DNA of 64,000 bases from Haloferax litoreum (GTDB taxonomy: Archaea > Halobacteriota > Halobacteria > Halobacteriales > Haloferacaceae), in contig NZ_WKJO01000002.1 in the NCBI RefSeq assembly GCF_009674605.1, positions 124,001 through 188,000 of the forward strand, written 5' to 3'. Positions within the stretch are counted from its first letter, which is position 1. Each line of letters opens with the position of its first letter. Positions 1 through 64,000 of this stretch are shown here, in pieces. The notes beneath the pieces were generated by a model. That model saw nothing but the letters and a program-made list of their open reading frames with translations. It did not search any database and was not told the origin of the DNA. The position numbers were made by a program, and so were the translations under genes.

Positions 1-196
1 ATTTCGATCTCGAATCTAACTTGGTGGCGAGTCATCTGCATTCTGATTTGATTTCTCCGGAAACAGTGGGGTCTCAGGTTCGAACCGCAGCGGGTATTCT
101 GATTCTGTCACAGTGTGGCAAACGACCAACGTCGGTGGGTGAGAAGATACCACAACCACGGTTACGCAAGGATCTATGCCGGAAACGGTTCCTCTC

Positions 197-1234
197 TCAG
201 CCGACGGTGGAGTCCGCTCGTTCCTGAACAAACAGGTCAAGGACGACCTTCGACCCGCCGAGTATGACGGGGCCGACGAACAAGCCGATTGCCCCAAACA
301 GAACGATTCCCCCGAAGATACCCACGACGATGGTCGCGACGTTGATCGCTCCGCTCCGGTTGATAATCGCCGGGCGAAGATAGAGGTCCGAGGAGCTGAC
401 CACTGACCCGTAGGCAATAAACAGTATCGCTGTAGTGGGGCGACCGATTGCGAACAGGTAACCCGAAACCGGAAGCCAAACACCGAATGCCCCAACGAGC
501 GGGAGCAACGTCAGAACAAATGTCGCCACAGTCAAGAACACAACCCCTGGCATGCCAACGAGCGCTAACCCGATTCCGAGTAGTACCGCTTGGACTCCCG
601 CGACAGCGACGTTCCCGATAACGGACGCCCACATGAGGACGTCAAGTTCTCTGATAAGTTCCCGCTCCACACGATCAGAAAGCGGGACAATCGACTTTAG
701 CCATGTGACGAACTGTTCACCGTCTCGCAATAACGCAAAGAGTACGAAGAGTGTCACGGTGAGGCCGATCAGCACACCAGGGAGACCGCCGACGACGGTC
801 ACCGCGCCGGTTGCAAGACGCTGCAACCCGCTCGCGATTGGCTCTTGATACGTCGCATACAACAGATCGAAATCGATCACATAGCCAATGGCTTCGAGTT
901 GATCCTGAACGATGTCAGGACTGAGCCCCCCTTCTTGGAGGGCGGTTAGCAACCCCAGTCCCTGCTGAATTGCGACTGTAAGAAGATACGCGATCGGGAT
1001 GAAGAGGACAACTACCGAAAGCGAGATGAGGATGAGGGCGGCTGTAGCTGAGCTCGTGTGACGCTCGAGCGTCCGTTGTGCGGGTGCGAGGACGTATGCG
1101 AGGACGATTGCGAGCAGAATATACTGAAGCTGTGTGAACACGAAAAGTAAACCGAGAACGCCGCTCACTACCGCCAAAATCGACAGTACAACATGGTCCG
1201 AAAACCAATGTTGATGGTCTCCCTGTTCAGTCAT
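197..1234 (-). CDS. AI-2E transporter (PerM) family permease
   Basis: A polytopic membrane protein of about 345 residues with the layout of the AI-2E/PerM family: an N-terminal pair of hydrophobic segments, a long central soluble stretch (about residues 120-200), and a glycine-rich C-terminal half with four to five further segments including the motif PAIINRSG. Family members export small solutes or act as Na+/H+ antiporters in some archaea; the substrate here cannot be told. An in-frame ATG eight codons upstream (1258) exists, but the ATG at 1234 gives the normal acidic N-terminus. It stands alone, reading off toward the window start. Confidence 0.85.
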   Translation of the reverse strand: MTEQGDHQHWFSDHVVLSILAVVSGVLGLLFVFTQLQYILLAIVLAYVLAPAQRTLERHTSSATAALILISLSVVVLFIPIAYLLTVAIQQGLGLLTALQEGGLSPDIVQDQLEAIGYVIDFDLLYATYQEPIASGLQRLATGAVTVVGGLPGVLIGLTVTLFVLFALLRDGEQFVTWLKSIVPLSDRVERELIRELDVLMWASVIGNVAVAGVQAVLLGIGLALVGMPGVVFLTVATFVLTLLPLVGAFGVWLPVSGYLFAIGRPTTAILFIAYGSVVSSSDLYLRPAIINRSGAINVATIVVGIFGGIVLFGAIGLFVGPVILGGSKVVLDLFVQERADSTVG

Positions 1235-1339
1235 ATTCAGTATAGAGATTCCCCTCATCCTTGACTTGTGTGTACAGAATTGGGCTACCTGTCAGTGGCC
1301 GTCACTTGATCCGAGTACTGCCAGGGTCGAAACCGGTGC

Positions 1340-1622
1340 AATCACGTCAGATAGCGAACTGGAGCGGCAGGGCGGCGATGGTGTCTGGGGGACCGATCAG
1401 TATGGAACCCACACAGTGGGGATCTCAAGCTCAGATGCCTCACTCGGCGTCGTCTGTGTGTACCACCCACAGATTACCAAAGATTCCGTCCTCCGTGGCG
1501 GAGACGGTCTCGACGACGAGACCGAAGAGCGACTCAATGCAGCGCTCTGGCGATATAGCGAACGGGTTTCGACGCTCATTGAAGCAGAACTCGACGAGTT
1601 CGTCCGTCAGACCCAGGGGTAA
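1340..1622 (+). pseudogene. N-terminally decayed DUF7539-like haloarchaeal protein
   Basis: The frame ends in about 90 residues that resemble a small soluble acidic haloarchaeal family (motifs ERQGGDGVWGTDQYG and ERLNAALWRYSERV, recalled as DUF7539). The frame can be opened from an ATG at 1266, but the first 25 or so residues (Cys, Trp and Pro rich) do not look like haloarchaeal protein, and the expected N-terminal helix seems to be missing. I read it as a truncated remnant; it could still be translated. No function is known. It lies alone between the permease at 1234 and the small gene ending at 1707. Confidence 0.45.
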
Positions 1623-1706
1623 GCCCCGATCAGATCCACGTTCGGGTGATCGTACGCATCTATTGTATCCGGCGAGGGGACCCCGTCGTCGACGGTGCGT
1701 CGGATA

Positions 1707-1982
1707 TCACACGCTGGCGCTGGAGTCGTTCATGAACGCGAACGCGATTTGCTTCGCCGTTTCCAGGTCTGCGGCGGTTCCAAGGTCACCGTCCCTCCCC
1801 GAGTGATGCACGTTGTATTCCCAAACGTTCCTGCCGTCGATGACCTCGTTGATGTATACCGCGCTTCTGGTGTGTTCCTGGCGATAGAGCACTGTGGTAT
1901 AATTGCGGCCCATGAATTCGTTGTGTGTCGTCTGCTCGGTCTCTAGCACCCAGTCTGCCGGAAGGTTCTCTTCAGAAGTCAT
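1707..1982 (-). CDS. small hypothetical haloarchaeal protein (91 aa)
   Basis: An acidic 91-residue soluble protein with no recognised domain; the centre reads as short beta strands and the C-terminus as a helix containing DLETAKQIAFAFM. Its ATG overlaps the TGA of the upstream stomatin-like gene (ATGA overlap at 1979-1982), so the two are probably translationally coupled and may act together. A decayed copy of its 3' end lies at about 6364-6470 on the same strand, so this small gene has been duplicated locally. Function unknown. Confidence 0.6.
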   Translation of the reverse strand: MTSEENLPADWVLETEQTTHNEFMGRNYTTVLYRQEHTRSAVYINEVIDGRNVWEYNVHHSGRDGDLGTAADLETAKQIAFAFMNDSSASV

Positions 1983-3073
1983 GCTCCGTCACCGGCGTGG
2001 TCGGCGCCCTCGGAGTTTGGGATCCCATCTTTGACCGCCTTGGCTTGCTGTTCCAGCTCTTCGACGTCCATCTCGGCGGCCTTGTCGATCTCGCCGAGGA
2101 TCTCCTTGATGTCGTCGAGTCCGATGAGTTCGCGGGTCTCGGCGTCGAATCCCAGGCTATCTAGCCGGTGCCCATTGGTCGCCACGTCGCCCCCCGTGAG
2201 GTGTTTGCCGTAGCGACCAACCAGCGAGGTGAGTTCCTGGGGGAGGACGAACGTCGTCGACTCTCCCCGACCGATTGCTTCGAGCGTGTCCATTCCTTTG
2301 TCGATGATCGCGCGCTCGCCCATCGATTCGGCGGACTTCGCCCGCAGCACCGTCGAGATCGCATCGCCCTGTGCCTCGAGGATCTGGCTCTGTTTTTCAC
2401 CTTGCGCTCGAATGATGTTCGACTGCTTGTCTCCTTCGGCTTTCTCGACCGCACTCCGGCGTTCGCCCTGTGCTTCGAGGATCGTGGCCCGGCGTCTCCG
2501 CTCTGCGCCGGTTTGCTGTTCCATCGCTTGTTGAACCTCCTGACTGGGGTTGACCTCCCGGACCTCGACCGACTCGACGCGGATCCCCCATTCGTCGGTG
2601 GGTTCGTCTAGTTCCTTGCGGATGCGAGCGTTGATCTCCTGGCGCTTGTTCAGCGTGTCGTCCAGTTCCATGTCGCCGATGACTGCCCGGAGCGTGGTCT
2701 GGGCGAGGTTCGAAACCGCCGTCTTGTAGTCTTCGACCTCCAGGAACGCCTTCTTCGCGTCCATCACACGGAGATAGACGACGGCATCCGCTGTCACGGG
2801 AGAGTTATCCCGCGTAATCGCCTCCTGTCGGGGCACATCCATTGTCTGGGTACGCATATCGAACGTGTACGTGCGCGAGACGAACGGGGGAACGAAGTTG
2901 ATGCCCGGCTCGAGCAAGCCGCGATACTCGCCGAACACGGTGAGCGCCTGTTTATCGTACGCGTCGACGAACCGCACCATCTGCCAGATAGTGACGATTG
3001 CCAGCACCAGTACCAGCAGGCCGACTATCGCGAATCCGAGAGTGGAGACCTGCAGCGGGACCGGGTCGTACAT
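1979..3073 (-). CDS. SPFH/Band 7 (stomatin-like) membrane protein
   Basis: 364 residues. One N-terminal membrane segment (about residues 10-31) is followed by an SPFH/Band 7 domain (about 35-190; motifs RGLLEPGINFVPPF and TRDNSPVTADAVVY), then a long charged helix with repeats of EAQGE/RAQGE type (about 195-265) that should form a coiled coil, and an acidic tail. Stomatin/prohibitin family proteins oligomerise on membranes and organise microdomains or regulate membrane proteases. The usual NfeD or clpP-type partner is absent; the only coupled gene is the 91-residue protein downstream. Confidence 0.92.
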   Translation of the reverse strand: MYDPVPLQVSTLGFAIVGLLVLVLAIVTIWQMVRFVDAYDKQALTVFGEYRGLLEPGINFVPPFVSRTYTFDMRTQTMDVPRQEAITRDNSPVTADAVVYLRVMDAKKAFLEVEDYKTAVSNLAQTTLRAVIGDMELDDTLNKRQEINARIRKELDEPTDEWGIRVESVEVREVNPSQEVQQAMEQQTGAERRRRATILEAQGERRSAVEKAEGDKQSNIIRAQGEKQSQILEAQGDAISTVLRAKSAESMGERAIIDKGMDTLEAIGRGESTTFVLPQELTSLVGRYGKHLTGGDVATNGHRLDSLGFDAETRELIGLDDIKEILGEIDKAAEMDVEELEQQAKAVKDGIPNSEGADHAGDGA

Positions 3074-3359
3074 GTGTTCTACATTCGCTCCGTGTCTGTA
3101 TCAAGGGGCGATATTTTCACACGCATCCGCGTTACCATTATGTGGGTGACACGACCGACAGCACCCGTACTGGTCCACTCGAAGCACGAACGGACGATGG
3201 GTACTCGACCTGTAATCTGCAAGTAGAATGAACTACCTGTAACAGCGAGAGGGTCCCGCCCTTCCCGTGAGGCGCGAGCGTTCCGACACTCTGTTCTCGG
3301 AACCGAGGGCCGAACAAGGCGGGCGTGAGTCGCGTAAACTCCGGTGAGAAACCGCTGTG

Positions 3360-4940
3360 TCACTGCCCAAGCGTGATCTCGACCAGGGACATCTCGTTCG
3401 CAGGAACAACACTTTCGAGAACGGTCTCGACCTCAGACCACGTCTCTGGCCGGTAGCTATCGATTCCGAAGCTCTCGGCGAATCGTTCGAAGTCGGGGTT
3501 CGTCAGTTCGGTTCCGAAGTGTTCACCGGTGTGTGCGACCTGGTTCTCCGAGATGAGACCGTAGTCGTCGTCGTTGAACACGACGATCGTATACCCGAGG
3601 TCGAGGCGGGTTGCCGTCTCTATCTCGGCTGCATTCATCAGAAACCCACCGTCGCCGGTCGCGACGACGACGTTCGCATCGGTCGCGAGATCGGCAGCGA
3701 TTCCGCCGGGAACGGCAATTCCCATGCTTGCCAACCCGTTTGAGATGATGCACGTGTTGGGTTCGTAGGTGGGGAAACTCTGTGCGATTGCCATCTTGTG
3801 ACTCCCGACGTCGGAGAGCAGAATGTCATCGTCAGCCATCACTTCCCGGAGGAACGGCAGCGTCCGTTTCACCGAGAATGGGTCGTCTGACTCGGGTTTT
3901 CGTTGCACGTCCGCGACGATTCGCTCGCGCAGGTCCTGACACCACTTCGGTCCAGACGCGGAATCGAGATGCATCCGTAGCTCTCGGAGGACCGTCGAGA
4001 TGTCCGCGACAATTTCCACGTCAGGATTGTAGTGTCGGTATACTTCTGCAGGCTCGTGATCGACGTGGATGATGGCCTTATCGAGGTCGGCGTTCCACGA
4101 GCGAGGGTCGTGCTCAGCGATGTCGTAGCCGACTGCGAGTACACAATCGGCACGTGAGATTGCCGTGGACGCCTCGGACTGCGGTCCAGAACCGAGTGTC
4201 ATCAGTGAATTATCGAGACGATCCGAGACCGCTCCCTTTCCCATGTACGTCGCGACGACGGGCATCCCAGCGTGGTCGACAAGTTCGCGCAACCGGTTCG
4301 ATGTTGACGTTCGGACGGCACCGTTACCGGCTAACACCAGCGGGGTGTCTGCGTCCTCGAGGAGTTCGACGGCGTGGTCGAGTGACCGTTCGTCGGGGGC
4401 AGCCCGTCGCACACGTGGCCGAGTTGGGAGCGGCTCTGCGTCGAGTTCTTGTGCTGCAACGTCCTCGGGGAACTCGAGGTGGGTCGCACCGGGTTTCTCG
4501 TACTCGGCGAGCTTGAACGCCTTGCGTACCGACTCCGGGATGATCTCGGCATCGGTGATCTGTGTGTTCCACTTCACGACCGGCTCGAACATGTGGACGA
4601 TGTCGAGGGCCTGGTGGCTCTCCTGATGGAGGCGCTCGAGCCCCCCTTGTCCCGTAATCGCGACAAGTGGGGACTTGTCCAGATGGGCGTCTGCGACGCC
4701 CGTGAGAAGATTCGTGGCACCCGGCCCCAACGTAGAGAGGCAGACACCAGCTTCGCCTGTCAACCGACCGTGGACGTCGGCCATGAACGCCGCACCCTGT
4801 TCGTGTCGAACTGGGATGAACTGGATGTCCGAATCTCGAAGTGAGAACAGCAGGGCTTCGAGTTCTTCTCCCGGGAGCCCGAACACGTACTCGACACCCT
4901 CTGTTTCGAGGCATCTGACGAGGAGGTCGGATGCCTTCAT
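3360..4940 (-). CDS. thiamine pyrophosphate enzyme, acetolactate synthase large-subunit type
   Basis: 526 residues with the three domains of the TPP-dependent acetolactate synthase/pyruvate oxidase family. The N-terminal Pyr domain holds the catalytic glutamate in RHEQGAAFMADV (Glu47); the middle domain follows at about 190-320; the C-terminal PP domain holds the TPP/Mg motif GDGGFLMNAAEIETATRLD. Acetolactate synthases condense two pyruvates, but no regulatory small subunit is nearby, so a catabolic or broad-specificity 2-oxoacid enzyme is as likely as a biosynthetic IlvB. Its ATG overlaps the TAA of the upstream aldehyde dehydrogenase by one base (TAATG at 4938-4942), so the pair is coupled and may process an aldehyde made by the TPP enzyme. 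Confidence 0.85.
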   Translation of the reverse strand: MKASDLLVRCLETEGVEYVFGLPGEELEALLFSLRDSDIQFIPVRHEQGAAFMADVHGRLTGEAGVCLSTLGPGATNLLTGVADAHLDKSPLVAITGQGGLERLHQESHQALDIVHMFEPVVKWNTQITDAEIIPESVRKAFKLAEYEKPGATHLEFPEDVAAQELDAEPLPTRPRVRRAAPDERSLDHAVELLEDADTPLVLAGNGAVRTSTSNRLRELVDHAGMPVVATYMGKGAVSDRLDNSLMTLGSGPQSEASTAISRADCVLAVGYDIAEHDPRSWNADLDKAIIHVDHEPAEVYRHYNPDVEIVADISTVLRELRMHLDSASGPKWCQDLRERIVADVQRKPESDDPFSVKRTLPFLREVMADDDILLSDVGSHKMAIAQSFPTYEPNTCIISNGLASMGIAVPGGIAADLATDANVVVATGDGGFLMNAAEIETATRLDLGYTIVVFNDDDYGLISENQVAHTGEHFGTELTNPDFERFAESFGIDSYRPETWSEVETVLESVVPANEMSLVEITLGQ

Positions 4941-6307
4941 TATTCCACCCAGACGGTCTTGCGATTGACGAACTCCATGATGCCGGCATTCGAGAGTTCT
5001 CGGCCGTAGCCAGATTCCTTGACCCCACCGAACGGGACCCGTGGATCGGACTTCACCAGCTGATTCACGTACACGTTACCGGCGTCGATCTGTCGAGCGA
5101 GTCGCTCGCCGCGCTCACGGTCTTCGGTCCAGATGCTCGCACCCAGACCGAACTCGGTATCGTTGGCTTTCTCGATCGCCGTGGTCTCGTCTGGAACCTC
5201 GTAGACAGCGGCGACGGGTCCGAACGTCTCCTCGCTGTCGGCCGGACAGCCCTCAGGGACATCAGCGAGGATTGTAGGGGGGTAGTACGCACCCTGCCGG
5301 TCGAGGGGTTCACCACCTGTGACGACTCGTGCGCCCGCCTCGACACTCGCTTCTACCTGTTCGTGGAGGGACTCCAGAAGGTCTTGACGGGCCTGTGGAC
5401 CGACGTCGGTCTCCTCGTCCACTGGGTCGCCAACCGTGAGTGACGAGACCACCTCGGTGAACCGGTCGAGGAACGCCTGATACACGTCCGTGTGAACGAT
5501 GAATCGTTTGGCTGCGATACAGGACTGCCCACCGTTCTGGTTTCGCGCCCACGCGCCGGTCTCCGCGGCGGCCGAAATATCAGCGTCGTCGAGAACGATG
5601 AACGGGTCGCTTCCACCGAGTTCCAGCACTGTCTTCTTGAGGTGCTCGCCCGCTGTCGACGCGACGGCCCTCCCAGCCGGTCCACTTCCGGTCAGTGTCG
5701 CGGCCCGGACGCGTTCGTCCGCGAGAATTTCGTCGACGAATTCCGACGGGACCAACAGTGATTGGAAGACTCCCTCGGGGTAACCAGCCTCGCGAAACAC
5801 CTCCTCGATTGCCATCGAACAGCCGGGGACGTTGGAGGCGTGTTTCAGCAGCCCGACGTTTCCCGCCGTCAGCGAGGGGGCGGCGAATCTGAACACCTGC
5901 CAGAACGGGAAGTTCCACGGCATAACTGCGAGGACCGGTCCCAGTGGTTCGTAGACAGTCTCGACCGCCGCTCCCGGTGGACTGGGGTGTCCCTCGGGTT
6001 CCAGGTACGCACTCGCATGTTCCGCGTAGTGATCACAGCCCCACGCACACTTTTCGACCTCTGCGATAGCTTGCGAGAGCGGTTTTCCCATCTCGCGAGT
6101 CATCGTTTCGGCGTACTTGCGTTTGTTCTCACGCAGGACCTCACCGGCAGCTGCAAGCAGTTCTTCGCGCTCCCGAACTGGCCGGAGGCGCCAGTCTTCG
6201 AACGCAGCATTCGCCCGGTCGAGCGCTGCTTCGATCTCCGACTGGGTGTGTTCCGTGTACGATTCGACTCGCTCGCCAGTCGACGGGTCGACTACGTCCA
6301 TGCCCAT
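4940..6307 (-). CDS. NAD(P)-dependent aldehyde dehydrogenase, succinate-semialdehyde type
   Basis: 455 residues, complete ALDH superfamily fold. Visible residues are the oxyanion asparagine in PWNFPFW (Asn132), the general-base glutamate in LELGGSDPF (Glu229) and the catalytic cysteine in GGQSCIAAKRF (Cys263). The length and the GGQSC-IA signature match the short Sad/GabD-like succinate-semialdehyde dehydrogenases. It oxidises an aldehyde to the carboxylate with NAD(P)+ in the cytoplasm. It is the first gene of a two-gene operon with the TPP enzyme. An alternative ATG at codon 3 cannot be excluded. Confidence 0.88.
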   Translation of the reverse strand: MGMDVVDPSTGERVESYTEHTQSEIEAALDRANAAFEDWRLRPVREREELLAAAGEVLRENKRKYAETMTREMGKPLSQAIAEVEKCAWGCDHYAEHASAYLEPEGHPSPPGAAVETVYEPLGPVLAVMPWNFPFWQVFRFAAPSLTAGNVGLLKHASNVPGCSMAIEEVFREAGYPEGVFQSLLVPSEFVDEILADERVRAATLTGSGPAGRAVASTAGEHLKKTVLELGGSDPFIVLDDADISAAAETGAWARNQNGGQSCIAAKRFIVHTDVYQAFLDRFTEVVSSLTVGDPVDEETDVGPQARQDLLESLHEQVEASVEAGARVVTGGEPLDRQGAYYPPTILADVPEGCPADSEETFGPVAAVYEVPDETTAIEKANDTEFGLGASIWTEDRERGERLARQIDAGNVYVNQLVKSDPRVPFGGVKESGYGRELSNAGIMEFVNRKTVWVE

Positions 6308-6363
6308 ACGAATTCGGTGTGCAAGACGTTAACTCACAGGGGTGCCGTCGGCGGCGCGGCGGA

Positions 6364-6470
6364 GATTGCACGCTGGCGACGGACTCGGTCGTGAACGCGA
6401 CCGCCATCTGTTTCGCCGTTTCCAAGTCGCCGGGTCGAGGGTTGCGTGTACCACCGAGAGCAGTCGGGGT
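6364..6470 (-). pseudogene. decayed 3' fragment of the small gene at 1707-1982
   Basis: Read on the minus strand this stretch encodes GDLETAKQMAVAFTTESVAS, closely matching the C-terminus DLETAKQIAFAFMNDSSAS of the intact 91-residue gene at 1707. At the DNA level the two are similar for about 90 bases around ccgtttcca(a/g)gtc. The stop codon of the intact copy is lost and no N-terminal part is present, so this is a dead duplicate left between the aldehyde dehydrogenase and the DUF1328 gene. Confidence 0.55.
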
Positions 6471-6474
6471 GAGG

Positions 6475-6693
6475 CTACAGAACGAACGTGACGATAGCGA
6501 GGACGACGAAGATGATGACGAGCCACTTTGCGATATCCATACTGAGTCCAGCGACACCCCGGGCACCGAGCACCGCTGCGACGATCGCGAGAATCAAAAA
6601 GAGGACTGCAAGCTCGAGGAAATTACCCCCGAACTGTAACGGCACCGCCTGGACCGAGACAGCGCTATCCAGAACTCCGCGTGATGCTATCAT
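6475..6693 (-). CDS. DUF1328 (UPF0391) small membrane protein
   Basis: 72 residues from the ATG at 6693; ATGs at 6717 and 6744 are in frame but add basic residues unlike the family. Two membrane segments are seen, around [19 protein letters not shown] and [18 protein letters not shown], with the family motif [14 protein letters not shown] between them. These short inner-membrane proteins are common in haloarchaea and proteobacteria and appear linked to stress, but no biochemical role is established. It sits just upstream of a decayed gene fragment and is probably monocistronic. Confidence 0.85.
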
Positions 6694-7047
6694 AGCACAC
6701 CTACGTCTTCTGACCATTTCAACCCGCAACGTATTCACCCTCATCTTGTTTTTGAGTAATCGAGTAACTCCATAGGGTGGGCGTGATTCACTCGGTTAAT
6801 CAGCACACGACATCATTCGGTAGACCCTTACGCCCATGGACCCGGGCTCTATTTCGTCGTCGAAGGTGCTTCCATGGCCGAATTCGCGGCCCCGATGGAG
6901 TCGGACCGCTGGCCAGTCGAGGACTGTGGGGCTGGACGGACGCTTCAGAACGAAACGTCGGCTTCGTCTCTGGGCCCCACCGCTGCTGCGGAGGGGTTCG
7001 TGCCACGATCGTCGTAGTATTTGCGGCCAATATACTCGTCGCTTACG
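6694..7047. other. intergenic region, no supported feature
   Basis: About 350 bases between the DUF1328 gene and the DUF7344-type gene. Short frames exist on both strands but show biased composition unlike real haloarchaeal proteins. No clear promoter or repeat was recognised. Confidence 0.4.
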
Positions 7048-7713
7048 TTACCAATGATGGTCGTGAACAACTCGTCGGCCGAGAATCGTCGCGCGGGCGC
7101 CGACCACCGCGACGACGAGCATGGCCCCGATGACGAGTGCCGTGACACTCTCCACGGGGAGACCGCCGACCAGGGCGAACAGCCGCAGACCGACGGCGCC
7201 CACCACGGCGGCGATGGCGGCCGAGACGGCCGTCCCGCGCACCAGCTCCGCGTCGGTCGCCGAGTCGTCGCCGTGGACCTGCCCGTGGTGGAGGTACTTG
7301 ACGAGCTGTTCGGCCTCGTCGCGGAGGACGACCGTTCCGCGGTTCTTGTCGAAGTCGACGACGTTGGCCTGGTCCATCCGGGGGAGGTGACACTGGTAGA
7401 GCCCGATGTAGACCCGCTTGCGCTGGTCCGAGGAGAGCTGGTCCACGTCGATGCCGTTCTCCAAGGCGGCGATGTGCTCGGCGAGGTCGCTCAGCGTGGA
7501 CCGCCCACCGTGAACGAGCAGGTACTCCAGCGTGTCGCGCCGACGCCTGTTCATCAGTATCTCGAACGTCGTGTCGAGCGAGAAGTCTCCGACGGTGGCA
7601 CGCCCGTCGGGTTCCGTATCGGACTGCGCCCTGTCCGGGGACGGCCGTCGCCGGGCTTCGATCGCAAATCTGAGTTCGTCATCGGGGGATCCAAGTACGT
7701 TACGTAGCTTCAT
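7048..7713 (-). CDS. DUF7344-type winged-helix regulator with C-terminal membrane anchor
   Basis: 221 residues. About 45 variable residues precede a predicted winged-helix domain (about 48-140) beginning DTTFEILMNRRRRDTLEYLL and containing LSDLAEHIAALEN and YQCHLPRMDQANVVDFD, which match my recall of the haloarchaeal DUF7344 domain. Two hydrophobic segments follow (about 160-178 and 186-205). Such proteins are thought to be membrane-tethered transcription regulators. No target is evident; the neighbours are an unrelated multi-CBS gene and the DUF1328 gene. Confidence 0.75.
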   Translation of the reverse strand: MKLRNVLGSPDDELRFAIEARRRPSPDRAQSDTEPDGRATVGDFSLDTTFEILMNRRRRDTLEYLLVHGGRSTLSDLAEHIAALENGIDVDQLSSDQRKRVYIGLYQCHLPRMDQANVVDFDKNRGTVVLRDEAEQLVKYLHHGQVHGDDSATDAELVRGTAVSAAIAAVVGAVGLRLFALVGGLPVESVTALVIGAMLVVAVVGARATILGRRVVHDHHW

Positions 7714-8083
7714 CAGATACCCGACAACCGTTCCCCAAATGTCTAAAGTGACAACAATTTACTGACCGAGACATTTTTGATTAACTGAGTGACTTGGCTT
7801 CCTCCACCGTTGGCGTTGACACGTTCGTCCCTGGACTGGTCAAGCACGGTGGATCAATATTGGCTCTACCGAAATCCGTCTCAACTGACATTCGAAGAAA
7901 AGACTCTTCGACCACCCACATTGCTAGTAGCTGCGCTCGAATCGCATCTCAACCTAGTCATTTCGATCCCAGATCACCGTCGAAAGCATCTGAAACGTAA
8001 CTCCGGAGATCCACGAAGGTATGGGTAAGAGACAGCGCTAAACCACGGGGGTTTCTCCTCAAACTTCGTAAACCCTGATAGGG
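7714..8083. other. intergenic region, no supported feature
   Basis: 370 bases between the regulator gene start and the 3' end of the CBS gene. It is less GC-rich than its surroundings. No convincing frame, RNA or repeat was seen; it presumably holds the promoter of the gene starting at 7713. Confidence 0.35.
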
Positions 8084-9292
8084 TTACCCTCCGAGCCACC
8101 AGCCATAGAGCTGTGTCTGCTCGTCAGTGTCGGGATGCTTCTTCGAGTCGCCGTAGGTCTTCCCCTTGAGCAGCTGGCGTTCAACTGCGTTCGCGGCAAG
8201 ACGGAGTGCGTGCGTCGCTCCGTATCCTTCGCCATCGGCCGTGAAGTAGCCGCGGTCGGTCACCAGTCGAATCCGTGCCAACACGAGTGGTACGCCCCGA
8301 CTCTGTTCTTTGTGCTCCTGTAATTCGATACTGGCCTTGATGACGCTCATCTCGCCGTACTTCGAGGTGACACTCTCGATTAACGCGGAGACGTCGTCGT
8401 AGTCCATCCCCTCAAGCAGGTCGAGTCCGAACACCTGGACGGCGTTCCGGTCGTCGCGCTCCCAGGTGAGCGCCTCGATGACGTCCGTCTTCGTGATGAT
8501 ACCGATCGGTTCGTCGGTGTCGTCGGCCGTGACGACGAGAGAAGAGACCTCCCGCTCGAACATCGTCTCGACGACTTCGTCAAGCGTCGCGCTCCGCTCG
8601 ACCGTCGCGACTGCGTCGGACATCAGGTTCCGCACTGGCAGGTCGAGCATCCGGTCGGCATCACCCTCGCGTGCGCCGAATCCACCACGGTTCTGCCCGC
8701 CACCGGCACGGCCACCGAAACCGCTCGACGAACCGCCCTGGCTCTTGCTGCCACCTCGTGTCGTGAACTCGACGACATCGTACAGGCTCAGCAGACCCAC
8801 GAGGTCGTCCCCGTCGACGACCGGGAGATGGGCGATTCCGGCTTCTCGGAGCAGATTGAGCGCTTTCCCGATCGTGGTTTCAGGGGTCGCACTGACCAAT
8901 TCCGCCGTGTACGCGTCGTCAACGGTCGCTGCGTCGAGAAACGGACGGACAGCCTCGAGCACGGCATCGCCAGTCACCACACCGACGACACGGTCATCGC
9001 GGAGTACGGGGAGCGTTTTGGCATCGCTTCCGATCATGAGTCGGGCGACCTCGCGGACGTCCTCAGTGCGGTCGACCGTCGGGACGTGCTGGACCTGTGA
9101 GCCGACCTTCGCAGACGGCTGGTTGGACGAGGACGCCAGCTGTCGGCGACTCACGATGCCGCGATACTCGTCGCCGTCCGTTACGATGACCGCATCGAGT
9201 TCCTGATTCTCGAACGCTCCGGCGACCTTCGAGAGCGGTGTACCGATATCGAACTCCGTGAATTTCGGGGAGAGTATCTCAGAGATATCCAT
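8084..9292 (-). CDS. multi-CBS-domain protein with C-terminal HPF-like domain
   Basis: 402 residues. Four CBS motifs are readable at about 1-55, 65-120, 125-185 and 222-275 (for example VLRDDRVVGVVTGDAVLEA and VVDGDDLVGLLSLYDVVEF). A flexible Gly/Ser-rich linker occupies about 187-215. The last 110 residues (SVIKASIELQEHKEQSRGVPLVLARIRL onward) resemble the small alpha/beta domain found after CBS domains in archaea and related to ribosome-hibernation factors. CBS pairs bind adenine nucleotides, so the protein is probably an energy-sensing regulator. It diverges from the SLC13 permease at 9430. Confidence 0.85.
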   Translation of the reverse strand: MDISEILSPKFTEFDIGTPLSKVAGAFENQELDAVIVTDGDEYRGIVSRRQLASSSNQPSAKVGSQVQHVPTVDRTEDVREVARLMIGSDAKTLPVLRDDRVVGVVTGDAVLEAVRPFLDAATVDDAYTAELVSATPETTIGKALNLLREAGIAHLPVVDGDDLVGLLSLYDVVEFTTRGGSKSQGGSSSGFGGRAGGGQNRGGFGAREGDADRMLDLPVRNLMSDAVATVERSATLDEVVETMFEREVSSLVVTADDTDEPIGIITKTDVIEALTWERDDRNAVQVFGLDLLEGMDYDDVSALIESVTSKYGEMSVIKASIELQEHKEQSRGVPLVLARIRLVTDRGYFTADGEGYGATHALRLAANAVERQLLKGKTYGDSKKHPDTDEQTQLYGWWLGG

Positions 9293-9429
9293 TGTGACTC
9301 TCTAGTCAGAGGGTCGCTGGACGGTTATGCTTGTTCCACTCCCCATTCATTCCACCTGCATTCGGCGACGGAGCGGTGAGAGCCGTACTACTATGTAGAC
9401 TCCACTGGTACCCATACATAGTTGATTCT

Positions 9430-11403
9430 GTGACGAACGGACCGCACACTCTCGCACTGGCGACGCCAACACTCCTCCAGCAGACCCCGGTAGCGTTGCC
9501 AGTCTCGATTGACGTGGTCGTCGTGCTCGCCGTCGTCACCGTCGCGCTCGTCCTGTTCGTCCTCCAGCCAGTCTCAATAGATACGACTGCCATCGCGCTG
9601 ATGGTCGCGCTCATCCTCCTTGGTCCGTGGACAGGCGTCTCCCCAGAGGAGGGCGTCTCGGGTTTCTCGAACCCCGCGACGCTCACTGTGCTGGCGATGT
9701 TCATCCTCAGCGAGGGGGTGAGACAGACCGGTGTCATCCAGATCCTCACACAGAAGATAGAGTCGTTCGCGGGCGACAGTGAATTCCGACAGCTCCTCGC
9801 GACGGTCGGACTGGCCGGCCCGTCAGCAGGCTTCGTCAACAACACGCCCATCGTCGCAGTATTCATCCCCGTCGTCACGAACCTCGCCAAGAAGACCGGA
9901 ACCTCACCGTCGAAGCTGCTGATTCCCCTCTCCTATGCCTCGATGCTCGGCGGGACTCTTACCGTCATCGGGACGTCGACGAACCTGCTCGCGAGCGCCA
10001 TCTGGGCGCAGATTGGGCCGACCGGTGAGCCGTTCTCGCTGTTCGAGTTCACACAACTGGGGGCCGTCGTACTGGCCGTCGGTACCGTCTATCTGCTGAC
10101 CGTCGGGCGGTATCTCACACCTGCCCGAATCACCGCCGAAGGGTCCCCCACAGACCAGTTCGGGATGGCTGACTACCTGACCGACGTCGTCGTCCACGAG
10201 GACTCCGACCTCGTCGGGTCGCAGGTGCGAGAGCTGCGGCGCGGCGACCTCGACCTAGACGTGTTCGAGATCGTGCGCAACGGCCGCAGCATCGTCCGAG
10301 GCCTCCCGAGCGAGCGGATCCACGCTGGCGACGTCCTTTCCGTAAGAGCGAGCCAGGAGACGCTCGAACAGGTCATCGGGGACGACCACCTCGACTTCCT
10401 GCCGGAACTCCTCGACGCCGCAGAGGATGGGCACGAACCGCTCCCCGAAGGATTCGTGCCCGAACACCACGCGTGGAGCCGACCGTCGGCGACACCCGAC
10501 CCGAACACGAACGACGACGAGAGCACGGAGAGACCGGAGGAAGCCGAAGATGAAGTTTCGCTCACGGAGATTGTGTTGCTCCCCGGGGCGTGGTTGAACA
10601 GACGGAACGGCGTTGCTGGATTCGAGCGCGACTACGACGCGACCGTGCTTGCCGTCCGCCGGGGGAACGAAGTGATTCGCCAGCGCCTCCGGAACGTGCG
10701 TCTGCAGGGCGGTGACGTATTGCTCATCCAGACGACCGAGGACGTTCTGGACCGACTCCAAGCAGACAACAAGATTGTCGTCTTCAGTGACAGACGCTGG
10801 GAGGAGTTCGACCGGACACAGATCCCCATCGCACTGGGCATCGTCGCCGGCGTCGTCGGACTGGCCGCCCTCGAGGTCCTCCCCATCATGGTCAGCGCCC
10901 TCGCCGGTGTCGTGGCGATGCTCTTCTCCGGTATTCTCCGCCCCGCGGACGCCTACGAGGCCGTCGACTGGGATGTCATCTTCCTGATCGCGGGCGTCAT
11001 CCCCTTGGGCATCGCATTTGAGGCGTCCGGGACCGCGGATCTGATCGCGACGGGTATCGTAGCCGGGAGTACTGTCCTCACACCGATTGCGATGCTCGCG
11101 ACGTTTTACCTCGGCACCGCGATCATCACGGAGATGGTGAGCAACAACGCGAGCGTCGTGTTGATGCTTCCGATCGCTGTCGAGGTGGCAGGTCAACTCG
11201 ACGTCAACGCCTTCGCGTTCGCCCTCGCGGTGACGTTCGCCGCCAGCACGCCGCTACTCAGCCCGGTCGGCTACCAAACGAACCTCATGGTCTATGGACC
11301 TGGCGGCTACAAGTTCACCGACTTCGCGCGCGTCGGCGCGCCGCTCCAGCTCATCCTGACTGTCGTCACGACGGTCGGCATCGTGTTCTTCTGGGGAGTG
11401 TGA
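9430..11403 (+). CDS. SLC13-family permease with two RCK-C (TrkA-C) domains
   Basis: About 657 residues from a GTG at 9430; an upstream ATG at 9331 adds 33 residues that look non-native. The transporter half shows SLC13/DASS marks: FVNNTPIVAVFIPVV and GTSTNLLAS in the first repeat, SNNASVVLMLPIAV and YQTNLMVYG in the second. Two RCK-C domains lie in the central loop (around DVVVHEDSDLVGSQVRELRRG and around YDATVLAVRRGNEVIRQ), separated by an acidic linker. The family moves dicarboxylates or sulfate with Na+; RCK-C domains bind small ligands and probably gate the transporter. It faces the CBS gene across a short divergent region. Confidence 0.87.
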   Translation: MTNGPHTLALATPTLLQQTPVALPVSIDVVVVLAVVTVALVLFVLQPVSIDTTAIALMVALILLGPWTGVSPEEGVSGFSNPATLTVLAMFILSEGVRQTGVIQILTQKIESFAGDSEFRQLLATVGLAGPSAGFVNNTPIVAVFIPVVTNLAKKTGTSPSKLLIPLSYASMLGGTLTVIGTSTNLLASAIWAQIGPTGEPFSLFEFTQLGAVVLAVGTVYLLTVGRYLTPARITAEGSPTDQFGMADYLTDVVVHEDSDLVGSQVRELRRGDLDLDVFEIVRNGRSIVRGLPSERIHAGDVLSVRASQETLEQVIGDDHLDFLPELLDAAEDGHEPLPEGFVPEHHAWSRPSATPDPNTNDDESTERPEEAEDEVSLTEIVLLPGAWLNRRNGVAGFERDYDATVLAVRRGNEVIRQRLRNVRLQGGDVLLIQTTEDVLDRLQADNKIVVFSDRRWEEFDRTQIPIALGIVAGVVGLAALEVLPIMVSALAGVVAMLFSGILRPADAYEAVDWDVIFLIAGVIPLGIAFEASGTADLIATGIVAGSTVLTPIAMLATFYLGTAIITEMVSNNASVVLMLPIAVEVAGQLDVNAFAFALAVTFAASTPLLSPVGYQTNLMVYGPGGYKFTDFARVGAPLQLILTVVTTVGIVFFWGV

Positions 11404-11501
11404 CGCGACAAAATCACGACTGCAGTGTGTGCAAGGCGGCGAAACAGCAACCTCCCCCCACGAGACCCCCCACTTAGAACGGCAACAACGGGGAGAAGTG
11501 A

Positions 11502-11530
11502 CTCTGTTGAAATCCTCAGAGAGTTACAGG
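11502..11530 (+). repeat. IS5-type terminal inverted repeat (left end remnant)
   Basis: The sequence CTCTGTTGAAATCCTCAGAG stands 50 bases before the start of the transposase fragment. The inverse complement of almost the same sequence occurs at 14599-14620 and a shorter match at 37538-37556, which supports its being an insertion-sequence end. Confidence 0.5.
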
Positions 11531-11551
11531 CTCGGCCGTTAGTGTAGCGGA

Positions 11552-11870
11552 ATGCAGGCCCTCCCAAAGTCCCGGTTGCTCCAGTTCGTTGAGCAAGCAA
11601 TTCAGTTGGCTTGTCGAGCCGTTGCACGACACTCTTCGAAGTTCTCGAAGCGGCGGTACATACTCTGTCAGCACATCGTCTTGCTCTGTCTCAAAGGACG
11701 GAAGAATACGACGTACCGGATGCTTCTTGACGATCTCATCGAAATGCCTCGTATTCGAAGAGTAATCGGTCTTGAGGAGCTCCCGTACCCCTCAACGCTG
11801 TGTAAAGCGTTCGACCGACTCGATATGGCCGTGTGGCATGTCCTTCTCAACCTCTCGGTCACACACTTGT
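11552..11870 (+). pseudogene. truncated IS5-family (ISH-type) transposase
   Basis: The frame opening with ATG at 11552 reads MQALPKSRLLQFVEQAI and continues through KFSKRRYILCQHIVLLCLK, RKNTTYRMLLDDLIEMPRI and LPYPSTLCKAFDRLDMAVW. This matches the N-terminal third of the haloarchaeal IS5-group transposases as I remember them. After about residue 105 the similarity ends and the frame stops at 11927-11929. The DDE catalytic domain is absent, so the element cannot transpose by itself. Confidence 0.8.
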
Positions 11871-12398
11871 ATAATGACTCACACTGGCCAACAGACAAGG
11901 ATTCAGTAAGAGTAGCGCACGGACATTAACGAACAGGGGTGGATGGGAAAGGTCGTTATCTAAATTATTGCGACAGTGGTCGCGTTGGCGACATTCCGGG
12001 AATCACAGGAGACATAAAACACCATCACATCTCAGAATACCCGCTGGTATCCGGTCCTGGAACCCCACAGTTTCCGGAGTAATCCCCCCACTCGAGACAT
12101 GGATTAGATGAGGTCCAAATGCAACACCTCGTCTTTCTACACCTACTAGCACTTTTCCACCTAAGCAAGGATGTCAGGAAAAACACACTTACGCCAGAGG
12201 ATTCAGACACTTGTCACATCGTTTCGACGTGGTTCGTGTGAACCCTTAGAGCAAACCGACATATCTAATCGATGTGTTCGCTGCTGACTGACCTTGAGAG
12301 CACCATCGGACTGAGGACGCACAGAGCACGCACCACACAGATGAAGACTAACAGTGAGGTGTAACTCCTTTTTTATTATCACGAGTCGATTCAACCGG

Positions 12399-12745
12399 TA
12401 CACCCGTGACCAATATCGGTGCGATTCTACACCCCTGAATCTACGGGTGTACTCATTCTCAGCCTCTACACCCCTACTCCACAAGGGTGTACACCCACGT
12501 CGATCTCCCGCAAGGGTGTACGCAGAGAGTGACCAATCATGGGTGGAGCCGAATCACTGTAGACTCTACTTGTTCGACAGCTCCCGATTTCCAATTCGCT
12601 CGTGTGTGTCCACAGGAGACCTGCTACTCCATGAACCGACACCCTAGGTGATACCCGACGGTGAGAAAACTCACTCTTGAAAAACTCACTAACCCCACCG
12701 TCAATACGCTGATTCGTCAGTACACCCTCTCGTTGGTGGGGTGTA
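12399..12745. repeat. cluster of TACACCC / GGGTGTA dyads (candidate origin or initiator-binding sites)
   Basis: The heptamer TACACCC and its complement GGGTGTA form dyads TACACCC-N10/11-GGGTGTA at 12428-12451, 12467-12491 and 12721-12745. A longer-spaced pair (12490-12520) shares the fully palindromic core GGGTGTACACCC at 12485-12496. A lone half-site is at 12399. The near-constant spacing places the half-sites about 1.7 turns apart, as expected for a dimeric binding protein. Similar TACACCC dyads are, from memory, found by orc1/cdc6 genes of haloarchaea, but no such gene is in the window. The region is AT-richer and gene-free. Plasmid iterons or repressor operators are the alternatives. Confidence 0.5.
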
Positions 12746-12948
12746 CCGACCGAATTCGATTTGTTTCAACGCCGATATTGGGTGGGTCGACGACTAATCA
12801 AATTGGACTTTTCGACGACCACTCATCTTGTGTATTGGCGCTCGTATGCTGAGTCTGGGGCTTCTCGACGTAAAACACGGGTTCAGTAAACTCGAACTGA
12901 GACTGTACTTTTCGTCGTTGATTTCGAGTTGACTAGTTGGATTGACTA

Positions 12949-13223
12949 TTAGGCGGTGTACTTCCGGGAGATTTCGAGGGTGAAGTTTGGGACTGGGATT
13001 GGAAGTGCAATGAAGATGTCTCGGGGGCTGGCGTTGAATTCAGCTTGCGACGAGACGAGCGATATCCCTTCACGTGTATGTGCCAGTTCACGCCGGCTTT
13101 GGAAAGGCTCTAGGCGAAACTCAACTGATTCAGTCGAGAGTACCTGGCCAGGCCGAATATCACACTCGTTGTGATGTCTCTGATTCGACTCGCTACCACC
13201 AACTCGTTTCCATCCTCCCTAAC
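12949..13223 (-). pseudogene. orphan C-terminal coding fragment, unknown family
   Basis: On the minus strand an open stretch of about 90 codons ends at TAA 12949-12951. It reads protein-like for its last 70 residues (CDIRPGQVLSTESVEFRLEP, then ASPRDIFIALPIPVPNF and LEISRKYTA) but has no start codon and is closed upstream by TAG at about 13224. The alternating hydrophobic pattern suggests a beta-rich domain. I do not recognise the family. It is probably debris of a larger gene, consistent with the transposon remnant upstream. Confidence 0.3.
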
Positions 13224-13430
13224 ACTCTATTCCACACAGGTGTTTCTCCAGTGCTGCTGCTAGTGAGACCGTGTTCAACCGCGTTGGGTGTCGACGACTA
13301 CAGCGTTGAGTCCAAGCCCTCGCTGTCTATCACAGTAACAACGGCGATAGTAGCGACGAAGTGGCGGCGCGTGGTGGAGGGAACCATTGTCGAATGGTAG
13401 GAAGAGCGACGTATAGACATTCGGGACTGA

Positions 13431-13514
13431 CAGACTCACCCTTAGTCTGTTTCACGCGACTTCCGACAGTGTCCGGTGTTTCTGTGGGTGTGCTGAACAC
13501 AGAGCACAAGTCGG
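13431..13514 (+). repeat. intergenic hairpin repeat, copy A
   Basis: Right arm GTGTGCTGAACACAGAGCAC and left arm around CACCCTTAGTCTGTTTCACG are partly complementary, with about 35 bases between. The same layout recurs at 14233, 37500, 38173, 39085 and 39458. This copy ends 80 bases before the membrane-protein gene at 13594. Confidence 0.55.
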
Positions 13515-13593
13515 TTACCTAGTTTTACTGAGAAGCGGGCCCATCAAGACTAACTATCGAGCAACTGAAACGCGTATACTGTCTGATTCTTGT

Positions 13594-14202
13594 ATGCAAT
13601 GGCTGGATTCACTCGTTCGTCCTTTCGAACGGTATGCGGATGCACTCTCTGCTAAAAGTCACGGTATCGTCGCCTTTGTGTCGTTTTGCATCTTTGTCGG
13701 GGTGATTGTGCTGGGGTTCGTTCCGATGACTCGCCGAATCGAGACGTCTGGTTATTCCACTGCAGATTTGCAAGCCGCGACGACCCGAGAGGAAGTGGAC
13801 ACGATACTGCAGGCCTTCGAGCCAGTCATGGGATCGGTGATGCTTCTCTCCATCCTCGATTACATCTTCATCGTCGCAGGGTTCCTCTTGTTTTTCTCAC
13901 TCCATTCGGTCTCCTTGAAGGCACTGGCAGGCCACGACAGGCTATCTCTGATACCGAAGGTAGGGATGGCCCTGACAGTCGTCTCTCGACTTCTCGATTC
14001 TCTGGAGAACCTCTGGGTCATCCTCATCTACACGAATCCCGACGATTACGCAACCATCCTGATCAGTCTGATGAATAACTCTGAATCGCTGAAGTGGATG
14101 GTCGTCAGTGTCGAATATCCGATGCTCGGGATTTCCCTCGCGGTTGCACTGCTGACACGGTTTACCTCACTGTCCAACGGTCGCGCAAAGAGCCCAGAGT
14201 AG
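13594..14202 (+). CDS. hypothetical four-TM membrane protein
   Basis: 202 residues with four hydrophobic segments, at about 25-47, 84-105, 120-150 and 172-192, and a hydrophilic loop near 50-80 carrying the motif ATTREEVDTILQAFEP. The pattern is that of small uncharacterised haloarchaeal membrane proteins; no catalytic motif is visible. It is bracketed by repeat copies A and B and has no operon partner. Start chosen at the ATG at 13594, the first after the upstream stop and giving a short cytoplasmic N-terminus. Confidence 0.65.
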   Translation: MQWLDSLVRPFERYADALSAKSHGIVAFVSFCIFVGVIVLGFVPMTRRIETSGYSTADLQAATTREEVDTILQAFEPVMGSVMLLSILDYIFIVAGFLLFFSLHSVSLKALAGHDRLSLIPKVGMALTVVSRLLDSLENLWVILIYTNPDDYATILISLMNNSESLKWMVVSVEYPMLGISLAVALLTRFTSLSNGRAKSPE

Positions 14203-14232
14203 GCAGGACTAGAATTGTCGATCGGTGGGGGG

Positions 14233-14273
14233 GGTTCTGTGGTCGTGCTGAATACAGAGTGCAAGTCGACCAA
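14233..14273 (+). repeat. intergenic hairpin repeat, copy B (right arm only)
   Basis: Contains TCTGTGGTCGTGCTGAATAC followed by AGAGTGCAAGTCG, matching the right arm of copy A base for base at most positions. The left arm was not found, so this copy looks truncated. It lies just after the gene ending at 14202. Confidence 0.5.
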
Positions 14274-14495
14274 CTACCGGCTAGCGCTGGGTTGGTTGAA
14301 CAAGGCCGCGATTGTGAGCCCACCATAGGTCCCGAGCGTGTAAATCATGACTTCGGTGACAAAGTCAGCAGCCGTTTGGATGTCTTTGAGATGCATAAAG
14401 AGCACATCAGTAGCAACGGCGAAGACGACGATAACTAGAGAGAAAGCCAATCGACGAATACTGAAAAGAGGGCTTGATTGGACAAAATCAAACAT
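14274..14495 (-). CDS. hypothetical small membrane protein (73 aa)
   Basis: From the ATG at 14495 the frame gives a 73-residue protein with two hydrophobic segments, around IRRLAFSLVIVVFAVATDVL and VMIYTLGTYGGLTIAALF. The frame is open further upstream to an ATG at 14621, but that extension reads through an IS-type terminal repeat, so it is not credible protein. No family is recognised. It ends against repeat copy B. Confidence 0.45.
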   Translation of the reverse strand: MFDFVQSSPLFSIRRLAFSLVIVVFAVATDVLFMHLKDIQTAADFVTEVMIYTLGTYGGLTIAALFNQPSASR

Positions 14496-14598
14496 TTTAG
14501 TATTTTGTACATAATGCGGAGTGATTAAGAAACTTGCTTGTGGCTCAGGCCAACTGCTGAATCCACCCTCTGTATGTATCACGCACTTTCTGTCAAGG

Positions 14599-14620
14599 TC
14601 TGAGGGTTTCAACAGAGCCA
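14599..14620 (-). repeat. solo IS5-type terminal inverted repeat
   Basis: On the minus strand this reads GGCTCTGTTGAAACCCTCAG, differing at one base from the left end before the transposase fragment at 11502 and in the opposite orientation. It may be the other end of one element now split by about 3 kb of other DNA, or a solo end. Confidence 0.45.
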
Positions 14621-14629
14621 ACTTGGTAG

Positions 14630-15385
14630 TTATCTCAGCAGACTTCGAATGCGACCGAATAACCCCGTCTCGTCTTTCTCTTCGGGCACATCGTCGGGAG
14701 AGTCGTATACGGCTACCTCCTCAGTGTCCGCCTCGACGACAGTAACACGGTCCAGTCCACCGTCGTCACTCTCTTCTGAACCGGCCTCCGTTGTCTCATA
14801 TTCAATACCGGGGTCGCTGCGGATGAATTTGAGACCGTCGTCGGTTGGTTCCACACCGGTCACATCTTGGAGGTCACTGACAAACGCTTCAACGTTCGTC
14901 ACATAGTCGAATGCGGCTGGGTGGGGAGTTATTTGGCTCGTTGGAGACTGTGCGGCGTAGGCTCGAAACCGAAACTGGTGAGCCATCGCGAGCGCGTACA
15001 TCACGTCGTTGCCACCATAGCCTTCGGCACCCTCGAAGGTGACCGCCGTGATCTCATCGTCCTCACCCACATCTGTATCGACGATGAGTGTGATGTCCGT
15101 CGCGGTCTCCGTTTTGCTGTCGAACTCGGCGATTGCAGCCCGACTCCACAGGTGCGTCGTCTCAGAGATAAGACTCTCTGCTTCTCCCATCACCGTCACG
15201 TACAGATATCGGTCGATCCACGCGTAGTCCGCACCGACTGTTTGTTCACCGTTGGCGTACTCGGCGAACACTGAATCGTCGTCTACCGGAAATTCGACCG
15301 GGTGATTCGTTTTGAACCACTCCATGAGTTCCTCGCGACCCTCGGAATCTTCACACTCGAAATTGTAGACTGTCCAGTTTGGCAT
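14630..15385 (-). CDS. hypothetical acidic protein (251 aa)
   Basis: From the ATG at 15385 the protein begins MPNWTVYNFECEDSEGREEL. Another ATG at 15409 would add eight residues. About 180 residues look like a compact alpha/beta fold, followed by an acidic low-complexity stretch (EEVAVYDSPDDVPEEKDE) and a short basic C-terminal helix GRIRSLLR. No transmembrane segment or catalytic motif is visible. I do not recognise the family. It stands alone downstream of a 500-base gene-poor region. Confidence 0.6.
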   Translation of the reverse strand: MPNWTVYNFECEDSEGREELMEWFKTNHPVEFPVDDDSVFAEYANGEQTVGADYAWIDRYLYVTVMGEAESLISETTHLWSRAAIAEFDSKTETATDITLIVDTDVGEDDEITAVTFEGAEGYGGNDVMYALAMAHQFRFRAYAAQSPTSQITPHPAAFDYVTNVEAFVSDLQDVTGVEPTDDGLKFIRSDPGIEYETTEAGSEESDDGGLDRVTVVEADTEEVAVYDSPDDVPEEKDETGLFGRIRSLLR

Positions 15386-15576
15386 GCGACACGTTCGTAA
15401 AAAGGACATGAATACATTTCCATTGACAATTATTAGTTGAATTCAGCTTGTAGCCAGCAAGCACTTTCGACGCTATCACCGACTGCAGGTTGGTAGTCGC
15501 CTGCAACGTGGTCGGCGACGGAGAGGTTCACGTCGAAAACCGCCTTGTCTTCTGCTCTAAATGGTGGAACACGTAA

Positions 15577-15744
15577 GATATCGCCCTGTATCGCGGTTCG
15601 TATCGACTCGTTGCAACGTCCGTCGTGGCCATTGTCGGTGCGGTGTCCCTCGTCGGCAGTGTTGCATCCCCAGTCGTCGCAGTTCTCCCCGCATTTCTGT
15701 TCATCGAGACCATACTGTCGTGGCGTGAACGGACAACCGCCTAG
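15577..15744 (+). pseudogene. C-terminal fragment of a membrane protein
   Basis: An open stretch of 55 codons without a start reads DIALYRGSYRLVATSVVAIV and continues as two hydrophobic segments, ending FIETILSWRERTTA before TAG at 15742. It resembles the membrane tail of the haloarchaeal membrane-anchored winged-helix proteins. The upstream frame is closed by a stop at 15574. It is probably gene debris in the gap between 15386 and 15920. Confidence 0.35.
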
Positions 15745-15920
15745 ACGACGGCGTCGTCAAGTCTCCGTCTTCACCGAGACGAAGTCACATTGAGTCACAT
15801 CAACTCGAGGTGCTACGGATTAACCGTCAGTGAATACTCACAGTAGCCGCTTACTAGACCACCTGAAAGTCCCTTTCACGGACTGGCGGCTATTTCCAGC
15901 TACGGGCCCTTCTAGAGGTG

Positions 15921-17111
15921 ATGGACATCGACACTCTGCCCAGCGCTGACGAAGTGGCCACGATACGCCCCGAGGCGCTCCAGGAACGGATTGCCCGTGG
16001 TAATCGGGTGCCAATCCTCGACGTGCGTACTGAGGGCGAATACGACAAGTGGGTCATCGAGAGTGGGAACGTCGACATCGTCAACGTGCCGTACTACGAG
16101 TTCTTGATGGGTGTCGACGACGAGTTGCTCGACCGGGTTCCTTCTGGTGACGAGGAACTGGTCGTCGTCTGCGTGAAGGGGGGTGCAAGCGCGTACGTGG
16201 TGAGTCTCCTCGAAGACGAAGGAATCGAGGCAGTGAATCTCGACGGAGGAATGAACAGCTGGGCGCGGCTCTACGATGCTGTTCCAATCTCTCGCTACGA
16301 GGGGATGGGGACACTCATCCAGTACCAACGCCCGTCCAGTGGTTGTCTGGCCTATATGCTCATCAGCGATGGTGAGGCAGCAGTCGTCGACCCGCTCCGA
16401 GCGTTCACACACCGGTATCTCGACGATGCCCAACAGTTGGGCGTCGAGTTGGTGTACGCCATCGACACCCACATCCACGCCGACCACGTCAGTGGCGTGC
16501 GCTCGATTGCCACCTGCGGTGCCGAGGCTGTCATCCCCGAACCAGCAGTGGCCCGCGGTGTCGACTACGAGATTGAATACACGACGGTTGCAGACGGAGA
16601 CGTACTGACGGTCGGCGACCTCTCCATTGCAGCGATACACACACCCGGACACACGTCTGGAATGACGTCGTTCCTCGTCGACGAGAGCGTCCTCTTGACG
16701 GGAGACTGCCTGTTTCTCGAAAGCGTTGGAAGCCCTGACCCAGAGGGGGGAGACAGTGGGACTGCCGACGCGGTGCGCACGCTGTACGAGACACTCCAGC
16801 GACGGATTCTGGACCTCTCCGACGACGTGCTCGTCGCACCGGGGCACTTCACTGACGCCGTGGACCATTCACCCGACGGCACCTACACCGCATCACTCGG
16901 TGAACTCCGCGACCGGATGCCGGCCCTCGAGATGAACCGCGAGGCGTTCGTCGAGTTCCTGCTCGCAGACACACCCCCTCGACCAAGCAACTTCGAGGAA
17001 ATCATCACACTCAACCTCGGCCGAGCGTCGGCCGACGACGACCAGGCGTTCGAACTGGAACTCGGTCCGAACAACTGCGCGGCCAGCCAACAGGCGCTAA
17101 CGAGCGACTGA
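15921..17111 (+). CDS. rhodanese-MBL fold hydrolase (persulfide dioxygenase-like)
   Basis: About 396 residues. An N-terminal rhodanese domain (about 10-125) carries a candidate active-site cysteine in VVVCVKGGAS (about Cys84). A metallo-beta-lactamase domain follows, with the metal motif THIHADH (about 183-189), the histidine in TPGHTSG and the aspartate in LLTGDCLF. Rhodanese plus MBL fusions act in persulfide and glutathione-type sulfur metabolism, transferring sulfane sulfur and oxidising or hydrolysing the thioester or persulfide. The order rhodanese-then-MBL is the reverse of most bacterial PDO-rhodanese fusions. The start is the ATG at 15921; a GTG is directly before it. Confidence 0.82.
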   Translation: MDIDTLPSADEVATIRPEALQERIARGNRVPILDVRTEGEYDKWVIESGNVDIVNVPYYEFLMGVDDELLDRVPSGDEELVVVCVKGGASAYVVSLLEDEGIEAVNLDGGMNSWARLYDAVPISRYEGMGTLIQYQRPSSGCLAYMLISDGEAAVVDPLRAFTHRYLDDAQQLGVELVYAIDTHIHADHVSGVRSIATCGAEAVIPEPAVARGVDYEIEYTTVADGDVLTVGDLSIAAIHTPGHTSGMTSFLVDESVLLTGDCLFLESVGSPDPEGGDSGTADAVRTLYETLQRRILDLSDDVLVAPGHFTDAVDHSPDGTYTASLGELRDRMPALEMNREAFVEFLLADTPPRPSNFEEIITLNLGRASADDDQAFELELGPNNCAASQQALTSD

Positions 17112-17256
17112 ACGCCTGACTTCGTCGGAAACGTCGCCCCGGCTGTGGATTTCTCCGCTTTCGAACCCTACTGCTACCGGTCGAATCTGTGGCACCACGA
17201 AGAATGTCGATGTACACGACAGATTGAATACTGTATAGTAAGTTCAAAAACTCCCA

Positions 17257-17880
17257 ATGCACCTTATCCTCGATTACGGTGGCGTCATCGTCGAGCACGG
17301 CGACGAACGCGAACAAGCGCACATACTCGGCGTCGACCCCGAAACAGAACCATATCCTGGATGGCTCGCCTACTTCGCATTTCGTGATGGGTTCATCCAG
17401 CGCACGACGGAATACGTCGACCTCCTCTCGAAGCTCACGGGGGCATCCCACGATGCGTGCCGCGAGTACCTCGAAAAGACGTGGCTCGACCCCAAGTTCC
17501 CCGAGGAACACGTCGACATCCTCCGGGAGCTCGCAGCCGAGCACACACTCGTCCTCTTTGGAAACATGGTGCGCCCGTGGATCGAAACCGTTCTCTCGGA
17601 GCATGGCGTCGCTGAGTGCTTCGATAAACTCGTCGTCTCCTCGGACCTCCAACGGGCGAAGCCCCATCCAAAAGGGTACTTCGAGTGCCTCCCAGAGGAG
17701 GACGAACCAGTCGCTTTCGTCAGCGACGAGTACAACGAGGACCTGCTGATGGGCGAGGCACTCGGGATGACGTCAGTGTGGATCGAAAACGACGACGAGA
17801 CGCCATATCGAGAACCCAACGTTCGGATTTCGACGTTTAGTGAGCTTCCGGAGGTCCTCAGCGAAGACCAACTTATGTGA
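17257..17880 (+). CDS. HAD-superfamily hydrolase
   Basis: 207 residues. Motif I is LILDYGGVIV (nucleophile Asp6; the second Asp of the usual DxD is Gly, as in the DxGGV subgroup). Motif II is near VLFGNM. The lysine of motif III is in RAKPHPKGYFECL and the motif IV acids are in VAFVSDEYNEDLLMGEALGM. A helical cap lies between residues 20 and 85. The lack of the second aspartate leaves the phosphatase activity uncertain; haloacid-dehalogenase-like chemistry is possible. The substrate is unknown. It is followed by RNase HI on the same strand but after about 95 bases. Confidence 0.8.
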   Translation: MHLILDYGGVIVEHGDEREQAHILGVDPETEPYPGWLAYFAFRDGFIQRTTEYVDLLSKLTGASHDACREYLEKTWLDPKFPEEHVDILRELAAEHTLVLFGNMVRPWIETVLSEHGVAECFDKLVVSSDLQRAKPHPKGYFECLPEEDEPVAFVSDEYNEDLLMGEALGMTSVWIENDDETPYREPNVRISTFSELPEVLSEDQLM

Positions 17881-17974
17881 TTGATAGCGACCCGAAACTG
17901 AGCAGGAGTCGACGTGTGGCGATTTCGATTCAGGCGTGTGAGTCTTAACCACGAAGCGCGAGGGGAACAGTAAC

Positions 17975-18625
17975 GTGACTACCGAACCGCTCCCTGCCGA
18001 ACATCTCTCACCTCTCGCTACGCTCGTCGACGAGGTACTCGCAGGTGTCGGCTACGAGATGACAGCGGCCACCAAGCTCATCGACGACGCTGTTCCCGGT
18101 TACGGTGGCCTCTTCGACCCTGCGACGACCTCGGCAGAATTGCGTCGAGCACTCGAAGACCGTCTCGCAACGGACATTCCTCGACCACCCGTCTCTCATC
18201 CGACTGACGACTCGTTCGTCCTCTACGTCGACGGGAGTTCACGCGGCAATCCCGGCCCGGCAGGTGCGGGTGCAGTCATCATGGACGTCGAAGAGAACGA
18301 ACTCGCACGTCTCGGTCGTCCCGTCGGTTCTCGGTCGGGAAACAACACCGCCGAATACGTCGCTCTCCAACTCGGTCTCTCGGAACTGCTGGCCCGCTAC
18401 GACCCGCACAGCTTGGAAGTCCGTATCGACTCGATGACGGTCATCCGCGACGTCTGGCAGGGTAATGACCCGACAGAACCGGGCGTCGAGGTGTATAGCG
18501 AGGCTATCGCTTCGGCACTGGCTACCGTCCCAGACCATCGGTACACCCATCTGGCGGACAGCGACCCGAATCCCGCCGATGCGCTGGCGACGGTCGGTGC
18601 CGACATCGCAGCACTTGGACCCTGA
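17975..18625 (+). CDS. rnhA: ribonuclease HI (archaeal, with N-terminal extension)
   Basis: 216 residues from a GTG at 17975. About 75 helical residues precede the RNase H fold, an extension common in haloarchaeal RNase HI. The active-site acids are seen: Asp86 in YVDGSSRGNPGPAGAG, Glu127 in NNTAEYVAL, Asp152 in RIDSMTV and a final aspartate near residue 202 in ADSDPNPADALA. The enzyme removes RNA from RNA-DNA hybrids such as R-loops and primers. It lies between the HAD gene and the convergent MFS gene. Confidence 0.88.
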   Translation: MTTEPLPAEHLSPLATLVDEVLAGVGYEMTAATKLIDDAVPGYGGLFDPATTSAELRRALEDRLATDIPRPPVSHPTDDSFVLYVDGSSRGNPGPAGAGAVIMDVEENELARLGRPVGSRSGNNTAEYVALQLGLSELLARYDPHSLEVRIDSMTVIRDVWQGNDPTEPGVEVYSEAIASALATVPDHRYTHLADSDPNPADALATVGADIAALGP

Positions 18626-18693
18626 GAACGGTTCGTCAAGACAGAAGCGGCACCGCTGCGGTGTCTGAACGGATAAGAGGCGTCTCTGTCGGG

Positions 18694-19890
18694 CTACTGG
18701 TTCACTCCAGTTCCAATCCGAATCCATGCAATCACCGATACTCCGACCAATGCTACGAGTGGAACCACGAGCAATTGCATCGCCAATTCGATACCTGCGT
18801 CAGAGATAACGAAGCCCAATATGGCCGGCACGCCCGCAATCCCGAGCGTCGACACCACTAAACTGAGACTGTTGATGGGTGCGCTGTGTTGTGGTGCGGC
18901 CTCGGTCGAGTACGCCAACAAGGTTGGAAACTGCCCCGAGAGCGAAAACCCGATGCCGAACAGGCCGACGAGTATGCCGACACCAGTTGCGACGAAGAAC
19001 GTGTACACAGTCGACAGTAGACAGAGCAACGCAAGTCCGGAGATGAGTGTGACCGTGTCTAGTCGCTCAGACAAGACACCAGCCACGAAGCGGCCAGGGA
19101 TGTACGCCACTAACAGGACGCTCAGTGAGGCCGTGACGAAGGAGGCAGGCACACGACCCTCAGCGAACGTCGTCAGCCACGTGAAGAGTGCCCCTTCTAC
19201 ACCGGTCGTCATGAGGATTCCCGCAATCATCACGAGAACTTCTGGTCGCCGACCCACGCGCTTGATTTCGTCGAGCGTGAGTGGGTCGTCACCGTCTCCT
19301 TCGATAGTCGGCGTGGGGAGCCACACGACTAGCAACACGACTGGGAGAAACGCCGCACCGAGTGTGTAGTAGGCGAAACGCCAGTCGCCAAGCCACAGTG
19401 CAGCGGTGACGATGAGTGGGCCAATCGTCGCACCCACGGCCCACATGGCGTCGTAGTAACTGAACCACTTTCCACGGTCTTCGGAGTGGAGGTGGCTCAA
19501 TAGTGGGCGGTCGGTCCCGCGTCCCACACCACCGAACGTTCCCCGAAGGAACAGTGCAGCGAGGAAGAAGGCGAACGACGGGGTAAACCCGATGATGAAG
19601 ACGCTCACGCCAGTTCCGGCGATGCCGAGTAAGATGAGACGGCGTGTGTCGACCCGACCGGCGACGACACCGGTGAGTGCCACAAAGACGAGAAAGCCAA
19701 TCGTTCCTGCGGGTGCGACAAGACCGAGGAGCCAATCAGGTGTGCCGAACGAATCTCGGAGAACGGGGACGACAGACCCTCGCATCTGGAGACTAGCTCC
19801 TTCGAGGGCAACGTACGCAAAAATCACGATGGTCCACCAGCGCCGGGTGTCGAGTGTGGAGGTGGCGCTCGTGTCGCGGGCGTGTTCCAT
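18694..19890 (-). CDS. MFS transporter
   Basis: 398 residues with twelve hydrophobic segments in two halves. The loop between segments 2 and 3 carries TGVVAGRVDTRRLILLG, a variant of MFS motif A, and a loop near residue 220 (IEGDGDDPLTLDEIKRVGRR) divides the halves. The family moves small solutes by proton exchange; the substrate cannot be inferred from sequence. It is divergent from nothing obvious and separated by 350 bases from the operon ending at 20236. Confidence 0.82.
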   Translation of the reverse strand: MEHARDTSATSTLDTRRWWTIVIFAYVALEGASLQMRGSVVPVLRDSFGTPDWLLGLVAPAGTIGFLVFVALTGVVAGRVDTRRLILLGIAGTGVSVFIIGFTPSFAFFLAALFLRGTFGGVGRGTDRPLLSHLHSEDRGKWFSYYDAMWAVGATIGPLIVTAALWLGDWRFAYYTLGAAFLPVVLLVVWLPTPTIEGDGDDPLTLDEIKRVGRRPEVLVMIAGILMTTGVEGALFTWLTTFAEGRVPASFVTASLSVLLVAYIPGRFVAGVLSERLDTVTLISGLALLCLLSTVYTFFVATGVGILVGLFGIGFSLSGQFPTLLAYSTEAAPQHSAPINSLSLVVSTLGIAGVPAILGFVISDAGIELAMQLLVVPLVALVGVSVIAWIRIGTGVNQ

Positions 19891-20235
19891 TACAGGAGTC
19901 CACTATCGTCCAACTCAAAGAGGTTCTCGAATTGACAACGTCGGGGTGGATTATCGCCTCCTGCGTGCTCACTTGGAATTCGTCGGGGTGAACACAGTAG
20001 TCGACTTCTGTACCGAGTGTGCCCGTGATGGACTCACGAACCAACTAGGCTTCTGCCCGTATCAGACGGTGCTGAAGCGTCGAATTAGGGGTGTGTAGTT
20101 TTGGGGTGGGCCCTTCCTTCCAGCGGTCAAACAAGCCGTCTAGGCCTGCAGACGCGAGAGCTTCGTGGTTTTATCGAACCGGTCCAAAGTTCGGTGTCTC
20201 GCCTGAGGGCACGGTGCGTCACCGCTTTGTGCCGC

Positions 20236-21324
20236 TCAGAGATTCCGTGCGACAACTATCGCTTCGTCGGTTAGAACTGGTTCGTCAAGCGCGTGTAGTG
20301 CTGCAAGGAGGTCCTCGACGCGTTCATCAGTTGGATTCGTGTCGATACGTTCCAACAACCGTCGTGCCGCTCCTGCACCAGTTTGCCGTCCGAAGTATAA
20401 GTTCCGTGAACCCCCGAACGTCGATGGGTCGAACGGTTCGAACGTTGCCGGGTCGTCGAGCATCGCCGCCGTGTGAAGCCCAGATTCGTGCGAAAACACG
20501 TCTGCTCCGAGAATAGACTTCTCATCTGGCACTGACTCACCGAGTGCTGCAAGAACGCTCTTCGCACTCGGGATGAGTTCTGACTCGTTGATTTCAGGAA
20601 GCGATATCCGACCGCTGGTTGCTGCTGCTACGACAAACTCCTCAATTGGTACGTTACCTGCTCGCTCACCAATCCCAGCCACCGAGACGTCTACTTTCTG
20701 CACGCCGTACGCAACGGCAGCGAGAGCGTTCCCAGCGGCGACACCAAGGTCGTCGTGGAAGTGGACGCCGAGGCGTTCGGGGGGCGTCGAGAGTTCCTCA
20801 AGGAACGACGTGACCTCGAACGGCGTCTTCACACCGACCGTATCTGCTATTGTGAGATACTCCGCGTCTATCGAATCGAAGATCACGTCGAGGAATGTTG
20901 GGTCGGTTCTGAACCCGTCCATCGCGGTAAAGTGGACTTCGAGGCCGGTCTCGTGAGCTGCGTCAACAGTTTCACCAACCAGCGACTGAACCTCGTCTTC
21001 GTCCTTTCCGAGGAGTTCTGTTCGCTGTCGCTCACTCGTCGGTGCGAAGACGTCGACGACGTCGACACCAGCGTCTACTGCGGCTTCGATATCTCGAGGG
21101 ACTGCACGAGCGATACCCGTGAGCTTCGTGTCGACGTCGACCCGTTCACAAACCTCGCCAGTCTGTGGCCCTGCAACGGGGAATCCAATCTGGACGTATT
21201 CGACGCCAAGTGCATCGAGTGCGCGGACGGCACCGACCTTCTGCTCGGTCGTGTACGAACACCCAGGCCGCTGTTCTCCTTCTCGGCAAGTCACATCGAG
21301 CAAGACAGGTGCGGAATCTTCCAT
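20236..21324 (-). CDS. LeuA/homocitrate synthase-like carboxyltransferase-family enzyme
   Basis: 362 residues forming a TIM barrel of the HMGL-like/DRE-TIM family plus a short C-terminal lid. The metal and catalytic residues are present: Asp10 and Arg14 in LLDVTCREGEQRPG, and His188 and His190 in GVHFHDDLG. The segment GIGERAGN (217-224) is the LeuA/homocitrate synthase signature rather than that of HMG-CoA lyase. The LeuA regulatory domain is missing, so feedback control by leucine is unlikely. It should join acetyl-CoA (or another acyl-CoA) to a 2-oxo acid, or run in reverse. It is the last gene of the ABC/CoA-transferase operon and its ATG directly follows the TGA of the CoA-transferase. 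Confidence 0.82.
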   Translation of the reverse strand: MEDSAPVLLDVTCREGEQRPGCSYTTEQKVGAVRALDALGVEYVQIGFPVAGPQTGEVCERVDVDTKLTGIARAVPRDIEAAVDAGVDVVDVFAPTSERQRTELLGKDEDEVQSLVGETVDAAHETGLEVHFTAMDGFRTDPTFLDVIFDSIDAEYLTIADTVGVKTPFEVTSFLEELSTPPERLGVHFHDDLGVAAGNALAAVAYGVQKVDVSVAGIGERAGNVPIEEFVVAAATSGRISLPEINESELIPSAKSVLAALGESVPDEKSILGADVFSHESGLHTAAMLDDPATFEPFDPSTFGGSRNLYFGRQTGAGAARRLLERIDTNPTDERVEDLLAALHALDEPVLTDEAIVVARNL

Positions 21325-22563
21325 TCAGACACCTCCCTCACGGCGAAGGGCATCGATATCAGACTCGTCGTAGCCAATCGAGGAAAGAATGGCTTCAGTG
21401 TGTTGCCCAAGCTTCGGTGGGTCGTTCGATTCGAGGCGGTCGAAACTACTCGAAACGACAGGGAACCGTGGAACGTTGACTGACTGGTCTGTCCCCTCTG
21501 CTGTATTGACTTCAGTGAAGAAGTCCGTCGCTTCGAGGTGAGGGTCTTCTGCCACTTCGTCCATCGAGTTAACTTTCGCAACTGGGACACCCGCCTCACG
21601 GAGTGCTTCCACGAGGCCCGACGCAGTGTACGAGCGACACTCTGTTTTCAGTATGTCCATGAGTTCGTCGAGGTTCTCACGACGGTCGACGAGCGTGGCA
21701 AACCGGTCGTCGGTGTGCAGGTCGAGACCCAACGCAGCACAGAGTGCTTCCCACTGTCTCTCGCCGGATGGACCGATAAAGACCCACTCGTCGTCGCCGG
21801 TCTTGAACACGTCGTACGGTGCCCAGTTCGGGTGCGACGCCCCCATCGGCCCGGGGACATCGTCGTAGGCTTCAGTGTATGCAAGCCAGTAGCCCATCAT
21901 CGAAACAGTCGATTCGAACAATGGTGCAGTGACTTTCGAGCCGATACCAGTCTGATTGCGGCGATACAGCGCTCCGAGAACTCCGATAGCTCCGTAGAAC
22001 GATGCAGCCATGTCTGCGATGCTCGTCCCAGAGCGAACAGGAGGCATATCTTCGTGTCCAGTGACGCTCATCATCCCCGAAAGTGCCTCGGCGATGGGGT
22101 CGAGAGCAGGGTACGACTCGTACGGGCCTGGATTGAACCCCTTGATCGAGCAGTAGACGAGTCCGGGATACGTCTGCTTCAGGCTCTCGTAGCCAATTCC
22201 GAGACGCTCTGCGGTTCCTGGTGCATAGTTCTCGACGAGGACGTCCGTGTCTTCGAGGAGGTCAAAGAACGCCTCGAGCGCCGCGTCTGATTTGAGGTTG
22301 AGCGTGATGCTCCGCTTGTCTCGGTTGACGTAATTGAACGAACTGTTTCCGACGGGTGACGACCCGCGGATGAGGTCACCCCCATTGGGGTGTTCGACTT
22401 TGATGACGTCTGCACCGAGGTCGGCCAGAATCATCGAGCAGAAGGGCCCAGCAATGATGTGTCCGAGTTCGAGTACTCGAACACCGTCTAGCGGGAGGTT
22501 TTGTGTAGCTGTGTCCGCTGTTTCGGACGTGGACTGGGTGGCTTCCTCGTCGACACCGCTCAT
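21325..22563 (-). CDS. family III CoA-transferase (CaiB/BaiF)
   Basis: 412 residues. The N-terminal Rossmann part begins LDGVRVLELGHIIAGPFCSM, and the catalytic aspartate is in PALDPIAEALSG (Asp155), the family's anhydride-forming residue. Length and layout match formyl-CoA/carnitine-CoA transferase relatives, which move CoA between carboxylic acids. Its start overlaps the stop of the ABC ATPase gene by one base (TAATG) and it is followed at once by the LeuA-like gene. It therefore probably activates the acid brought in by the transporter, before C-C chemistry by the next enzyme. The substrate is not known. Confidence 0.87.
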   Translation of the reverse strand: MSGVDEEATQSTSETADTATQNLPLDGVRVLELGHIIAGPFCSMILADLGADVIKVEHPNGGDLIRGSSPVGNSSFNYVNRDKRSITLNLKSDAALEAFFDLLEDTDVLVENYAPGTAERLGIGYESLKQTYPGLVYCSIKGFNPGPYESYPALDPIAEALSGMMSVTGHEDMPPVRSGTSIADMAASFYGAIGVLGALYRRNQTGIGSKVTAPLFESTVSMMGYWLAYTEAYDDVPGPMGASHPNWAPYDVFKTGDDEWVFIGPSGERQWEALCAALGLDLHTDDRFATLVDRRENLDELMDILKTECRSYTASGLVEALREAGVPVAKVNSMDEVAEDPHLEATDFFTEVNTAEGTDQSVNVPRFPVVSSSFDRLESNDPPKLGQHTEAILSSIGYDESDIDALRREGGV

Positions 22564-23708
22564 TAAGCGATGCCCCCAGTCGAACCGGTGGCCGACGTCT
22601 CCTCAGCGCGTTCTGCGCCAAAGAGAATCGTGTCACCATCGTCACCGAAGACGAATGCATCTGCGATGTCGAACGACACGTCCAGTTTGTCACCGGCAGA
22701 GACGTCGTCGACTGCGTCGCTGACAACGTCGAAGTTAGTTCCATCAGCGAGGCGGCCGTGAACGACGGATTCGGTGCCGAGCGTCTCGATGACTTCGACG
22801 TCGACTGTGAGTGTGCACGAGCCCGTCGAACCGACTTCGAGATACTGAGGTCGAATCCCTAACCGGACAGTATCGGAGGCAGGTGTTCCAACTTCAGCTG
22901 GGAGCGGGACCGTCAGTCCGGGACCCACGAGAGAGGTCACGCCGTTTTGCTCGTCCACAGTACATTCGACGACGTTCGTCGATGGCATGCCGATGAACTG
23001 GGCGACGTACTCTGAGTTGGGGTAGTCGAACAACCGCTTCGGTGGGTCGACCTGGGCGAGTTCACCTTCTCGGAGAAGGACGACTTGGTCGCTCATCGTC
23101 ATCGCCTCAGTTTGGTCGTGGGTGACGTAGACGACCGTCGTGTCGAGTTCTTGGTGCAATCGCTGAATTTCGACGCGAAGGTCAGACTTGAGCTTCGCGT
23201 CGAGGTCAGACATTGGCTCGTCTAAGAGGAGCACGTCCGGGTCTTGGACAAACGCCCCACCGAGCGCGACACGTTGTTGCTGACCGCCAGAGAGTTCTGA
23301 AGGCATCTTCTCCAGTTGCTGTTCGATTTGGAGGACTTCGGCCGCCTCGTCGATGCGTGCGTCTCGTTCTGACTTCGGAACGCCGTGTATCTTCAGGCCG
23401 TAGCCGATGTTCTCCCGGACGGACATGTGTGGATAGAGTGCGATAGACTGGAACACCATCGACACATTTCGTTCTTGTGGTGGGAGGTCCGTCACGTCCT
23501 CGTCGCCGAATGAGACAGTCCCGGATGTGGGAGTCTCTAACCCTGCTAACATGCGCAGTGTCGTCGTCTTCCCACACCCCGATGGCCCAACGAAGGTTGT
23601 AAATGACCCTTCTGGGATGTCGAGTGAGAGGTCGTCGACGGCGACGTGAGTATTTCCGAGGGTGCGAAACTCCTTTCTGACGGTGTCTAAGTGGATGCTA
23701 GTTGCCAT
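22563..23708 (-). CDS. ABC transporter ATP-binding protein, CUT1 (UgpC/MsmX) type
   Basis: 381 residues. Walker A is GPSGCGKTT, the signature is LSGGQQQRVALG, Walker B is DVLLLDEPMSDLDAKL and the switch histidine is in VTHDQTEAM. A TOBE domain of about 120 residues follows, as in MalK and UgpC. The usual ALARAL after the signature is ALGGAF here and DEPLSNLD is DEPMSDLD, modest departures from the family consensus. It powers the importer made by the permeases at 23708 and 24582 and the binding protein at 25508. Its ATG overlaps the TAA of the upstream permease by one base. Confidence 0.9.
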   Translation of the reverse strand: MATSIHLDTVRKEFRTLGNTHVAVDDLSLDIPEGSFTTFVGPSGCGKTTTLRMLAGLETPTSGTVSFGDEDVTDLPPQERNVSMVFQSIALYPHMSVRENIGYGLKIHGVPKSERDARIDEAAEVLQIEQQLEKMPSELSGGQQQRVALGGAFVQDPDVLLLDEPMSDLDAKLKSDLRVEIQRLHQELDTTVVYVTHDQTEAMTMSDQVVLLREGELAQVDPPKRLFDYPNSEYVAQFIGMPSTNVVECTVDEQNGVTSLVGPGLTVPLPAEVGTPASDTVRLGIRPQYLEVGSTGSCTLTVDVEVIETLGTESVVHGRLADGTNFDVVSDAVDDVSAGDKLDVSFDIADAFVFGDDGDTILFGAERAEETSATGSTGGIA

Positions 23709-24589
23709 TATTCGAGGCCTCCAACGCTGAAGCCCTGGAGGAGATATCGTTGCAGGAACAGTGCGATGAGGAACGGTGGAAGGGCGATGAGAAGCGAGAC
23801 GGCCATGGTCTCACCCCAACCGATGCTGACGCGGTCTAAGAACAGCGACGCGCCGACAGTAATCGTGTACATCTCGTCTCGACTCATCACGACTCGAGCC
23901 ATGGTGAAGTCGTTCCATGCGACAGCAAATGCGAAGATTGCAGAGGAGATGTAGCCTGGTCGAGCGACGGGTAAGACGACGTCTTTGACCGTACGCCATC
24001 TGCTCGCGCCCCGAACCCAGGCGGACTCTTCGAGTGCGATTGGGACCGTCTGGAAGTACTGCCACATCAACCAGATGCAGAACGGGGCGGAGATAGCAGT
24101 CAACGCAAGTGTAAGTGCGAAATGACTGTTGAGCAATCCGAGCGTCGAGAACACGACGTACAGTGGGATTGCTAGCACGATCGGGCTGAACATGTACGAG
24201 AACAGCACCGCTCGCGCTGCTAGTGATTTTCCGGTGAAGTCGAATCGTGTCAATCCGTAGCCTGCAGCGACAGCGATAGCCGTCGACAGGATCGTGGACC
24301 CGAGGGTCACGATGAGACTGTTGACGAAGTATCGGACCGTGTCAGTCGACCCGAGTAGGACGACGAAGTTGCGGAGCGACGGTTCAGTCGGAAGAAGGTT
24401 CACTCGTCCACCAGCGAAGGTGGTTGCAGGCGACTGAATCGCGATGACCACCATCACGTACACCGGAATGATGGTGAACACCGAGATGAGGAGTGCCGTT
24501 AGGTAGACGGCAATCCGCTGGAGTCGCTTCTGGGTGTCGTGCGAGACGAGTCCGTTCGTTCGTGATTTCGACGTTGCCATGTTATGCAA
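23708..24589 (-). CDS. ABC transporter permease, CUT1 MalG-like
   Basis: 293 residues with six hydrophobic segments and the EAA coupling motif as EESAWVRGASRWRTVKDVVLPVARPG (the core read is EESAWVRGASRW). This matches the MalG/UgpE half of carbohydrate- and polyol-type importers. It starts eight bases inside the end of the preceding permease gene and ends overlapping the ATPase gene, so translation is tightly coupled. Cytoplasmic membrane. Confidence 0.88.
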   Translation of the reverse strand: MHNMATSKSRTNGLVSHDTQKRLQRIAVYLTALLISVFTIIPVYVMVVIAIQSPATTFAGGRVNLLPTEPSLRNFVVLLGSTDTVRYFVNSLIVTLGSTILSTAIAVAAGYGLTRFDFTGKSLAARAVLFSYMFSPIVLAIPLYVVFSTLGLLNSHFALTLALTAISAPFCIWLMWQYFQTVPIALEESAWVRGASRWRTVKDVVLPVARPGYISSAIFAFAVAWNDFTMARVVMSRDEMYTITVGASLFLDRVSIGWGETMAVSLLIALPPFLIALFLQRYLLQGFSVGGLE

Positions 24590-25511
24590 CCTCCTGTTCT
24601 GGGGCGAATGCGCGGAAGTAGACCACCGCGACGAGGGCTAAGAGGAAGAACATGATTCCAGCTAGTGCCGTCGCCATGCCGAAGTTGACTTCGCTGAACG
24701 CAATTTGGTAGACACGGATCGGGAGTGTTGTCGTCTGCTGAAGTGGCCCTCCCCGAGTCGAGAGGTAGATGATATCGAACTTGTTGAACATCCAGATTCC
24801 CCGAACGAGCAGGATGATCAAGATGGCTCCACGAAGGTGTGGGAACGTGATGTCTCGAAACGCCTGCCACGTCGTGGCTCCTTCGACCCGCGCTCGTTCG
24901 TAGAGGTCAGGGTCGATGGCTTGCAACCGTGCGAGTAGGATGAAGAACGCGAAGCTTGCGAACTTCCAGACACTCGTGATGACGACCGCAGGCATCGCAA
25001 ACTCGAGCGTCGAGAAGAACGCGATAGGCGAGTCGATGAAACCTGCATCGACGAGGAACTGATTCAGAATCCCGATGTTTGGGTCCAAGATGAACTTCCA
25101 CATGAAGATAACCACGAGTGTGGGAAGCAGGTAGGGGAAGATCATCAAGGTCCGCAGCGCGTCGCCACCACGGATTTTTTGATTGATTACGAGTGCAAGA
25201 CCGAGCCCGATGACGAGGCTAAGGCCAGTCGTCGCAACAGCATAGACGATGCTGTTCCAGAGGAAGCCCCAGAACTCTGCACTCCCGAGGAGCGCGGTGT
25301 AGTTCCCGAGACCGACGAATTCGGGATTCCGAACCGGGGCCGAAAACAGGCTCATTCCTAGTGCGTAGATAATTGGGATTACCCACACAACGAGGAAGAA
25401 CACGAACATCGGGACGAAACACGCCGCGAGGAGAAGCGTCGTGCTATCGAACTCGCGCTCACTGAGGGCGCTCTGAGCAGCCGAGACTCGGGATTTGAGT
25501 TCCGTACTCAT
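24582..25511 (-). CDS. ABC transporter permease, CUT1 MalF-like
   Basis: 309 residues with six hydrophobic segments after a polar N-terminal 25 residues. The EAA loop reads LYERARVEGATTWQAFRDIT, the typical MalF/UgpA form. It pairs with the MalG-like permease to form the translocation pore. Its ATG overlaps the stop of the binding-protein gene (ATGA at 25508-25511). Confidence 0.88.
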   Translation of the reverse strand: MSTELKSRVSAAQSALSEREFDSTTLLLAACFVPMFVFFLVVWVIPIIYALGMSLFSAPVRNPEFVGLGNYTALLGSAEFWGFLWNSIVYAVATTGLSLVIGLGLALVINQKIRGGDALRTLMIFPYLLPTLVVIFMWKFILDPNIGILNQFLVDAGFIDSPIAFFSTLEFAMPAVVITSVWKFASFAFFILLARLQAIDPDLYERARVEGATTWQAFRDITFPHLRGAILIILLVRGIWMFNKFDIIYLSTRGGPLQQTTTLPIRVYQIAFSEVNFGMATALAGIMFFLLALVAVVYFRAFAPEQEVA

Positions 25512-26839
25512 TGAAGCCCGCGAAGTTTCTCAGCTAACCAATCGACTGTCTCTTCGGGTGTGAGTCCACCAACTAGAAGTTGGTCTGCAGCCTGTCCGAA
25601 GAGCTGTTCACTGTACGCGTCAGCGGCAACAATATTCGGTGCTCCACCGTCACCGGTCGCAAGAACGGTGGTGAAGGCATCCCAGTTGTTGCGAACGAGG
25701 TCCATCACTTCGGGGAACTGCTGGATGACCTCGTTTTCGGTTACTTCGGGCGCATCGAGTTGCTCCTTGGTGGGTGGGAATTGGAACAGAGGTGCCGACA
25801 GGACGAAGTCGTAGAACCGCGACGACTGCGTGAAGAAGTCGACAAACGCTTGGGCACCTTCGGTATTTTGTCCATCGTTTCTGACGAGGTGCCCTTCCAT
25901 GTACGCCCACCACTTGTCTTGGCCGGCACCATCCGGGACCGGGAAGCCCATGGGACTGAGGTTTTCGACGAGGTCGGGGCGGTTGCCCTGAATAGTCAAC
26001 ACAGGAAGCCCACCGACGCTGGCGATGGCTGCGGCGTTTTCTTGCTGGAGTGCACCGATGGCGTCACCCCATCCCCACCCAGACCCGTTTGGGGAGTGCT
26101 CAGCCATCGATTGTATCCATTCGAACGTCTCGACGGCGGCCGCTCGATTATCATCGTTGTCGAGTTGCACCTCGATTCCATCAGAAGGTCCTCCGTAGAT
26201 ACTGACGTCGTTCTGCCAGAGGTACTGGGTCATCTGGGTATCCGCGTTGTTCGTCTGTCCGGACTGGATGACGTAGCCCTCCATGGATTCATTTGCAGAC
26301 ACCTCGCCTGCTGCCTCGACCCATTCACTCCACGACGACGGCCGTTCAGTGTAGATGTCGTTTCGGTACCAAGCCATCAACGGCTCGACCATCGCGGCCG
26401 CGAAATACGACTCTCCGCCGACATTGACTGGGTCAGGCAGGTCGTTGTCTTGAACGGCACTCGTGACAGGTGCGAGGACACCATCACGCTGGAGTCGGTA
26501 GGCGTCTGTCGAGGTGTCGAAGAGTAAGTCCGGGGGGTTCCCTGCCGCGACCATCTTTTGCATTTCAGCGTCGGACGAAGTCCCCTTGGCCGTGTATATC
26601 ATCTCGACGGTGTGGTCGGTCTCCTCTTCGAACTCGGCGATAATCTCGTCCATCACTTCTTTCGAATCACCTCGGTCCGAGAGGTATCGGATTGGTTCGT
26701 TCGACCCGCCGGACCCACCCCCGAGACAACCTGCTGTTGCCACCGCTGTTGCACTGCCAACTGCTGTCAGAAAACTTCGACGTGATGGTTTTCGTAGTGT
26801 GTTGGTACGGTCAGTGTGAGATTGGTGCTCATCTTTCAT
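25508..26839 (-). CDS. ABC transporter substrate-binding lipoprotein, family 1, Tat-exported
   Basis: 443 residues from the ATG at 26839 (another ATG at 26875 adds twelve residues). The N-terminus has a twin-arginine signal KPSRRSFLTAVGSATAVATA and a lipobox AGC, so the mature protein is lipid-anchored outside the cell, as usual in haloarchaea. The remaining sequence follows extracellular solute-binding family 1 (sugar, glycerol-phosphate and related importers), with segments such as LLFDTSTDAYRLQRDGVLAP. It is the first gene of the six-gene operon. The binding pocket residues do not reveal the ligand; the downstream CoA-transferase suggests a carboxylated or sugar-acid compound. Confidence 0.88.
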   Translation of the reverse strand: MKDEHQSHTDRTNTLRKPSRRSFLTAVGSATAVATAGCLGGGSGGSNEPIRYLSDRGDSKEVMDEIIAEFEEETDHTVEMIYTAKGTSSDAEMQKMVAAGNPPDLLFDTSTDAYRLQRDGVLAPVTSAVQDNDLPDPVNVGGESYFAAAMVEPLMAWYRNDIYTERPSSWSEWVEAAGEVSANESMEGYVIQSGQTNNADTQMTQYLWQNDVSIYGGPSDGIEVQLDNDDNRAAAVETFEWIQSMAEHSPNGSGWGWGDAIGALQQENAAAIASVGGLPVLTIQGNRPDLVENLSPMGFPVPDGAGQDKWWAYMEGHLVRNDGQNTEGAQAFVDFFTQSSRFYDFVLSAPLFQFPPTKEQLDAPEVTENEVIQQFPEVMDLVRNNWDAFTTVLATGDGGAPNIVAADAYSEQLFGQAADQLLVGGLTPEETVDWLAEKLRGLQ

Positions 26840-26902
26840 GGGAATTACAAACATACCAACACCACTGGAGGCCACGGGAGTAGTGCCTATCCCTGTTGGC
26901 TC

Positions 26903-26910
26903 TTTATATA
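26903..26910 (-). promoter_or_regulatory. TATA box of the ABC/CoA-transferase operon
   Basis: On the minus strand the sequence reads TATATAAA, which predicts transcription starting near 26880 and a leader of about 40 bases before the ATG at 26839. It is the only strong TATA element in the gap before the binding-protein gene. Confidence 0.55.
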
Positions 26911-26923
26911 TTCACTGTGTGAA
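26911..26923. promoter_or_regulatory. palindromic operator candidate TTCAC-TGT-GTGAA
   Basis: A perfect 5-3-5 inverted repeat abuts the upstream side of the TATA box, overlapping where the BRE lies. A dimeric regulator bound here would block or aid TFB/TBP. The gene upstream encodes a Bat-type HTH protein, the obvious but unproven partner. Confidence 0.45.
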
Positions 26924-27034
26924 GAACCATCGTATTTAGGTGAGTCAAATAATTAGAGCGGGCCTCTATACGGAAGCGGGTCAGGGGGCGGGGACGGATA
27001 CGGTCTCGACAGCATCATCGCTTTGCCACGACAT

Positions 27035-27667
27035 TCATTCGGGTGGAGTCGGCGTCGACGCATCTGCAAGCGAATCACTGAGAAGCTTCTTTTCTGCTCT
27101 TCTGAGATGTTCTAATACAGTTGGACGCGTCAACTCGAATTCGCTGGCAATGGCTTCGACAGTGGTCTTTCTCGGCCAATCGTAATACCCATGTTCAACC
27201 GCGTAAGCGATGACTTCGGCCTGTCGCTTCGAAAGCCGAGTCGACGGGCCCTCGAAAGGCTTCAGTTTACGAAGGTCGACAGTCCCGAGTGAACGCAACC
27301 CCGAGATGATTGACTTGAGGTCAGCTCGCCGAAAGACGACGATATCGAAGACACGTGACCTCCCGTGAAATTGACTCATTCGCTGGAGCATACCGTGATT
27401 CTGGCGGATTATCGGAAGTGCCCCGGATGAACGTTTGGTGATGAGTAATTGGTCTTCACCGACACATTCGACCTCCCGAACGACGTCGCTCGCTCTCAAC
27501 GTATCGGCCATCTCGTCTCGCTGCACACCAGCGTCGATCACGAAGCGGATGTCTGTCTCACCGAGTACCTCGCAATTAGTCACGACGAACGGACTATCGG
27601 CGAGTTCACTTACGTCCGAGAGCACGTAATCTTCGTCTAGTTCCAATAGAATTGTGGCCCTGAGCAT
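27035..27667 (-). CDS. Bat-type helix-turn-helix regulator (HTH_10)
   Basis: 210 residues. The N-terminal 150 residues form the beta-rich sensor part found in bacterio-opsin-activator relatives. The C-terminal HTH_10 domain starts RLSKRQAEVIAYAVEHGYYDWPRKTTVEAIA and includes ELTRPTVLEHLRRAEKKLL as the recognition region. It lies 196 bases upstream of the ABC operon on the same strand, so it is a likely local regulator of that operon. The ligand is unknown. Confidence 0.82.
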   Translation of the reverse strand: MLRATILLELDEDYVLSDVSELADSPFVVTNCEVLGETDIRFVIDAGVQRDEMADTLRASDVVREVECVGEDQLLITKRSSGALPIIRQNHGMLQRMSQFHGRSRVFDIVVFRRADLKSIISGLRSLGTVDLRKLKPFEGPSTRLSKRQAEVIAYAVEHGYYDWPRKTTVEAIASEFELTRPTVLEHLRRAEKKLLSDSLADASTPTPPE

Positions 27668-28059
27668 GGTTTAACTGAGTCGTGTGCGAGTTCACCAGCG
27701 TTAGATTCCGAGCGGGCGTCTGCATTCGACCAAGCGTACTGCACCTGTTGGGTAGCAGTCTGTTATAGGTGTATCTCCTCGCACGAGAGGCAGCGATGTT
27801 CTAAAGGAGTAGTCTCTGACGACAACGAACCCAGTTTTCCCGTCGTCAGACTACGAATGTGAGCGAGCGTACGGTGAGGACAAACAGTCAACCAGTGACC
27901 TAAACCGTCACTCTGGCCGGACAACTTCGTCGCATGAATAACACTCAGCGAACACGCCAGTCGACCCATCAGCATCCTCGAACTCGATGATCGACTGGGA
28001 TGCATCGATCTCTTCGCCACAATCGGGACACCGACCAAGCGTCGACGAATTACGTGTCA
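27668..28059. other. intergenic region, no supported feature
   Basis: About 390 bases between the HTH gene start and the zinc-ribbon gene's neighbourhood, apart from the zinc-ribbon gene's own 3' part from 27908. No other frame, RNA or repeat is supported; it should hold the promoter for the gene starting at 27667. Confidence 0.3.
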
Positions 28060-28060
28060 T
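27908..28060 (-). CDS. small zinc-ribbon protein (50 aa)
   Basis: From the ATG at 28060 the product is 50 residues, with two Cys pairs: CPDC near residue 10 and CYSC near residue 42, set in an acidic sequence. This is the pattern of the many tiny haloarchaeal zinc-finger proteins, some of which are regulators of stress or motility. The upstream ATG at 28093 would add residues without family character. It is isolated; function unknown. Confidence 0.65.
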   Translation of the reverse strand: MTRNSSTLGRCPDCGEEIDASQSIIEFEDADGSTGVFAECYSCDEVVRPE

Positions 28061-28218
28061 GGGGTGGAGGGTGTGCGGCAAACAGGTCTCCACGTGTACT
28101 CACGAGATGGTAATTGAAAATCGTTTGCTCGTCAGCAAGGGCGTCACCCGCAACAAGTCGATGAACGGAGTACCTCACTGGACGAGACACTTTCAGTTCC
28201 CAGCGAGCAGATTGACCA

Positions 28219-29439
28219 CTATACTCCTTGCAGGTCACCACCGGGTTCGGGCGCACGTAATGCCAAGAGAACACCCATGAGAGCGACGCCTCCGGCGACG
28301 AAGAATGCGAGGCTATACCCTGCCCAGTCGATAATAGCGCCGGCCACGATGGGTGCGGCAAACGCACCAAGCAGGCCAATGCTCGTTAGGAGGGAGACAG
28401 CCGTGGTCCGAACTGTGGGTGCAACGAGTTCGACGATGTACGAAAAGATGAGTCCAGTGATGAGCTGGATGGCGAAGCCGACGACGACCACTGCTCCGAT
28501 GACAAGCCCGAGTTGCGAGATAAACACGAACGCGACGATGGCTGGGGTAGCGACGACGAATGACGAGAGGATAACTGGACGTCGCTTCCCTCCGAACACT
28601 CGGTCAGAGATGACCCCACTACTGGACCGTGCGACAGCACCGATTGCTGGGAAGAGCGCAGTCAGCAAGCCACTCGTCGCGAGTGAAACGTCGAATGCAT
28701 CGACGAGGTAGCTCGGGAGCCACGTGTTGACGAACAGATACAACGAGTAAGCCAGAAAACAGAGTACACAAACAATCCAGACCGCTCGACTGGTAAACAA
28801 CTCGCGCAGTGCTGCCCTGTCGGGTGCAGCAGCATCGACACCGGGAACGTGCCTCCGGGTCGCGAGCAAGAAGATAGTGACGCCGACGACGCAGAGAGCG
28901 GCATACAGGGGGAAGACTGCGGGCCATCCGGCTACGTCTTCGATGAGAGGACTGCCGAACTGACCGAGTGCGAAACCGACTGGAGCACTCGCTGTGAACA
29001 CACCAACTGCAGTCGCCCGATGCCGAGACTCGACAGCGCTACCGACGGCGTTCGCACCTGCATTCCAGAAGATGACGTATGCGAGGCCGCCAAGGACACG
29101 CGAGACGAGCAGCGAAAGGTACGCGCCAGCAGTGGCCGCGTACCAGCCCCAAGCACCTGCAACGGAGAGTGCGACGGCGCCGAAGAAGACCACACGTCGA
29201 ACCGAAAACCGGTCGAGTACGATACCGATAGGGATGCTGGTGACGACTGCAGTCGCGTACATGATGCTAACGAGCAAGCCGGCGGTACTGCCATCGATTC
29301 CGAGCGACGCTTGAATCACAGGGAAGACGCTTGCCGGTGCGATTTCGTACGCCGCGGCTGCTGTCGAGAGGACGAAAAACCCAGTGAGCAGACCCACTGC
29401 TTCGTATCGAGATGTGTCGTCGGTTGAACGGTCGCTCAC
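28219..29439 (-). CDS. MFS transporter
   Basis: About 406 residues from a GTG at 29439, with twelve hydrophobic segments. Motif A appears as PIGIVLDRFSVRRVVFFGA in the first half and SGVISDRVFGGKRRPVIL in the second. An upstream ATG at 29571 is in frame, but a TATA-like AATACTAAA at 29465-29473 sits 30 bases before the GTG, favouring a leaderless start there. The substrate is not evident. It diverges from the CurA-like gene at 29673, which may act on the transported compound. Confidence 0.8.
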   Translation of the reverse strand: MSDRSTDDTSRYEAVGLLTGFFVLSTAAAAYEIAPASVFPVIQASLGIDGSTAGLLVSIMYATAVVTSIPIGIVLDRFSVRRVVFFGAVALSVAGAWGWYAATAGAYLSLLVSRVLGGLAYVIFWNAGANAVGSAVESRHRATAVGVFTASAPVGFALGQFGSPLIEDVAGWPAVFPLYAALCVVGVTIFLLATRRHVPGVDAAAPDRAALRELFTSRAVWIVCVLCFLAYSLYLFVNTWLPSYLVDAFDVSLATSGLLTALFPAIGAVARSSSGVISDRVFGGKRRPVILSSFVVATPAIVAFVFISQLGLVIGAVVVVGFAIQLITGLIFSYIVELVAPTVRTTAVSLLTSIGLLGAFAAPIVAGAIIDWAGYSLAFFVAGGVALMGVLLALRAPEPGGDLQGV

Positions 29440-29464
29440 GGTATCTATCACCGTTTTCTTGAAG

Positions 29465-29473
29465 AATACTAAA
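29465..29473 (-). promoter_or_regulatory. TATA box for the MFS gene at 29439
   Basis: The minus-strand sequence TTTAGTATT is centred 30 bases from the GTG at 29439, the spacing expected of a leaderless haloarchaeal transcript. This decides the start over the in-frame ATG at 29571. Confidence 0.45.
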
Positions 29474-29672
29474 CCACTTGCTGTTTGATGATCGGATTTC
29501 CTGCTGGCTGTTAGGGACCACCAATTACTCACCTTTCTGCGGTGGCCACGAATTCGCACGACCGAACACACACGGCAAGTATCAATTGTCGTCTAGAGTT
29601 CACCAATCTCAATTTGCCAGAAACAGCACCCGCCTCCAGAAGTCCTTTCGGTGAAACGCCCCGAGCCAGAAT

Positions 29673-30683
29673 ATGCGCAATTCCAACCGCGAGTGGTACT
29701 TTGCTGAACGACCAGAAGGCGAGCCAGACACAGAGAGTTTTGAGCTTCAAGAGGGTGACGTCCCAGATCCGAAGCACGGCCAACTCTTAGTCCGTGTCAA
29801 GTACCTCTCTGTGGACCCATACATGCGGGGGCGGATGCGCGACGCAGAATCGTACGCCGAACCGTGGGACGTTGGTGACGTTCTTCGCGGTGGGATTGTT
29901 GGTGAGGTCATCGAGAGTGAGAGTGACCAATACGAATCAGGTGACCTCGTCACTGGGAACGGAACGTGGGCAGACTATAGCATCCTAGACGCAGATGATG
30001 TTGCACCTGTTGACTCAGAGATAGCAGACCTCCCGGCGTATCTCGGAACCCTCGGAATGCCAGGTCGAACAGCCTACTTCGGACTGCTCGAAGTTGGCGA
30101 GCCAAAGCCTGGTGAGACGGTCGTCGTCTCTGGCGCGGCAGGCGCTGTTGGTTCAGTCGTCGGCCAAGTCGCGAAACTGAACGGGTGTCGTGTCGTCGGC
30201 TTCGCTGGCTCTGACGAAAAGACGGACTGGCTCACCGAAGACCTCGGGTTCGACGCTGCAATCAACTACAAGGCGACCGATGACTACCGAGCAGCCCTCG
30301 ACGACGCCGCACCAGAAGGTGTAGACGTTTACTTCGACAACGTCGGTGGACCGATTACTGACGCCGTATTCACAAAGCTCAATCTCGATGCACGTGTCGC
30401 GGTCTGCGGTCAAATCGCACACTACAATGACGAAGAAGTCCCAGTGGGACCACGAAAGCTCCCGATGCTTATTGCACCACGTGCCAAAGTACAGGGCCTC
30501 CTGATTGGCGATTATGCAACACGGTTCGGTGAAGCGTCCGAACAACTCGGGAAGTGGGTTTCCACTGGAGAGTTGAAGCACCGCGAAACCGTGGTCGAAG
30601 GGTTAGAGAACGCACCAGACGCGTTCCTTGGGCTCTTCTCTGGAGACAACATCGGGAAACAGGTCGTGAAAATTTCCGAGTGA
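29673..30683 (+). CDS. NADP-dependent oxidoreductase, CurA/PTGR (MDR) family
   Basis: 336 residues. The N-terminal GroES-like part contains VRVKYLSVDPYMRGRM, the mark of zinc-free MDR enoyl/enone reductases such as CurA and leukotriene B4 dehydrogenase. The Rossmann part has GAAGAVGSVVGQVAKLNG for NADP binding. Such enzymes reduce the double bond of alpha,beta-unsaturated ketones and aldehydes, and so detoxify electrophiles. The gene is divergent from the MFS gene and convergent with the APC-UspA gene. Confidence 0.85.
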   Translation: MRNSNREWYFAERPEGEPDTESFELQEGDVPDPKHGQLLVRVKYLSVDPYMRGRMRDAESYAEPWDVGDVLRGGIVGEVIESESDQYESGDLVTGNGTWADYSILDADDVAPVDSEIADLPAYLGTLGMPGRTAYFGLLEVGEPKPGETVVVSGAAGAVGSVVGQVAKLNGCRVVGFAGSDEKTDWLTEDLGFDAAINYKATDDYRAALDDAAPEGVDVYFDNVGGPITDAVFTKLNLDARVAVCGQIAHYNDEEVPVGPRKLPMLIAPRAKVQGLLIGDYATRFGEASEQLGKWVSTGELKHRETVVEGLENAPDAFLGLFSGDNIGKQVVKISE

Positions 30684-30862
30684 GAGTCTCGACATCCAGT
30701 TCGAGATACTCCAATACGAGACAGTGTAATTTGACGTTGTCCAATTTTTATCTGTCAATGCTCTCCGAGCGATCTATTCTGAGCAGAAAACTATCAGTCA
30801 AAGAAGTGGGAAGAGAACGCGACGACGTGCGGCAGTTCACCGTCAACGTCCTCGATACGGCT

Positions 30863-33040
30863 TCAGAACGCGAGACGTTCGAGGAGTCGCTCGCCCACAG
30901 AAGGTCGACGAGAGGCATGCGAGTACACCGTCAACGTCGTGCAGCTGTGACTCGGTGTCGACGACACCGTCCGGAGGAGGGCAGCTCTGATTCGGCGGTC
31001 GGGACTCGGTTGCACAACGACGTCGGGATGGATACGACGGCCACCATCGGTAAAGAGGGTCTCCGTCCGAACTGGGACCGATAACACGGCAGCGAGGTCA
31101 GTACGGTACTCGGTTATCGCCTCCCACTGGTCGGTCTCGTCGGGTTCGTCCGGCGTGTTCTGAATCGAAATCGTCCCCCGGTTTTCCGCCGCGATACGCT
31201 CGGCAATACTGACTGCGAGTGGGGAATACGGGCTGGTTGCGCCAGCGAGTGCCACTCGCTTCGGTTCGTCGTAGCCGAGGTTGTCGACGAGGACGACATC
31301 ACAGGGGGCGTGCCGGACGACCCAATCGATGGGGTCGCCGAACAACCGCGACTGGAGGCGAAGCGGTTCGTGCTCGGCGACGATGGTGTCGACGCCGCGG
31401 TGCTCCGCGAAGTTGACGATAGCATGTTTCGTATCGTGGCTGACGATTTCGTCTGCCTCGATAGCGACCGCGGCGTCCGCCGCGAAGTCCGACATTCGAG
31501 CCTCGAAAGAGAGGTCAGAGGGAGACTGTACCGTGAGGTGTTCTGTTAGTGGCACTTGGTCTGGGACTTCGTCGAAACGAACGGCGACGACTCGTCCGTC
31601 GTCACGAGCGACGAGGTCAGCGGCGAAGTCCACGAGCGCTCGTTCACGTTCGGGACCGACGTCTTTCGTGAATGCGACGAGCACTTCTTTCGTGTGTTCG
31701 TCAGTCGCCGACACGACGTTGGTCACGGCGTTCTTGTTCACTTGACGGCGAATCGCGTTCGTCGCGACGCCCGAACGGTTCACGCGTGACCGAGCGTAGG
31801 CGAAGTACCACGCGACGCTTCCGACCACGATTACGAAGGCACCGACGAGCGCGACGGGACCCATCTGGGTCAACAACAACACACCAGTCACGACACCGAA
31901 CACCTGCACCCACGGGTAGAGCGGAGAAGTGAACTCCGGGTCGTACTCTGTGCTCCCCTCACGGAACGCTACGACAGCGACGTTGATGAGTGAAAACACG
32001 AGAATCTGGAAGGCACTCGCCAACTTCGCAATCTCCAAGATTGGGACGAACGCGATGAGCACGAGCAAAACGACGCCCGTCAGTGTGATTGCGGGGATGG
32101 GCGTCCCAAAGCGGTCGCTCACAGACGAGAGCGACGGCGGCGCGAGCAAATCACGACTCATCGCGAGTGGGTATCGAGACGAAGACAGGATGCCGGCGTT
32201 CGCTGTGGAGATAAGCGCGAGCACTGCAGCGAGGATGACTGCGACGACGCCGGCTTGTCCGAGGGTGGATTCTGCGGCGACGGCGACTGGCGTCAGTGAA
32301 CCTGCAACCGACCCCGGCACTGTCACGCCGACGAGCACTGCCACGATTGCGATGTACAGGAGCGTGGTGAACACGAGTGAACCGAGGATTCCGAGCGGGA
32401 TGTTCCGACCGGGTGACTCGACTTCTTCGGCGACGCTCGCCACTTTCGTGACACCAGCATAGGAGACGAACACGAGACCAGTGGCAGCGAGCAGGCCAGA
32501 GAGACCGGCGTCGAAGAAATTCGCGTAATTCGCTGCCTGCACGCTTGGTGCGCTCCAGGCTGCGAACCACCCGAGTGCAGCCAACATCACGACGACGATG
32601 GCAATTTGGAGTCGCCCCGTCTGCTTCGCCCCGATGATGTTGACCAGAATCAGGAATACCGCGAGTCCCACCGCGACTGGCTTCAGCGGAAGGTCGAACA
32701 ACAACAACAGGTACGGAACGCCTCCGACGAGTGCGAGCGCACCTTTGAACGACAGTGAAAACCACGTCCCTACACCCGCGATGGTCCCGAGTAAGGGTCC
32801 CATCCCGCGTTCGATGTAGATGTACGTGCCGCCGGCTTCCGGCATGGCAGTCGCCATCTCCGATTTCGAGAGTGCTGCAGGGACGACCAGTAATCCCGCG
32901 AGTGCGTACGCGACGATGACTGCGGGGCCTGCAATTTCGAGGGCGAGGGCGGGCAGAATGAAGATGCCGCTACCGATCATCGCACCAGTAGAAATCGCGA
33001 GCACTGACGGCAGACCAAGGTCTCGCTCTAACTCTTTCAT
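30863..33040 (-). CDS. APC-family permease fused to C-terminal UspA domains
   Basis: 725 residues. About 430 residues form twelve hydrophobic segments of the amino acid-polyamine-organocation family, opening with ISTGAMIGSGIFILPALAL. Two UspA-like domains follow (about 445-590 and 600-725): ALAGATSPYSPLAVSIAERI and the segment around VLSVPVRTETLF. UspA domains bind ATP or other nucleotides and probably adjust transport. The substrate is probably an amino acid. A second protein of the same design is coded at 51701-53944, so the window holds paralogues. This copy is monocistronic. Confidence 0.86.
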   Translation of the reverse strand: MKELERDLGLPSVLAISTGAMIGSGIFILPALALEIAGPAVIVAYALAGLLVVPAALSKSEMATAMPEAGGTYIYIERGMGPLLGTIAGVGTWFSLSFKGALALVGGVPYLLLLFDLPLKPVAVGLAVFLILVNIIGAKQTGRLQIAIVVVMLAALGWFAAWSAPSVQAANYANFFDAGLSGLLAATGLVFVSYAGVTKVASVAEEVESPGRNIPLGILGSLVFTTLLYIAIVAVLVGVTVPGSVAGSLTPVAVAAESTLGQAGVVAVILAAVLALISTANAGILSSSRYPLAMSRDLLAPPSLSSVSDRFGTPIPAITLTGVVLLVLIAFVPILEIAKLASAFQILVFSLINVAVVAFREGSTEYDPEFTSPLYPWVQVFGVVTGVLLLTQMGPVALVGAFVIVVGSVAWYFAYARSRVNRSGVATNAIRRQVNKNAVTNVVSATDEHTKEVLVAFTKDVGPERERALVDFAADLVARDDGRVVAVRFDEVPDQVPLTEHLTVQSPSDLSFEARMSDFAADAAVAIEADEIVSHDTKHAIVNFAEHRGVDTIVAEHEPLRLQSRLFGDPIDWVVRHAPCDVVLVDNLGYDEPKRVALAGATSPYSPLAVSIAERIAAENRGTISIQNTPDEPDETDQWEAITEYRTDLAAVLSVPVRTETLFTDGGRRIHPDVVVQPSPDRRIRAALLRTVSSTPSHSCTTLTVYSHASRRPSVGERLLERLAF

Positions 33041-33351
33041 GTCTCTTCTCGCGCCGTGTTGCGGGTTATCGGTGGGCCGTCTGGTACGTCATCGCATCGT
33101 CGTGTCATGATATACGTCATAATCAGATTGGGTGCCCCAGCGAGTATTCTGTCGAGAGCGGGGACGGTGGTTCACAAAAGGACCAATCTGATATAAAATT
33201 GTGTAAATAATTACCAGTCCGTTCAGTTCGTACTAACTATTTCACGAATAATCAACGTGATTGGGTTCGAGAGACAGTGGGCGTTCAGTTGTGCAAGAGG
33301 GACCACTCCAGTACCGAGGTAGAAGGATAGTCTACTGCCGAGTCCACGACA
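33041..33351. other. AT-rich intergenic region
   Basis: 311 bases between the start of the APC-UspA gene and the 3' end of the GH5-like gene. It has an AT-rich stretch around 33185-33215 (gatataaaattgtgtaaata) but no frame or repeat. It holds the promoter of the gene starting at 33040. Confidence 0.35.
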
Positions 33352-34524
33352 TCAGTCGTCGGATACTGACGGGTTCGGATACGGGAACGAGTGTGTGTCC
33401 CAACTGGTTGGATAGTACCGAGGGCCGTTAGAGAGTGCCGCATAATCATCAACGTCGAATGGCGTTCCGTCCGGGTGAAACACACCGTTTACACGTCCTT
33501 TGCTCCGGGGGTCTCGAAGGTATGCTGGCTTGAGCATCAACCCCCAGAAGAAATCGCCGTCGAGACTCCGATTGTCGTGTGCGTTTTCGATGGTCGCAGC
33601 GAGCGACGTGTAGTTTGGTAAAAAGCGGTTCGGTGGACCCGTCAGGGTTCGCTGCCACTCGGTGCACCAGAGCGGTTTACCCGTCTCCTGTCGGTGTGCA
33701 CGAGCCTCTTGGAGGTACGCATCGGCCGCTTTCGAGTCCCGAGGTAAGTTCATGTGGAACTGATGGACGTCGAGTTCGTCGTTCGTATCGTACACGTGGT
33801 TGAACTGAAAGTCCTTACAGCCCATCGTGAGGGTGGCAGAGGAAGCGTGTTTTCGCACTTCGTGAAGCACGTCGTGAACGAAGTCTTGGCGGGGTTGGAC
33901 ATCCCCTGGTTCGTTCATTATCTCGGTCGCGAGCAGTCGGGAATCGGTCGCATATTTCTGTGCCCACCACCGTGCGAAGTGGAGTGGTGACCGAGTGTAC
34001 CCCGACCAGCGTCTCGGTTGCAAAATAATCTGTCTGGATGGTGAATGAACGCCGAATGCCTCGGTGGGGTCAGTCGCCGTGCGGTTGTACTCTGTGGGTT
34101 CTCCTTTCGGGGGCGCTTCGAAGAGGACCACAATCGGGCGAATCCCTCGCGCAGCACACTCCGACAGGAAATGTTCCATACGAGAGAAAAAGGAAGGCCC
34201 ATCCTCCACCCACTGCTCGTAGGAGGCGAACACTCTGAGAGCGTTGAGGCCGAGTGATTTGGCCATGTCGAGTTCACGCTCGACGACACTGTTGTCGTAG
34301 AATGCCCACGTCTGATAGGCGTTCCAAGCCGTCGATGGAAAGTAATTGGCCCCACGAATGTCGGTGAGACCAGTTGAAACCGACGTGTCCCTCTCCGTCT
34401 GACTCGTGAACGTCGAGCCAACACCTCCGAGAACGGCTACGCCCGAAGCCTTCAGGAAGGTGCGGCGTCCAACCCATGTCGAAGAATATTCCGAGGAACC
34501 AGAGTGTTTATTATCTTTGACCAT
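33352..34524 (-). CDS. Tat-exported GH5-like glycoside hydrolase
   Basis: 390 residues. The N-terminus has the twin-arginine motif GRRTFLKASG (Arg20, Arg21) and a hydrophobic stretch. The mature part reads as a (beta/alpha)8 barrel: NYFPSTAWNAYQTWAFYD at its start, the acid/base glutamate in ATEIMNEPG (Glu205) and the candidate nucleophile glutamate in LWCTEWQ (Glu289). This fits GH5-type cellulase/mannanase relatives, though HQFHMNL replaces the usual barrel-strand-6 motif. A paralogue opens at 63433. The start ATG at 34524 lies 24 bases from a TATA box (34543-34553), so it is leaderless. The substrate is unknown. Confidence 0.72.
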   Translation of the reverse strand: MVKDNKHSGSSEYSSTWVGRRTFLKASGVAVLGGVGSTFTSQTERDTSVSTGLTDIRGANYFPSTAWNAYQTWAFYDNSVVERELDMAKSLGLNALRVFASYEQWVEDGPSFFSRMEHFLSECAARGIRPIVVLFEAPPKGEPTEYNRTATDPTEAFGVHSPSRQIILQPRRWSGYTRSPLHFARWWAQKYATDSRLLATEIMNEPGDVQPRQDFVHDVLHEVRKHASSATLTMGCKDFQFNHVYDTNDELDVHQFHMNLPRDSKAADAYLQEARAHRQETGKPLWCTEWQRTLTGPPNRFLPNYTSLAATIENAHDNRSLDGDFFWGLMLKPAYLRDPRSKGRVNGVFHPDGTPFDVDDYAALSNGPRYYPTSWDTHSFPYPNPSVSDD

Positions 34525-34542
34525 CAGAAGTAAAGTTGGTTC

Positions 34543-34553
34543 AATATATTTTA
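34543..34553 (-). promoter_or_regulatory. TATA box for the GH5-like gene
   Basis: The minus-strand sequence TAAAATATATT is centred 24 bases before the ATG at 34524, in an AT-rich spacer. It supports a leaderless transcript with this start. Confidence 0.45.
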
Positions 34554-34824
34554 AATTTATTAGTATCTTACTTGTTAGAAACGTGCTCGTTAGTAATCAC
34601 CTCCGAACCAGCAGTGAGCGGATATCAGAGTGGCAAGCAAGTCGAAGCGATGGAGGCGAGGGGTTCTTCCGGTCGCTCAGCAACCCAGAGAGTCGCGCAC
34701 TCTGAACCGTGGGGGATGATGGTTCGAACGCGAGGCATCCCGGCCGTCTTCCAGTCGTGCACTCGGTAGCATATCGAATCGACCAGAAAGCGCATATGTC
34801 GCCACTCCAGAATATGAAAATAAA

Positions 34825-36108
34825 ATGAACCGTCGTGCCCTCCTGACCACGGTTGCCACTGGGGGAGCCGTGGCACTCGCTGGTTGCAGTGCGCTAGGTG
34901 AATCCTGTGGGCCACCCACGAGTACGTTCGACAGACCACGCGACCGCTGGCCGGCGAGTGGGTACGACCCGACGAACACCTCCTATGCCCCTGCTGGGCC
35001 GTCGAGCGGGGAGACGCAGTGGAGGACCGACCGCGAGGCTGGCGAAGGTCCGCGGTTGAATGGCTGGTTCAGTTCGCCCATCGTCGGTGACGGTGCGGTG
35101 TACGTCGCGATACGACAGTTCGACGGGCACGACCACGACTACCCTGGCTACCTCGTCGCGCTCGACGACGAGACAGGTGAGTTGCGGTGGCGTGTCGAAC
35201 TCCCATCGTTGGCAAGCGGCGACCCGACACTCGCGGGTGACAGCATACTCGTCGGAGACCTGGGGGGGACGCTCCACGCTCTCTCGACGGCCGGCGAACG
35301 ACGCTGGACACAGGAACTCAACGCAGCGGTCCGAACACCGACTGTCGTCGGTGAGCACGTCTACGTCCTTGACGCGTCGGCGACGGTGTACGGTTTCACC
35401 CTCGATGGAGAGAAGTGCTGGGAGTACAGCCAATCCAACGTCTGGGACGGCCTCCTCGGTGGCAATTCGTTCGCCGCCAACAGTGCTCCAGCAGTCGACG
35501 ACTCACGTGTCTACGTGGCGGTCCAAGCGAACCCCGACGGGGACGAAACCGCCCACGTCGTCGCATTCGACCACGAGGGAGACGAGGAGTGGCGTTACAG
35601 ATTCCCAACTGGATATCGACCACCGAACACACCCACTGTCGTCGACGGGACCGTTCTCGTGACCGGGGGTGACCAGATAGTCGCCCTCGACGCGGTGACG
35701 GGCGAGCAGGAGTGGCGATTCGTCGTCGGCCACCGGCACACCGGTGCACCAGCGACCGATGGAGAGCGCGTCTACGTCGGCGCGAAGAACCTCTATGCGC
35801 TTGACATCGGTGACGGGAGCGAGCAGTGGCGCGTCGTCAACTACGGCGTCAACGATTCCATCGGGTGGGCGAAGAGCATCCCGTTCATGGGGCGCCCCGC
35901 GGTAACCGACGACGCCATCTACCTCCGGGCAGGCGCGTTCGACCCCTCCGACGGCAGCAGACTGTGGGGTGACCTCGCTGAAGAGACGGTACTCGAGTCA
36001 GACTACACGCCGAGGTACTACTCTTGGCACTCGATGGCACCGCTTTCGGTGACTGCAGACGCGCTGTATCTCTCCCATCAGAGCCAGGGGGTGACGAAGA
36101 TAGCATGA
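34825..36108 (+). CDS. Tat-lipoprotein with PQQ-like beta-propeller (first of pair)
   Basis: 427 residues. The signal is MNRRALLTTVATGGAVALAG with a lipobox AGC, so the protein is lipid-anchored outside the cell. The rest is a row of PQQ/quinoprotein-type blades, each with a LDDETGELRWR- or LDAVTGEQEWR-like motif (several between residues 110 and 400). Such propellers are usually binding or scaffold proteins, as in BamB, rather than enzymes when the PQQ residues are absent. Its TGA overlaps the ATG of the next gene by ATGA. Confidence 0.8.
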   Translation: MNRRALLTTVATGGAVALAGCSALGESCGPPTSTFDRPRDRWPASGYDPTNTSYAPAGPSSGETQWRTDREAGEGPRLNGWFSSPIVGDGAVYVAIRQFDGHDHDYPGYLVALDDETGELRWRVELPSLASGDPTLAGDSILVGDLGGTLHALSTAGERRWTQELNAAVRTPTVVGEHVYVLDASATVYGFTLDGEKCWEYSQSNVWDGLLGGNSFAANSAPAVDDSRVYVAVQANPDGDETAHVVAFDHEGDEEWRYRFPTGYRPPNTPTVVDGTVLVTGGDQIVALDAVTGEQEWRFVVGHRHTGAPATDGERVYVGAKNLYALDIGDGSEQWRVVNYGVNDSIGWAKSIPFMGRPAVTDDAIYLRAGAFDPSDGSRLWGDLAEETVLESDYTPRYYSWHSMAPLSVTADALYLSHQSQGVTKIA

Positions 36109-37331
36109 ACCGGCGTCGCTTCCTCCAGACAGTAGGTGCTGCCGGTTCGGTTGGCTCGACAGTCGGCCTCACGGGCTGTAGCCAACGCTCCGGCGACGGT
36201 TCGGACGGGGAAGGCACGGGTCGGTCGGAAGCGTGCGAGTCGTACGACCCGACGGTCACCGGGTCGCCTCACTGGCGGACAGTCAGAGGCGACCCCGCTG
36301 GGACGGGTGTCGTTCCGGCGAGTGGGGCACCTGAGCCGCCTCTGTCGCTCGACTGGACGTTCACGCTCGGTGGGATGGTCGGGGCGGGACAGCCCGTCGC
36401 CACCACTGACCGAGTCTACGCACACGAGTACGACTCGATGCTGTACGCGGTCGACGCGGCATCCGGTGCGGAAGTATGGCAAAGAAGCGTCGACGGGCTA
36501 CGTGGGGCTCCGGCCGTCGACGACAAAGTGGTCGTCGCTCTCGCAGACTCGACAGTCCTTGGACTCGACCCAGAGACGGGTGAGACGCTGTGGACCGCTC
36601 CCGAGACCAAGACCGACCTGTTTCAGGGGAGTCCAGTCGTCGTCGACGAGACGGTCTACATCCCGACCGAACTGTCGCTCCTCGCACTCGACCTCACCGA
36701 CGGGACGGTCAGGTGGCAGCACACGACGGGTGAAGAGACGATTGCGACACCCGCTATCGCTGGCGAGACGGTCTACTACGGCGATTACGATACCTACGTC
36801 TACGCCGTCGATGCGGCGACCGGTGAGGAGCGCTGGCGCGCCAAGACGGACGCGCACATCGAGTGTAACGTCTCTGTCGCGGACGGCCTCGTCTTCGCTG
36901 GCAGTCGTGATGAGACCGTTCGTGCACTCGATGCGACGTCTGGCGAGTGTCTCTGGACGCGTGAGTTTGGGGCAGACCCGGATGTCATCGCGACCGATGG
37001 TTCCCACGTGTACGTCGATATTGGCCGCCAACTCTACGCGCTCGAGACCACGAGCGGTGCATCGTGCTGGTCGACGGCTTACGGAGAAACCAGGGGCATC
37101 GGCATCGCCGTCGGTGGCGGTCACGTCTATACGCCACTCACCGACCCGGAGTCAGAGTACGGTACCCGCCCGGGCGTGCTCGACGCGGTGACCGGCGAGA
37201 CGGTCGCTCAGACACAGATGGAGTTGGAGTCTGACTACGCGAGATTCTACAAAGGGTCTGCCGTCGCTGACGGTGCGATGTACGCTTCCGGGGTCGCTGA
37301 GGGTGGTATCACGCTTGCTCGGTTCAGCTGA
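36105..37331 (+). CDS. Tat-lipoprotein with PQQ-like beta-propeller (second of pair)
   Basis: 408 residues from the ATG at 36105, overlapping the previous stop by four bases. The signal MNRRRFLQTVGAAGSVGSTV leads to a lipobox TGC (a typical Tat-lipoprotein). Blades carry motifs such as LDPETGETLWTA, AVDAATGEERWRAK and LDATSGECLWT. It is a tandem paralogue of the first gene and probably forms an extracellular partner of it. No catalytic motif is visible. Confidence 0.8.
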   Translation: MNRRRFLQTVGAAGSVGSTVGLTGCSQRSGDGSDGEGTGRSEACESYDPTVTGSPHWRTVRGDPAGTGVVPASGAPEPPLSLDWTFTLGGMVGAGQPVATTDRVYAHEYDSMLYAVDAASGAEVWQRSVDGLRGAPAVDDKVVVALADSTVLGLDPETGETLWTAPETKTDLFQGSPVVVDETVYIPTELSLLALDLTDGTVRWQHTTGEETIATPAIAGETVYYGDYDTYVYAVDAATGEERWRAKTDAHIECNVSVADGLVFAGSRDETVRALDATSGECLWTREFGADPDVIATDGSHVYVDIGRQLYALETTSGASCWSTAYGETRGIGIAVGGGHVYTPLTDPESEYGTRPGVLDAVTGETVAQTQMELESDYARFYKGSAVADGAMYASGVAEGGITLARFS

Positions 37332-37499
37332 GTCATAGCAATTTCGACCTCCGGTGCCGGAGTAACCATCCATCTGTAGAGGAATACCACACCACTGCGT
37401 GCCGAATCAGGTTGCTCCCTCTACCCGTACTATCTATCTGCCACGATATGCATCAGAAAATGACATGGTTTCGGCAGGGCACCGTCGTACAATCGTATG

Positions 37500-37610
37500 A
37501 GCCGGGCAGAGCTTGCGTTCACTTGGTGCTCTCGACTGGTTCTGTTGAAATTCCACGTCGTTGATAGCTTTTCGTGGCCGTGCTGAACGTAGGGCGCGAA
37601 TCTCTCAACG
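37500..37610 (+). repeat. intergenic hairpin repeat, copy C, with a solo IS-type end
   Basis: The right arm is GGCCGTGCTGAACGTAGGGC at about 37577, and the left arm is around GAGCTTGCGTTCACTTGG at 37509, so the arms pair through TGAACG/CGTTCA. An IS-end-like GGTTCTGTTGAAATTCCAC (37538-37556) lies in the loop. It precedes the convergent cytidine deaminase gene. Confidence 0.5.
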
Positions 37611-37667
37611 AGCAAGCCGACATGTCGCCTCGCGCGCTGGAAAGTTTGTTACTGGCCAAGCGTGAGA

Positions 37668-38102
37668 CTACCAGGTTCGTGTCGGGAGGAGGTCGATTGC
37701 TGGGACGACGCGAAGTGTCCCGTCGACGGGCACGATGACACGGAGGCCGTCGTCGAAGTCAGCCAACATCTCCCGACACGAGCCACACGGCGGGACGACC
37801 CGTTGCTCGTCGGTGTCGTGATGCGGGAGCGGGTAGGCGACAGCGACGCAAGTCTCTATTTCGTCGTGACAACGGCCGTCGGCGGCTGCCGACCCGAGCG
37901 CGACAGGTTCGCCGCACATCGAAGCCCGGCCGATGCTCGCCGGAATGCTGACACCGTCGTAGATATCACCATCTGTGGTTCTGACGCCAGCAGCAACGAT
38001 GTGTGCTCCCTCGAAGAAATCTGGGTCGAACGCCTCGTTGTTGACTCCTTTCACGTGCTCGACGAGTTCTTCATCCTCGGGAGTGAGTGGGGACCCTTCC
38101 AT
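37668..38102 (-). CDS. cdd: cytidine deaminase-family protein
   Basis: 144 residues. The zinc-binding and catalytic residues are readable: Cys63 and Glu65 in SMCGEPVAL and the Cys pair 106/109 in PPCGSCREML. This is the small homotetrameric cytidine deaminase / blasticidin-S-deaminase fold, which turns cytidine or deoxycytidine to uridine in salvage. The CxE form differs from the common HAE/CAE first motif, so another aminohydrolase substrate is possible. It is a single gene between repeat copies C and D. Confidence 0.8.
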   Translation of the reverse strand: MEGSPLTPEDEELVEHVKGVNNEAFDPDFFEGAHIVAAGVRTTDGDIYDGVSIPASIGRASMCGEPVALGSAAADGRCHDEIETCVAVAYPLPHHDTDEQRVVPPCGSCREMLADFDDGLRVIVPVDGTLRVVPAIDLLPTRTW

Positions 38103-38172
38103 AGGCGAGAGAGTTCGATTCGTAATAAAGTAGTTTCGAACCTGTACAGTAATTGACTGCTATAACTTGAAA

Positions 38173-38260
38173 CACTCAGCCTCTGAATGTGTCACGCCGC
38201 TCCTGACAGCATCCGGTGAGGTTTCAGCGGGCGTGCTGAATACAGGTCGCGAATGCAGCA
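38173..38260 (+). repeat. intergenic hairpin repeat, copy D
   Basis: The left arm CCTCTGAATGTGTCACGCC (38180) pairs imperfectly with the right arm GGCGTGCTGAATACAGG (38229). The copy lies between the cytidine deaminase start and the YdeI-like gene. The strand orientation matches copies A, C, E and F. Confidence 0.55.
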
Positions 38261-38408
38261 CGAGAGGTCGCTATTCCAAGACGTGTTCAGAGCGGTCGGG
38301 AGAAGCGAAGGCATTACCGAAGACGTGGTCCCATCTCCAATCCTCTGTGAATACCCACGCGCCCACATTCGGAATAGGGTTATCGACACGCGATGTCTTT
38401 CTTGAATC

Positions 38409-38993
38409 ATGATTCCGATATTCTTCGAATCTCGCAACGAGTTCCGTACCTGGTTGGAAGAGCACCACGACACGGCCGAGGAACTGTGGGTCGGTTACTA
38501 CAAGGTCGACGCCGAGCGATCCGGTATCGGCTACGGCGAGTCAGTCGAGGAAGCGCTCTGCTTCGGGTGGGTCGACGGCCTGATCAAGGGCATCGACGAC
38601 GAGACGTACACGCGTCGCTTCACGCCCAGGAGACCCGACAGCAAATGGTCCAAGGCGAACAAGGAGCGGGTCGAAGCGATGGTCGAGGTGGGGGAGATGA
38701 CCCGGGCTGGGATGGAGCTCGTCGAAGCGGCGAAGGAGTCGGGAGAGTGGGCGGATGCCTATCGACTCGCCGACGACCACGAAATCCCGGCCGAACTTGA
38801 GGCGGCGCTACGTGAGAACGAGACTGCCTGGGAGAACTTCCAGAACTTCTCGAACACTGACCAGCACGCGTTCATCACGGCCGTCGAGGAGGCAAAGACG
38901 GACGAAACAAAGCAAAAGCGCATCGAACGAACGGTTGGCCTTGCGGAGCAAGACCTTCGAGCATACGACCAGAACAACAAGCGGCGGCTGTAA
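38409..38993 (+). CDS. YdeI/OmpD-associated-family protein
   Basis: 194 residues. The N-terminal 120 residues hold the family core, with FESRNEFRTWLEEHHDTAEE, EALCFGWVDGLIKGIDDETY and RRPDSKWSKANKERVE. The C-terminal helical part (about 140-194) is lysine- and glutamate-rich. Family members in bacteria are small soluble proteins linked to cell-envelope stress or polymyxin resistance; the archaeal role is unknown. The gene is alone, flanked by repeat copies D and E. Confidence 0.83.
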   Translation: MIPIFFESRNEFRTWLEEHHDTAEELWVGYYKVDAERSGIGYGESVEEALCFGWVDGLIKGIDDETYTRRFTPRRPDSKWSKANKERVEAMVEVGEMTRAGMELVEAAKESGEWADAYRLADDHEIPAELEAALRENETAWENFQNFSNTDQHAFITAVEEAKTDETKQKRIERTVGLAEQDLRAYDQNNKRRL

Positions 38994-39084
38994 TGTGGCC
39001 TTGGTAGGGGCAACCGTCCCGGAAGGGATCTCCGTTTCTCGTGTGTCACCCCGTCGCTATTGCGGACGGAGGTACGGCTTTGGT

Positions 39085-39168
39085 CACCCTCTGAGTGTTG
39101 CACGCCGCTACTGACAAAACTTGAGTAGATTTCAGTAGTCCTGCTGAACTCAGGGCGCGAAAGCAGCA
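39085..39168 (+). repeat. intergenic hairpin repeat, copy E
   Basis: The left arm CACCCTCTGAGTGTTGCACG (39085) faces the right arm CTGCTGAACTCAGGGCGCG (39141). CCCTGAGT/ACTCAGGG-type pairing holds in both arms though the letters differ from copies D and F, a sign of compensating change. The copy lies between the YdeI-like gene and the small membrane-protein gene. Confidence 0.55.
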
Positions 39169-39183
39169 ATTATGTCGATGTTT

Positions 39184-39411
39184 TCACTCGGTCGCTTTCA
39201 TCGTGACTCTATCAAGATTGGCAGTTCGATAGAGCCGAATTATCCATGCCCATGCGAGAAGGGACAGGACTGAAAGAACCGCAATCTGACCGAGAGATTC
39301 TGTTACTGTCCCCGTAAGCACCTGGAAGAGAAGAATGAGGGGGTACAGTAACAGAAATATCGAAACGAGGAATGCAATCCCTTTGAGATAGGTGAACAGA
39401 GATTGTTCCAT
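39184..39411 (-). CDS. hypothetical small membrane protein (75 aa)
   Basis: 75 residues with two hydrophobic segments, about 8-34 (GIAFLVSIFLLLYPLILLF) and 42-62 (IAVLSVLSLLAWAWIIRL), and a basic-acidic C-terminal tail RTANLDRVTMKATE. The rest gives no family. It is alone between repeat copies E and F and reads toward copy E. Confidence 0.55.
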   Translation of the reverse strand: MEQSLFTYLKGIAFLVSIFLLLYPLILLFQVLTGTVTESLGQIAVLSVLSLLAWAWIIRLYRTANLDRVTMKATE

Positions 39412-39457
39412 AATGGGGCTATTTCACACGCCGTTAAACCTCTTGTGCGGTGAACGA

Positions 39458-39543
39458 CGCACTCTCTGTGTGTTGCACACAAGTTCTCAGCGTTCAGAGA
39501 GCTTCCTGTGGACGTGCTGCATAGAGAGCGCGAGTCGGTCATC
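39458..39543 (+). repeat. intergenic hairpin repeat, copy F
   Basis: The left arm GCACTCTCTGTGTGTTGCAC and the right arm GTGCTGCATAGAGAGCGC can pair along most of their length; this is the best-formed of the copies. It lies just upstream of the HicBA operon. Confidence 0.6.
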
Positions 39544-39596
39544 ACGCTCACCCGTTCCCGAACAAATCACGTTTTCATTTTCGCCGTGAGAGTGGT

Positions 39597-39908
39597 ATGC
39601 CGAATGCTTATCCAGTTCATCCGGCAACGAGGGGTAAGACGGCCAGTTCGACTCGTAACGGCGATACCAACGAAGGCGAGATTCGTCTCTGGCAAGAAAA
39701 TGGCTGGTGGATTGCGAGGGACGTCGATACGGGCGTGACCACGCAGGGGGAGTCCAGAGAAGAAGCGCTGGACAACCTCGACGATGCTGTCGCAGTCCAC
39801 ACCGGCGAACGTGGCCGCGAACCGACGGACGAAGAACTTCGTGCGCTGGGAATCAACCCCGCGAACAACACCACAGGCGACCAAGAAACCCCGGACGTGC
39901 TCGACTAA
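39597..39908 (+). CDS. hicB: HicB-family antitoxin
   Basis: 103 residues. The partial RNase-H-like HicB core is GEIRLWQENGWWIARDVDTGV with SREEALDNLDDAVAVHTGE. An extra 25 residues at the N-terminus is not usual, so a downstream start is possible although no second ATG is close. HicB binds and neutralises HicA and usually represses its own operon. It is followed after three bases by the HicA gene, the antitoxin-first order that haloarchaea favour. Confidence 0.78.
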   Translation: MPNAYPVHPATRGKTASSTRNGDTNEGEIRLWQENGWWIARDVDTGVTTQGESREEALDNLDDAVAVHTGERGREPTDEELRALGINPANNTTGDQETPDVLD

Positions 39909-39911
39909 TCG

Positions 39912-40181
39912 ATGGAGCGGCGAACGTTCTCCGGGATAGAGGTCGTGAAAGTGCTGGTCAACGTCGGCGGAATCGAGTGGCGACGAACGACCGGTGACCA
40001 CGCTCAACTGTACTACGAACACCCGACGAACGAAGCAGACCGCCGACAGGTGACTGTCCCACTTCATAGCGAGCTCCGTACCGGGACGCTCCGGAGCATC
40101 GCTGAGAGTGACGGAGCACACGATTTCGATGCTTTCTGTGAATGGATAGACGAAAACGCCGAGTTTTCAACGAAGAGATGA
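39912..40181 (+). CDS. hicA: HicA-family toxin (mRNA interferase)
   Basis: 89 residues. The dsRBD-like HicA fold is recognised by the segment VVKVLVNVGGIEWRRTTGDH, with the catalytic histidine in TGDHAQLYYEHP, and by VTVPLHSELRTGTLRSIAES. HicA cleaves mRNAs when free of HicB and slows growth. It forms a complete toxin-antitoxin pair with the upstream HicB gene. A repeat copy stands immediately before the pair. Confidence 0.78.
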   Translation: MERRTFSGIEVVKVLVNVGGIEWRRTTGDHAQLYYEHPTNEADRRQVTVPLHSELRTGTLRSIAESDGAHDFDAFCEWIDENAEFSTKR

Positions 40182-40258
40182 ACTGAATCGTAATTGTCTG
40201 GAGTTTGTCGAGGTGGGCCATAGAGAGCGAGAACGTCGACAATCACAACGTGACGTAG

Positions 40259-40813
40259 TCAGGCCGAACCGCCATCGGAGACACCACGGTCGGTGTCGAT
40301 TGCATCGTACCCGAAGGCAGCGTCGATGATTGCAAGCGTCTGTCCGGCACCGACCAACACGAGGCCGACAACCAGACCAACGGGCAGAGTACCCAAGAGA
40401 CCGAGAGCATACGTCGCCGCACCGACCACACACGCAGTCGCACCACCGAAGTACACCCAAGCACGTTCAGAAACACGCCGTCCGGTATCGACGAACCCGA
40501 TGGCGGGCAGGAGCATCCACCCGAACAAAGCGACGCCTTGGAAGAACGGTCCCGAAGACCCGATACGAAAGCCGACTGCACCGGTGACCGTTGCAACGAA
40601 CCCTGTTGCGATTACCAACCACCACGTGTAGAGGACGCCCTCCCGCATGTCTTGGCGTCCGGTCACAGCAAACACTGCCAGCAGAGCCGCCATCACGACG
40701 TGAGCGATGAACAGCGTGGACGAACTAACGACGCCAAGATGTGCGGCCGTCACGAACCCCCACGCCAGCGGTATCAAGAAGACCGGACCGTATTCACGGG
40801 CCTGCCGGAACAT
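40259..40813 (-). CDS. hypothetical membrane protein (184 aa)
   Basis: 184 residues with about six hydrophobic segments, starting MFRQAREYGPVFLIPLAWGF and including AGFVATVTGAVGF-like and LLGTLPVGLVVGLVLVGAG stretches. No charged residue pattern typical of a transporter family stands out. It resembles uncharacterised haloarchaeal membrane proteins. It is convergent with HicA and divergent from the subtilase; function unknown. Confidence 0.6.
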   Translation of the reverse strand: MFRQAREYGPVFLIPLAWGFVTAAHLGVVSSSTLFIAHVVMAALLAVFAVTGRQDMREGVLYTWWLVIATGFVATVTGAVGFRIGSSGPFFQGVALFGWMLLPAIGFVDTGRRVSERAWVYFGGATACVVGAATYALGLLGTLPVGLVVGLVLVGAGQTLAIIDAAFGYDAIDTDRGVSDGGSA

Positions 40814-40987
40814 ACGTTATTGGATTCGTGGCTATCGTAATGAGGCTTGGTACCCGAAAAAGCGGACGAGAAATCTGCAACAAATGTGCTGACCGCATAC
40901 ACGTCCAAACCGAGGCTTAGACGTTCGTGCGGACATCGACACCAGCAGAGTTTTGACGACTCGATGATATGAATCGACCGAATCGGG

Positions 40988-42337
40988 ATGTTCTCGGACC
41001 CGAAATCGAGACCTGCTCTCCTCGTCGGCTGTCTCACCGTGCTCTCACTTACGGTCGCAATTAGCGTCCTCGCCATCACGACAGCACCCACCCAGCAGTC
41101 GCCACCCGCGACGACGGCGTCGACTGACCCCGCAATCGCGAGCCTCCACGAACGCGGCTACAACGGGTCGAACGTGACCGTCGGCGTGGTCGACGTAACC
41201 GGATTCGATACCGACCACCCGGCGCTCAACGGTCAGGTCGCCGCGACACGCACGTTCGGCAGCAATAACGGCGACGTCACCCATGGTACCGCTTCTGCAG
41301 CAGTCGTCGCTCACGTCGCCCCAGATGCTGACCTCTACCTAGCGTCGTTCGACGATGTCGCAGGCTATCGCGCAGCAATCGCGTGGCTCGTAGAAGAGGA
41401 CGTAGACGTCATCGTCGCACCAGTCTCCTTTTTCGGGCGTGCCGGTGACGGCAGCTCACCCGCGTCTCGTGCAGCGATGAGCGCGGTCAGGAAGGACACC
41501 GTCTTCGTCGCACCTGCCGGCAACGTCGCCCGCGGCCACTGGTCCGGGCGATACGACCGAACGAGGAACGAACTCCTCCATTTCGAGGGTGGGACGCGTA
41601 ACTTCTTGCAGGGAGACACGCGGTCGGTTCGAGTGTGGCTCTCGTGGGACAAGAGCAGAGACGGTGACAACGACGCTACCCGGGGTGCTACTCGTATCAC
41701 GGATGACACCGAATCCGGGGGGAGGTACGTCCTCGAACTATACCGGACCGACGGCCGACAGACCGAACTCGTCGCCCGTTCGTCGCCGGTCGAGGGCGTC
41801 TCTCGGACCCAGCGACTCGTCACTCGCGTCGACCCCGGTCAACACTTTCTCGTAGTTCGTGGGCCGTCAGAGGCGACTGGTGACCGACTGACGATTGTCT
41901 CGCCGACCACTCACCTCCAGTATGGTGATAGTAAGGGAAGCGTCGTCGCCCCTGCGACTGCCCGGGGTGTCATCTCTGTCGGCGCGTACGACCGCAACGC
42001 ACGGCGAATCGAACCGTTTAGTGCTCGTGGACCAACGGAAGACGGGAGACTCGGAATCGATATCGTCGCCCCCGACCGCATGTCGGCCATCCGCACGGGT
42101 GAGTCGTTCGTCGGAACTTCGGCCGCCGCGCCCTACGCTGCTGGAGTCGCCGCGCTCGTCCTCGATGCACACCCGGAGCTCTCACCACGCGCGGTCGAAG
42201 CACTCTTGGAGACCACGGCAACCGACGTCGGCCCAGACGGTGTCGACCACGCTGGCGGTCACGGCCTCATCGCACCGGTCCGCGCGGTATCGACAGCGAC
42301 GAACGAAAGTTCAAACACACGCTTGAGCTACAGGTAG
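40988..42337 (+). CDS. exported S8-family subtilisin-like protease with inserted beta domain
   Basis: 449 residues. One N-terminal hydrophobic segment (about 10-32) acts as a Sec signal or membrane anchor. The catalytic set is complete: Asp69 in VVDVTGFD, His99 in DVTHGTASA, oxyanion Asn179 in VFVAPAGN and Ser378 in GTSAAAPYAAG. A stretch of about 110 residues (200-310) between the oxyanion loop and the serine reads as a PPC-like beta sandwich (VRVWLSWDK, YVLELYRTDGRQ, HFLVVRGPSE). No propeptide of the usual length exists, so maturation may not need one. It is followed by the regulator at 42375. Confidence 0.85.
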   Translation: MFSDPKSRPALLVGCLTVLSLTVAISVLAITTAPTQQSPPATTASTDPAIASLHERGYNGSNVTVGVVDVTGFDTDHPALNGQVAATRTFGSNNGDVTHGTASAAVVAHVAPDADLYLASFDDVAGYRAAIAWLVEEDVDVIVAPVSFFGRAGDGSSPASRAAMSAVRKDTVFVAPAGNVARGHWSGRYDRTRNELLHFEGGTRNFLQGDTRSVRVWLSWDKSRDGDNDATRGATRITDDTESGGRYVLELYRTDGRQTELVARSSPVEGVSRTQRLVTRVDPGQHFLVVRGPSEATGDRLTIVSPTTHLQYGDSKGSVVAPATARGVISVGAYDRNARRIEPFSARGPTEDGRLGIDIVAPDRMSAIRTGESFVGTSAAAPYAAGVAALVLDAHPELSPRAVEALLETTATDVGPDGVDHAGGHGLIAPVRAVSTATNESSNTRLSYR

Positions 42338-42374
42338 GGATTAGTAACAGGGCTCCACATATCACCCAGCAACA

Positions 42375-42980
42375 ATGTCTGGACTCATCGACCAACTGCA
42401 ACCCCAGACCCCGACTGCCGACGAGCGCCCGCGGGTAATCGAGGTCCACTCCGAGGAGACGGGCGAAGTCATCGACGCGCTCTCATCGGAGACTCGGCGA
42501 AAAATCCTCGAGGCACTGTTCGAGGAACCGACGACACCCTCCGTGTTGTCGACGCACCTCGACACGTCGGTCCAAAACGTCCACTATCACCTCTCGGCGC
42601 TCCAGGAAGCGGAACTCGTCGAGTCTATCGACGTCCGGTACTCTGAGAAGGGAAACGAAATGTCGGTGTACGCGCCGGCGAACGACCCAATCGTCCTCGT
42701 CGGTGACGGAGAACGCCGAACTCGGGTACGACAGTCGATTACGGACCTCGTCGCCGGTATCGGGGTGCTCGCACTCGCCGCGCTCTTCGTCCAGTGGGGA
42801 GCGGAGCGTCTGTTGCGGACACCGGTCGGAGGCGGCGCAATCGAGCCAGCTTCATGGAATCCCAGTGCGGGTCCGGGAGAAGCAGTCGGCTGGTTCGTCT
42901 TCGATGTGGTCGAACCGGGTGTCCTCTTTTTCTTTGGGTGCCTCCTCGCGGTGGCGCTGGCCGCGCGGGCGTTCGACTGA
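42375..42980 (+). CDS. ArsR-like winged-helix regulator with membrane tail
   Basis: 201 residues. After about 28 residues a winged-helix domain runs to about residue 110, with ALSSETRRKILEALFEEPTT and LDTSVQNVHYHLSALQEAEL as the recognition helix, and KGNEMSVYAPANDPIVL at the wing. Two hydrophobic segments follow (about 120-140 and 177-198). This design is common in haloarchaea and suggests a membrane-tethered transcription factor. It starts 38 bases after the protease gene, so the two probably share a transcript and the regulator may sense surface or protein stress. Confidence 0.82.
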   Translation: MSGLIDQLQPQTPTADERPRVIEVHSEETGEVIDALSSETRRKILEALFEEPTTPSVLSTHLDTSVQNVHYHLSALQEAELVESIDVRYSEKGNEMSVYAPANDPIVLVGDGERRTRVRQSITDLVAGIGVLALAALFVQWGAERLLRTPVGGGAIEPASWNPSAGPGEAVGWFVFDVVEPGVLFFFGCLLAVALAARAFD

Positions 42981-43032
42981 CGGGGGTTCGACCCGGAGAC
43001 GATGAGTGAAACGGCTGTTGGGGCGTGGGTCC

Positions 43033-44823
43033 TCAGGAGCGTCTGAGGATGATTGCGACGCCGAGAACTGCGAGGACGCCACCGATGGCGAGACCACCGA
43101 TGCTAAAGAGGCGAGCGTCTATTCGTCCATCGACTGGTGACACACTGGAATCAGGATCGAGTGCTGGCGTCGACTCGGCAGTCGTCCGGTCGGAGTCAGT
43201 CCCCACGTCGTTCGACGCCTTACCGATTACCAGTTCACCAGTGTCGATGGGATTTTTGGTCGTGTCAGTGCCTGCGTAGAGTGTGAGGGGGTAAGACCCC
43301 GCATCGATGAGTCGGGGCAGGTCGGTCTCCTCGATAGCGCGCTCGCCCGAGTCACCGCGTGAGACGACACGGAGGGTCGGTGCCTCGTCGCCCGCTGCTG
43401 CGCTGTCGAACACGACGAGGATACGTCCATCACCGTTACCGTCACGGACGGTCATTCCGGTCCGGTAGTTGACCGAGTCACCACCGACGACGAGCGTCGC
43501 CTCTGTCCGTTCGTCGAGCCGAATTGGGATGCGTGCTTCGGCAGTCTGACTGGTTTCTGTGACCGCAACGACGCCGAATCCGTCCACGGGGAACACCGTC
43601 GTCTCAGGAACGGTGCAGTCGGACTCACAGTCGACGACACGGCCAGGGACCTCTTCGACGGTCCCGTTAGGCCCTGCGATCCGAAGCACGAACGTCGTCC
43701 CGCTCGGAACCCCATCGAAATCGAATCGTGTGCTGAAGGTCCCGAACTCGCCGACTTCGGTGTCGGCGCTCTTGATGAAGTTGCGGCCCTCTATCGAGCG
43801 AATACGGATGGTTAGCTCAGTTCCCGGTTCGAGGGACGTTTCGCCGTGGACGACCCTGCCAGTCGCCGATTCGAGCGAGAAGTTATCCTCAGTGGGGAGG
43901 ACGGTAATCGCGTCGCTGTCGTCACCGTCTGCTGGGAGCGGATAATCGTCCGTCTCAGTGTCGTCCTCGCTATCGGTGTCGCCGTCAGTACCGTCCTCGG
44001 GAGGGACCCAACTGCCGTTGACCCGACCGGGGACTGACTCACGTGTCTCGCCGGGGCCGACGACGACCAGTTCGAAGGTCGACCCAGGGTCGGCGACTGA
44101 AAAGTCTAACGTCGCGTTGAACTCACCGGACTCGTTCACCGACACTTGCCTCGCTTGCAGGTACTTTCGGCCGGTGACGGCTTTGACACGGAACGAGAGG
44201 TTGGTCCCCGCCTCGAAGGTCGTTTCACCGCGAATCGTCTGCTCCGCTTCCGGGTCGACGACGATGCGGTCCTCAGAGGGAACAACGGTAATCGAGTCGC
44301 TGTCGGCGGCGTCACCCGGAAGTGACGGGGCCTCGGCCGTCGTCGTCTGCTCGTCGACACGCTGTGACTCGACGACGAGGGTGCCGATATCTGTCGGTTC
44401 GTCCGACGGCCCAACGGCAAGGTCGTACGCCCCGGGGTCGATAGAATCCGACAGGTTCGACGTGACCTGCTCGGCCGAGCGCAGTTCGTCACCCTCCGGA
44501 ACCGAGAGATATGATGAGGCGTCACCGGTCCCCGCCTCGGAGGTGTTCATCAGGAGCGAAACCCGCCCATCGCCGTTCGTATCGACCACCGACGCGCGGG
44601 CAACGAAACCCGATTCGTTCGACCCTACGGTAACCACGGCAGTTGCGCTGTCGTCACCGGGGGTGAGGACAGTCACGTTGACCGTCTCGCCAGATTGGAC
44701 GGTCGTGATGTTTTTGGCGAACGTCGGTTCATCATCGGCCGCAGCGACTGGCGCGACAATCGACGACACGACGAGGGTGACCGCCAACACCGCCGCGCCG
44801 ACCACGAATATGCGGCGGGTCAT
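43033..44823 (-). CDS. surface-anchored repeat protein, BGTF-like domain
   Basis: 596 residues. A Sec signal (MTRRIFVVGAAVLAVTLVVS) is followed by three beta-rich domains. Two of them share the segments VVPSEDRIVVDPEAEQTIRG / VLPTEDNFSLESATGRVVHG and the N-glycosylation-prone loops, separated by an acidic Asp/Thr linker (about 300-325). The protein ends in a transmembrane helix (LFSIGGLAIGGVLAVLGVAI) with LRRS. The pattern fits haloarchaeal BGTF/surface glycoprotein-related proteins exposed on the cell surface. It is convergent with the regulator at 42375. Its function is structural or unknown. Confidence 0.78.
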   Translation of the reverse strand: MTRRIFVVGAAVLAVTLVVSSIVAPVAAADDEPTFAKNITTVQSGETVNVTVLTPGDDSATAVVTVGSNESGFVARASVVDTNGDGRVSLLMNTSEAGTGDASSYLSVPEGDELRSAEQVTSNLSDSIDPGAYDLAVGPSDEPTDIGTLVVESQRVDEQTTTAEAPSLPGDAADSDSITVVPSEDRIVVDPEAEQTIRGETTFEAGTNLSFRVKAVTGRKYLQARQVSVNESGEFNATLDFSVADPGSTFELVVVGPGETRESVPGRVNGSWVPPEDGTDGDTDSEDDTETDDYPLPADGDDSDAITVLPTEDNFSLESATGRVVHGETSLEPGTELTIRIRSIEGRNFIKSADTEVGEFGTFSTRFDFDGVPSGTTFVLRIAGPNGTVEEVPGRVVDCESDCTVPETTVFPVDGFGVVAVTETSQTAEARIPIRLDERTEATLVVGGDSVNYRTGMTVRDGNGDGRILVVFDSAAAGDEAPTLRVVSRGDSGERAIEETDLPRLIDAGSYPLTLYAGTDTTKNPIDTGELVIGKASNDVGTDSDRTTAESTPALDPDSSVSPVDGRIDARLFSIGGLAIGGVLAVLGVAIILRRS

Positions 44824-45218
44824 CGTCTGTTCACCGGCGCAGTGGCCTCGGATGTCTCTCGGGGAGAGACCCGTTTAGTGACGGTGCCGATTCGTGTGGA
44901 GGGCAGTGGCGTATCTGCGAGGTGCAGCACGCCGAAGGGAGGTTGGGAACTCATGCAGTTGGCAGAACGTCCGCTACCGTGTTATTATTCCCGTACTATC
45001 AAGTCGCGATTTGAACTATGTCGCATTCACTCCGGTTGAGGGATCCTAGGCGTCATCTGTACCGTGTCTGGAACTCCCCCGTCTCTCTTCGAAGGGGTAT
45101 CCGAGACAGTTCTAGAGACGATGTCGGCAGACGGCCTGTGCTCGTAGGCAGTTGTCCCTCGGTGAACCACCGGTGGTATCACTCACGTCGACTCGCCGTC
45201 CGAAGTCGCATCAGTCAC
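44824..45218. other. intergenic region, no supported feature
   Basis: 395 bases between the start of the surface protein gene and the 3' end of the XapX gene. It should hold the promoter of the surface protein. Short frames are seen but none is credible. Confidence 0.35.
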
Positions 45219-45443
45219 TCAGAATAGTGACGTGAGTACCGCTGAAATATCGATACGGAACCCCAACACCTCGATTCCCTTGTAACCCAAGTATATCCCG
45301 ATAATCCCCAGAATTCCAGCGAGATTGGGTGGTGCCGGAATTGGTATTTTTATGACACTGAACAGGGCTCCAGCAAATACACCCGCCAGCAGGGCCAGAA
45401 CGAGTTGTGAGGCCATATAAATCATACCTGATTTCACAGCCAT
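45219..45443 (-). CDS. XapX domain-containing small membrane protein
   Basis: 74 residues. Two hydrophobic segments, the second holding the XapX signature PPNLAGILGIIGIYLGYKG. The family is short and found in bacteria and archaea; its role is unknown. The start is the ATG at 45443; an internal ATG at codon 7 or 10 is possible. The gene is divergent from the cyclophilin gene. Confidence 0.82.
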   Translation of the reverse strand: MAVKSGMIYMASQLVLALLAGVFAGALFSVIKIPIPAPPNLAGILGIIGIYLGYKGIEVLGFRIDISAVLTSLF

Positions 45444-45556
45444 TAAATGCTACAGTATTGGCCGGTACGCATCCGAGAAGACATCACTCGTGACGTGTTC
45501 CTCAATCGCCACCACGTACCGCTACGTTCATGATTTCCTGTCATCAAGCAGCGGCA

Positions 45557-46222
45557 ATGGAACTACGACGACGCTCTCTTCTCGGGCTAGCCACCGCTGG
45601 CATCGGCGGAACCCTCGCTGGATGCATATCGAGTAACGAGGCAACGCAGAGTGGGGAACCCACCGAAAGCGAAACGTCCGAGTCCACCGAGTCAACGCGG
45701 GGAAACGGGCAGACCACGGCGACGTTGCAAACGACCAAAGGTGACATCGTAGTCGAACTCTACAGTGACCGCGCACCCCGAACGGTCGAGAACTTCGTCG
45801 GTCTCGCTACCGGTTCGAAACCGTGGGTCGACCCTCGAACCGGTGAGTCCGTCGACGGCGAACCGCTCTACGAAGACGTCCTGTTCCACCGAGTCATCGA
45901 CGACTTCATGATTCAGACTGGAGACCCGACCGGCACCGGCCGCGGCGGCCCAGGCTACCAATTCGACGACGAATTCCACGAAGAGCTCCGACACGACGGC
46001 CCCGGCGTGGTTTCGATGGCCAACGCCGGTCCCGACACGAACGGGTCGCAGTTCTTTATCACGCTCGACGCACAGCCACATCTCGACGGCCGACACGCCG
46101 TCTTCGGACAAGTCATCGAGGGGATGGCTGTCGTCGAAGCGATTGGAGCGGTCGAAACCGACGACGCTGACCGGCCGGTCAACGACGTGATTTTGGAGTC
46201 AGTGACAATCGAGACCGCATGA
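45557..46222 (+). CDS. Tat-exported cyclophilin-type peptidyl-prolyl isomerase
   Basis: 221 residues from the ATG at 45557 (ATG at 45530 adds nine). The signal has ELRRRSLLGLATAGIGGTLA and a lipobox AGC, so it is a lipoprotein outside the cell. A Thr/Ser/Glu-rich linker follows. The cyclophilin domain shows VLFHRVIDDFMIQTGDPTG (catalytic Arg and Phe), GPDTNGSQFFITL and HLDGRHAVFGQVIEG. It should help fold exported proteins by cis-trans isomerisation of prolines. Its stop overlaps a 46-residue frame (ATGA at 46219). Confidence 0.86.
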   Translation: MELRRRSLLGLATAGIGGTLAGCISSNEATQSGEPTESETSESTESTRGNGQTTATLQTTKGDIVVELYSDRAPRTVENFVGLATGSKPWVDPRTGESVDGEPLYEDVLFHRVIDDFMIQTGDPTGTGRGGPGYQFDDEFHEELRHDGPGVVSMANAGPDTNGSQFFITLDAQPHLDGRHAVFGQVIEGMAVVEAIGAVETDDADRPVNDVILESVTIETA

Positions 46223-46359
46223 AGTACCGCTCCTTTCAGTGGTTGTTCGAAGAGGTCGATCGACGCCAGGGGAAGCTCGAATTCTCCTCAGTGACATCAT
46301 TGCTGCTCGAAGCTGGGACGTTAACAGCCTATGTACAACGAGCACTCACTGCTCGATGA
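46219..46359 (+). CDS. possible 46-residue protein coupled to the cyclophilin gene
   Basis: A frame begins with ATG at 46219, overlapping the TGA of the cyclophilin gene as in other coupled genes of the window, and ends at 46357-46359. It reads MKYRSFQWLFEEVDRRQGKL, then a mixed helix with SLLLEAGTLTAYVQRA. No family is recognised, and composition alone cannot prove it is translated. It may also be debris of a longer gene. It ends 63 bases before the histidine kinase. Confidence 0.3.
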   Translation: MKYRSFQWLFEEVDRRQGKLEFSSVTSLLLEAGTLTAYVQRALTAR

Positions 46360-46422
46360 ACTCTACCATGTCGGCGATATCAGAATGCTTAATCGACAGG
46401 TCTTGCTTAGTAGCAATACCGA

Positions 46423-48288
46423 ATGTGCCAGGGCTTTCCGATTGACGAGCAATCGGTCGCATCCATTATAGATGCTTCCCCGGATTCAATGCTCCTTGTC
46501 AATTCTGAAGGAGAGATTTGCTATGCTAACGCCCGTGTGGAAGAACTATTCGGGTACGCCCCCGATGAACTGATCGGCGAGGAAATCGAGAAATTAGTTC
46601 CCGAGGGTGTCAGTGAGACCCACATCACAGAGCGCGAGGCGTATTTTCAAAATCCCCAAGCACGGCCTATGGGTGCAGAAATTGAGCTCTTTGGTCGTCA
46701 TAAGGATGGCACCTTACTTCCAGTCGATATCTCGCTAGGACCACTCGAGAGTCGTGGTGAGAAGTACGTGATGGCGGCCGTACGGGATATAGACGACCAG
46801 AAAGCACTGAGAGCGAAATACAAAACAGTTCTCGAGGCCGTCCCGGACGCCGTCGTCGTCGCTGCTGTCTCATCTGGTGAGATTGTCGACGCTAACGAAC
46901 AGGTGTATGAACTGCTAGGCTACAAGCCTAGGGAACTCATCGGAGAACCGCAGAACATCCTCCACCCCTCGGATGAAATCACTCGATATCGAGAACTTTT
47001 CACGAACCACGTTGATTCAGACCGGGCAATCATCGACCAGCTTCCCGACGGTTCAGATGTCTACGTCGAAACTAAGAATCGAGTTAAAATCCCTGTCGAA
47101 ATCAACGCCCAGGTCTTCAAATTGGGTGACCAGCAGCTGGTTGCAGGTGTGTTCCGTGATGTTACAACCCGCAAGGAACGCCAGCAAGCTCTGGAAGGCC
47201 TTTTAGCAGCTACCCGAGATTTATTCGCGGCAGAGGGTGCCGAAGAAGTAGCCACACTTACCTCTGAGACGGCGACTCAGGTGTGCGATTTACCGATAAA
47301 TGGCGTTCATCTGCACGATCCGACGACTAGCGCCCTCGTCCCTGTTGCGTGGTCGAACGAGGTAGAGACAATATTCGATGGTACCCCGCCCTCAATTTCG
47401 AAGGGAGAAGGGTTGGCTTGGGAGGCTTTCGAGACTGGCACACCAGAAATCCATTCGAACATTCCAGAAGAGGATGGTGTGATGAATGAGGACACACCGT
47501 TTCTCAGTGAATTGTATCTCCCACTGGGCGAGCACGGCGTACTGTTGTTAAGTTCCCCTGTCGCTGACGGTTTCGATGAGACCGACGTGGCTCTTGCACA
47601 GGTATTAGCTGCAAACGCACAAGTCGCACTTGCTCGGGTTGAGCGAGAACAACAACTTGAGAGCCAAAACGAACGCCTTGAGAATTTCGCCAGCATTCTC
47701 AGTCACGACCTGCGCAACCCACTCAACGTCGTGAGCGGTCGACTTGGTCTCGAACGAGAGCAAAACGACAGCGAGCATCTCCTCAAAGCGGAGCAGGCAC
47801 TCGAACGTATGGAGACCCTCATTGACGACATGTGGACGCAGACGCGTCACGGGCAGCCTCTGGCAGAGACAGAAGTAGTTACACTCTCATCAGTCACAAA
47901 CAGATGCTGGGAAGTCATAGATACGTCTGAGGCAACACTGACAATTGAAAGTGACCTGTCGTTCCACGCAGACTCCAGCCGGCTCCAGCAACTGCTTGAA
48001 AACCTGATTAGAAACGCAATCGAACACGGTGGGCGTGATGTCGAAATCCGCGTGGGGGGCCTTGACGACAGAGCCGGGTTTTTTGTCGCTGATGACGGGC
48101 CGGGAGTCCCAGCAGGAACCCGAGAACAGGTGTTCACCCCTGGGTACACAACAGGTGAAGTAGGAACTGGGCTCGGATTGGCCATTGTGAGAGAGATTGC
48201 TGATGCTCACCATTGGGAAATCAATGTGACCGACAGCGACGATGGTGGGGCACAGTTCGTAATCACTGATGTGCAGGTGACCCAGTGA
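46423..48288 (+). CDS. PAS-PAS-GAF sensor histidine kinase
   Basis: 621 residues. Two PAS domains (about 10-120 and 130-250) are followed by a GAF-like domain (about 265-415), a HisKA domain with the phospho-accepting histidine in ILSHDLRNPL (His428), and an HATPase_c domain with the N box ENLIRNAIEHGG, the G1 box DDGPGVP and the G2 box TGLGLAIVREI. No transmembrane segment is seen, so it senses a cytoplasmic signal such as redox or a small ligand. No response regulator is near, which is usual for haloarchaeal orphan kinases. Upstream is the small frame at 46219. Confidence 0.88.
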   Translation: MCQGFPIDEQSVASIIDASPDSMLLVNSEGEICYANARVEELFGYAPDELIGEEIEKLVPEGVSETHITEREAYFQNPQARPMGAEIELFGRHKDGTLLPVDISLGPLESRGEKYVMAAVRDIDDQKALRAKYKTVLEAVPDAVVVAAVSSGEIVDANEQVYELLGYKPRELIGEPQNILHPSDEITRYRELFTNHVDSDRAIIDQLPDGSDVYVETKNRVKIPVEINAQVFKLGDQQLVAGVFRDVTTRKERQQALEGLLAATRDLFAAEGAEEVATLTSETATQVCDLPINGVHLHDPTTSALVPVAWSNEVETIFDGTPPSISKGEGLAWEAFETGTPEIHSNIPEEDGVMNEDTPFLSELYLPLGEHGVLLLSSPVADGFDETDVALAQVLAANAQVALARVEREQQLESQNERLENFASILSHDLRNPLNVVSGRLGLEREQNDSEHLLKAEQALERMETLIDDMWTQTRHGQPLAETEVVTLSSVTNRCWEVIDTSEATLTIESDLSFHADSSRLQQLLENLIRNAIEHGGRDVEIRVGGLDDRAGFFVADDGPGVPAGTREQVFTPGYTTGEVGTGLGLAIVREIADAHHWEINVTDSDDGGAQFVITDVQVTQ

Positions 48289-48617
48289 GCGAGGCGCACC
48301 CTGTGATTTTTCAGAGATCCGTCTCTACAGGTTGTTCTAACCGGTGAACTCACCGTCAAGTAGACGATGGTAACACGGTCGACTGTACAGCCTGTATCCT
48401 CAAGTGGAACGACCATGACTGGTCGGAGTCAGCACGCTCAGTTCCCAACGAGGAGTACACGAACCCCCGAGTTTCCATCGTGAGTCGATGACCAGTACCC
48501 CCCAGTGTGAGGAAACCGCCCCGTTCACCGCGTGGAAGATGTCATAGATAGAAATTCGATTTGACAAACGTAGATGGATATCTGTACTGCCTGTTCGAGA
48601 CGATGTGTTTCTGGAAG
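48289..48617. other. intergenic region
   Basis: 329 bases between the kinase end and the beta-helix gene end (convergent). A short open stretch around 48375-48490 reads ILKWNDHDWSESARSVPNEE but has no start and ends quickly; I do not call it. No repeat or RNA was recognised. Confidence 0.3.
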
Positions 48618-49658
48618 TCACTCTGAAACCGTATTGTTCTCGACCGAATTCCCAGTCGACCTGGTGAGTGTGACACCACGAGTGTTGTCCGAACCGACGT
48701 TTCCGGTTACGACGTTATCGTCACTCGATATCAGGAGGATAGCGTTGTCGCTACTGGACCGGACCGAATTGTTCACGATGCGGTTCCTATCGCTGGACCG
48801 AAGTCGAATGCCGACTGTGTTCGACACGACTTCGTTGTCTGATACTCCATTTTTGGCGGAGCGGTCGGCGAGGAATATCCCGTAGAAACGGTTCGAGACT
48901 GTGTTACGACTGAGTTGGTTGTCACGGGCAGCAGACAGCCATATACCGGCAATCCGGTTTCCTCTTACTGTATTCTCGGCCAAGGTGTTGTCGTGAGCGT
49001 CAATGAGGACGATACCGAACTCGTTGTTCGACGCCGTGTTGCCGACGAGTGTGTTGTTTCGCACGCCGCCTTCGACGAGGTGAATGCCGAACAGGGCGTT
49101 GTCGGTTGCGGTGTTGTTCACGATTGTGTTGTTCGCGCTAGACTCGAACAGCGAGATACCCCGAAGCCGGTTTTCGTGGGCGACGTTGTTCGCAACCCGG
49201 GTATCGTAGGCGTCGAGCAACGAAAGACCGACGCGGTTATTCTCGGTCGTCGTACTTACGACGGCCCCGTCGACGACGCCGATGTAGCGGATGCCGTCGT
49301 CCCAGTCAGTGACCGTCACGTTGCGCACACTGACGTTCTCGACTGGTCGGTCATCGGTCGAACGGACGACCACACCGGCAGTTCCGAACTCGCCGACACC
49401 GTCGACACGATGACCCCGACCATCGAGGTGGACGCCGCGCGTCTGGATTCGGATGCAGGTATCTGCCTCGCTCTCAGTGATGTCGGCAGTGAGTGCATAT
49501 CGCCCCGGTTCTGTTATCGTGGTACACGAATCAATCGCCCGGGGGTGCTGAGCGTCAGTCACGATTCCGTCTGAGACCAGCCAAAGACCACTAACTGCGA
49601 CGCTGAAGAGAGCGATGAGGACGAACGCTTTCCAGTACCCGGCGGGGTCCAGCATCAC
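48618..49658 (-). CDS. NosD-like right-handed beta-helix protein
   Basis: 346 residues. One N-terminal hydrophobic segment (about 10-30) exports or anchors the protein. The body is a run of about 22-residue parallel-beta-helix turns of the form NNTIVNNTATDN, NNTLVGNTASNN and DNVVTGNVGSDN (about residues 110-345). Together with TCIRIQTRGVHLDGRGHRVDG at the start these resemble the NosD/PbH1 family, which in bacteria loads copper on nitrous oxide reductase, but generic carbohydrate-binding beta-helix is equally likely. No nos genes are nearby. It diverges from the amidase. Confidence 0.8.
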   Translation of the reverse strand: MMLDPAGYWKAFVLIALFSVAVSGLWLVSDGIVTDAQHPRAIDSCTTITEPGRYALTADITESEADTCIRIQTRGVHLDGRGHRVDGVGEFGTAGVVVRSTDDRPVENVSVRNVTVTDWDDGIRYIGVVDGAVVSTTTENNRVGLSLLDAYDTRVANNVAHENRLRGISLFESSANNTIVNNTATDNALFGIHLVEGGVRNNTLVGNTASNNEFGIVLIDAHDNTLAENTVRGNRIAGIWLSAARDNQLSRNTVSNRFYGIFLADRSAKNGVSDNEVVSNTVGIRLRSSDRNRIVNNSVRSSSDNAILLISSDDNVVTGNVGSDNTRGVTLTRSTGNSVENNTVSE

Positions 49659-49745
49659 TCAAAATTGGACGACGTCACCCATAGAACTACGCCGCGTGTT
49701 GCCACCATTCAGCGTAGTTCGTCAAATGAAGTCAACTAATCTTCA

Positions 49746-49752
49746 TATATAT
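49746..49752 (+). promoter_or_regulatory. TATA box for the amidase gene
   Basis: The sequence TATATAT centred on 49749 lies 24 bases before the ATG at 49773 and only 12 before that at 49761. This favours the later start and a leaderless transcript. Confidence 0.45.
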
Positions 49753-49772
49753 GAGGCACGATGGTACACGTC

Positions 49773-51209
49773 ATGGTGGAGGGAACTGAGTCGACGGTGC
49801 GTGCAGTCGCACGAAGATACGGAATCGAACTCGACGATGCTGGAGTCGCGGCGTTTCAAAACGCAGTGACTGAACAAGCAGCACAGTACGAAATCTTCCC
49901 ACCGACGACGCCGTCGGGGGACTCTCCGACGAGCATCGCGGCAGGAGACGACCCGTACAATGCGTTCCGCTACCAGTTCGAGTTCGGTGGGGGAAGCGGC
50001 CACCTCGTTGGACTCGACGTCGCGGTCAAGGAGAACATCGTCGTCGCGGGTGTCCCGACGACGTGTGGGTCACCCGGGTTCGAGTACGAACCACCCTACA
50101 ACGCCACAGTCGTCGAGCGACTGAGAAATGCTGGGGCATCGCTGGTTGGAACGACCAATATGGACGAGTTCGCCTTCTTCACGACCGGTGAAACCTGTGC
50201 TCACGGCCGAATCGAGAACCCTGTGGCAGAGGGGTGTGTACCGGGTGGTTCATCGAGTGGTAGCGGTGCGGCCGTCGCCGCAGGCATCGTCGACGCCGCA
50301 CTCGGGACCGACACTGGTGGCTCAGTCCGGATTCCCGCGTCGTTCTGTGGGGTCGTCGGTGTCAAGCCGACACATCAAACCGTCTCTCGGTTCGGCGTCG
50401 TCGACCTCTCGCAGTCACTCGACCACGTCGGGCCACTCGCATCGGACGTCGAAACGGCGGCCCGTGTGTTGGAGGTTATCGCTGGTCCGGACGCAAACGA
50501 CCCCTCGACGCGCGGGTCTCCACAACCGAGACAGTACGTCGGTTCTCTCGGCGATGGGGTCGAAGATTTCCACGTGGGTGTCGTCTCCGAGGCGATGAAT
50601 ACCTCGGAGCCGGGAGTCGTCGAAGCTATCGAAACTACCCTCGACAAACTTCGGGACGCCGGTGCCACCGTCGAAGAGACATCGTTGCCGGGCTACGAGA
50701 TGGCGTCGGCCGTCGTCGGCTCAATCGCTGGGCTCGAATTTGCATCCTTCGTCGGGAAGAACGGCGCTTCGTACGCGACTGGGACTGGAACGACAGAACC
50801 GCTTCGAGCAGCATTGGCGGCGGCGAACGAAGACGGAGCCTTCGGTGAAAACGTCGTGCAGATGCTCGTCACGAACGGCGTCCTCGCGGACGGCGATGGC
50901 ACTGAATACGTCGCTGCGAAAGGTCTCCAGCGAATGTTCACCCAGACAGTTTGCGACGCTCTCGAGACGTACGACGTACTCGTGACCCCGACGACGCCGG
51001 TGACCGCTCCGGAGTTCGGAACTATCGAAGGCATCGAGGGACTCCTGCGAACCGTCGAGAACACGGCACCGTTCAATTGCAGTGGACACCCAGCCATCTC
51101 TGTCCCGACCGAAGGAGTCGACGGCAAGCCAGTTGGTATCCAATTCGTCGCGAACTGGAACGACGAAGAGACGGCATTCCGTGTCGCACAGACGATAGAA
51201 CAGACGTAG
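49773..51209 (+). CDS. amidase-signature family hydrolase
   Basis: About 478 residues from the ATG at 49773. The Ser-cisSer-Lys triad is visible: Lys in DVAVKENIVV (about residue 86), cis-Ser in PGGSSSGSGAAV and nucleophile Ser in DTGGSVRIPAS (about residue 184). The length fits free-standing amidases rather than GatA, and the N-terminal 60 residues differ from GatA. The enzyme hydrolyses an amide, possibly allophanate, indoleacetamide or another small amide. It is followed by the ASCH gene after 48 bases on the same strand. Confidence 0.85.
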   Translation: MVEGTESTVRAVARRYGIELDDAGVAAFQNAVTEQAAQYEIFPPTTPSGDSPTSIAAGDDPYNAFRYQFEFGGGSGHLVGLDVAVKENIVVAGVPTTCGSPGFEYEPPYNATVVERLRNAGASLVGTTNMDEFAFFTTGETCAHGRIENPVAEGCVPGGSSSGSGAAVAAGIVDAALGTDTGGSVRIPASFCGVVGVKPTHQTVSRFGVVDLSQSLDHVGPLASDVETAARVLEVIAGPDANDPSTRGSPQPRQYVGSLGDGVEDFHVGVVSEAMNTSEPGVVEAIETTLDKLRDAGATVEETSLPGYEMASAVVGSIAGLEFASFVGKNGASYATGTGTTEPLRAALAAANEDGAFGENVVQMLVTNGVLADGDGTEYVAAKGLQRMFTQTVCDALETYDVLVTPTTPVTAPEFGTIEGIEGLLRTVENTAPFNCSGHPAISVPTEGVDGKPVGIQFVANWNDEETAFRVAQTIEQT

Positions 51210-51257
51210 GGTACCGACGCGGTGAGGTTTTTCATCGGCGCGTCCGTACTGCAAGGC

Positions 51258-51581
51258 ATGTCCGAAATCGACGTCGACGACCTCCTTCCGAACGACCGTG
51301 TCAAGGAATCAGTGGCAGCAGGAGACGTGACGCAACTTACTCGCGGCGCGACGACACGGTACGCAGACGAAGGTGATTCGTTCGAAATCGGGAGCGATAC
51401 GTTCGAGATAGTCAGTGTCGTAGAACGCACGCTCGGTGACTTCACCGACGAAGACGCCAAAAGAGAGGGGTCGCCGACACTCGACGCGTACAAACAGCGG
51501 ATGGAACGCGTCCACCCCGGCCCGTTCGAGTGGGACGACAGCGACGAAGTCGTGACCTACAAGTTCGAACGACAGAGCTGA
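51258..51581 (+). CDS. ASCH-domain protein
   Basis: 107 residues from the ATG at 51258 (an upstream ATG at 51222 adds non-family residues). The segment LLPNDRVKESVAAGDVTQLT, the patch GDSFEIGSDTFEIVSVVERT and the end RVHPGPFEWDDSDEVVTYKF match the PUA-like ASCH fold, which binds RNA. Some relatives are RNA or nucleoside-modifying enzymes (amidohydrolases acting on acetylcytidine). It is the last gene of a probable pair with the amidase. Confidence 0.72.
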   Translation: MSEIDVDDLLPNDRVKESVAAGDVTQLTRGATTRYADEGDSFEIGSDTFEIVSVVERTLGDFTDEDAKREGSPTLDAYKQRMERVHPGPFEWDDSDEVVTYKFERQS

Positions 51582-51700
51582 ATTCGACTGTTACTGGTGT
51601 CTGCGCCCCGATATTACGACGACAAAGTCGAGACGATACGTCCGAAAGAGGTTCCAGAGTGGAACAGGCTGTCGTCGAATGACAGCGGGCTAATCGGCGG

Positions 51701-53944
51701 TTACCCGAATAGCCGTTCTCTGAGTGACCGTTCGTGTGGTCGCTCGGCGAGCAACACGGTTGTTTCGAGGTCGTTGAGGACCGAAAGCTCGAGTGCTCCA
51801 CCGACGAGTCGAGACAACAGTCCTCGTTCCGTCGCACCGATGATGACGAGGGTCCGACCGGCACTCGCCTGTTCGATAGCGGTCTCGACGTCTCCAGTCT
51901 CGACCAGCAGTTCGGCGTCCTGTAACCCGTGTTCTGAAGCCCACGTCTCGACGAATTCACGTCCCTCGCCGATGTCGTCACTCACGTGCAACACCGAGAC
52001 GTTCGCTCCAACGGCGTCTTGCAGTGCGAGTGCGACTGTCGCCGACAGGTCCGACGAGTGACCACCAGCAGTCGGGATGAGAATCTCCGTCGCGTCGAAC
52101 TGTTGGCCGTCTAGGACGAGCACGTCACACGGGAGGTCGTGGGTGAGTTCGTCGAGTGGGCCTTCGACACGGCCACCGGCGAGTTTCGCGCCACCGTGGC
52201 CCAGAATGAGCGTGTCGATGTCGTGTTCACGTGCGATGTCGAACACTTCTGCGAGACCCTGGTGCGAGAGAACCGTTCGCGTCTCTACTCTGACGCCAAG
52301 TTCCTCGGCGTCTTCGCGTGCGTCGGCGAGGAGTTGCCTCGATGTCGTCGAGATACGGTCGCGTTGTTCTGCGGCGGCCTGGAGTGACGTCTGGTCCGGG
52401 ACTTGAATCACGTGCGTGGCGAGGAGACTCCCCTTTTCGTGTGCCGCGAGAGTTGCAGCGAGTTTCACCAGCGCGTGCTCTGTGAGGGGGTTCGAGACTG
52501 CGACCATCGTCTTGGGTGTGTCGTCGACACGGGTGGCCCCGTCGGGGGCGATGTTCGCCGCAGCGTCGACGAGAGCGGGGGGAAGTTCGGTACCACGGTC
52601 GAGGATGTACTCTCCGAGTACCCCCTGTCGAGACGCGTTCTTGCGTGCGTAGGCGAAGTACCACACCACCGCGATGACGACGAACACTCCCGACAAGAGG
52701 AGTTCCTGCGTGCCGACGAACGCAAGCAGTCCGAGTGAGAGGACGATGCCAAGGACCGGTGTAATCGGGTAGAGTGGAACCGTGAACGCTGGGTCGTACT
52801 CCGGGTCAGTCTCCCTGAAGACGATGAGTGCGGCGTTCATCAGTGCGTAGACCACGAGGTGGAGGACGCTCGCCGCCTTCGCGAGCACTTCGATGTCTCG
52901 CCCGAGGGCCGCGATGAAGACGATGATGATAGCCCCTGTGACGAGAATCGACCGATACGGTGTCGCGTAAGACGGGTGAATTTCGTTGAGCCAGTTCGTG
53001 ACGATTCGGTCGCGGCCCATCGCGAAGTTGATTCGAGCAGACGCCAGAATCGACGCGTTAGCACTCGAAGCCGTCGCCAGCAATGCACCGAGCGTCACGA
53101 TAGTGACGGCGAAGACGGCGAGTCCGCCGGGGAACGCGAGTTCCGTCGCCTGTGTCAGGGGGGCACTCTGGCTCAGTTCTGGCCACGGGACGACACCGAG
53201 CATAATGGTGACGAGAATCGAGTAGAGAATCGTCACGATGACGACACTCCCGATGATGGCGAGTGGAAGGTTTCGTCCGGGGTTTTTGAGTTCCTCGGCG
53301 ACCGTTGCAATTTTCGCGTATCCGAGGAAGGAGACGAAGACCAGCGCAGTTCCCGGAAGTATCGCACCGTATCCGAGTGGGGCGAGTCCACCGTCCCCGA
53401 GAAGCGTCTCGAAGTCGAACGAGAGCCATCCCTGCACCGCGAAGAGTGTGAGAATCGCGAGGAGAATCGTCACGATGACAGTCTGGACACTACCGGTCTC
53501 TTTCGCACCGATGTAATTGACTCCGACGAAGATAGCACCGGCGAGAAGCGCGCCGACTTGTACGTCAGAGAGCATCCAGAGGTTTGGCATCGGGACGAGC
53601 GTCGCGAGATACTGCCCGAAGCCGATGCTGTAGAACGCCGAGGCGAACGCGAGGCCGACCCAGTCACCGAGGCCTGCGATGGAGCCAAACAGTGGTCCGA
53701 GTGCGCGGTTGACGTAGTAATAACCGCCACCTGCTTTCGGCATCGCCGTCCCGAGTTCGGAGACTGAGAGCGCATTCACCAGCGCAACGAGTCCTCCGAC
53801 GATGAACGAGACGACGACGACCGGTCCAGCGGTCTGCGCCGCGACACCCGGTAAGACGAAGATGCCTGCGCCCACCATCGTCCCGATGCCGATGGTGAGT
53901 GCTGAAAGCAATCCGAGGTCTTTGGCGAGTTCTTCTTCCGTCAT
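51701..53944 (-). CDS. APC-family permease fused to UspA domains (second paralogue)
   Basis: 747 residues. The permease half opens with TIGIGTMVGAGIFVLPGVAA and contains twelve hydrophobic segments. Two UspA-like domains follow (about 470-610 and 620-745), with VLVLDGQQFDATEILIPTAGG and the ATP-binding-like segment RTLVIIGATERGLL. The design matches the protein at 30863. The gene is third in an operon with a 52-residue frame and a stand-alone UspA gene, whose stop overlaps this ATG by ATGA (53941-53944). The neighbourhood of an Lrp-type regulator suggests amino acid transport. Confidence 0.86.
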   Translation of the reverse strand: MTEEELAKDLGLLSALTIGIGTMVGAGIFVLPGVAAQTAGPVVVVSFIVGGLVALVNALSVSELGTAMPKAGGGYYYVNRALGPLFGSIAGLGDWVGLAFASAFYSIGFGQYLATLVPMPNLWMLSDVQVGALLAGAIFVGVNYIGAKETGSVQTVIVTILLAILTLFAVQGWLSFDFETLLGDGGLAPLGYGAILPGTALVFVSFLGYAKIATVAEELKNPGRNLPLAIIGSVVIVTILYSILVTIMLGVVPWPELSQSAPLTQATELAFPGGLAVFAVTIVTLGALLATASSANASILASARINFAMGRDRIVTNWLNEIHPSYATPYRSILVTGAIIIVFIAALGRDIEVLAKAASVLHLVVYALMNAALIVFRETDPEYDPAFTVPLYPITPVLGIVLSLGLLAFVGTQELLLSGVFVVIAVVWYFAYARKNASRQGVLGEYILDRGTELPPALVDAAANIAPDGATRVDDTPKTMVAVSNPLTEHALVKLAATLAAHEKGSLLATHVIQVPDQTSLQAAAEQRDRISTTSRQLLADAREDAEELGVRVETRTVLSHQGLAEVFDIAREHDIDTLILGHGGAKLAGGRVEGPLDELTHDLPCDVLVLDGQQFDATEILIPTAGGHSSDLSATVALALQDAVGANVSVLHVSDDIGEGREFVETWASEHGLQDAELLVETGDVETAIEQASAGRTLVIIGATERGLLSRLVGGALELSVLNDLETTVLLAERPHERSLRERLFG

Positions 53945-54417
53945 CCGCGAACCTCCGTGTCCGTGTCACTCGATGGGTTGCCTGATATCGCCTCGATATT
54001 GGGTCGCTTCCCGAGTGAAACGACTGGCAGTTCCCCATTGGTCGCGAGGCGGGCACCCGTGTCACCCGACAGTAATCGTACGAGTCGGTTCCCGCCACGA
54101 GGACGGTATGCGATAGCCGTCGCTTCGACGTCTTCAGCAGTCTCGAGAATCGTCTCGGCGACGTTCGTTCCGAAACTCATCCGCATATCGATGTCGACGC
54201 TGCCGCCGAGTTGGACGTCGAAGACCGAGAGGTAGTGTGCTGCGTCCGCCCGGCGTTTTTCCATGGGGGCTTTGTCGACGACGCCACCACCTTTCTCGAT
54301 GACGTGAATCGCCGTGACCCGTCTGACTCCATCGAGATACAGGTTCAACGCGTCTGCAGTCTCGACAGCGTCTGTCTCGTCAGCAATCGGAACGACCACG
54401 TGGTCGAGAAGGCCCAT
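53941..54417 (-). CDS. UspA-family stress/nucleotide-binding protein
   Basis: 158 residues from the ATG at 54417 (a longer frame opens at 54528 but with non-UspA residues). It begins MGLLDHVVVPIADETDAVET as typical UspA proteins do, and has AETILETAEDVEATAIAYRP and a C-terminal GARLATNGELPVVSLGK. It binds ATP or similar and may regulate the following permease. It overlaps that gene's ATG by four bases and starts four bases after the upstream small frame's stop. Confidence 0.82.
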   Translation of the reverse strand: MGLLDHVVVPIADETDAVETADALNLYLDGVRRVTAIHVIEKGGGVVDKAPMEKRRADAAHYLSVFDVQLGGSVDIDMRMSFGTNVAETILETAEDVEATAIAYRPRGGNRLVRLLSGDTGARLATNGELPVVSLGKRPNIEAISGNPSSDTDTEVRG

Positions 54418-54421
54418 CGCG

Positions 54422-54580
54422 TCACCCACCCCCGCTGAACTTGGGTTCGAGTAGGAACCAGATCTGTTCTCGGCCGACTGGTGTCGACCACAGTCCGTGC
54501 TGGTGGGCGTGGGGCTTTCGATTCCCACCGAAGTTTGCGAGGCGTTCGTCTGGTTGAGTCATATCAATCTCTCTGTCCAT
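54422..54580 (-). CDS. possible 52-residue protein, first in the APC-UspA operon
   Basis: The frame starts at ATG 54580 and ends at TGA 54422-54424, four bases before the UspA ATG. A TATA-like ACTTATTGC (minus strand, 54604-54612) is centred 28 bases upstream of the ATG, right for a leaderless start. The residues read MDREIDMTQPDERLANFGGN, then HAHQHGLWSTPVGREQIWFL, with no family known to me. It is rich in His, Trp and Gly and may be a small regulatory or membrane-associated protein. The coupling and promoter position support it, but translation is unproven. Confidence 0.45.
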   Translation of the reverse strand: MDREIDMTQPDERLANFGGNRKPHAHQHGLWSTPVGREQIWFLLEPKFSGGG

Positions 54581-54618
54581 GGCCCCCCTTCTGTTTCGAG
54601 TAGCAATAAGTTCTCCCT

Positions 54619-54669
54619 TTGTATTTTCGATTTCGTAAATTTTAGGCCTTGTATTTTTGATTCCGAAAT
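54619..54669. promoter_or_regulatory. direct-repeat operator candidate, 30-bp phase
   Basis: The 21-base sequence TTGTATTTTCGATTTCGTAAA at 54619 recurs as TTGTATTTTTGATTCCGAAAT at 54649, exactly 30 bases (about three helical turns) apart and differing at four positions. It lies just upstream of the TATA-like element of the small frame/UspA/permease unit and upstream of the Lrp gene on the other strand. An Lrp-type regulator binding two sites on one face is the natural reading. Confidence 0.5.
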
Positions 54670-54886
54670 ACACTGGTGAACTTGACAGTGTCACGTCGAG
54701 AGGACAGTACCCTCCTCGCCAACGAACGTCGTCGGTAAGTCCATCTGAGGTCATTTGCGAGACGCGTGCGAAACCACGATTCACCCGGACACTTGGAATT
54801 CAAAAACTGGCCGCCATCTGAGCAAACGTTATCCACCTGTGTCGGGTAGACTACTTCTGAAACCGAGATTGGAGCCCGTAACGACA

Positions 54887-55669
54887 ATGTCACACCGAAA
54901 TACCGACCATCGTCTCGACGAAATCGACCGACGAATCCTACACGCGCTCATGGACGACGCTCGAAACACCACCAGCAGCACACTCGCAGAACAAGCCGGC
55001 GTCTCGGGCGCGACCATCCGAAACCGAATTCACAGGCTCGAGGATGCCGGAATCATCCGTAGCTACACCACACAGGTCGATTTCGAGCGTGCCGGCAGGA
55101 AACTCTCCAATCTCTACCTCTGTGACGTCCCCGTCACCGAACGGGAAGCACTCGCCCACGAAGCACGGGCGATTCCAGGCGTCATCAACGTGCGTACACT
55201 GATGACTGGTCGTCGCAACCTGCACGTCCTCGCAGTCGGTGAGACGACGAGTGACCTTCGCCGGGTCGCACGACAACTCACCGACATCGGAATCCACATC
55301 GAAGACGAAGACCTCCTCGAAGAGGAACTCTTCGCCCCCTACGGTCCCTTCAATCCGGACGACCGGAACAACCCCTCTCCTGAACCAAACGACTTCATCA
55401 GTCTCACTGGGGACGCGAGCGTCGTGGAAGTCACGGTCGAATCGGGCGCACCCATCGCTGGGCAATCTGTCGAAGTTGCTGCCCGTAACGGCACCCTCGA
55501 CGGAGATACCCTCCTCATCGCCATCGAACGCGACGACCGTGTTCTCACACCTCACGGGGACACCGTCATCCAGCCAGACGATATCGTAACTGTCCTGTCG
55601 AGAGACGGTGCAGATGCGGACGCCCTCACGGCGTTTCGGAGTCCGTCTAGCACCCCCAGTACGCAGTGA
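54887..55669 (+). CDS. Lrp/AsnC-type regulator with RCK-C (TrkA-C) domain
   Basis: 260 residues from the ATG at 54887. An earlier in-frame ATG (54755) adds 44 residues that look untranslated. The winged helix is LDEIDRRILHALMDDARNTT with SGATIRNRIHRLEDAGII, followed by an Lrp-like sensing region (about 70-150) and a C-terminal RCK-C domain (about 170-250: DASVVEVTVESGAPIAGQSV to VIQPDDIVTVLSR). RCK-C domains bind small ligands, so this pairs amino acid or cyclic-nucleotide sensing with transcription control. It is divergent from the permease operon and almost certainly regulates it. Confidence 0.87.
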   Translation: MSHRNTDHRLDEIDRRILHALMDDARNTTSSTLAEQAGVSGATIRNRIHRLEDAGIIRSYTTQVDFERAGRKLSNLYLCDVPVTEREALAHEARAIPGVINVRTLMTGRRNLHVLAVGETTSDLRRVARQLTDIGIHIEDEDLLEEELFAPYGPFNPDDRNNPSPEPNDFISLTGDASVVEVTVESGAPIAGQSVEVAARNGTLDGDTLLIAIERDDRVLTPHGDTVIQPDDIVTVLSRDGADADALTAFRSPSSTPSTQ

Positions 55670-55735
55670 TTGCACCGCCCCCTCGGCGAGGGGAGGACTC
55701 GCTGCTGTTTTGATTCACGTCGAGAATCGTCTCCC

Positions 55736-56611
55736 ATGGACGTAGCAATCACGGGTGGGCGCGGTCAGACAGGACGGTGGGTCGTCGACCACCTCGCTGA
55801 AGACCACACCGTCACGTGCCTCGACCAGGACCATCCGGGAGACGATGGCCATCCAGACGTCGCGTATCGGGCGTTGGACCTCACGGACCAAGGAAGCGTG
55901 TTCGACACACTCACCAGACTCGAACCCGATGCAGTCGTCCATTGGGCCGCAATTCCGGCCGCTGGAATCAGGCCCGGTGTCGACACGTATCGCAACAACA
56001 CACTCGCAGCACACAGTGTCTTGACGGCCGCTGGCCGTATCGGGGCTCGCGTCGTGCAAGCCTCCTCAGACGGCGCCTATGGTTTCTTCTTCGCCGACGA
56101 GACTCCGGTTCCCGACGAACTCCCGATTTCCGAAGCGCACGCGCGTCGTCCCGAAGACGACTACGGCCTCTCAAAAGTGGTGGCCGAAGAAATCGGGAAG
56201 ACCATCGCCAGACGAGACGACGTACCGGTGATGTCACTTCGACCATCTTGGATACAAGTTCCGGGCGAGTATCCGTGCCGTGACGAAGAGTACACCTCGA
56301 ACCTCGAAGCAGGTGCTGGGAACTTCTGGTCGTACGTCGACGTCCGTGACGTTGCTGACATGGTCGAAGCCGCGCTTACGGCCGACGTGTCAGGGCACGA
56401 AACGTTCAACTGCGTCGCTACAGACAACGCACTCGGCCGTCCCCTCCGCGAATTGATGACCGACTACTACGGAACCGTTCCAGCCACCTGTTCTGTCGAG
56501 GGTGACGCGTCTGCGTACGACATCACGAAAGCTAACAACCTCCTCGACTGGGAACCAACCCGTTCGTGGCGAGACGCAGCGACGGAGACGATTCCAACGC
56601 CTCGAGTCTGA
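55736..56611 (+). CDS. NAD-dependent epimerase/dehydratase (SDR extended)
   Basis: 291 residues from ATG 55736. The Rossmann glycine loop is TGGRGQTGRWVV, and the catalytic pair is in EDDYGLSKVVAEE (Tyr-xxx-Lys), with SSDGAYGFFF holding the serine. Extended SDR enzymes of this form act on sugar nucleotides or related ketones. Near it stand no sugar-biosynthesis genes, so a uronate dehydrogenase-like role (as in the TGGRGQxG form) is possible. It follows the Lrp gene by 67 bases on the same strand. Confidence 0.8.
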   Translation: MDVAITGGRGQTGRWVVDHLAEDHTVTCLDQDHPGDDGHPDVAYRALDLTDQGSVFDTLTRLEPDAVVHWAAIPAAGIRPGVDTYRNNTLAAHSVLTAAGRIGARVVQASSDGAYGFFFADETPVPDELPISEAHARRPEDDYGLSKVVAEEIGKTIARRDDVPVMSLRPSWIQVPGEYPCRDEEYTSNLEAGAGNFWSYVDVRDVADMVEAALTADVSGHETFNCVATDNALGRPLRELMTDYYGTVPATCSVEGDASAYDITKANNLLDWEPTRSWRDAATETIPTPRV

Positions 56612-56722
56612 CGAAATGGAACTCTGTCACGAGTAGGTAAATTTCAAGAATTACTGAATTTCATTGAGACGATACATTGAACCGCCGACAATTATTAACG
56701 ATTATCCCACAAGGATAGAGAT

Positions 56723-57133
56723 ATGCAACAGGAGAGAACTGCAGTCACACGACTCATGACGTCAGGCGTTCTCACTGTCACGGCCGAGACGGCAGTCGAA
56801 GATGCTGCGAAGTTGTTTCTGTCTGAGGACGTTGGGTCGGTTGTCGTCGTCGACGAGGACGACAAACCGATTGGGATGTTCACGAATACTGACCTCGCAG
56901 CGTTCGTCGCAGAGGGAGGTTCAGGAGGGGAGACAGCAGTTTCAGAGTACATGACTGAACGGGTTGTGGCCATCGGCTCTCAGGACAGTGTCCGCGACGC
57001 TGCTGCCAAGATGATTATCCACGGCATCCACCATCTCCCCGTGACTGACGACCACGGAAGCGTCGTCGGGATGCTCTCGACGATGGACCTCACGTCGCAC
57101 TTCTCGTACTCAGGGGGTTCTGACATGATATGA
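56723..57133 (+). CDS. two-CBS-domain protein
   Basis: 136 residues with two CBS motifs: MTSGVLTVTAETAVEDAAKL to PIGMFTNTDLAAFV (about 12-65), and MTERVVAIGSQDSVRDAAAK to SVVGMLSTMDLTSHF (about 75-128). It is a compact nucleotide-sensing module without an enzyme domain, and probably modulates another protein. The upstream AATTATTAACG element sits about 30 bases before the start, as for leaderless genes. It stands alone. Confidence 0.86.
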   Translation: MQQERTAVTRLMTSGVLTVTAETAVEDAAKLFLSEDVGSVVVVDEDDKPIGMFTNTDLAAFVAEGGSGGETAVSEYMTERVVAIGSQDSVRDAAAKMIIHGIHHLPVTDDHGSVVGMLSTMDLTSHFSYSGGSDMI

Positions 57134-57353
57134 CGCACGTTCGGAAAGTAGGTACCTGAGAGACTCTGCTCCATCGGACTAACACGACTCAGTTTCATGG
57201 AAAAACGTCACCCAGGGATATCCCCACAATCATCACGAATACTCGGTACCGTGAAAGCCTGTGTCTCCTAATGAGGCAATGATAAATTCCCTTATCATGG
57301 CGGAGAAACCGTGTGATTGAAATAGAATATTTTGGATTTACGAGTAGAATCGA

Positions 57354-57569
57354 ATGTCAGGGGAAACTGTGACCGAGGCGGTCCTCGCTGCCGTCGCCGA
57401 GCGTGAAGGTGTCGACGTCAAAGACCTACACCAATCCCTCTACGACTCCATTAGCCCAGAGGCACTCGATAAACTCTTTCGGGCAGGTCCCGTCGAAGTC
57501 ACCTTCGAGTACATGGACTACGTCGTGACTGTGGATAACGACCTCGAAGTCGAATTAGAATCAAAGTAA
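57354..57569 (+). CDS. HalOD1 output-domain protein
   Basis: 71 residues. The sequence VLAAVAEREGVDVKDLHQSL YD and ALDKLF is typical of the haloarchaeal HalOD1 domain, as is the end FEYMDYVVTVDNDLEVELE. The domain is found alone or in signalling proteins and its biochemistry is unknown. The AT-rich leader (aatattttggattt) is about 25 bases before the start. The gene is alone. Confidence 0.78.
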   Translation: MSGETVTEAVLAAVAEREGVDVKDLHQSLYDSISPEALDKLFRAGPVEVTFEYMDYVVTVDNDLEVELESK

Positions 57570-58005
57570 CGACCGATGTGCGGTCTGAATTCTGCGGCCA
57601 CACCACAGGGCAGACAGTACTAAGTATTCCTCGTTCTCGAGTTCTCCACTCGCTGGTTTGGAAGCCAAACTCCCGGTCCGTGTGTTGTTCTGAGTGTCAC
57701 GATTCCGCGAGATTCGGGAAATGTATTAGATACCTGACCAAATTAGATATGTCGTTGTCGTACACAGACAACGCGCTCAAGTAATATCCAGTCGCGATTG
57801 GAGAAAATGTCCATATATTGAATATCGCTATAACAAATATGAACCTAGTTTCCTCACAGCCTCGGACGATAGACATGTCCCATGGTTCTGTCCAGATACA
57901 ATCCTAAGACTGGCTATCCCACGAAACTGTGTACCTACTGGGAATTTCCCTACCCACGGCGTAACCTTTGTACGCCTGCCACGAGGCTGTAAAGTCAGAA
58001 TACTT
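57570..58005. other. intergenic region, no supported feature
   Basis: 436 bases between the HalOD1 gene and the Na/Pi-type gene. It contains AT-rich stretches near 57800-57840 but no credible frame, RNA or repeat. Confidence 0.35.
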
Positions 58006-59091
58006 GTGGATTCGAAGTTCGACAAGGTAGTAGCACAAGGGCGTACGTCCGGCCCGTTAGTCGGTGCTGCGACCGTCTCTCTGTTCCTGTTCCTATTCGC
58101 AATCCAGTTGCTGGGTGCAGCCACAGCGGCCGCGGCCGCTCCACTCGAACAGTTCTTCAGGCAATACGTCGCCGGGAGTGCGCAAGCCCTGGGGGCAAGC
58201 TGGCTCGCCACGTACGTACTCACCAACGGGTCAGTGGTAGCGGCCCTGTCCGTCTCGCTGTTCAAAACCGAGGTCCTCACGGCCTCACAGTTGTTCTTGA
58301 TGCTGGCTGGCTCACGACTCGGTGGGGCCGCAATCGTCCTCCTGATAGGGACGCTAGATTACTTCCAGAAACAGCGCTATTCGTTCAGCGACTCAACACG
58401 GTTGGGGATACTAACCTTCCTCTTGTCACATTCGATCTATCTCCCAGCCACCGCCCTCGGGTATCTCCTGTTGCCACGACTCCAGACGAGATTCGAGAGT
58501 GTCGGTAACCGAATCGAACTCTCGTTTCAACCGTTGGCGGCCTTCGACCCAGCGACGGGAGCAGTTGTCGATACCGTCGGTGTGGGCCTGTCACTCGTTG
58601 TAGCCGTTCTCGTGCTGTTTGGCAGTCTCATGCTCTTCGATCGGGTTCTCAAACGTATCGACACGGAATGGCTCCGAAAGCGGTTCTTTCGTCGATTTCA
58701 GCACAAGTGGACTTCGTTTGGACTCGGCATCCTCATCACCGGTGTGACGACCAGCGTTGCGTTCTCACTTGGGGTGGTCGTCCCCCTCTACAATCGTGAT
58801 TACATCAAACGACAAGAGATCGTTCCCTACGTTCTGGGTGCGAATATCGGCACCTTCTTCGACACGATTGTCATCGCCGTGCTTCTGGAATCCCCTCAAG
58901 GCGTGGCTATCGTGCTCTCACTCGTGGCCGTCGGAACGGTCATAACGGTCGGTACACTGGTTCTGTTCTCGACGTACTTCCAAACTGTCGAAACCATTCA
59001 AACTCGAATCATCACTGATCGTCGCTATCTGACCGGGTTTCTCATCTCGCTGGTCGTCTTTCCGATACTTCTGGTCCTGCTTCCGATCTAG
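58006..59091 (+). CDS. Na/Pi-cotransporter-like membrane protein
   Basis: 361 residues from a GTG at 58006, with about nine hydrophobic segments. The repeated motifs are LTNGSVVAALSVSLF in the first half and ITGVTTSVAFSLGVVVPLYN with VLGANIGTFFDTIV in the second; the latter resembles the QSSSA/GxNIGTT repeats of PF02690 Na/Pi transporters, though TT is replaced by TFFD. It probably carries phosphate or another anion with Na+. It is convergent with the copper ATPase gene. Confidence 0.72.
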   Translation: MDSKFDKVVAQGRTSGPLVGAATVSLFLFLFAIQLLGAATAAAAAPLEQFFRQYVAGSAQALGASWLATYVLTNGSVVAALSVSLFKTEVLTASQLFLMLAGSRLGGAAIVLLIGTLDYFQKQRYSFSDSTRLGILTFLLSHSIYLPATALGYLLLPRLQTRFESVGNRIELSFQPLAAFDPATGAVVDTVGVGLSLVVAVLVLFGSLMLFDRVLKRIDTEWLRKRFFRRFQHKWTSFGLGILITGVTTSVAFSLGVVVPLYNRDYIKRQEIVPYVLGANIGTFFDTIVIAVLLESPQGVAIVLSLVAVGTVITVGTLVLFSTYFQTVETIQTRIITDRRYLTGFLISLVVFPILLVLLPI

Positions 59092-59207
59092 TTCTGCGGC
59101 CGAGGCAGTCTGTTCTACTTCGCGTTCGCGTGCCTGCTGTACTCGATCTGGTGCGGTCGATCTGCTGGTACAGACCGAGCTACTTCGCAGGGCGACCATC
59201 CGAGAGT

Positions 59208-61352
59208 TCACGCCGAGAGGTCGACCCCTCGAAGCCGCCGGGCGTTTACCGCGACGATGATGGTCGACAGTGACATGAAGACCGCACCGATAGCCGGTGA
59301 CAGGAGGATACCGACAGGTGCCAACACGCCGGCAGCAAGCGGCAAGGCGACGACGTTGTATCCCGTAGCCCAGACGAGATTCTCTTGCATCTTGCGGTAA
59401 CTCGCCTTCGAGAGACGGACGAGACGAACCACATCCAGCGGATTGTTGTCGACGAGGATGATATCGCCCGATTCGATGGCGACGTCCGTCCCCGACCCGA
59501 TTGCGATACCGACGTCGGCGCGTGTCAATGCGGGTGCGTCGTTGACGCCGTCACCAACCATCGCGACGAGTTTGCCCTCGGATTGGAGTCGTGTGACCTT
59601 CGAGTCTTTCTCTTCTGGCAAGACCTCTGCGAAGTACTGGTCGATACCGAGTTCTTCGGCGACGGCCTTCGCGACGTCTTCGGAGTCACCCGTCAGCATC
59701 GCGACTTCGATACCCATCTCGTGCAGTGCGTCGATGGCCCGGCGACTCTCCTCTCGGATGACATCTGCAAGCGCGAATGCCGCAACGATGTTGGATTCGT
59801 CCTGAACGAGGTAGACGACAGTTTGCGCATTCGACCCTGCTTCGTCAGCGAAGGCGACAAGTTCCTCGGGACGTTCGATACCCAGTTGCTCGAGGAGGTT
59901 GGGGCCACCGAGGTGGACTGTTTCACCATCGACGGTGGCCTTCACACCGAGACCTCTGAGGTTCTCGAAGTTCGAGACGGCCACCCGCGAGACACCGCGC
60001 TCTTCCGCAGCGTTCCTGATGGCGCGAGCAATCATGTGCTCTGAGTCACCTTCGACACCAGCGGCGATTTCGAAGGCCCGTTGCTCGGTCCAACCATCTG
60101 CGACGTGGACGCCCACGACGCCCTGTTCACCCTTCGTCAATGTCCCCGTCTTGTCGAACATCACTGTATCGAGGTTTCGAGCCTCTTCCATGGCGATGCG
60201 GTCGCGTATCAACATCCCGTTCTGTGCCGCAGTCGACGTGTTGATGGCGACGACGAGTGGGACGGCGAGTCCGAGTGCGTGCGGACACGCGATGACGAGA
60301 ACTGTGACGACCCGCTCGAGGACGCCGATGTCGAACCCGACTGCGAGAACCCACGCGATGCCCGTGATTGCCGCAACGGAGAGCGCGATGTAGAAGAGCC
60401 ATCCTGCCGCCTTGTCCGCGAGTAACTGCGTCCGCGATTTCGACTGTTGTGCTTCTTCGACGAGGCGCATGATACCCGCCAGTGTCGTCTCGTCGCCGGT
60501 CTTCGTCACGCGAACGCGGAGACTACCGTCTTGGTTGACAGTCCCAGCGATAACCTCTGCCCCGGGGTCTTTGCCGACTGACCGAGACTCACCAGTAATC
60601 ATCGACTCGTCGACTGACGAATCGCCCTCGACGACTTCCCCATCGGCAGGAACCGATGCACCCGGTCGAACGAGGACTACGTCACCTTCGACAAGGGTGG
60701 AGATTGGTACCTCTTCAGTATCCCCACTATCGGTGACTCGTTCTGCGGTGTCTGGCATGAGTTTCGCTAGTTCGTCGAGTGCACCGGATGCCTGTCGAAC
60801 AGACCGCATCTCCATCCAGTGGCCCAGCAGCATGACGTCGATAAGCGTAACGAGTTCCCAGAAGAACGGGGTCGTTCCCTCGATGAAGAGACTCGCGATG
60901 GAGTAGACGAATGCGACGGTGATTGCCAACGAGATGAGCATCATCATCCCCGGTTCGCGGTTTTTCACCTCGTTCCGAGCCATCGAGAGGAACGGAACGC
61001 CACCGTACGCGAAGATAATCACCGAGAAGACGGGGGTAATCCAAGCACTCCCGGGGAACACGGGCGCAGTGTAGCCGAAGACGTCCTGAATGAACTCACT
61101 GAAGTAGATGACGGGAACCGAGAGGACGAGCGATACCCAGAATCGCCGCCGAAACATCTGTTCGTGGCCGGTGTGGTCAGTGTGCGCCCTGTGGCCGCCA
61201 CCGTGACCCTCGGCCGTTTCGTGGATGGTGGCTTCGTGTTCCTCGTGTGAGGCGTGGACAGACTCGTCGGTCGCTTCGTGGACGTGGTCGCCGTTTCTGT
61301 GCGATTTGGAACGGTGGTGTCCGTTTGACTGATTTTGGCTATCGTCGTTCAT
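59208..61352 (-). CDS. copB: copper-exporting P1B-type ATPase, CopB (P1B-3) type
   Basis: 714 residues. The His-rich N-terminus (about 19 His in the first 65 residues) is a metal-binding tail. The ion-site motif CPH (356-358) identifies the P1B-3/CopB subgroup. Phosphorylation Asp400 is in [14 protein letters not shown] is at 253-256, and GDGVNDAP is in the P domain. The enzyme pumps Cu(I) or Cu(II)/Ag(I) out of the cell. It is 110 bases downstream of an HMA-type copper chaperone gene on the same strand, and probably in one transcript with it. Confidence 0.9.
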
Positions 61353-61462
61353 ACGTTGTCTATTGTTGTCGGCTCACAAGGATTGGCCGAATCCTGCCTC
61401 CGTGGGGGATACGATAGCGGGAAATGGCTGGCGTGTTCGCCGGATTCTCCAATTCGGGTGCC

Positions 61463-61660
61463 TTAGGGGTGTGCAGTGTACCCAGCGTCTTCGACTGCCG
61501 CGATGAGAGCAGTGACCTCGTCGTCGCCGTCGATACTCGCTCGTTCGGCCGTCCGGTCGGCAGACGCATCAGTGACACCACTCACACTTCGGAGAGCGTT
61601 CTCGACGGTCTGTTCACAATGCTCGCAACTCATTCCATCGACCGTGATGGTCGTCGTCAT
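61463..61660 (-). CDS. copZ: HMA-domain copper chaperone
   Basis: 65 residues, a single heavy-metal-associated domain. The metal motif GMSCEHCEQTVE binds Cu(I) through two Cys. It delivers copper to the ATPase coded just downstream, or acts as a buffer. Its size and layout match CopZ-type proteins. The leader reads GCATAAGA about 30 bases before the ATG. Confidence 0.88.
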   Translation of the reverse strand: MTTTITVDGMSCEHCEQTVENALRSVSGVTDASADRTAERASIDGDDEVTALIAAVEDAGYTAHP

Positions 61661-62105
61661 ACAGTCGTACCTACGTCGGCAGTTCTTATGCTGATTTTCA
61701 CTTAGATTCGTCGGGCCGTGGGTGTCGAAACCTTAGAATACAAAGTCAATTCTCCTCCGTCGTCGTTTGCGCTTGGGCCCGTCGATTCTGCCTTGCACGT
61801 CCTAGACGAGACCAACTCGAAATATCTCAACTAGTGCTTTCGAACGCTAAGCGGCCGGATTGCGAGTACCGTCACTTCACGTGTCGAGACGTCACCCCTG
61901 ACATCGGTACGCGGGGGTACAGAACATCGCACGGGTTACTCCGGATTGGACATCTCCTCTATCCACCACAACGAGTCACTGCTCTTGCTTCCGCATCTTG
62001 GCGAGGGATGAGACACCGCAACCAAAAGAATTGCGCACGAAACCTCCCGATTACAAAGCCACAACCGCATTAGGAGAGGAACCGTAGATACACCTCACAG
62101 AGACA
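61661..62105. other. intergenic region, no supported feature
   Basis: 445 bases between the chaperone gene start and the small membrane-protein gene at 62106. It carries the divergent promoters. No frame, repeat or RNA is supported. Confidence 0.35.
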
Positions 62106-62486
62106 ATGGACAGATCAGATTACGCGATACTCTCGGTCATCGCAGTAATCACAGTTGCCATTGGTGTGGTCACGACGACAAAGCCGTTCGGGACGTTCTT
62201 CGTCGAGAGCGCACAACAAGCAGCGTCGACGACCATCGCGATAGCGTGGATAACGTGGTGGTCACTCGTCGTCGGGTTCGTGGTTCACTTCCTGTTCTTG
62301 GACCTCGGATTCATCCCCTCACGGGCGTCCGCTCAAGTCGCCGAAGTGTCCATCGAACTCAACTACAAACTCGTGTTGAACGTCTTCGCGACTATCTTCT
62401 TCGTGTTCCTCTACTGGTCACACAGACAGGACTCGGTCGCAGGCGAGAGACGAGGAGGAGAAGAACACGCAGACATGACGGACTGA
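62106..62486 (+). CDS. hypothetical small membrane protein (126 aa)
   Basis: 126 residues with three hydrophobic segments, about 8-25, 42-68 (TTIAIAWITWWSLVVGFVVH) and 88-105 (KLVLNVFATIFFVFLYW), then an acidic-basic C-terminal tail ending GGEEHADMTD. It is divergent from the copper genes, so a link with metal handling is possible but not shown. No family motif is recognised. Confidence 0.6.
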   Translation: MDRSDYAILSVIAVITVAIGVVTTTKPFGTFFVESAQQAASTTIAIAWITWWSLVVGFVVHFLFLDLGFIPSRASAQVAEVSIELNYKLVLNVFATIFFVFLYWSHRQDSVAGERRGGEEHADMTD

Positions 62487-62619
62487 GTCCCGAGCGAGCG
62501 AGAGGTGCGCGTTTCGTTTCCAGATTCTCTTCGCGCCGGATGCTATCGTCTTTTCAGACGACGCCTTGTGCTGTCGAAAGATGTGTAGACGAGTCCCTCG
62601 TGAGACAGTCGTCGACTGC

Positions 62620-63030
62620 CTACAACGATTCAAACATCTCGACTGCTGCTGATGCGACGGTGACGTCTTCTTCGACGCTTCCACCAGAGACACCGACTGC
62701 ACCGACCACACGTCCGTTTTCTTCCAGCGGGATGCCGCCACCAAACGTGACGATACGCCCATCGTTCGTATCGCCGATACCATACAACGATTCGCCAGGT
62801 TGTGAAAGTTCCCAGACCGTATCTGTGTCGAGTTTGAGCGACACGGCGCTGTAGGCCTTGTTTTGTGCGATGTCGACACTGGCAAGGAGTGCGTCGTCCA
62901 TTCGGTGGAATGCGACGAGATTCGCCCCCTCGTCCATCACTGTGATACACATCGGGACGTCAATTTCTTCGGCCTTCTGTTCAGCAGTGGCAATCAGTTC
63001 TTTTGCGACGTCAAGTGTTACGGCTGTCAT
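62620..63030 (-). CDS. GlcG/HbpS-family heme-binding-like protein
   Basis: 136 residues. The HbpS/GlcG fold is shown by TLDVAKELIATAEQKAEEID, the segment VMDEGANLVAFHRMDDALLA and the glycine-rich end IPLEENGRVVGAVGVSGGSV. Such proteins bind heme or small organic acids and appear with glycolate or redox-sensing systems in bacteria; here they stand alone. An AT-rich leader precedes the start. The upstream neighbour is intergenic. Confidence 0.84.
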   Translation of the reverse strand: MTAVTLDVAKELIATAEQKAEEIDVPMCITVMDEGANLVAFHRMDDALLASVDIAQNKAYSAVSLKLDTDTVWELSQPGESLYGIGDTNDGRIVTFGGGIPLEENGRVVGAVGVSGGSVEEDVTVASAAVEMFESL

Positions 63031-63432
63031 TGGTTCAACCCATTTGTTAACATAGGTACATAATTATTTAAAATTTCAATTGGGGGAGTCTGCCCAGTTG
63101 CGTGCCAAGCTTCGTCTACGAGATGCCGGTGACCGCTGAGCCGGAAGGTGGTACGATAGGGGCTTTGGTTTGACCCTGAGTCCACGTTTCAAAGGATGTC
63201 GCCCAAGATGGCTTCTTCCGATTGAGGAAGACACGTGGCAACCACACAGTGAGTTCTCTCTGCAACACGAGCGAGCGTGCCGAGGTTATCGCAATCGTGA
63301 CAGTGGTGATTTCGGAAATAATTCTTTAGGTGAAGGCCGTCGTTTGACTATGCCACTAGTGACCAGCCTTCACGAACTCGGTGGGCGGTACTGGTGTACA
63401 GTCGCTCTCCAACAGGACCGTTCGACGAACCG
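63031..63432. other. intergenic region, no supported feature
   Basis: About 400 bases before the second GH5-like gene, holding a divergent pair of promoters. An AT-rich element at 63058-63078 belongs to the HbpS gene. No credible frame or repeat was found. Confidence 0.3.
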
Positions 63433-64000
63433 ATGAACCGACGTACTCGACGTGTGTTCCTGCAGTGGTGTGCCGCGAGCGGTATCGCCGTAACTACTGG
63501 TTGTGCGGCCATCAATCTCCAGCCACCTACTGAAGACGACGAGAGTACCGAGACGACCGGCCCACCGACAACGACCAAGGGTGGTACCCCGACGCCAACC
63601 ACGACACCCGAAACTGACGTGAATTCATCCCTCGACCTCGACAGCGACGCCCCAGTCAGCGTCCGTGGGGCCATCTACATCCCTGCACGAGCGTTTAATT
63701 TCTACCAGATGTGGCGCGACTACGACCCTGCTGTCACCGAGCGTGACCTCGGGTACGCCACACGACTTAACCTGAATGCGATTCGGACGTGGGGAAGCTA
63801 CGAGTTCTGGCGAGAGGACCCCGCAGCGTTCGAGACGGCGTTCGAAGACTTCCTCCAGACGAGCGACGACTACGGAATCAAGCCCCTCGTCGGTCTGTTC
63901 GAGGGAATCGGAGACGAACCCACGAGAGAGAACCTCACCGACGACGACCTGATGACGGCGACCGGTGTCGCGTCGCCATCGAAGGAGATTCTACAGTCGA
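63433..64000 (+). CDS. Tat-exported GH5-like protein, N-terminal part (runs off the window)
   Basis: The frame opens at ATG 63433 and is open to the window end (about 189 residues seen). A Tat signal NRRTRRVFLQWCAASGIAVT and a lipobox TGC are followed by a Thr/Pro-rich linker and a barrel start IYIPARAFNFYQMWRDYDPA, LNAIRTWGSYEFWRED and GIKPLVGLFEGI. It is a paralogue of the enzyme at 33352 (IRGANYFPSTAWNAYQTW / VRGAIYIPARAFNFYQMW). The catalytic residues lie beyond the window. The protein is a probable extracellular polysaccharide or oligosaccharide hydrolase. Confidence 0.75.
   Translation, partial: MNRRTRRVFLQWCAASGIAVTTGCAAINLQPPTEDDESTETTGPPTTTKGGTPTPTTTPETDVNSSLDLDSDAPVSVRGAIYIPARAFNFYQMWRDYDPAVTERDLGYATRLNLNAIRTWGSYEFWREDPAAFETAFEDFLQTSDDYGIKPLVGLFEGIGDEPTRENLTDDDLMTATGVASPSKEILQS

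Follow-up and report, generated by a model that had tools for sequence, protein, structure and literature searches.

Haloarchaea appear to have an integron-like system of their own that swaps single genes in place and moves whole arrays

In the dif (pdif) modules of Acinetobacter plasmids, genes or toxin-antitoxin pairs lie between inversely oriented dyad sites of ~28 bp; modules of two types alternate and are shuffled, inverted and lost at these sites, the recombinase being encoded outside the module (PMC13141974). Integron arrays, including those of Archaea, line up small genes in tandem, with compound two-site junctions in one orientation and a highly diverse cargo (PMC9668308), and the arrays analyzed here do the same. 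Akin to the translocatable-unit arrays of IS26/IS6 (PMC7986276), they also have directly repeated pieces of a mobile element between genes, which can be moved as units. From the haloarchaeon Haloquadratum, MITEs, PATEs and small mobile repeats have been described which, like the repeats of this study, are short, transposase-free and carry inverted ends (PMC3119063). Those elements are non-coding save for one exception and none was described as a junction between cassettes, a description that sets them apart from the junctions reported here (PMC3119063).

The window, that is the whole stretch of 64,000 nucleotides of Haloferax litoreum DNA that was analyzed, corresponds to C2:124001-188000 of a 3.56-Mb genome. 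A sequence-only reading of it had noticed four copies of one repeat at 37.5-39.5 kb. The copies are real and all lie on the same strand; the right-arm motif occurs six times in the window when up to three mismatches are allowed, compared with 0.27 occurrences expected, and no shuffled sequence reached six. Three types of piece, the junction (J), the left end (LE) and the right end (RE), were defined by profiles built from haloarchaeal relatives. The refined limits of the copies are 37539-37611 (C), 38167-38270 (D), 39077-39170 (E) and 39451-39545 (F). While D, E and F are indeed one junction of ~95 bp, copy C is a different piece, in which a transposon-type TIR is joined to the right half of a junction. 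Because its left half is the TIR GGTTCTGTTGAAATTCC, it was assigned as an LE rather than a full copy.

Array 2 begins with this LE (37539-37611, forward strand; profile match of 48 bits), which is made up of the TIR-like sequence GGTTCTGTTGAAA, a stem and an R site. The first cassette carries a cytidine deaminase-like gene (37668-38102, reverse strand; PF00383 at 20.9 bits, under the curated cut-off). It is followed by junction D (forward strand, 86 bits), 81 bp of which match a junction of another array in the same genome (C1:888628-888708) at 94% identity. The second cassette encodes a protein of the YdeI/OmdA family (38409-38993, forward strand; PF13376) and is joined directly at GGTCAC to junction E (forward strand, 73 bits), and the third encodes a 75-aa membrane protein (39184-39411, reverse strand), with a similar sequence within array locus L187. 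Beyond junction F (forward strand, 67 bits), the fourth cassette (39597-40181, forward strand; PF24113, PF07927) contains the genes of a HicB-like antitoxin (DUF7387, 39597-39908) and a HicA toxin (39912-40181). At the end of the YdeI cassette (39077-39092) GGTCAC meets the L core directly, and four relatives have a longer tail of this cassette with GGTCACC at the same place; the direct join is perhaps a capture at a look-alike site. The whole segment (37334-40226) is missing from one relative (G299), in which the flanks lie 87 bp apart, and another relative (G295) has other content in its place. Array 2 has not preserved a clean right end, nor did the relatives compared show a clean empty site for it, which counts against our main reading.

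Two further copies had been placed around the gene at 13594. One of them is a full junction (13426-13526, forward strand; 69 bits), the other the right half only, that is an R site (14231-14276, forward strand), which is also the left border of a cassette common to Natribaculum. A third piece of this array 1 had been missed, the RE at 14553-14619 (forward strand; 71 bits), which consists of an L site and the inverted TIR GGCTCTGTTGAAACCCTCAG. The cassette genes encode a 201-aa protein without Pfam or NCBIfam match (13597-14202, forward strand) and a 73-aa protein (14274-14495, reverse strand), for which a homologous cassette follows an LE in Natribaculum breve. The window also contains the remnant of an IS5-family IS (11500-11930, forward strand) with the same TIR as the array ends, GACTCTGTTGAAATCCTCAG (11500-11519), and the start of a broken transposase gene; the transposase of an intact relative is NF033579.

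Each cassette lies between two inverted sites of ~27 bp, R at its left and L at its right. The R site reads TGCTGAATACA-GRGCGC-..TCGGTCA and the L site TGCTGAA..CA-CCCTCT-..TTGCAC. Both have inverted arms, the left one (TGCTGAA) conserved and the right one variable (TCGGTCA, TGTTGCA, TGTGTCA, TCTTGCA or TTCAGCA). The cores, GRGCGC in R and CCCTCT in L, differ from each other and are inverted, and they are the best conserved part of the site. Such unlike cores would permit exchange of R with R and of L with L and hinder exchange of R with L, which would fit the fixed orientation of the sites. Junctions (D, E, F and the copy at 13426) consist of an L site, a spacer and an R site; since the spacer of ~45 bp sits between neighboring cassettes, the repeat that becomes visible is L-spacer-R. 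In an LE, the TIR GGCTCTGTTGAAATCCTCAG is linked to an R site through a short stem; in an RE, an L site is linked through a stem to the TIR in inverted form. A junction equals an RE fused to an LE minus their TIRs. At the array ends a TIR of ~20 bp takes the place of half a junction, and no TIR was found at the internal junctions, which are regular L-spacer-R. Junction identity is 0.65 within genomes versus 0.61 between genomes (permutation p 0.001).

The arms of the repeat had been thought to differ between copies in a partly compensating way, and a structured RNA or DNA element or a terminator at gene borders would account for the imperfect inverted arms seen by eye and for the intergenic position. 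We found no covarying stems, however. For 54 junctions RNAalifold gives no base pairs, nor is there any consensus pairing of the kind expected for a conserved attC-type hairpin, the strongest column pairs being weak (z ≤3.3). No Rfam family matches, and copies are found between convergent and divergent genes alike. The RNA hairpin or terminator is already contradicted by these data and was rejected; we give it practically no credence. The arms are alike because the two halves of a junction are recombination-type sites in their own right, each with arms that are inverted. Two outcomes had been named that would turn the repeats into ordinary debris: repeats unlinked to gene gain or loss, which we did not encounter, and arms that do not covary, which we did. 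The latter counts against a hairpin, not against an array.

Arrays of single-gene cassettes with junction sites on one strand might equally be expected of an integron with attC sites and an IntI integrase. The attC boxes R'' (RYYYAAC) and R' (GTTRRRY) were present in none of 147 junctions on either strand, and identity with attC was rejected on this ground. There is no conserved fold, no integrase gene was seen among the listed families of the cassette ORFs, and two transposon ends stand where integrons have attI. Cassette genes of integrons mostly share one orientation, whereas here it is mixed (92 forward and 78 reverse, by codon-bias ORF choice). The archaeal integron survey makes no mention of Halobacteria (PMC9668308), and it would have missed these arrays because they lack attC. 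We thus regard an integron proper as a scarcely credible explanation.

The arrays obey a grammar, LE-gene-(J-gene)n-RE, on a single strand. Among 354 non-redundant sites, neighbors less than 2.5 kb apart were found 195 times on the same strand and 11 times on opposite strands, and 184 of the 195 same-strand pairs had the order LE-J, LE-RE, J-J or J-RE, compared with 106 (sd 5.2, maximum 124) when site labels were permuted. Array size ranges from one to about ten cassettes (L145, L121, L197). Cassettes mostly amount to one small gene, with 1.2 predicted ORFs each and 542 bp as the median length (10-90%: 273-1538), and their cargo is highly mixed, 58 Pfam families being represented among 137 cassette ORFs, each in at most two members. 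Beyond the window, the H. litoreum genome alone contains seven or more additional units, its site count being a lower bound. A strict junction search gave matches in 148 of 293 haloarchaeal genomes and 63 of 87 genera, and an LE search of plasmid records matched 94, all haloarchaeal among the matches listed. At 31 loci found outside haloarchaea by a short pattern, no J, LE or RE profile matched. Viral carriage was considered and rejected, as the profile finds no site in the one pattern match among viral contigs.

Whole arrays move as transposons with 8-bp target duplications, which is evident from empty sites. About 35 complete units with both TIRs located were scanned. Exact 8-bp repeats outside the TIRs were found for L050/L034, L023, L144, L107 and L168, and repeats with one differing position for L139, L162, L165, L090, L043 and L101; by our own arithmetic, a given unit would show a repeat with one mismatch or none by chance with a probability of about 0.0004. 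L050 and L034 are one insertion present in two species. The duplications flank single-cassette and several-cassette units alike. L165, a three-cassette array of the H. litoreum genome, has one near-exact duplication around the whole array; in G299 the empty site of this array contains the target, GAGGGACG, just once, and the unit breaks the homology to relatives, which picks up just beyond it. Another unit (L163) is missing from G295, where its two flanks abut. The MIIK unit (L050) has ACTGAAAT at both sides and the empty site of H. marisrubri has one ACTGAAAT; in H. marisrubri the cassette of this unit is found elsewhere, within an array. A separate unit of 3.5 kb between LE and RE (L168 3272-6767, C1:120271-123766 of the H. 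litoreum genome) has the exact 8-bp duplications ACAACTTC. Its genes, which encode an AAA+ ATPase, a protein of 133 aa and one with DUF6414, possibly form a mobile defense operon.

Single LE-gene-RE units, with their passenger gene between IS-type TIRs, exact 8-bp duplications, an empty site and no transposase, resemble mobile insertion cassettes or passenger-gene MITEs. The repeats could then be debris of gene-carrying, non-autonomous IS5-type transposons inserted side by side, and the TIR is indeed common to an IS5-family IS. Such an origin does not agree with internal junctions that are regular L-spacer-R without TIRs, with the one duplication around a whole several-cassette array (L165) or with cassette exchange inside fixed ends, and we consider it quite improbable. 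Unlike mobile insertion cassettes, the arrays have R and L sites in subterminal position, can hold several cassettes between one pair of TIRs and show replacement inside fixed ends. Nor are the repeats short non-coding elements with their own TIRs and duplication, as MITEs are; the duplications flank gene-bearing units.

Over 20 bp, the array TIR is identical to the left terminus of an IS from the IS5 family. Transposition of the array, framed by its TIR-bearing ends, as a single transposon with 8-bp target duplications would be driven in trans, probably by the transposase of the IS5-family element that begins with this TIR. We infer this link, as only the left terminus of the IS could be fixed and a close copy of the TIR-bearing IS is absent from 5 of 14 Haloferax genomes, which counts against our main reading. 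Copies of the IS5-family element (L297-L303, L306, L161) have a precise left TIR in common; their homology stops soon after the stop codon and the right borders differ, that of L299 resembling a TIR together with the core of an R or L site. IS6-type ends, first suspected from the TIR, were replaced by the IS5-family IS with the matching TIR. The arrays differ from those of IS26/IS6 in that the internal junctions are not IS copies and carry no TIR, and the TIR matches an IS5-family element.

Cassettes recur at different places. The first of three cassettes in one array of the H. litoreum genome (own163_c1) stands alone between LE and RE in G297 and G298, the cassette own163_c2 follows a J in G295, and one further cassette is present in two arrays of the same genome. 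The YdeI cassette follows a J in the window and an LE in H. marinum and other Haloferax, and the HicBA cassette follows a J in the window and an LE in three other Haloferax genomes. Borders of recurring-cassette pairs, 11 left and 9 right ones, were aligned on the cores; the small size of this sample counts against our main reading. Homology is linked to the gene as far as the R core on the left (inside 0.75, background 0.41, p 7e-7; outside 0.47, background 0.45) and as far as the L core on the right (inside 0.67, background 0.36, p 0.002; outside 0.49, background 0.51), with background values past the cores; the right-border mean is lowered by two mis-anchored pairs. Outer arms, for example the unusual GATTACA or AATTCAGCACGAGA, go with the gene, whereas the spacer does not.

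Replacement in place was observed between relatives. H. marisrubri (L042) and H. prahovense (L135) have unrelated cassettes at the same locus, inside common LE, RE and flanks; identity is 93% over 3.5 kb of left flank and LE, where it is continuous to GCGCGA, and 95% in RE and right flank. Similarly, H. profundi (L021) and H. marisrubri (L097) have common flanks (91% identical) around array cassettes without mutual match. Among the cassette comparisons no minus-strand BLAST pairs indicative of inverted cassettes were found. In G295 (L285 4394-5433) a YdeI cassette is reversed relative to its array, at a border with extra DNA and no clean core boundaries. Two unrelated cassettes of the H. litoreum genome (L163 3562-3634 and L164 4184-4262) are 85% alike over ~70 bp beside the L site, and similar sharing was seen at loci of other genomes. 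Exchange may also affect the ends of cassettes.

Haloarchaea recombine readily and junctions reach ~94% identity within one genome. The repeats might hence be transposon debris, with genes being shuffled by RadA-type homologous recombination between similar dispersed copies. Breakpoints, however, lie at the short cores on both sides rather than being spread over the ~95-bp junction. Moreover, junction pairs are mostly just 60-65% identical, and the array grammar is conserved across genera. We therefore consider homologous recombination unlikely.

The mobile cassette array proposed from the sequence alone is, by comparison, strongly supported by the anatomy of the arrays, the ordered grammar of junctions and ends, the target duplications with their empty sites, cassettes that recur across arrays, breakpoints at the cores and in-place replacement in relatives. 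In our judgment the repeats are likely the junctions and ends of such an array, in which gene exchange at R and L is combined with transposition of the whole. Gain, loss and replacement of cassettes would result from site-specific recombination between two R sites or between two L sites; the breakpoints themselves are observed, and the reaction is suggested by them. As in dif modules, inverted sites (~27 bp for R and L) flank each cassette, and genes and spacers alternate like the two module types if the spacer is read as an L/R-bounded module; the spacer would then be the alternate module. In contrast to dif modules, the alternate module here consists of a spacer that is short and constant, R and L do not have the same core and the whole array has transposon ends. 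The sites also depart from the 11-6-11 dif layout with conserved XerC and XerD arms, as the TGCTGAA arm is conserved and the other varies. Xer sites have conserved arms and variable spacers, whereas here the core is most conserved and one arm varies, which we count against the main reading. Since the Xer arm consensus is lacking and the enzyme is a candidate only, the array was not classed with the dif modules.

That candidate, suggested by the dyad sites, would be a Xer-like tyrosine recombinase that works on R and L in trans, which we offer as a guess. The H. litoreum genome encodes one recombinase weakly similar to archaeal XerA. No recombinase was seen as a cassette among 25 listed of the 58 Pfam families (137 cassette ORFs), and none is consistently present in the array flanks; both results count against the main reading. 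In the same genome, four tyrosine-recombinase-like genes surround an IS5-family copy between two TIRs (L170 428-7574, C1:545.4-552.6 kb).

In open-access papers no earlier description of these arrays was found, and we know of no haloarchaeal cassette platform comparable to bacterial integrons. Only tentatively, and with slightly more doubt than confidence, we suggest that the arrays represent a platform for gene capture that is native to Halobacteria, has a possibly dedicated recombinase and would be the third independent one after integrons and dif modules. Single genes would be exchanged between R and L in transposon-like arrays common to plasmids and chromosomes class-wide, an extension that we hold with the same reserve. 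Haloferax is a genetically tractable genus, in which the R and L sites offer precise targets for annotation and tests, and the arrays raise a clear question, that of the enzyme recombining R and L. Haloarchaea are noted for rampant gene exchange. If our reading is true, the arrays would provide a widespread archaeal route to trade single genes, among them those for small membrane proteins, toxin-antitoxin pairs and candidate defense genes.
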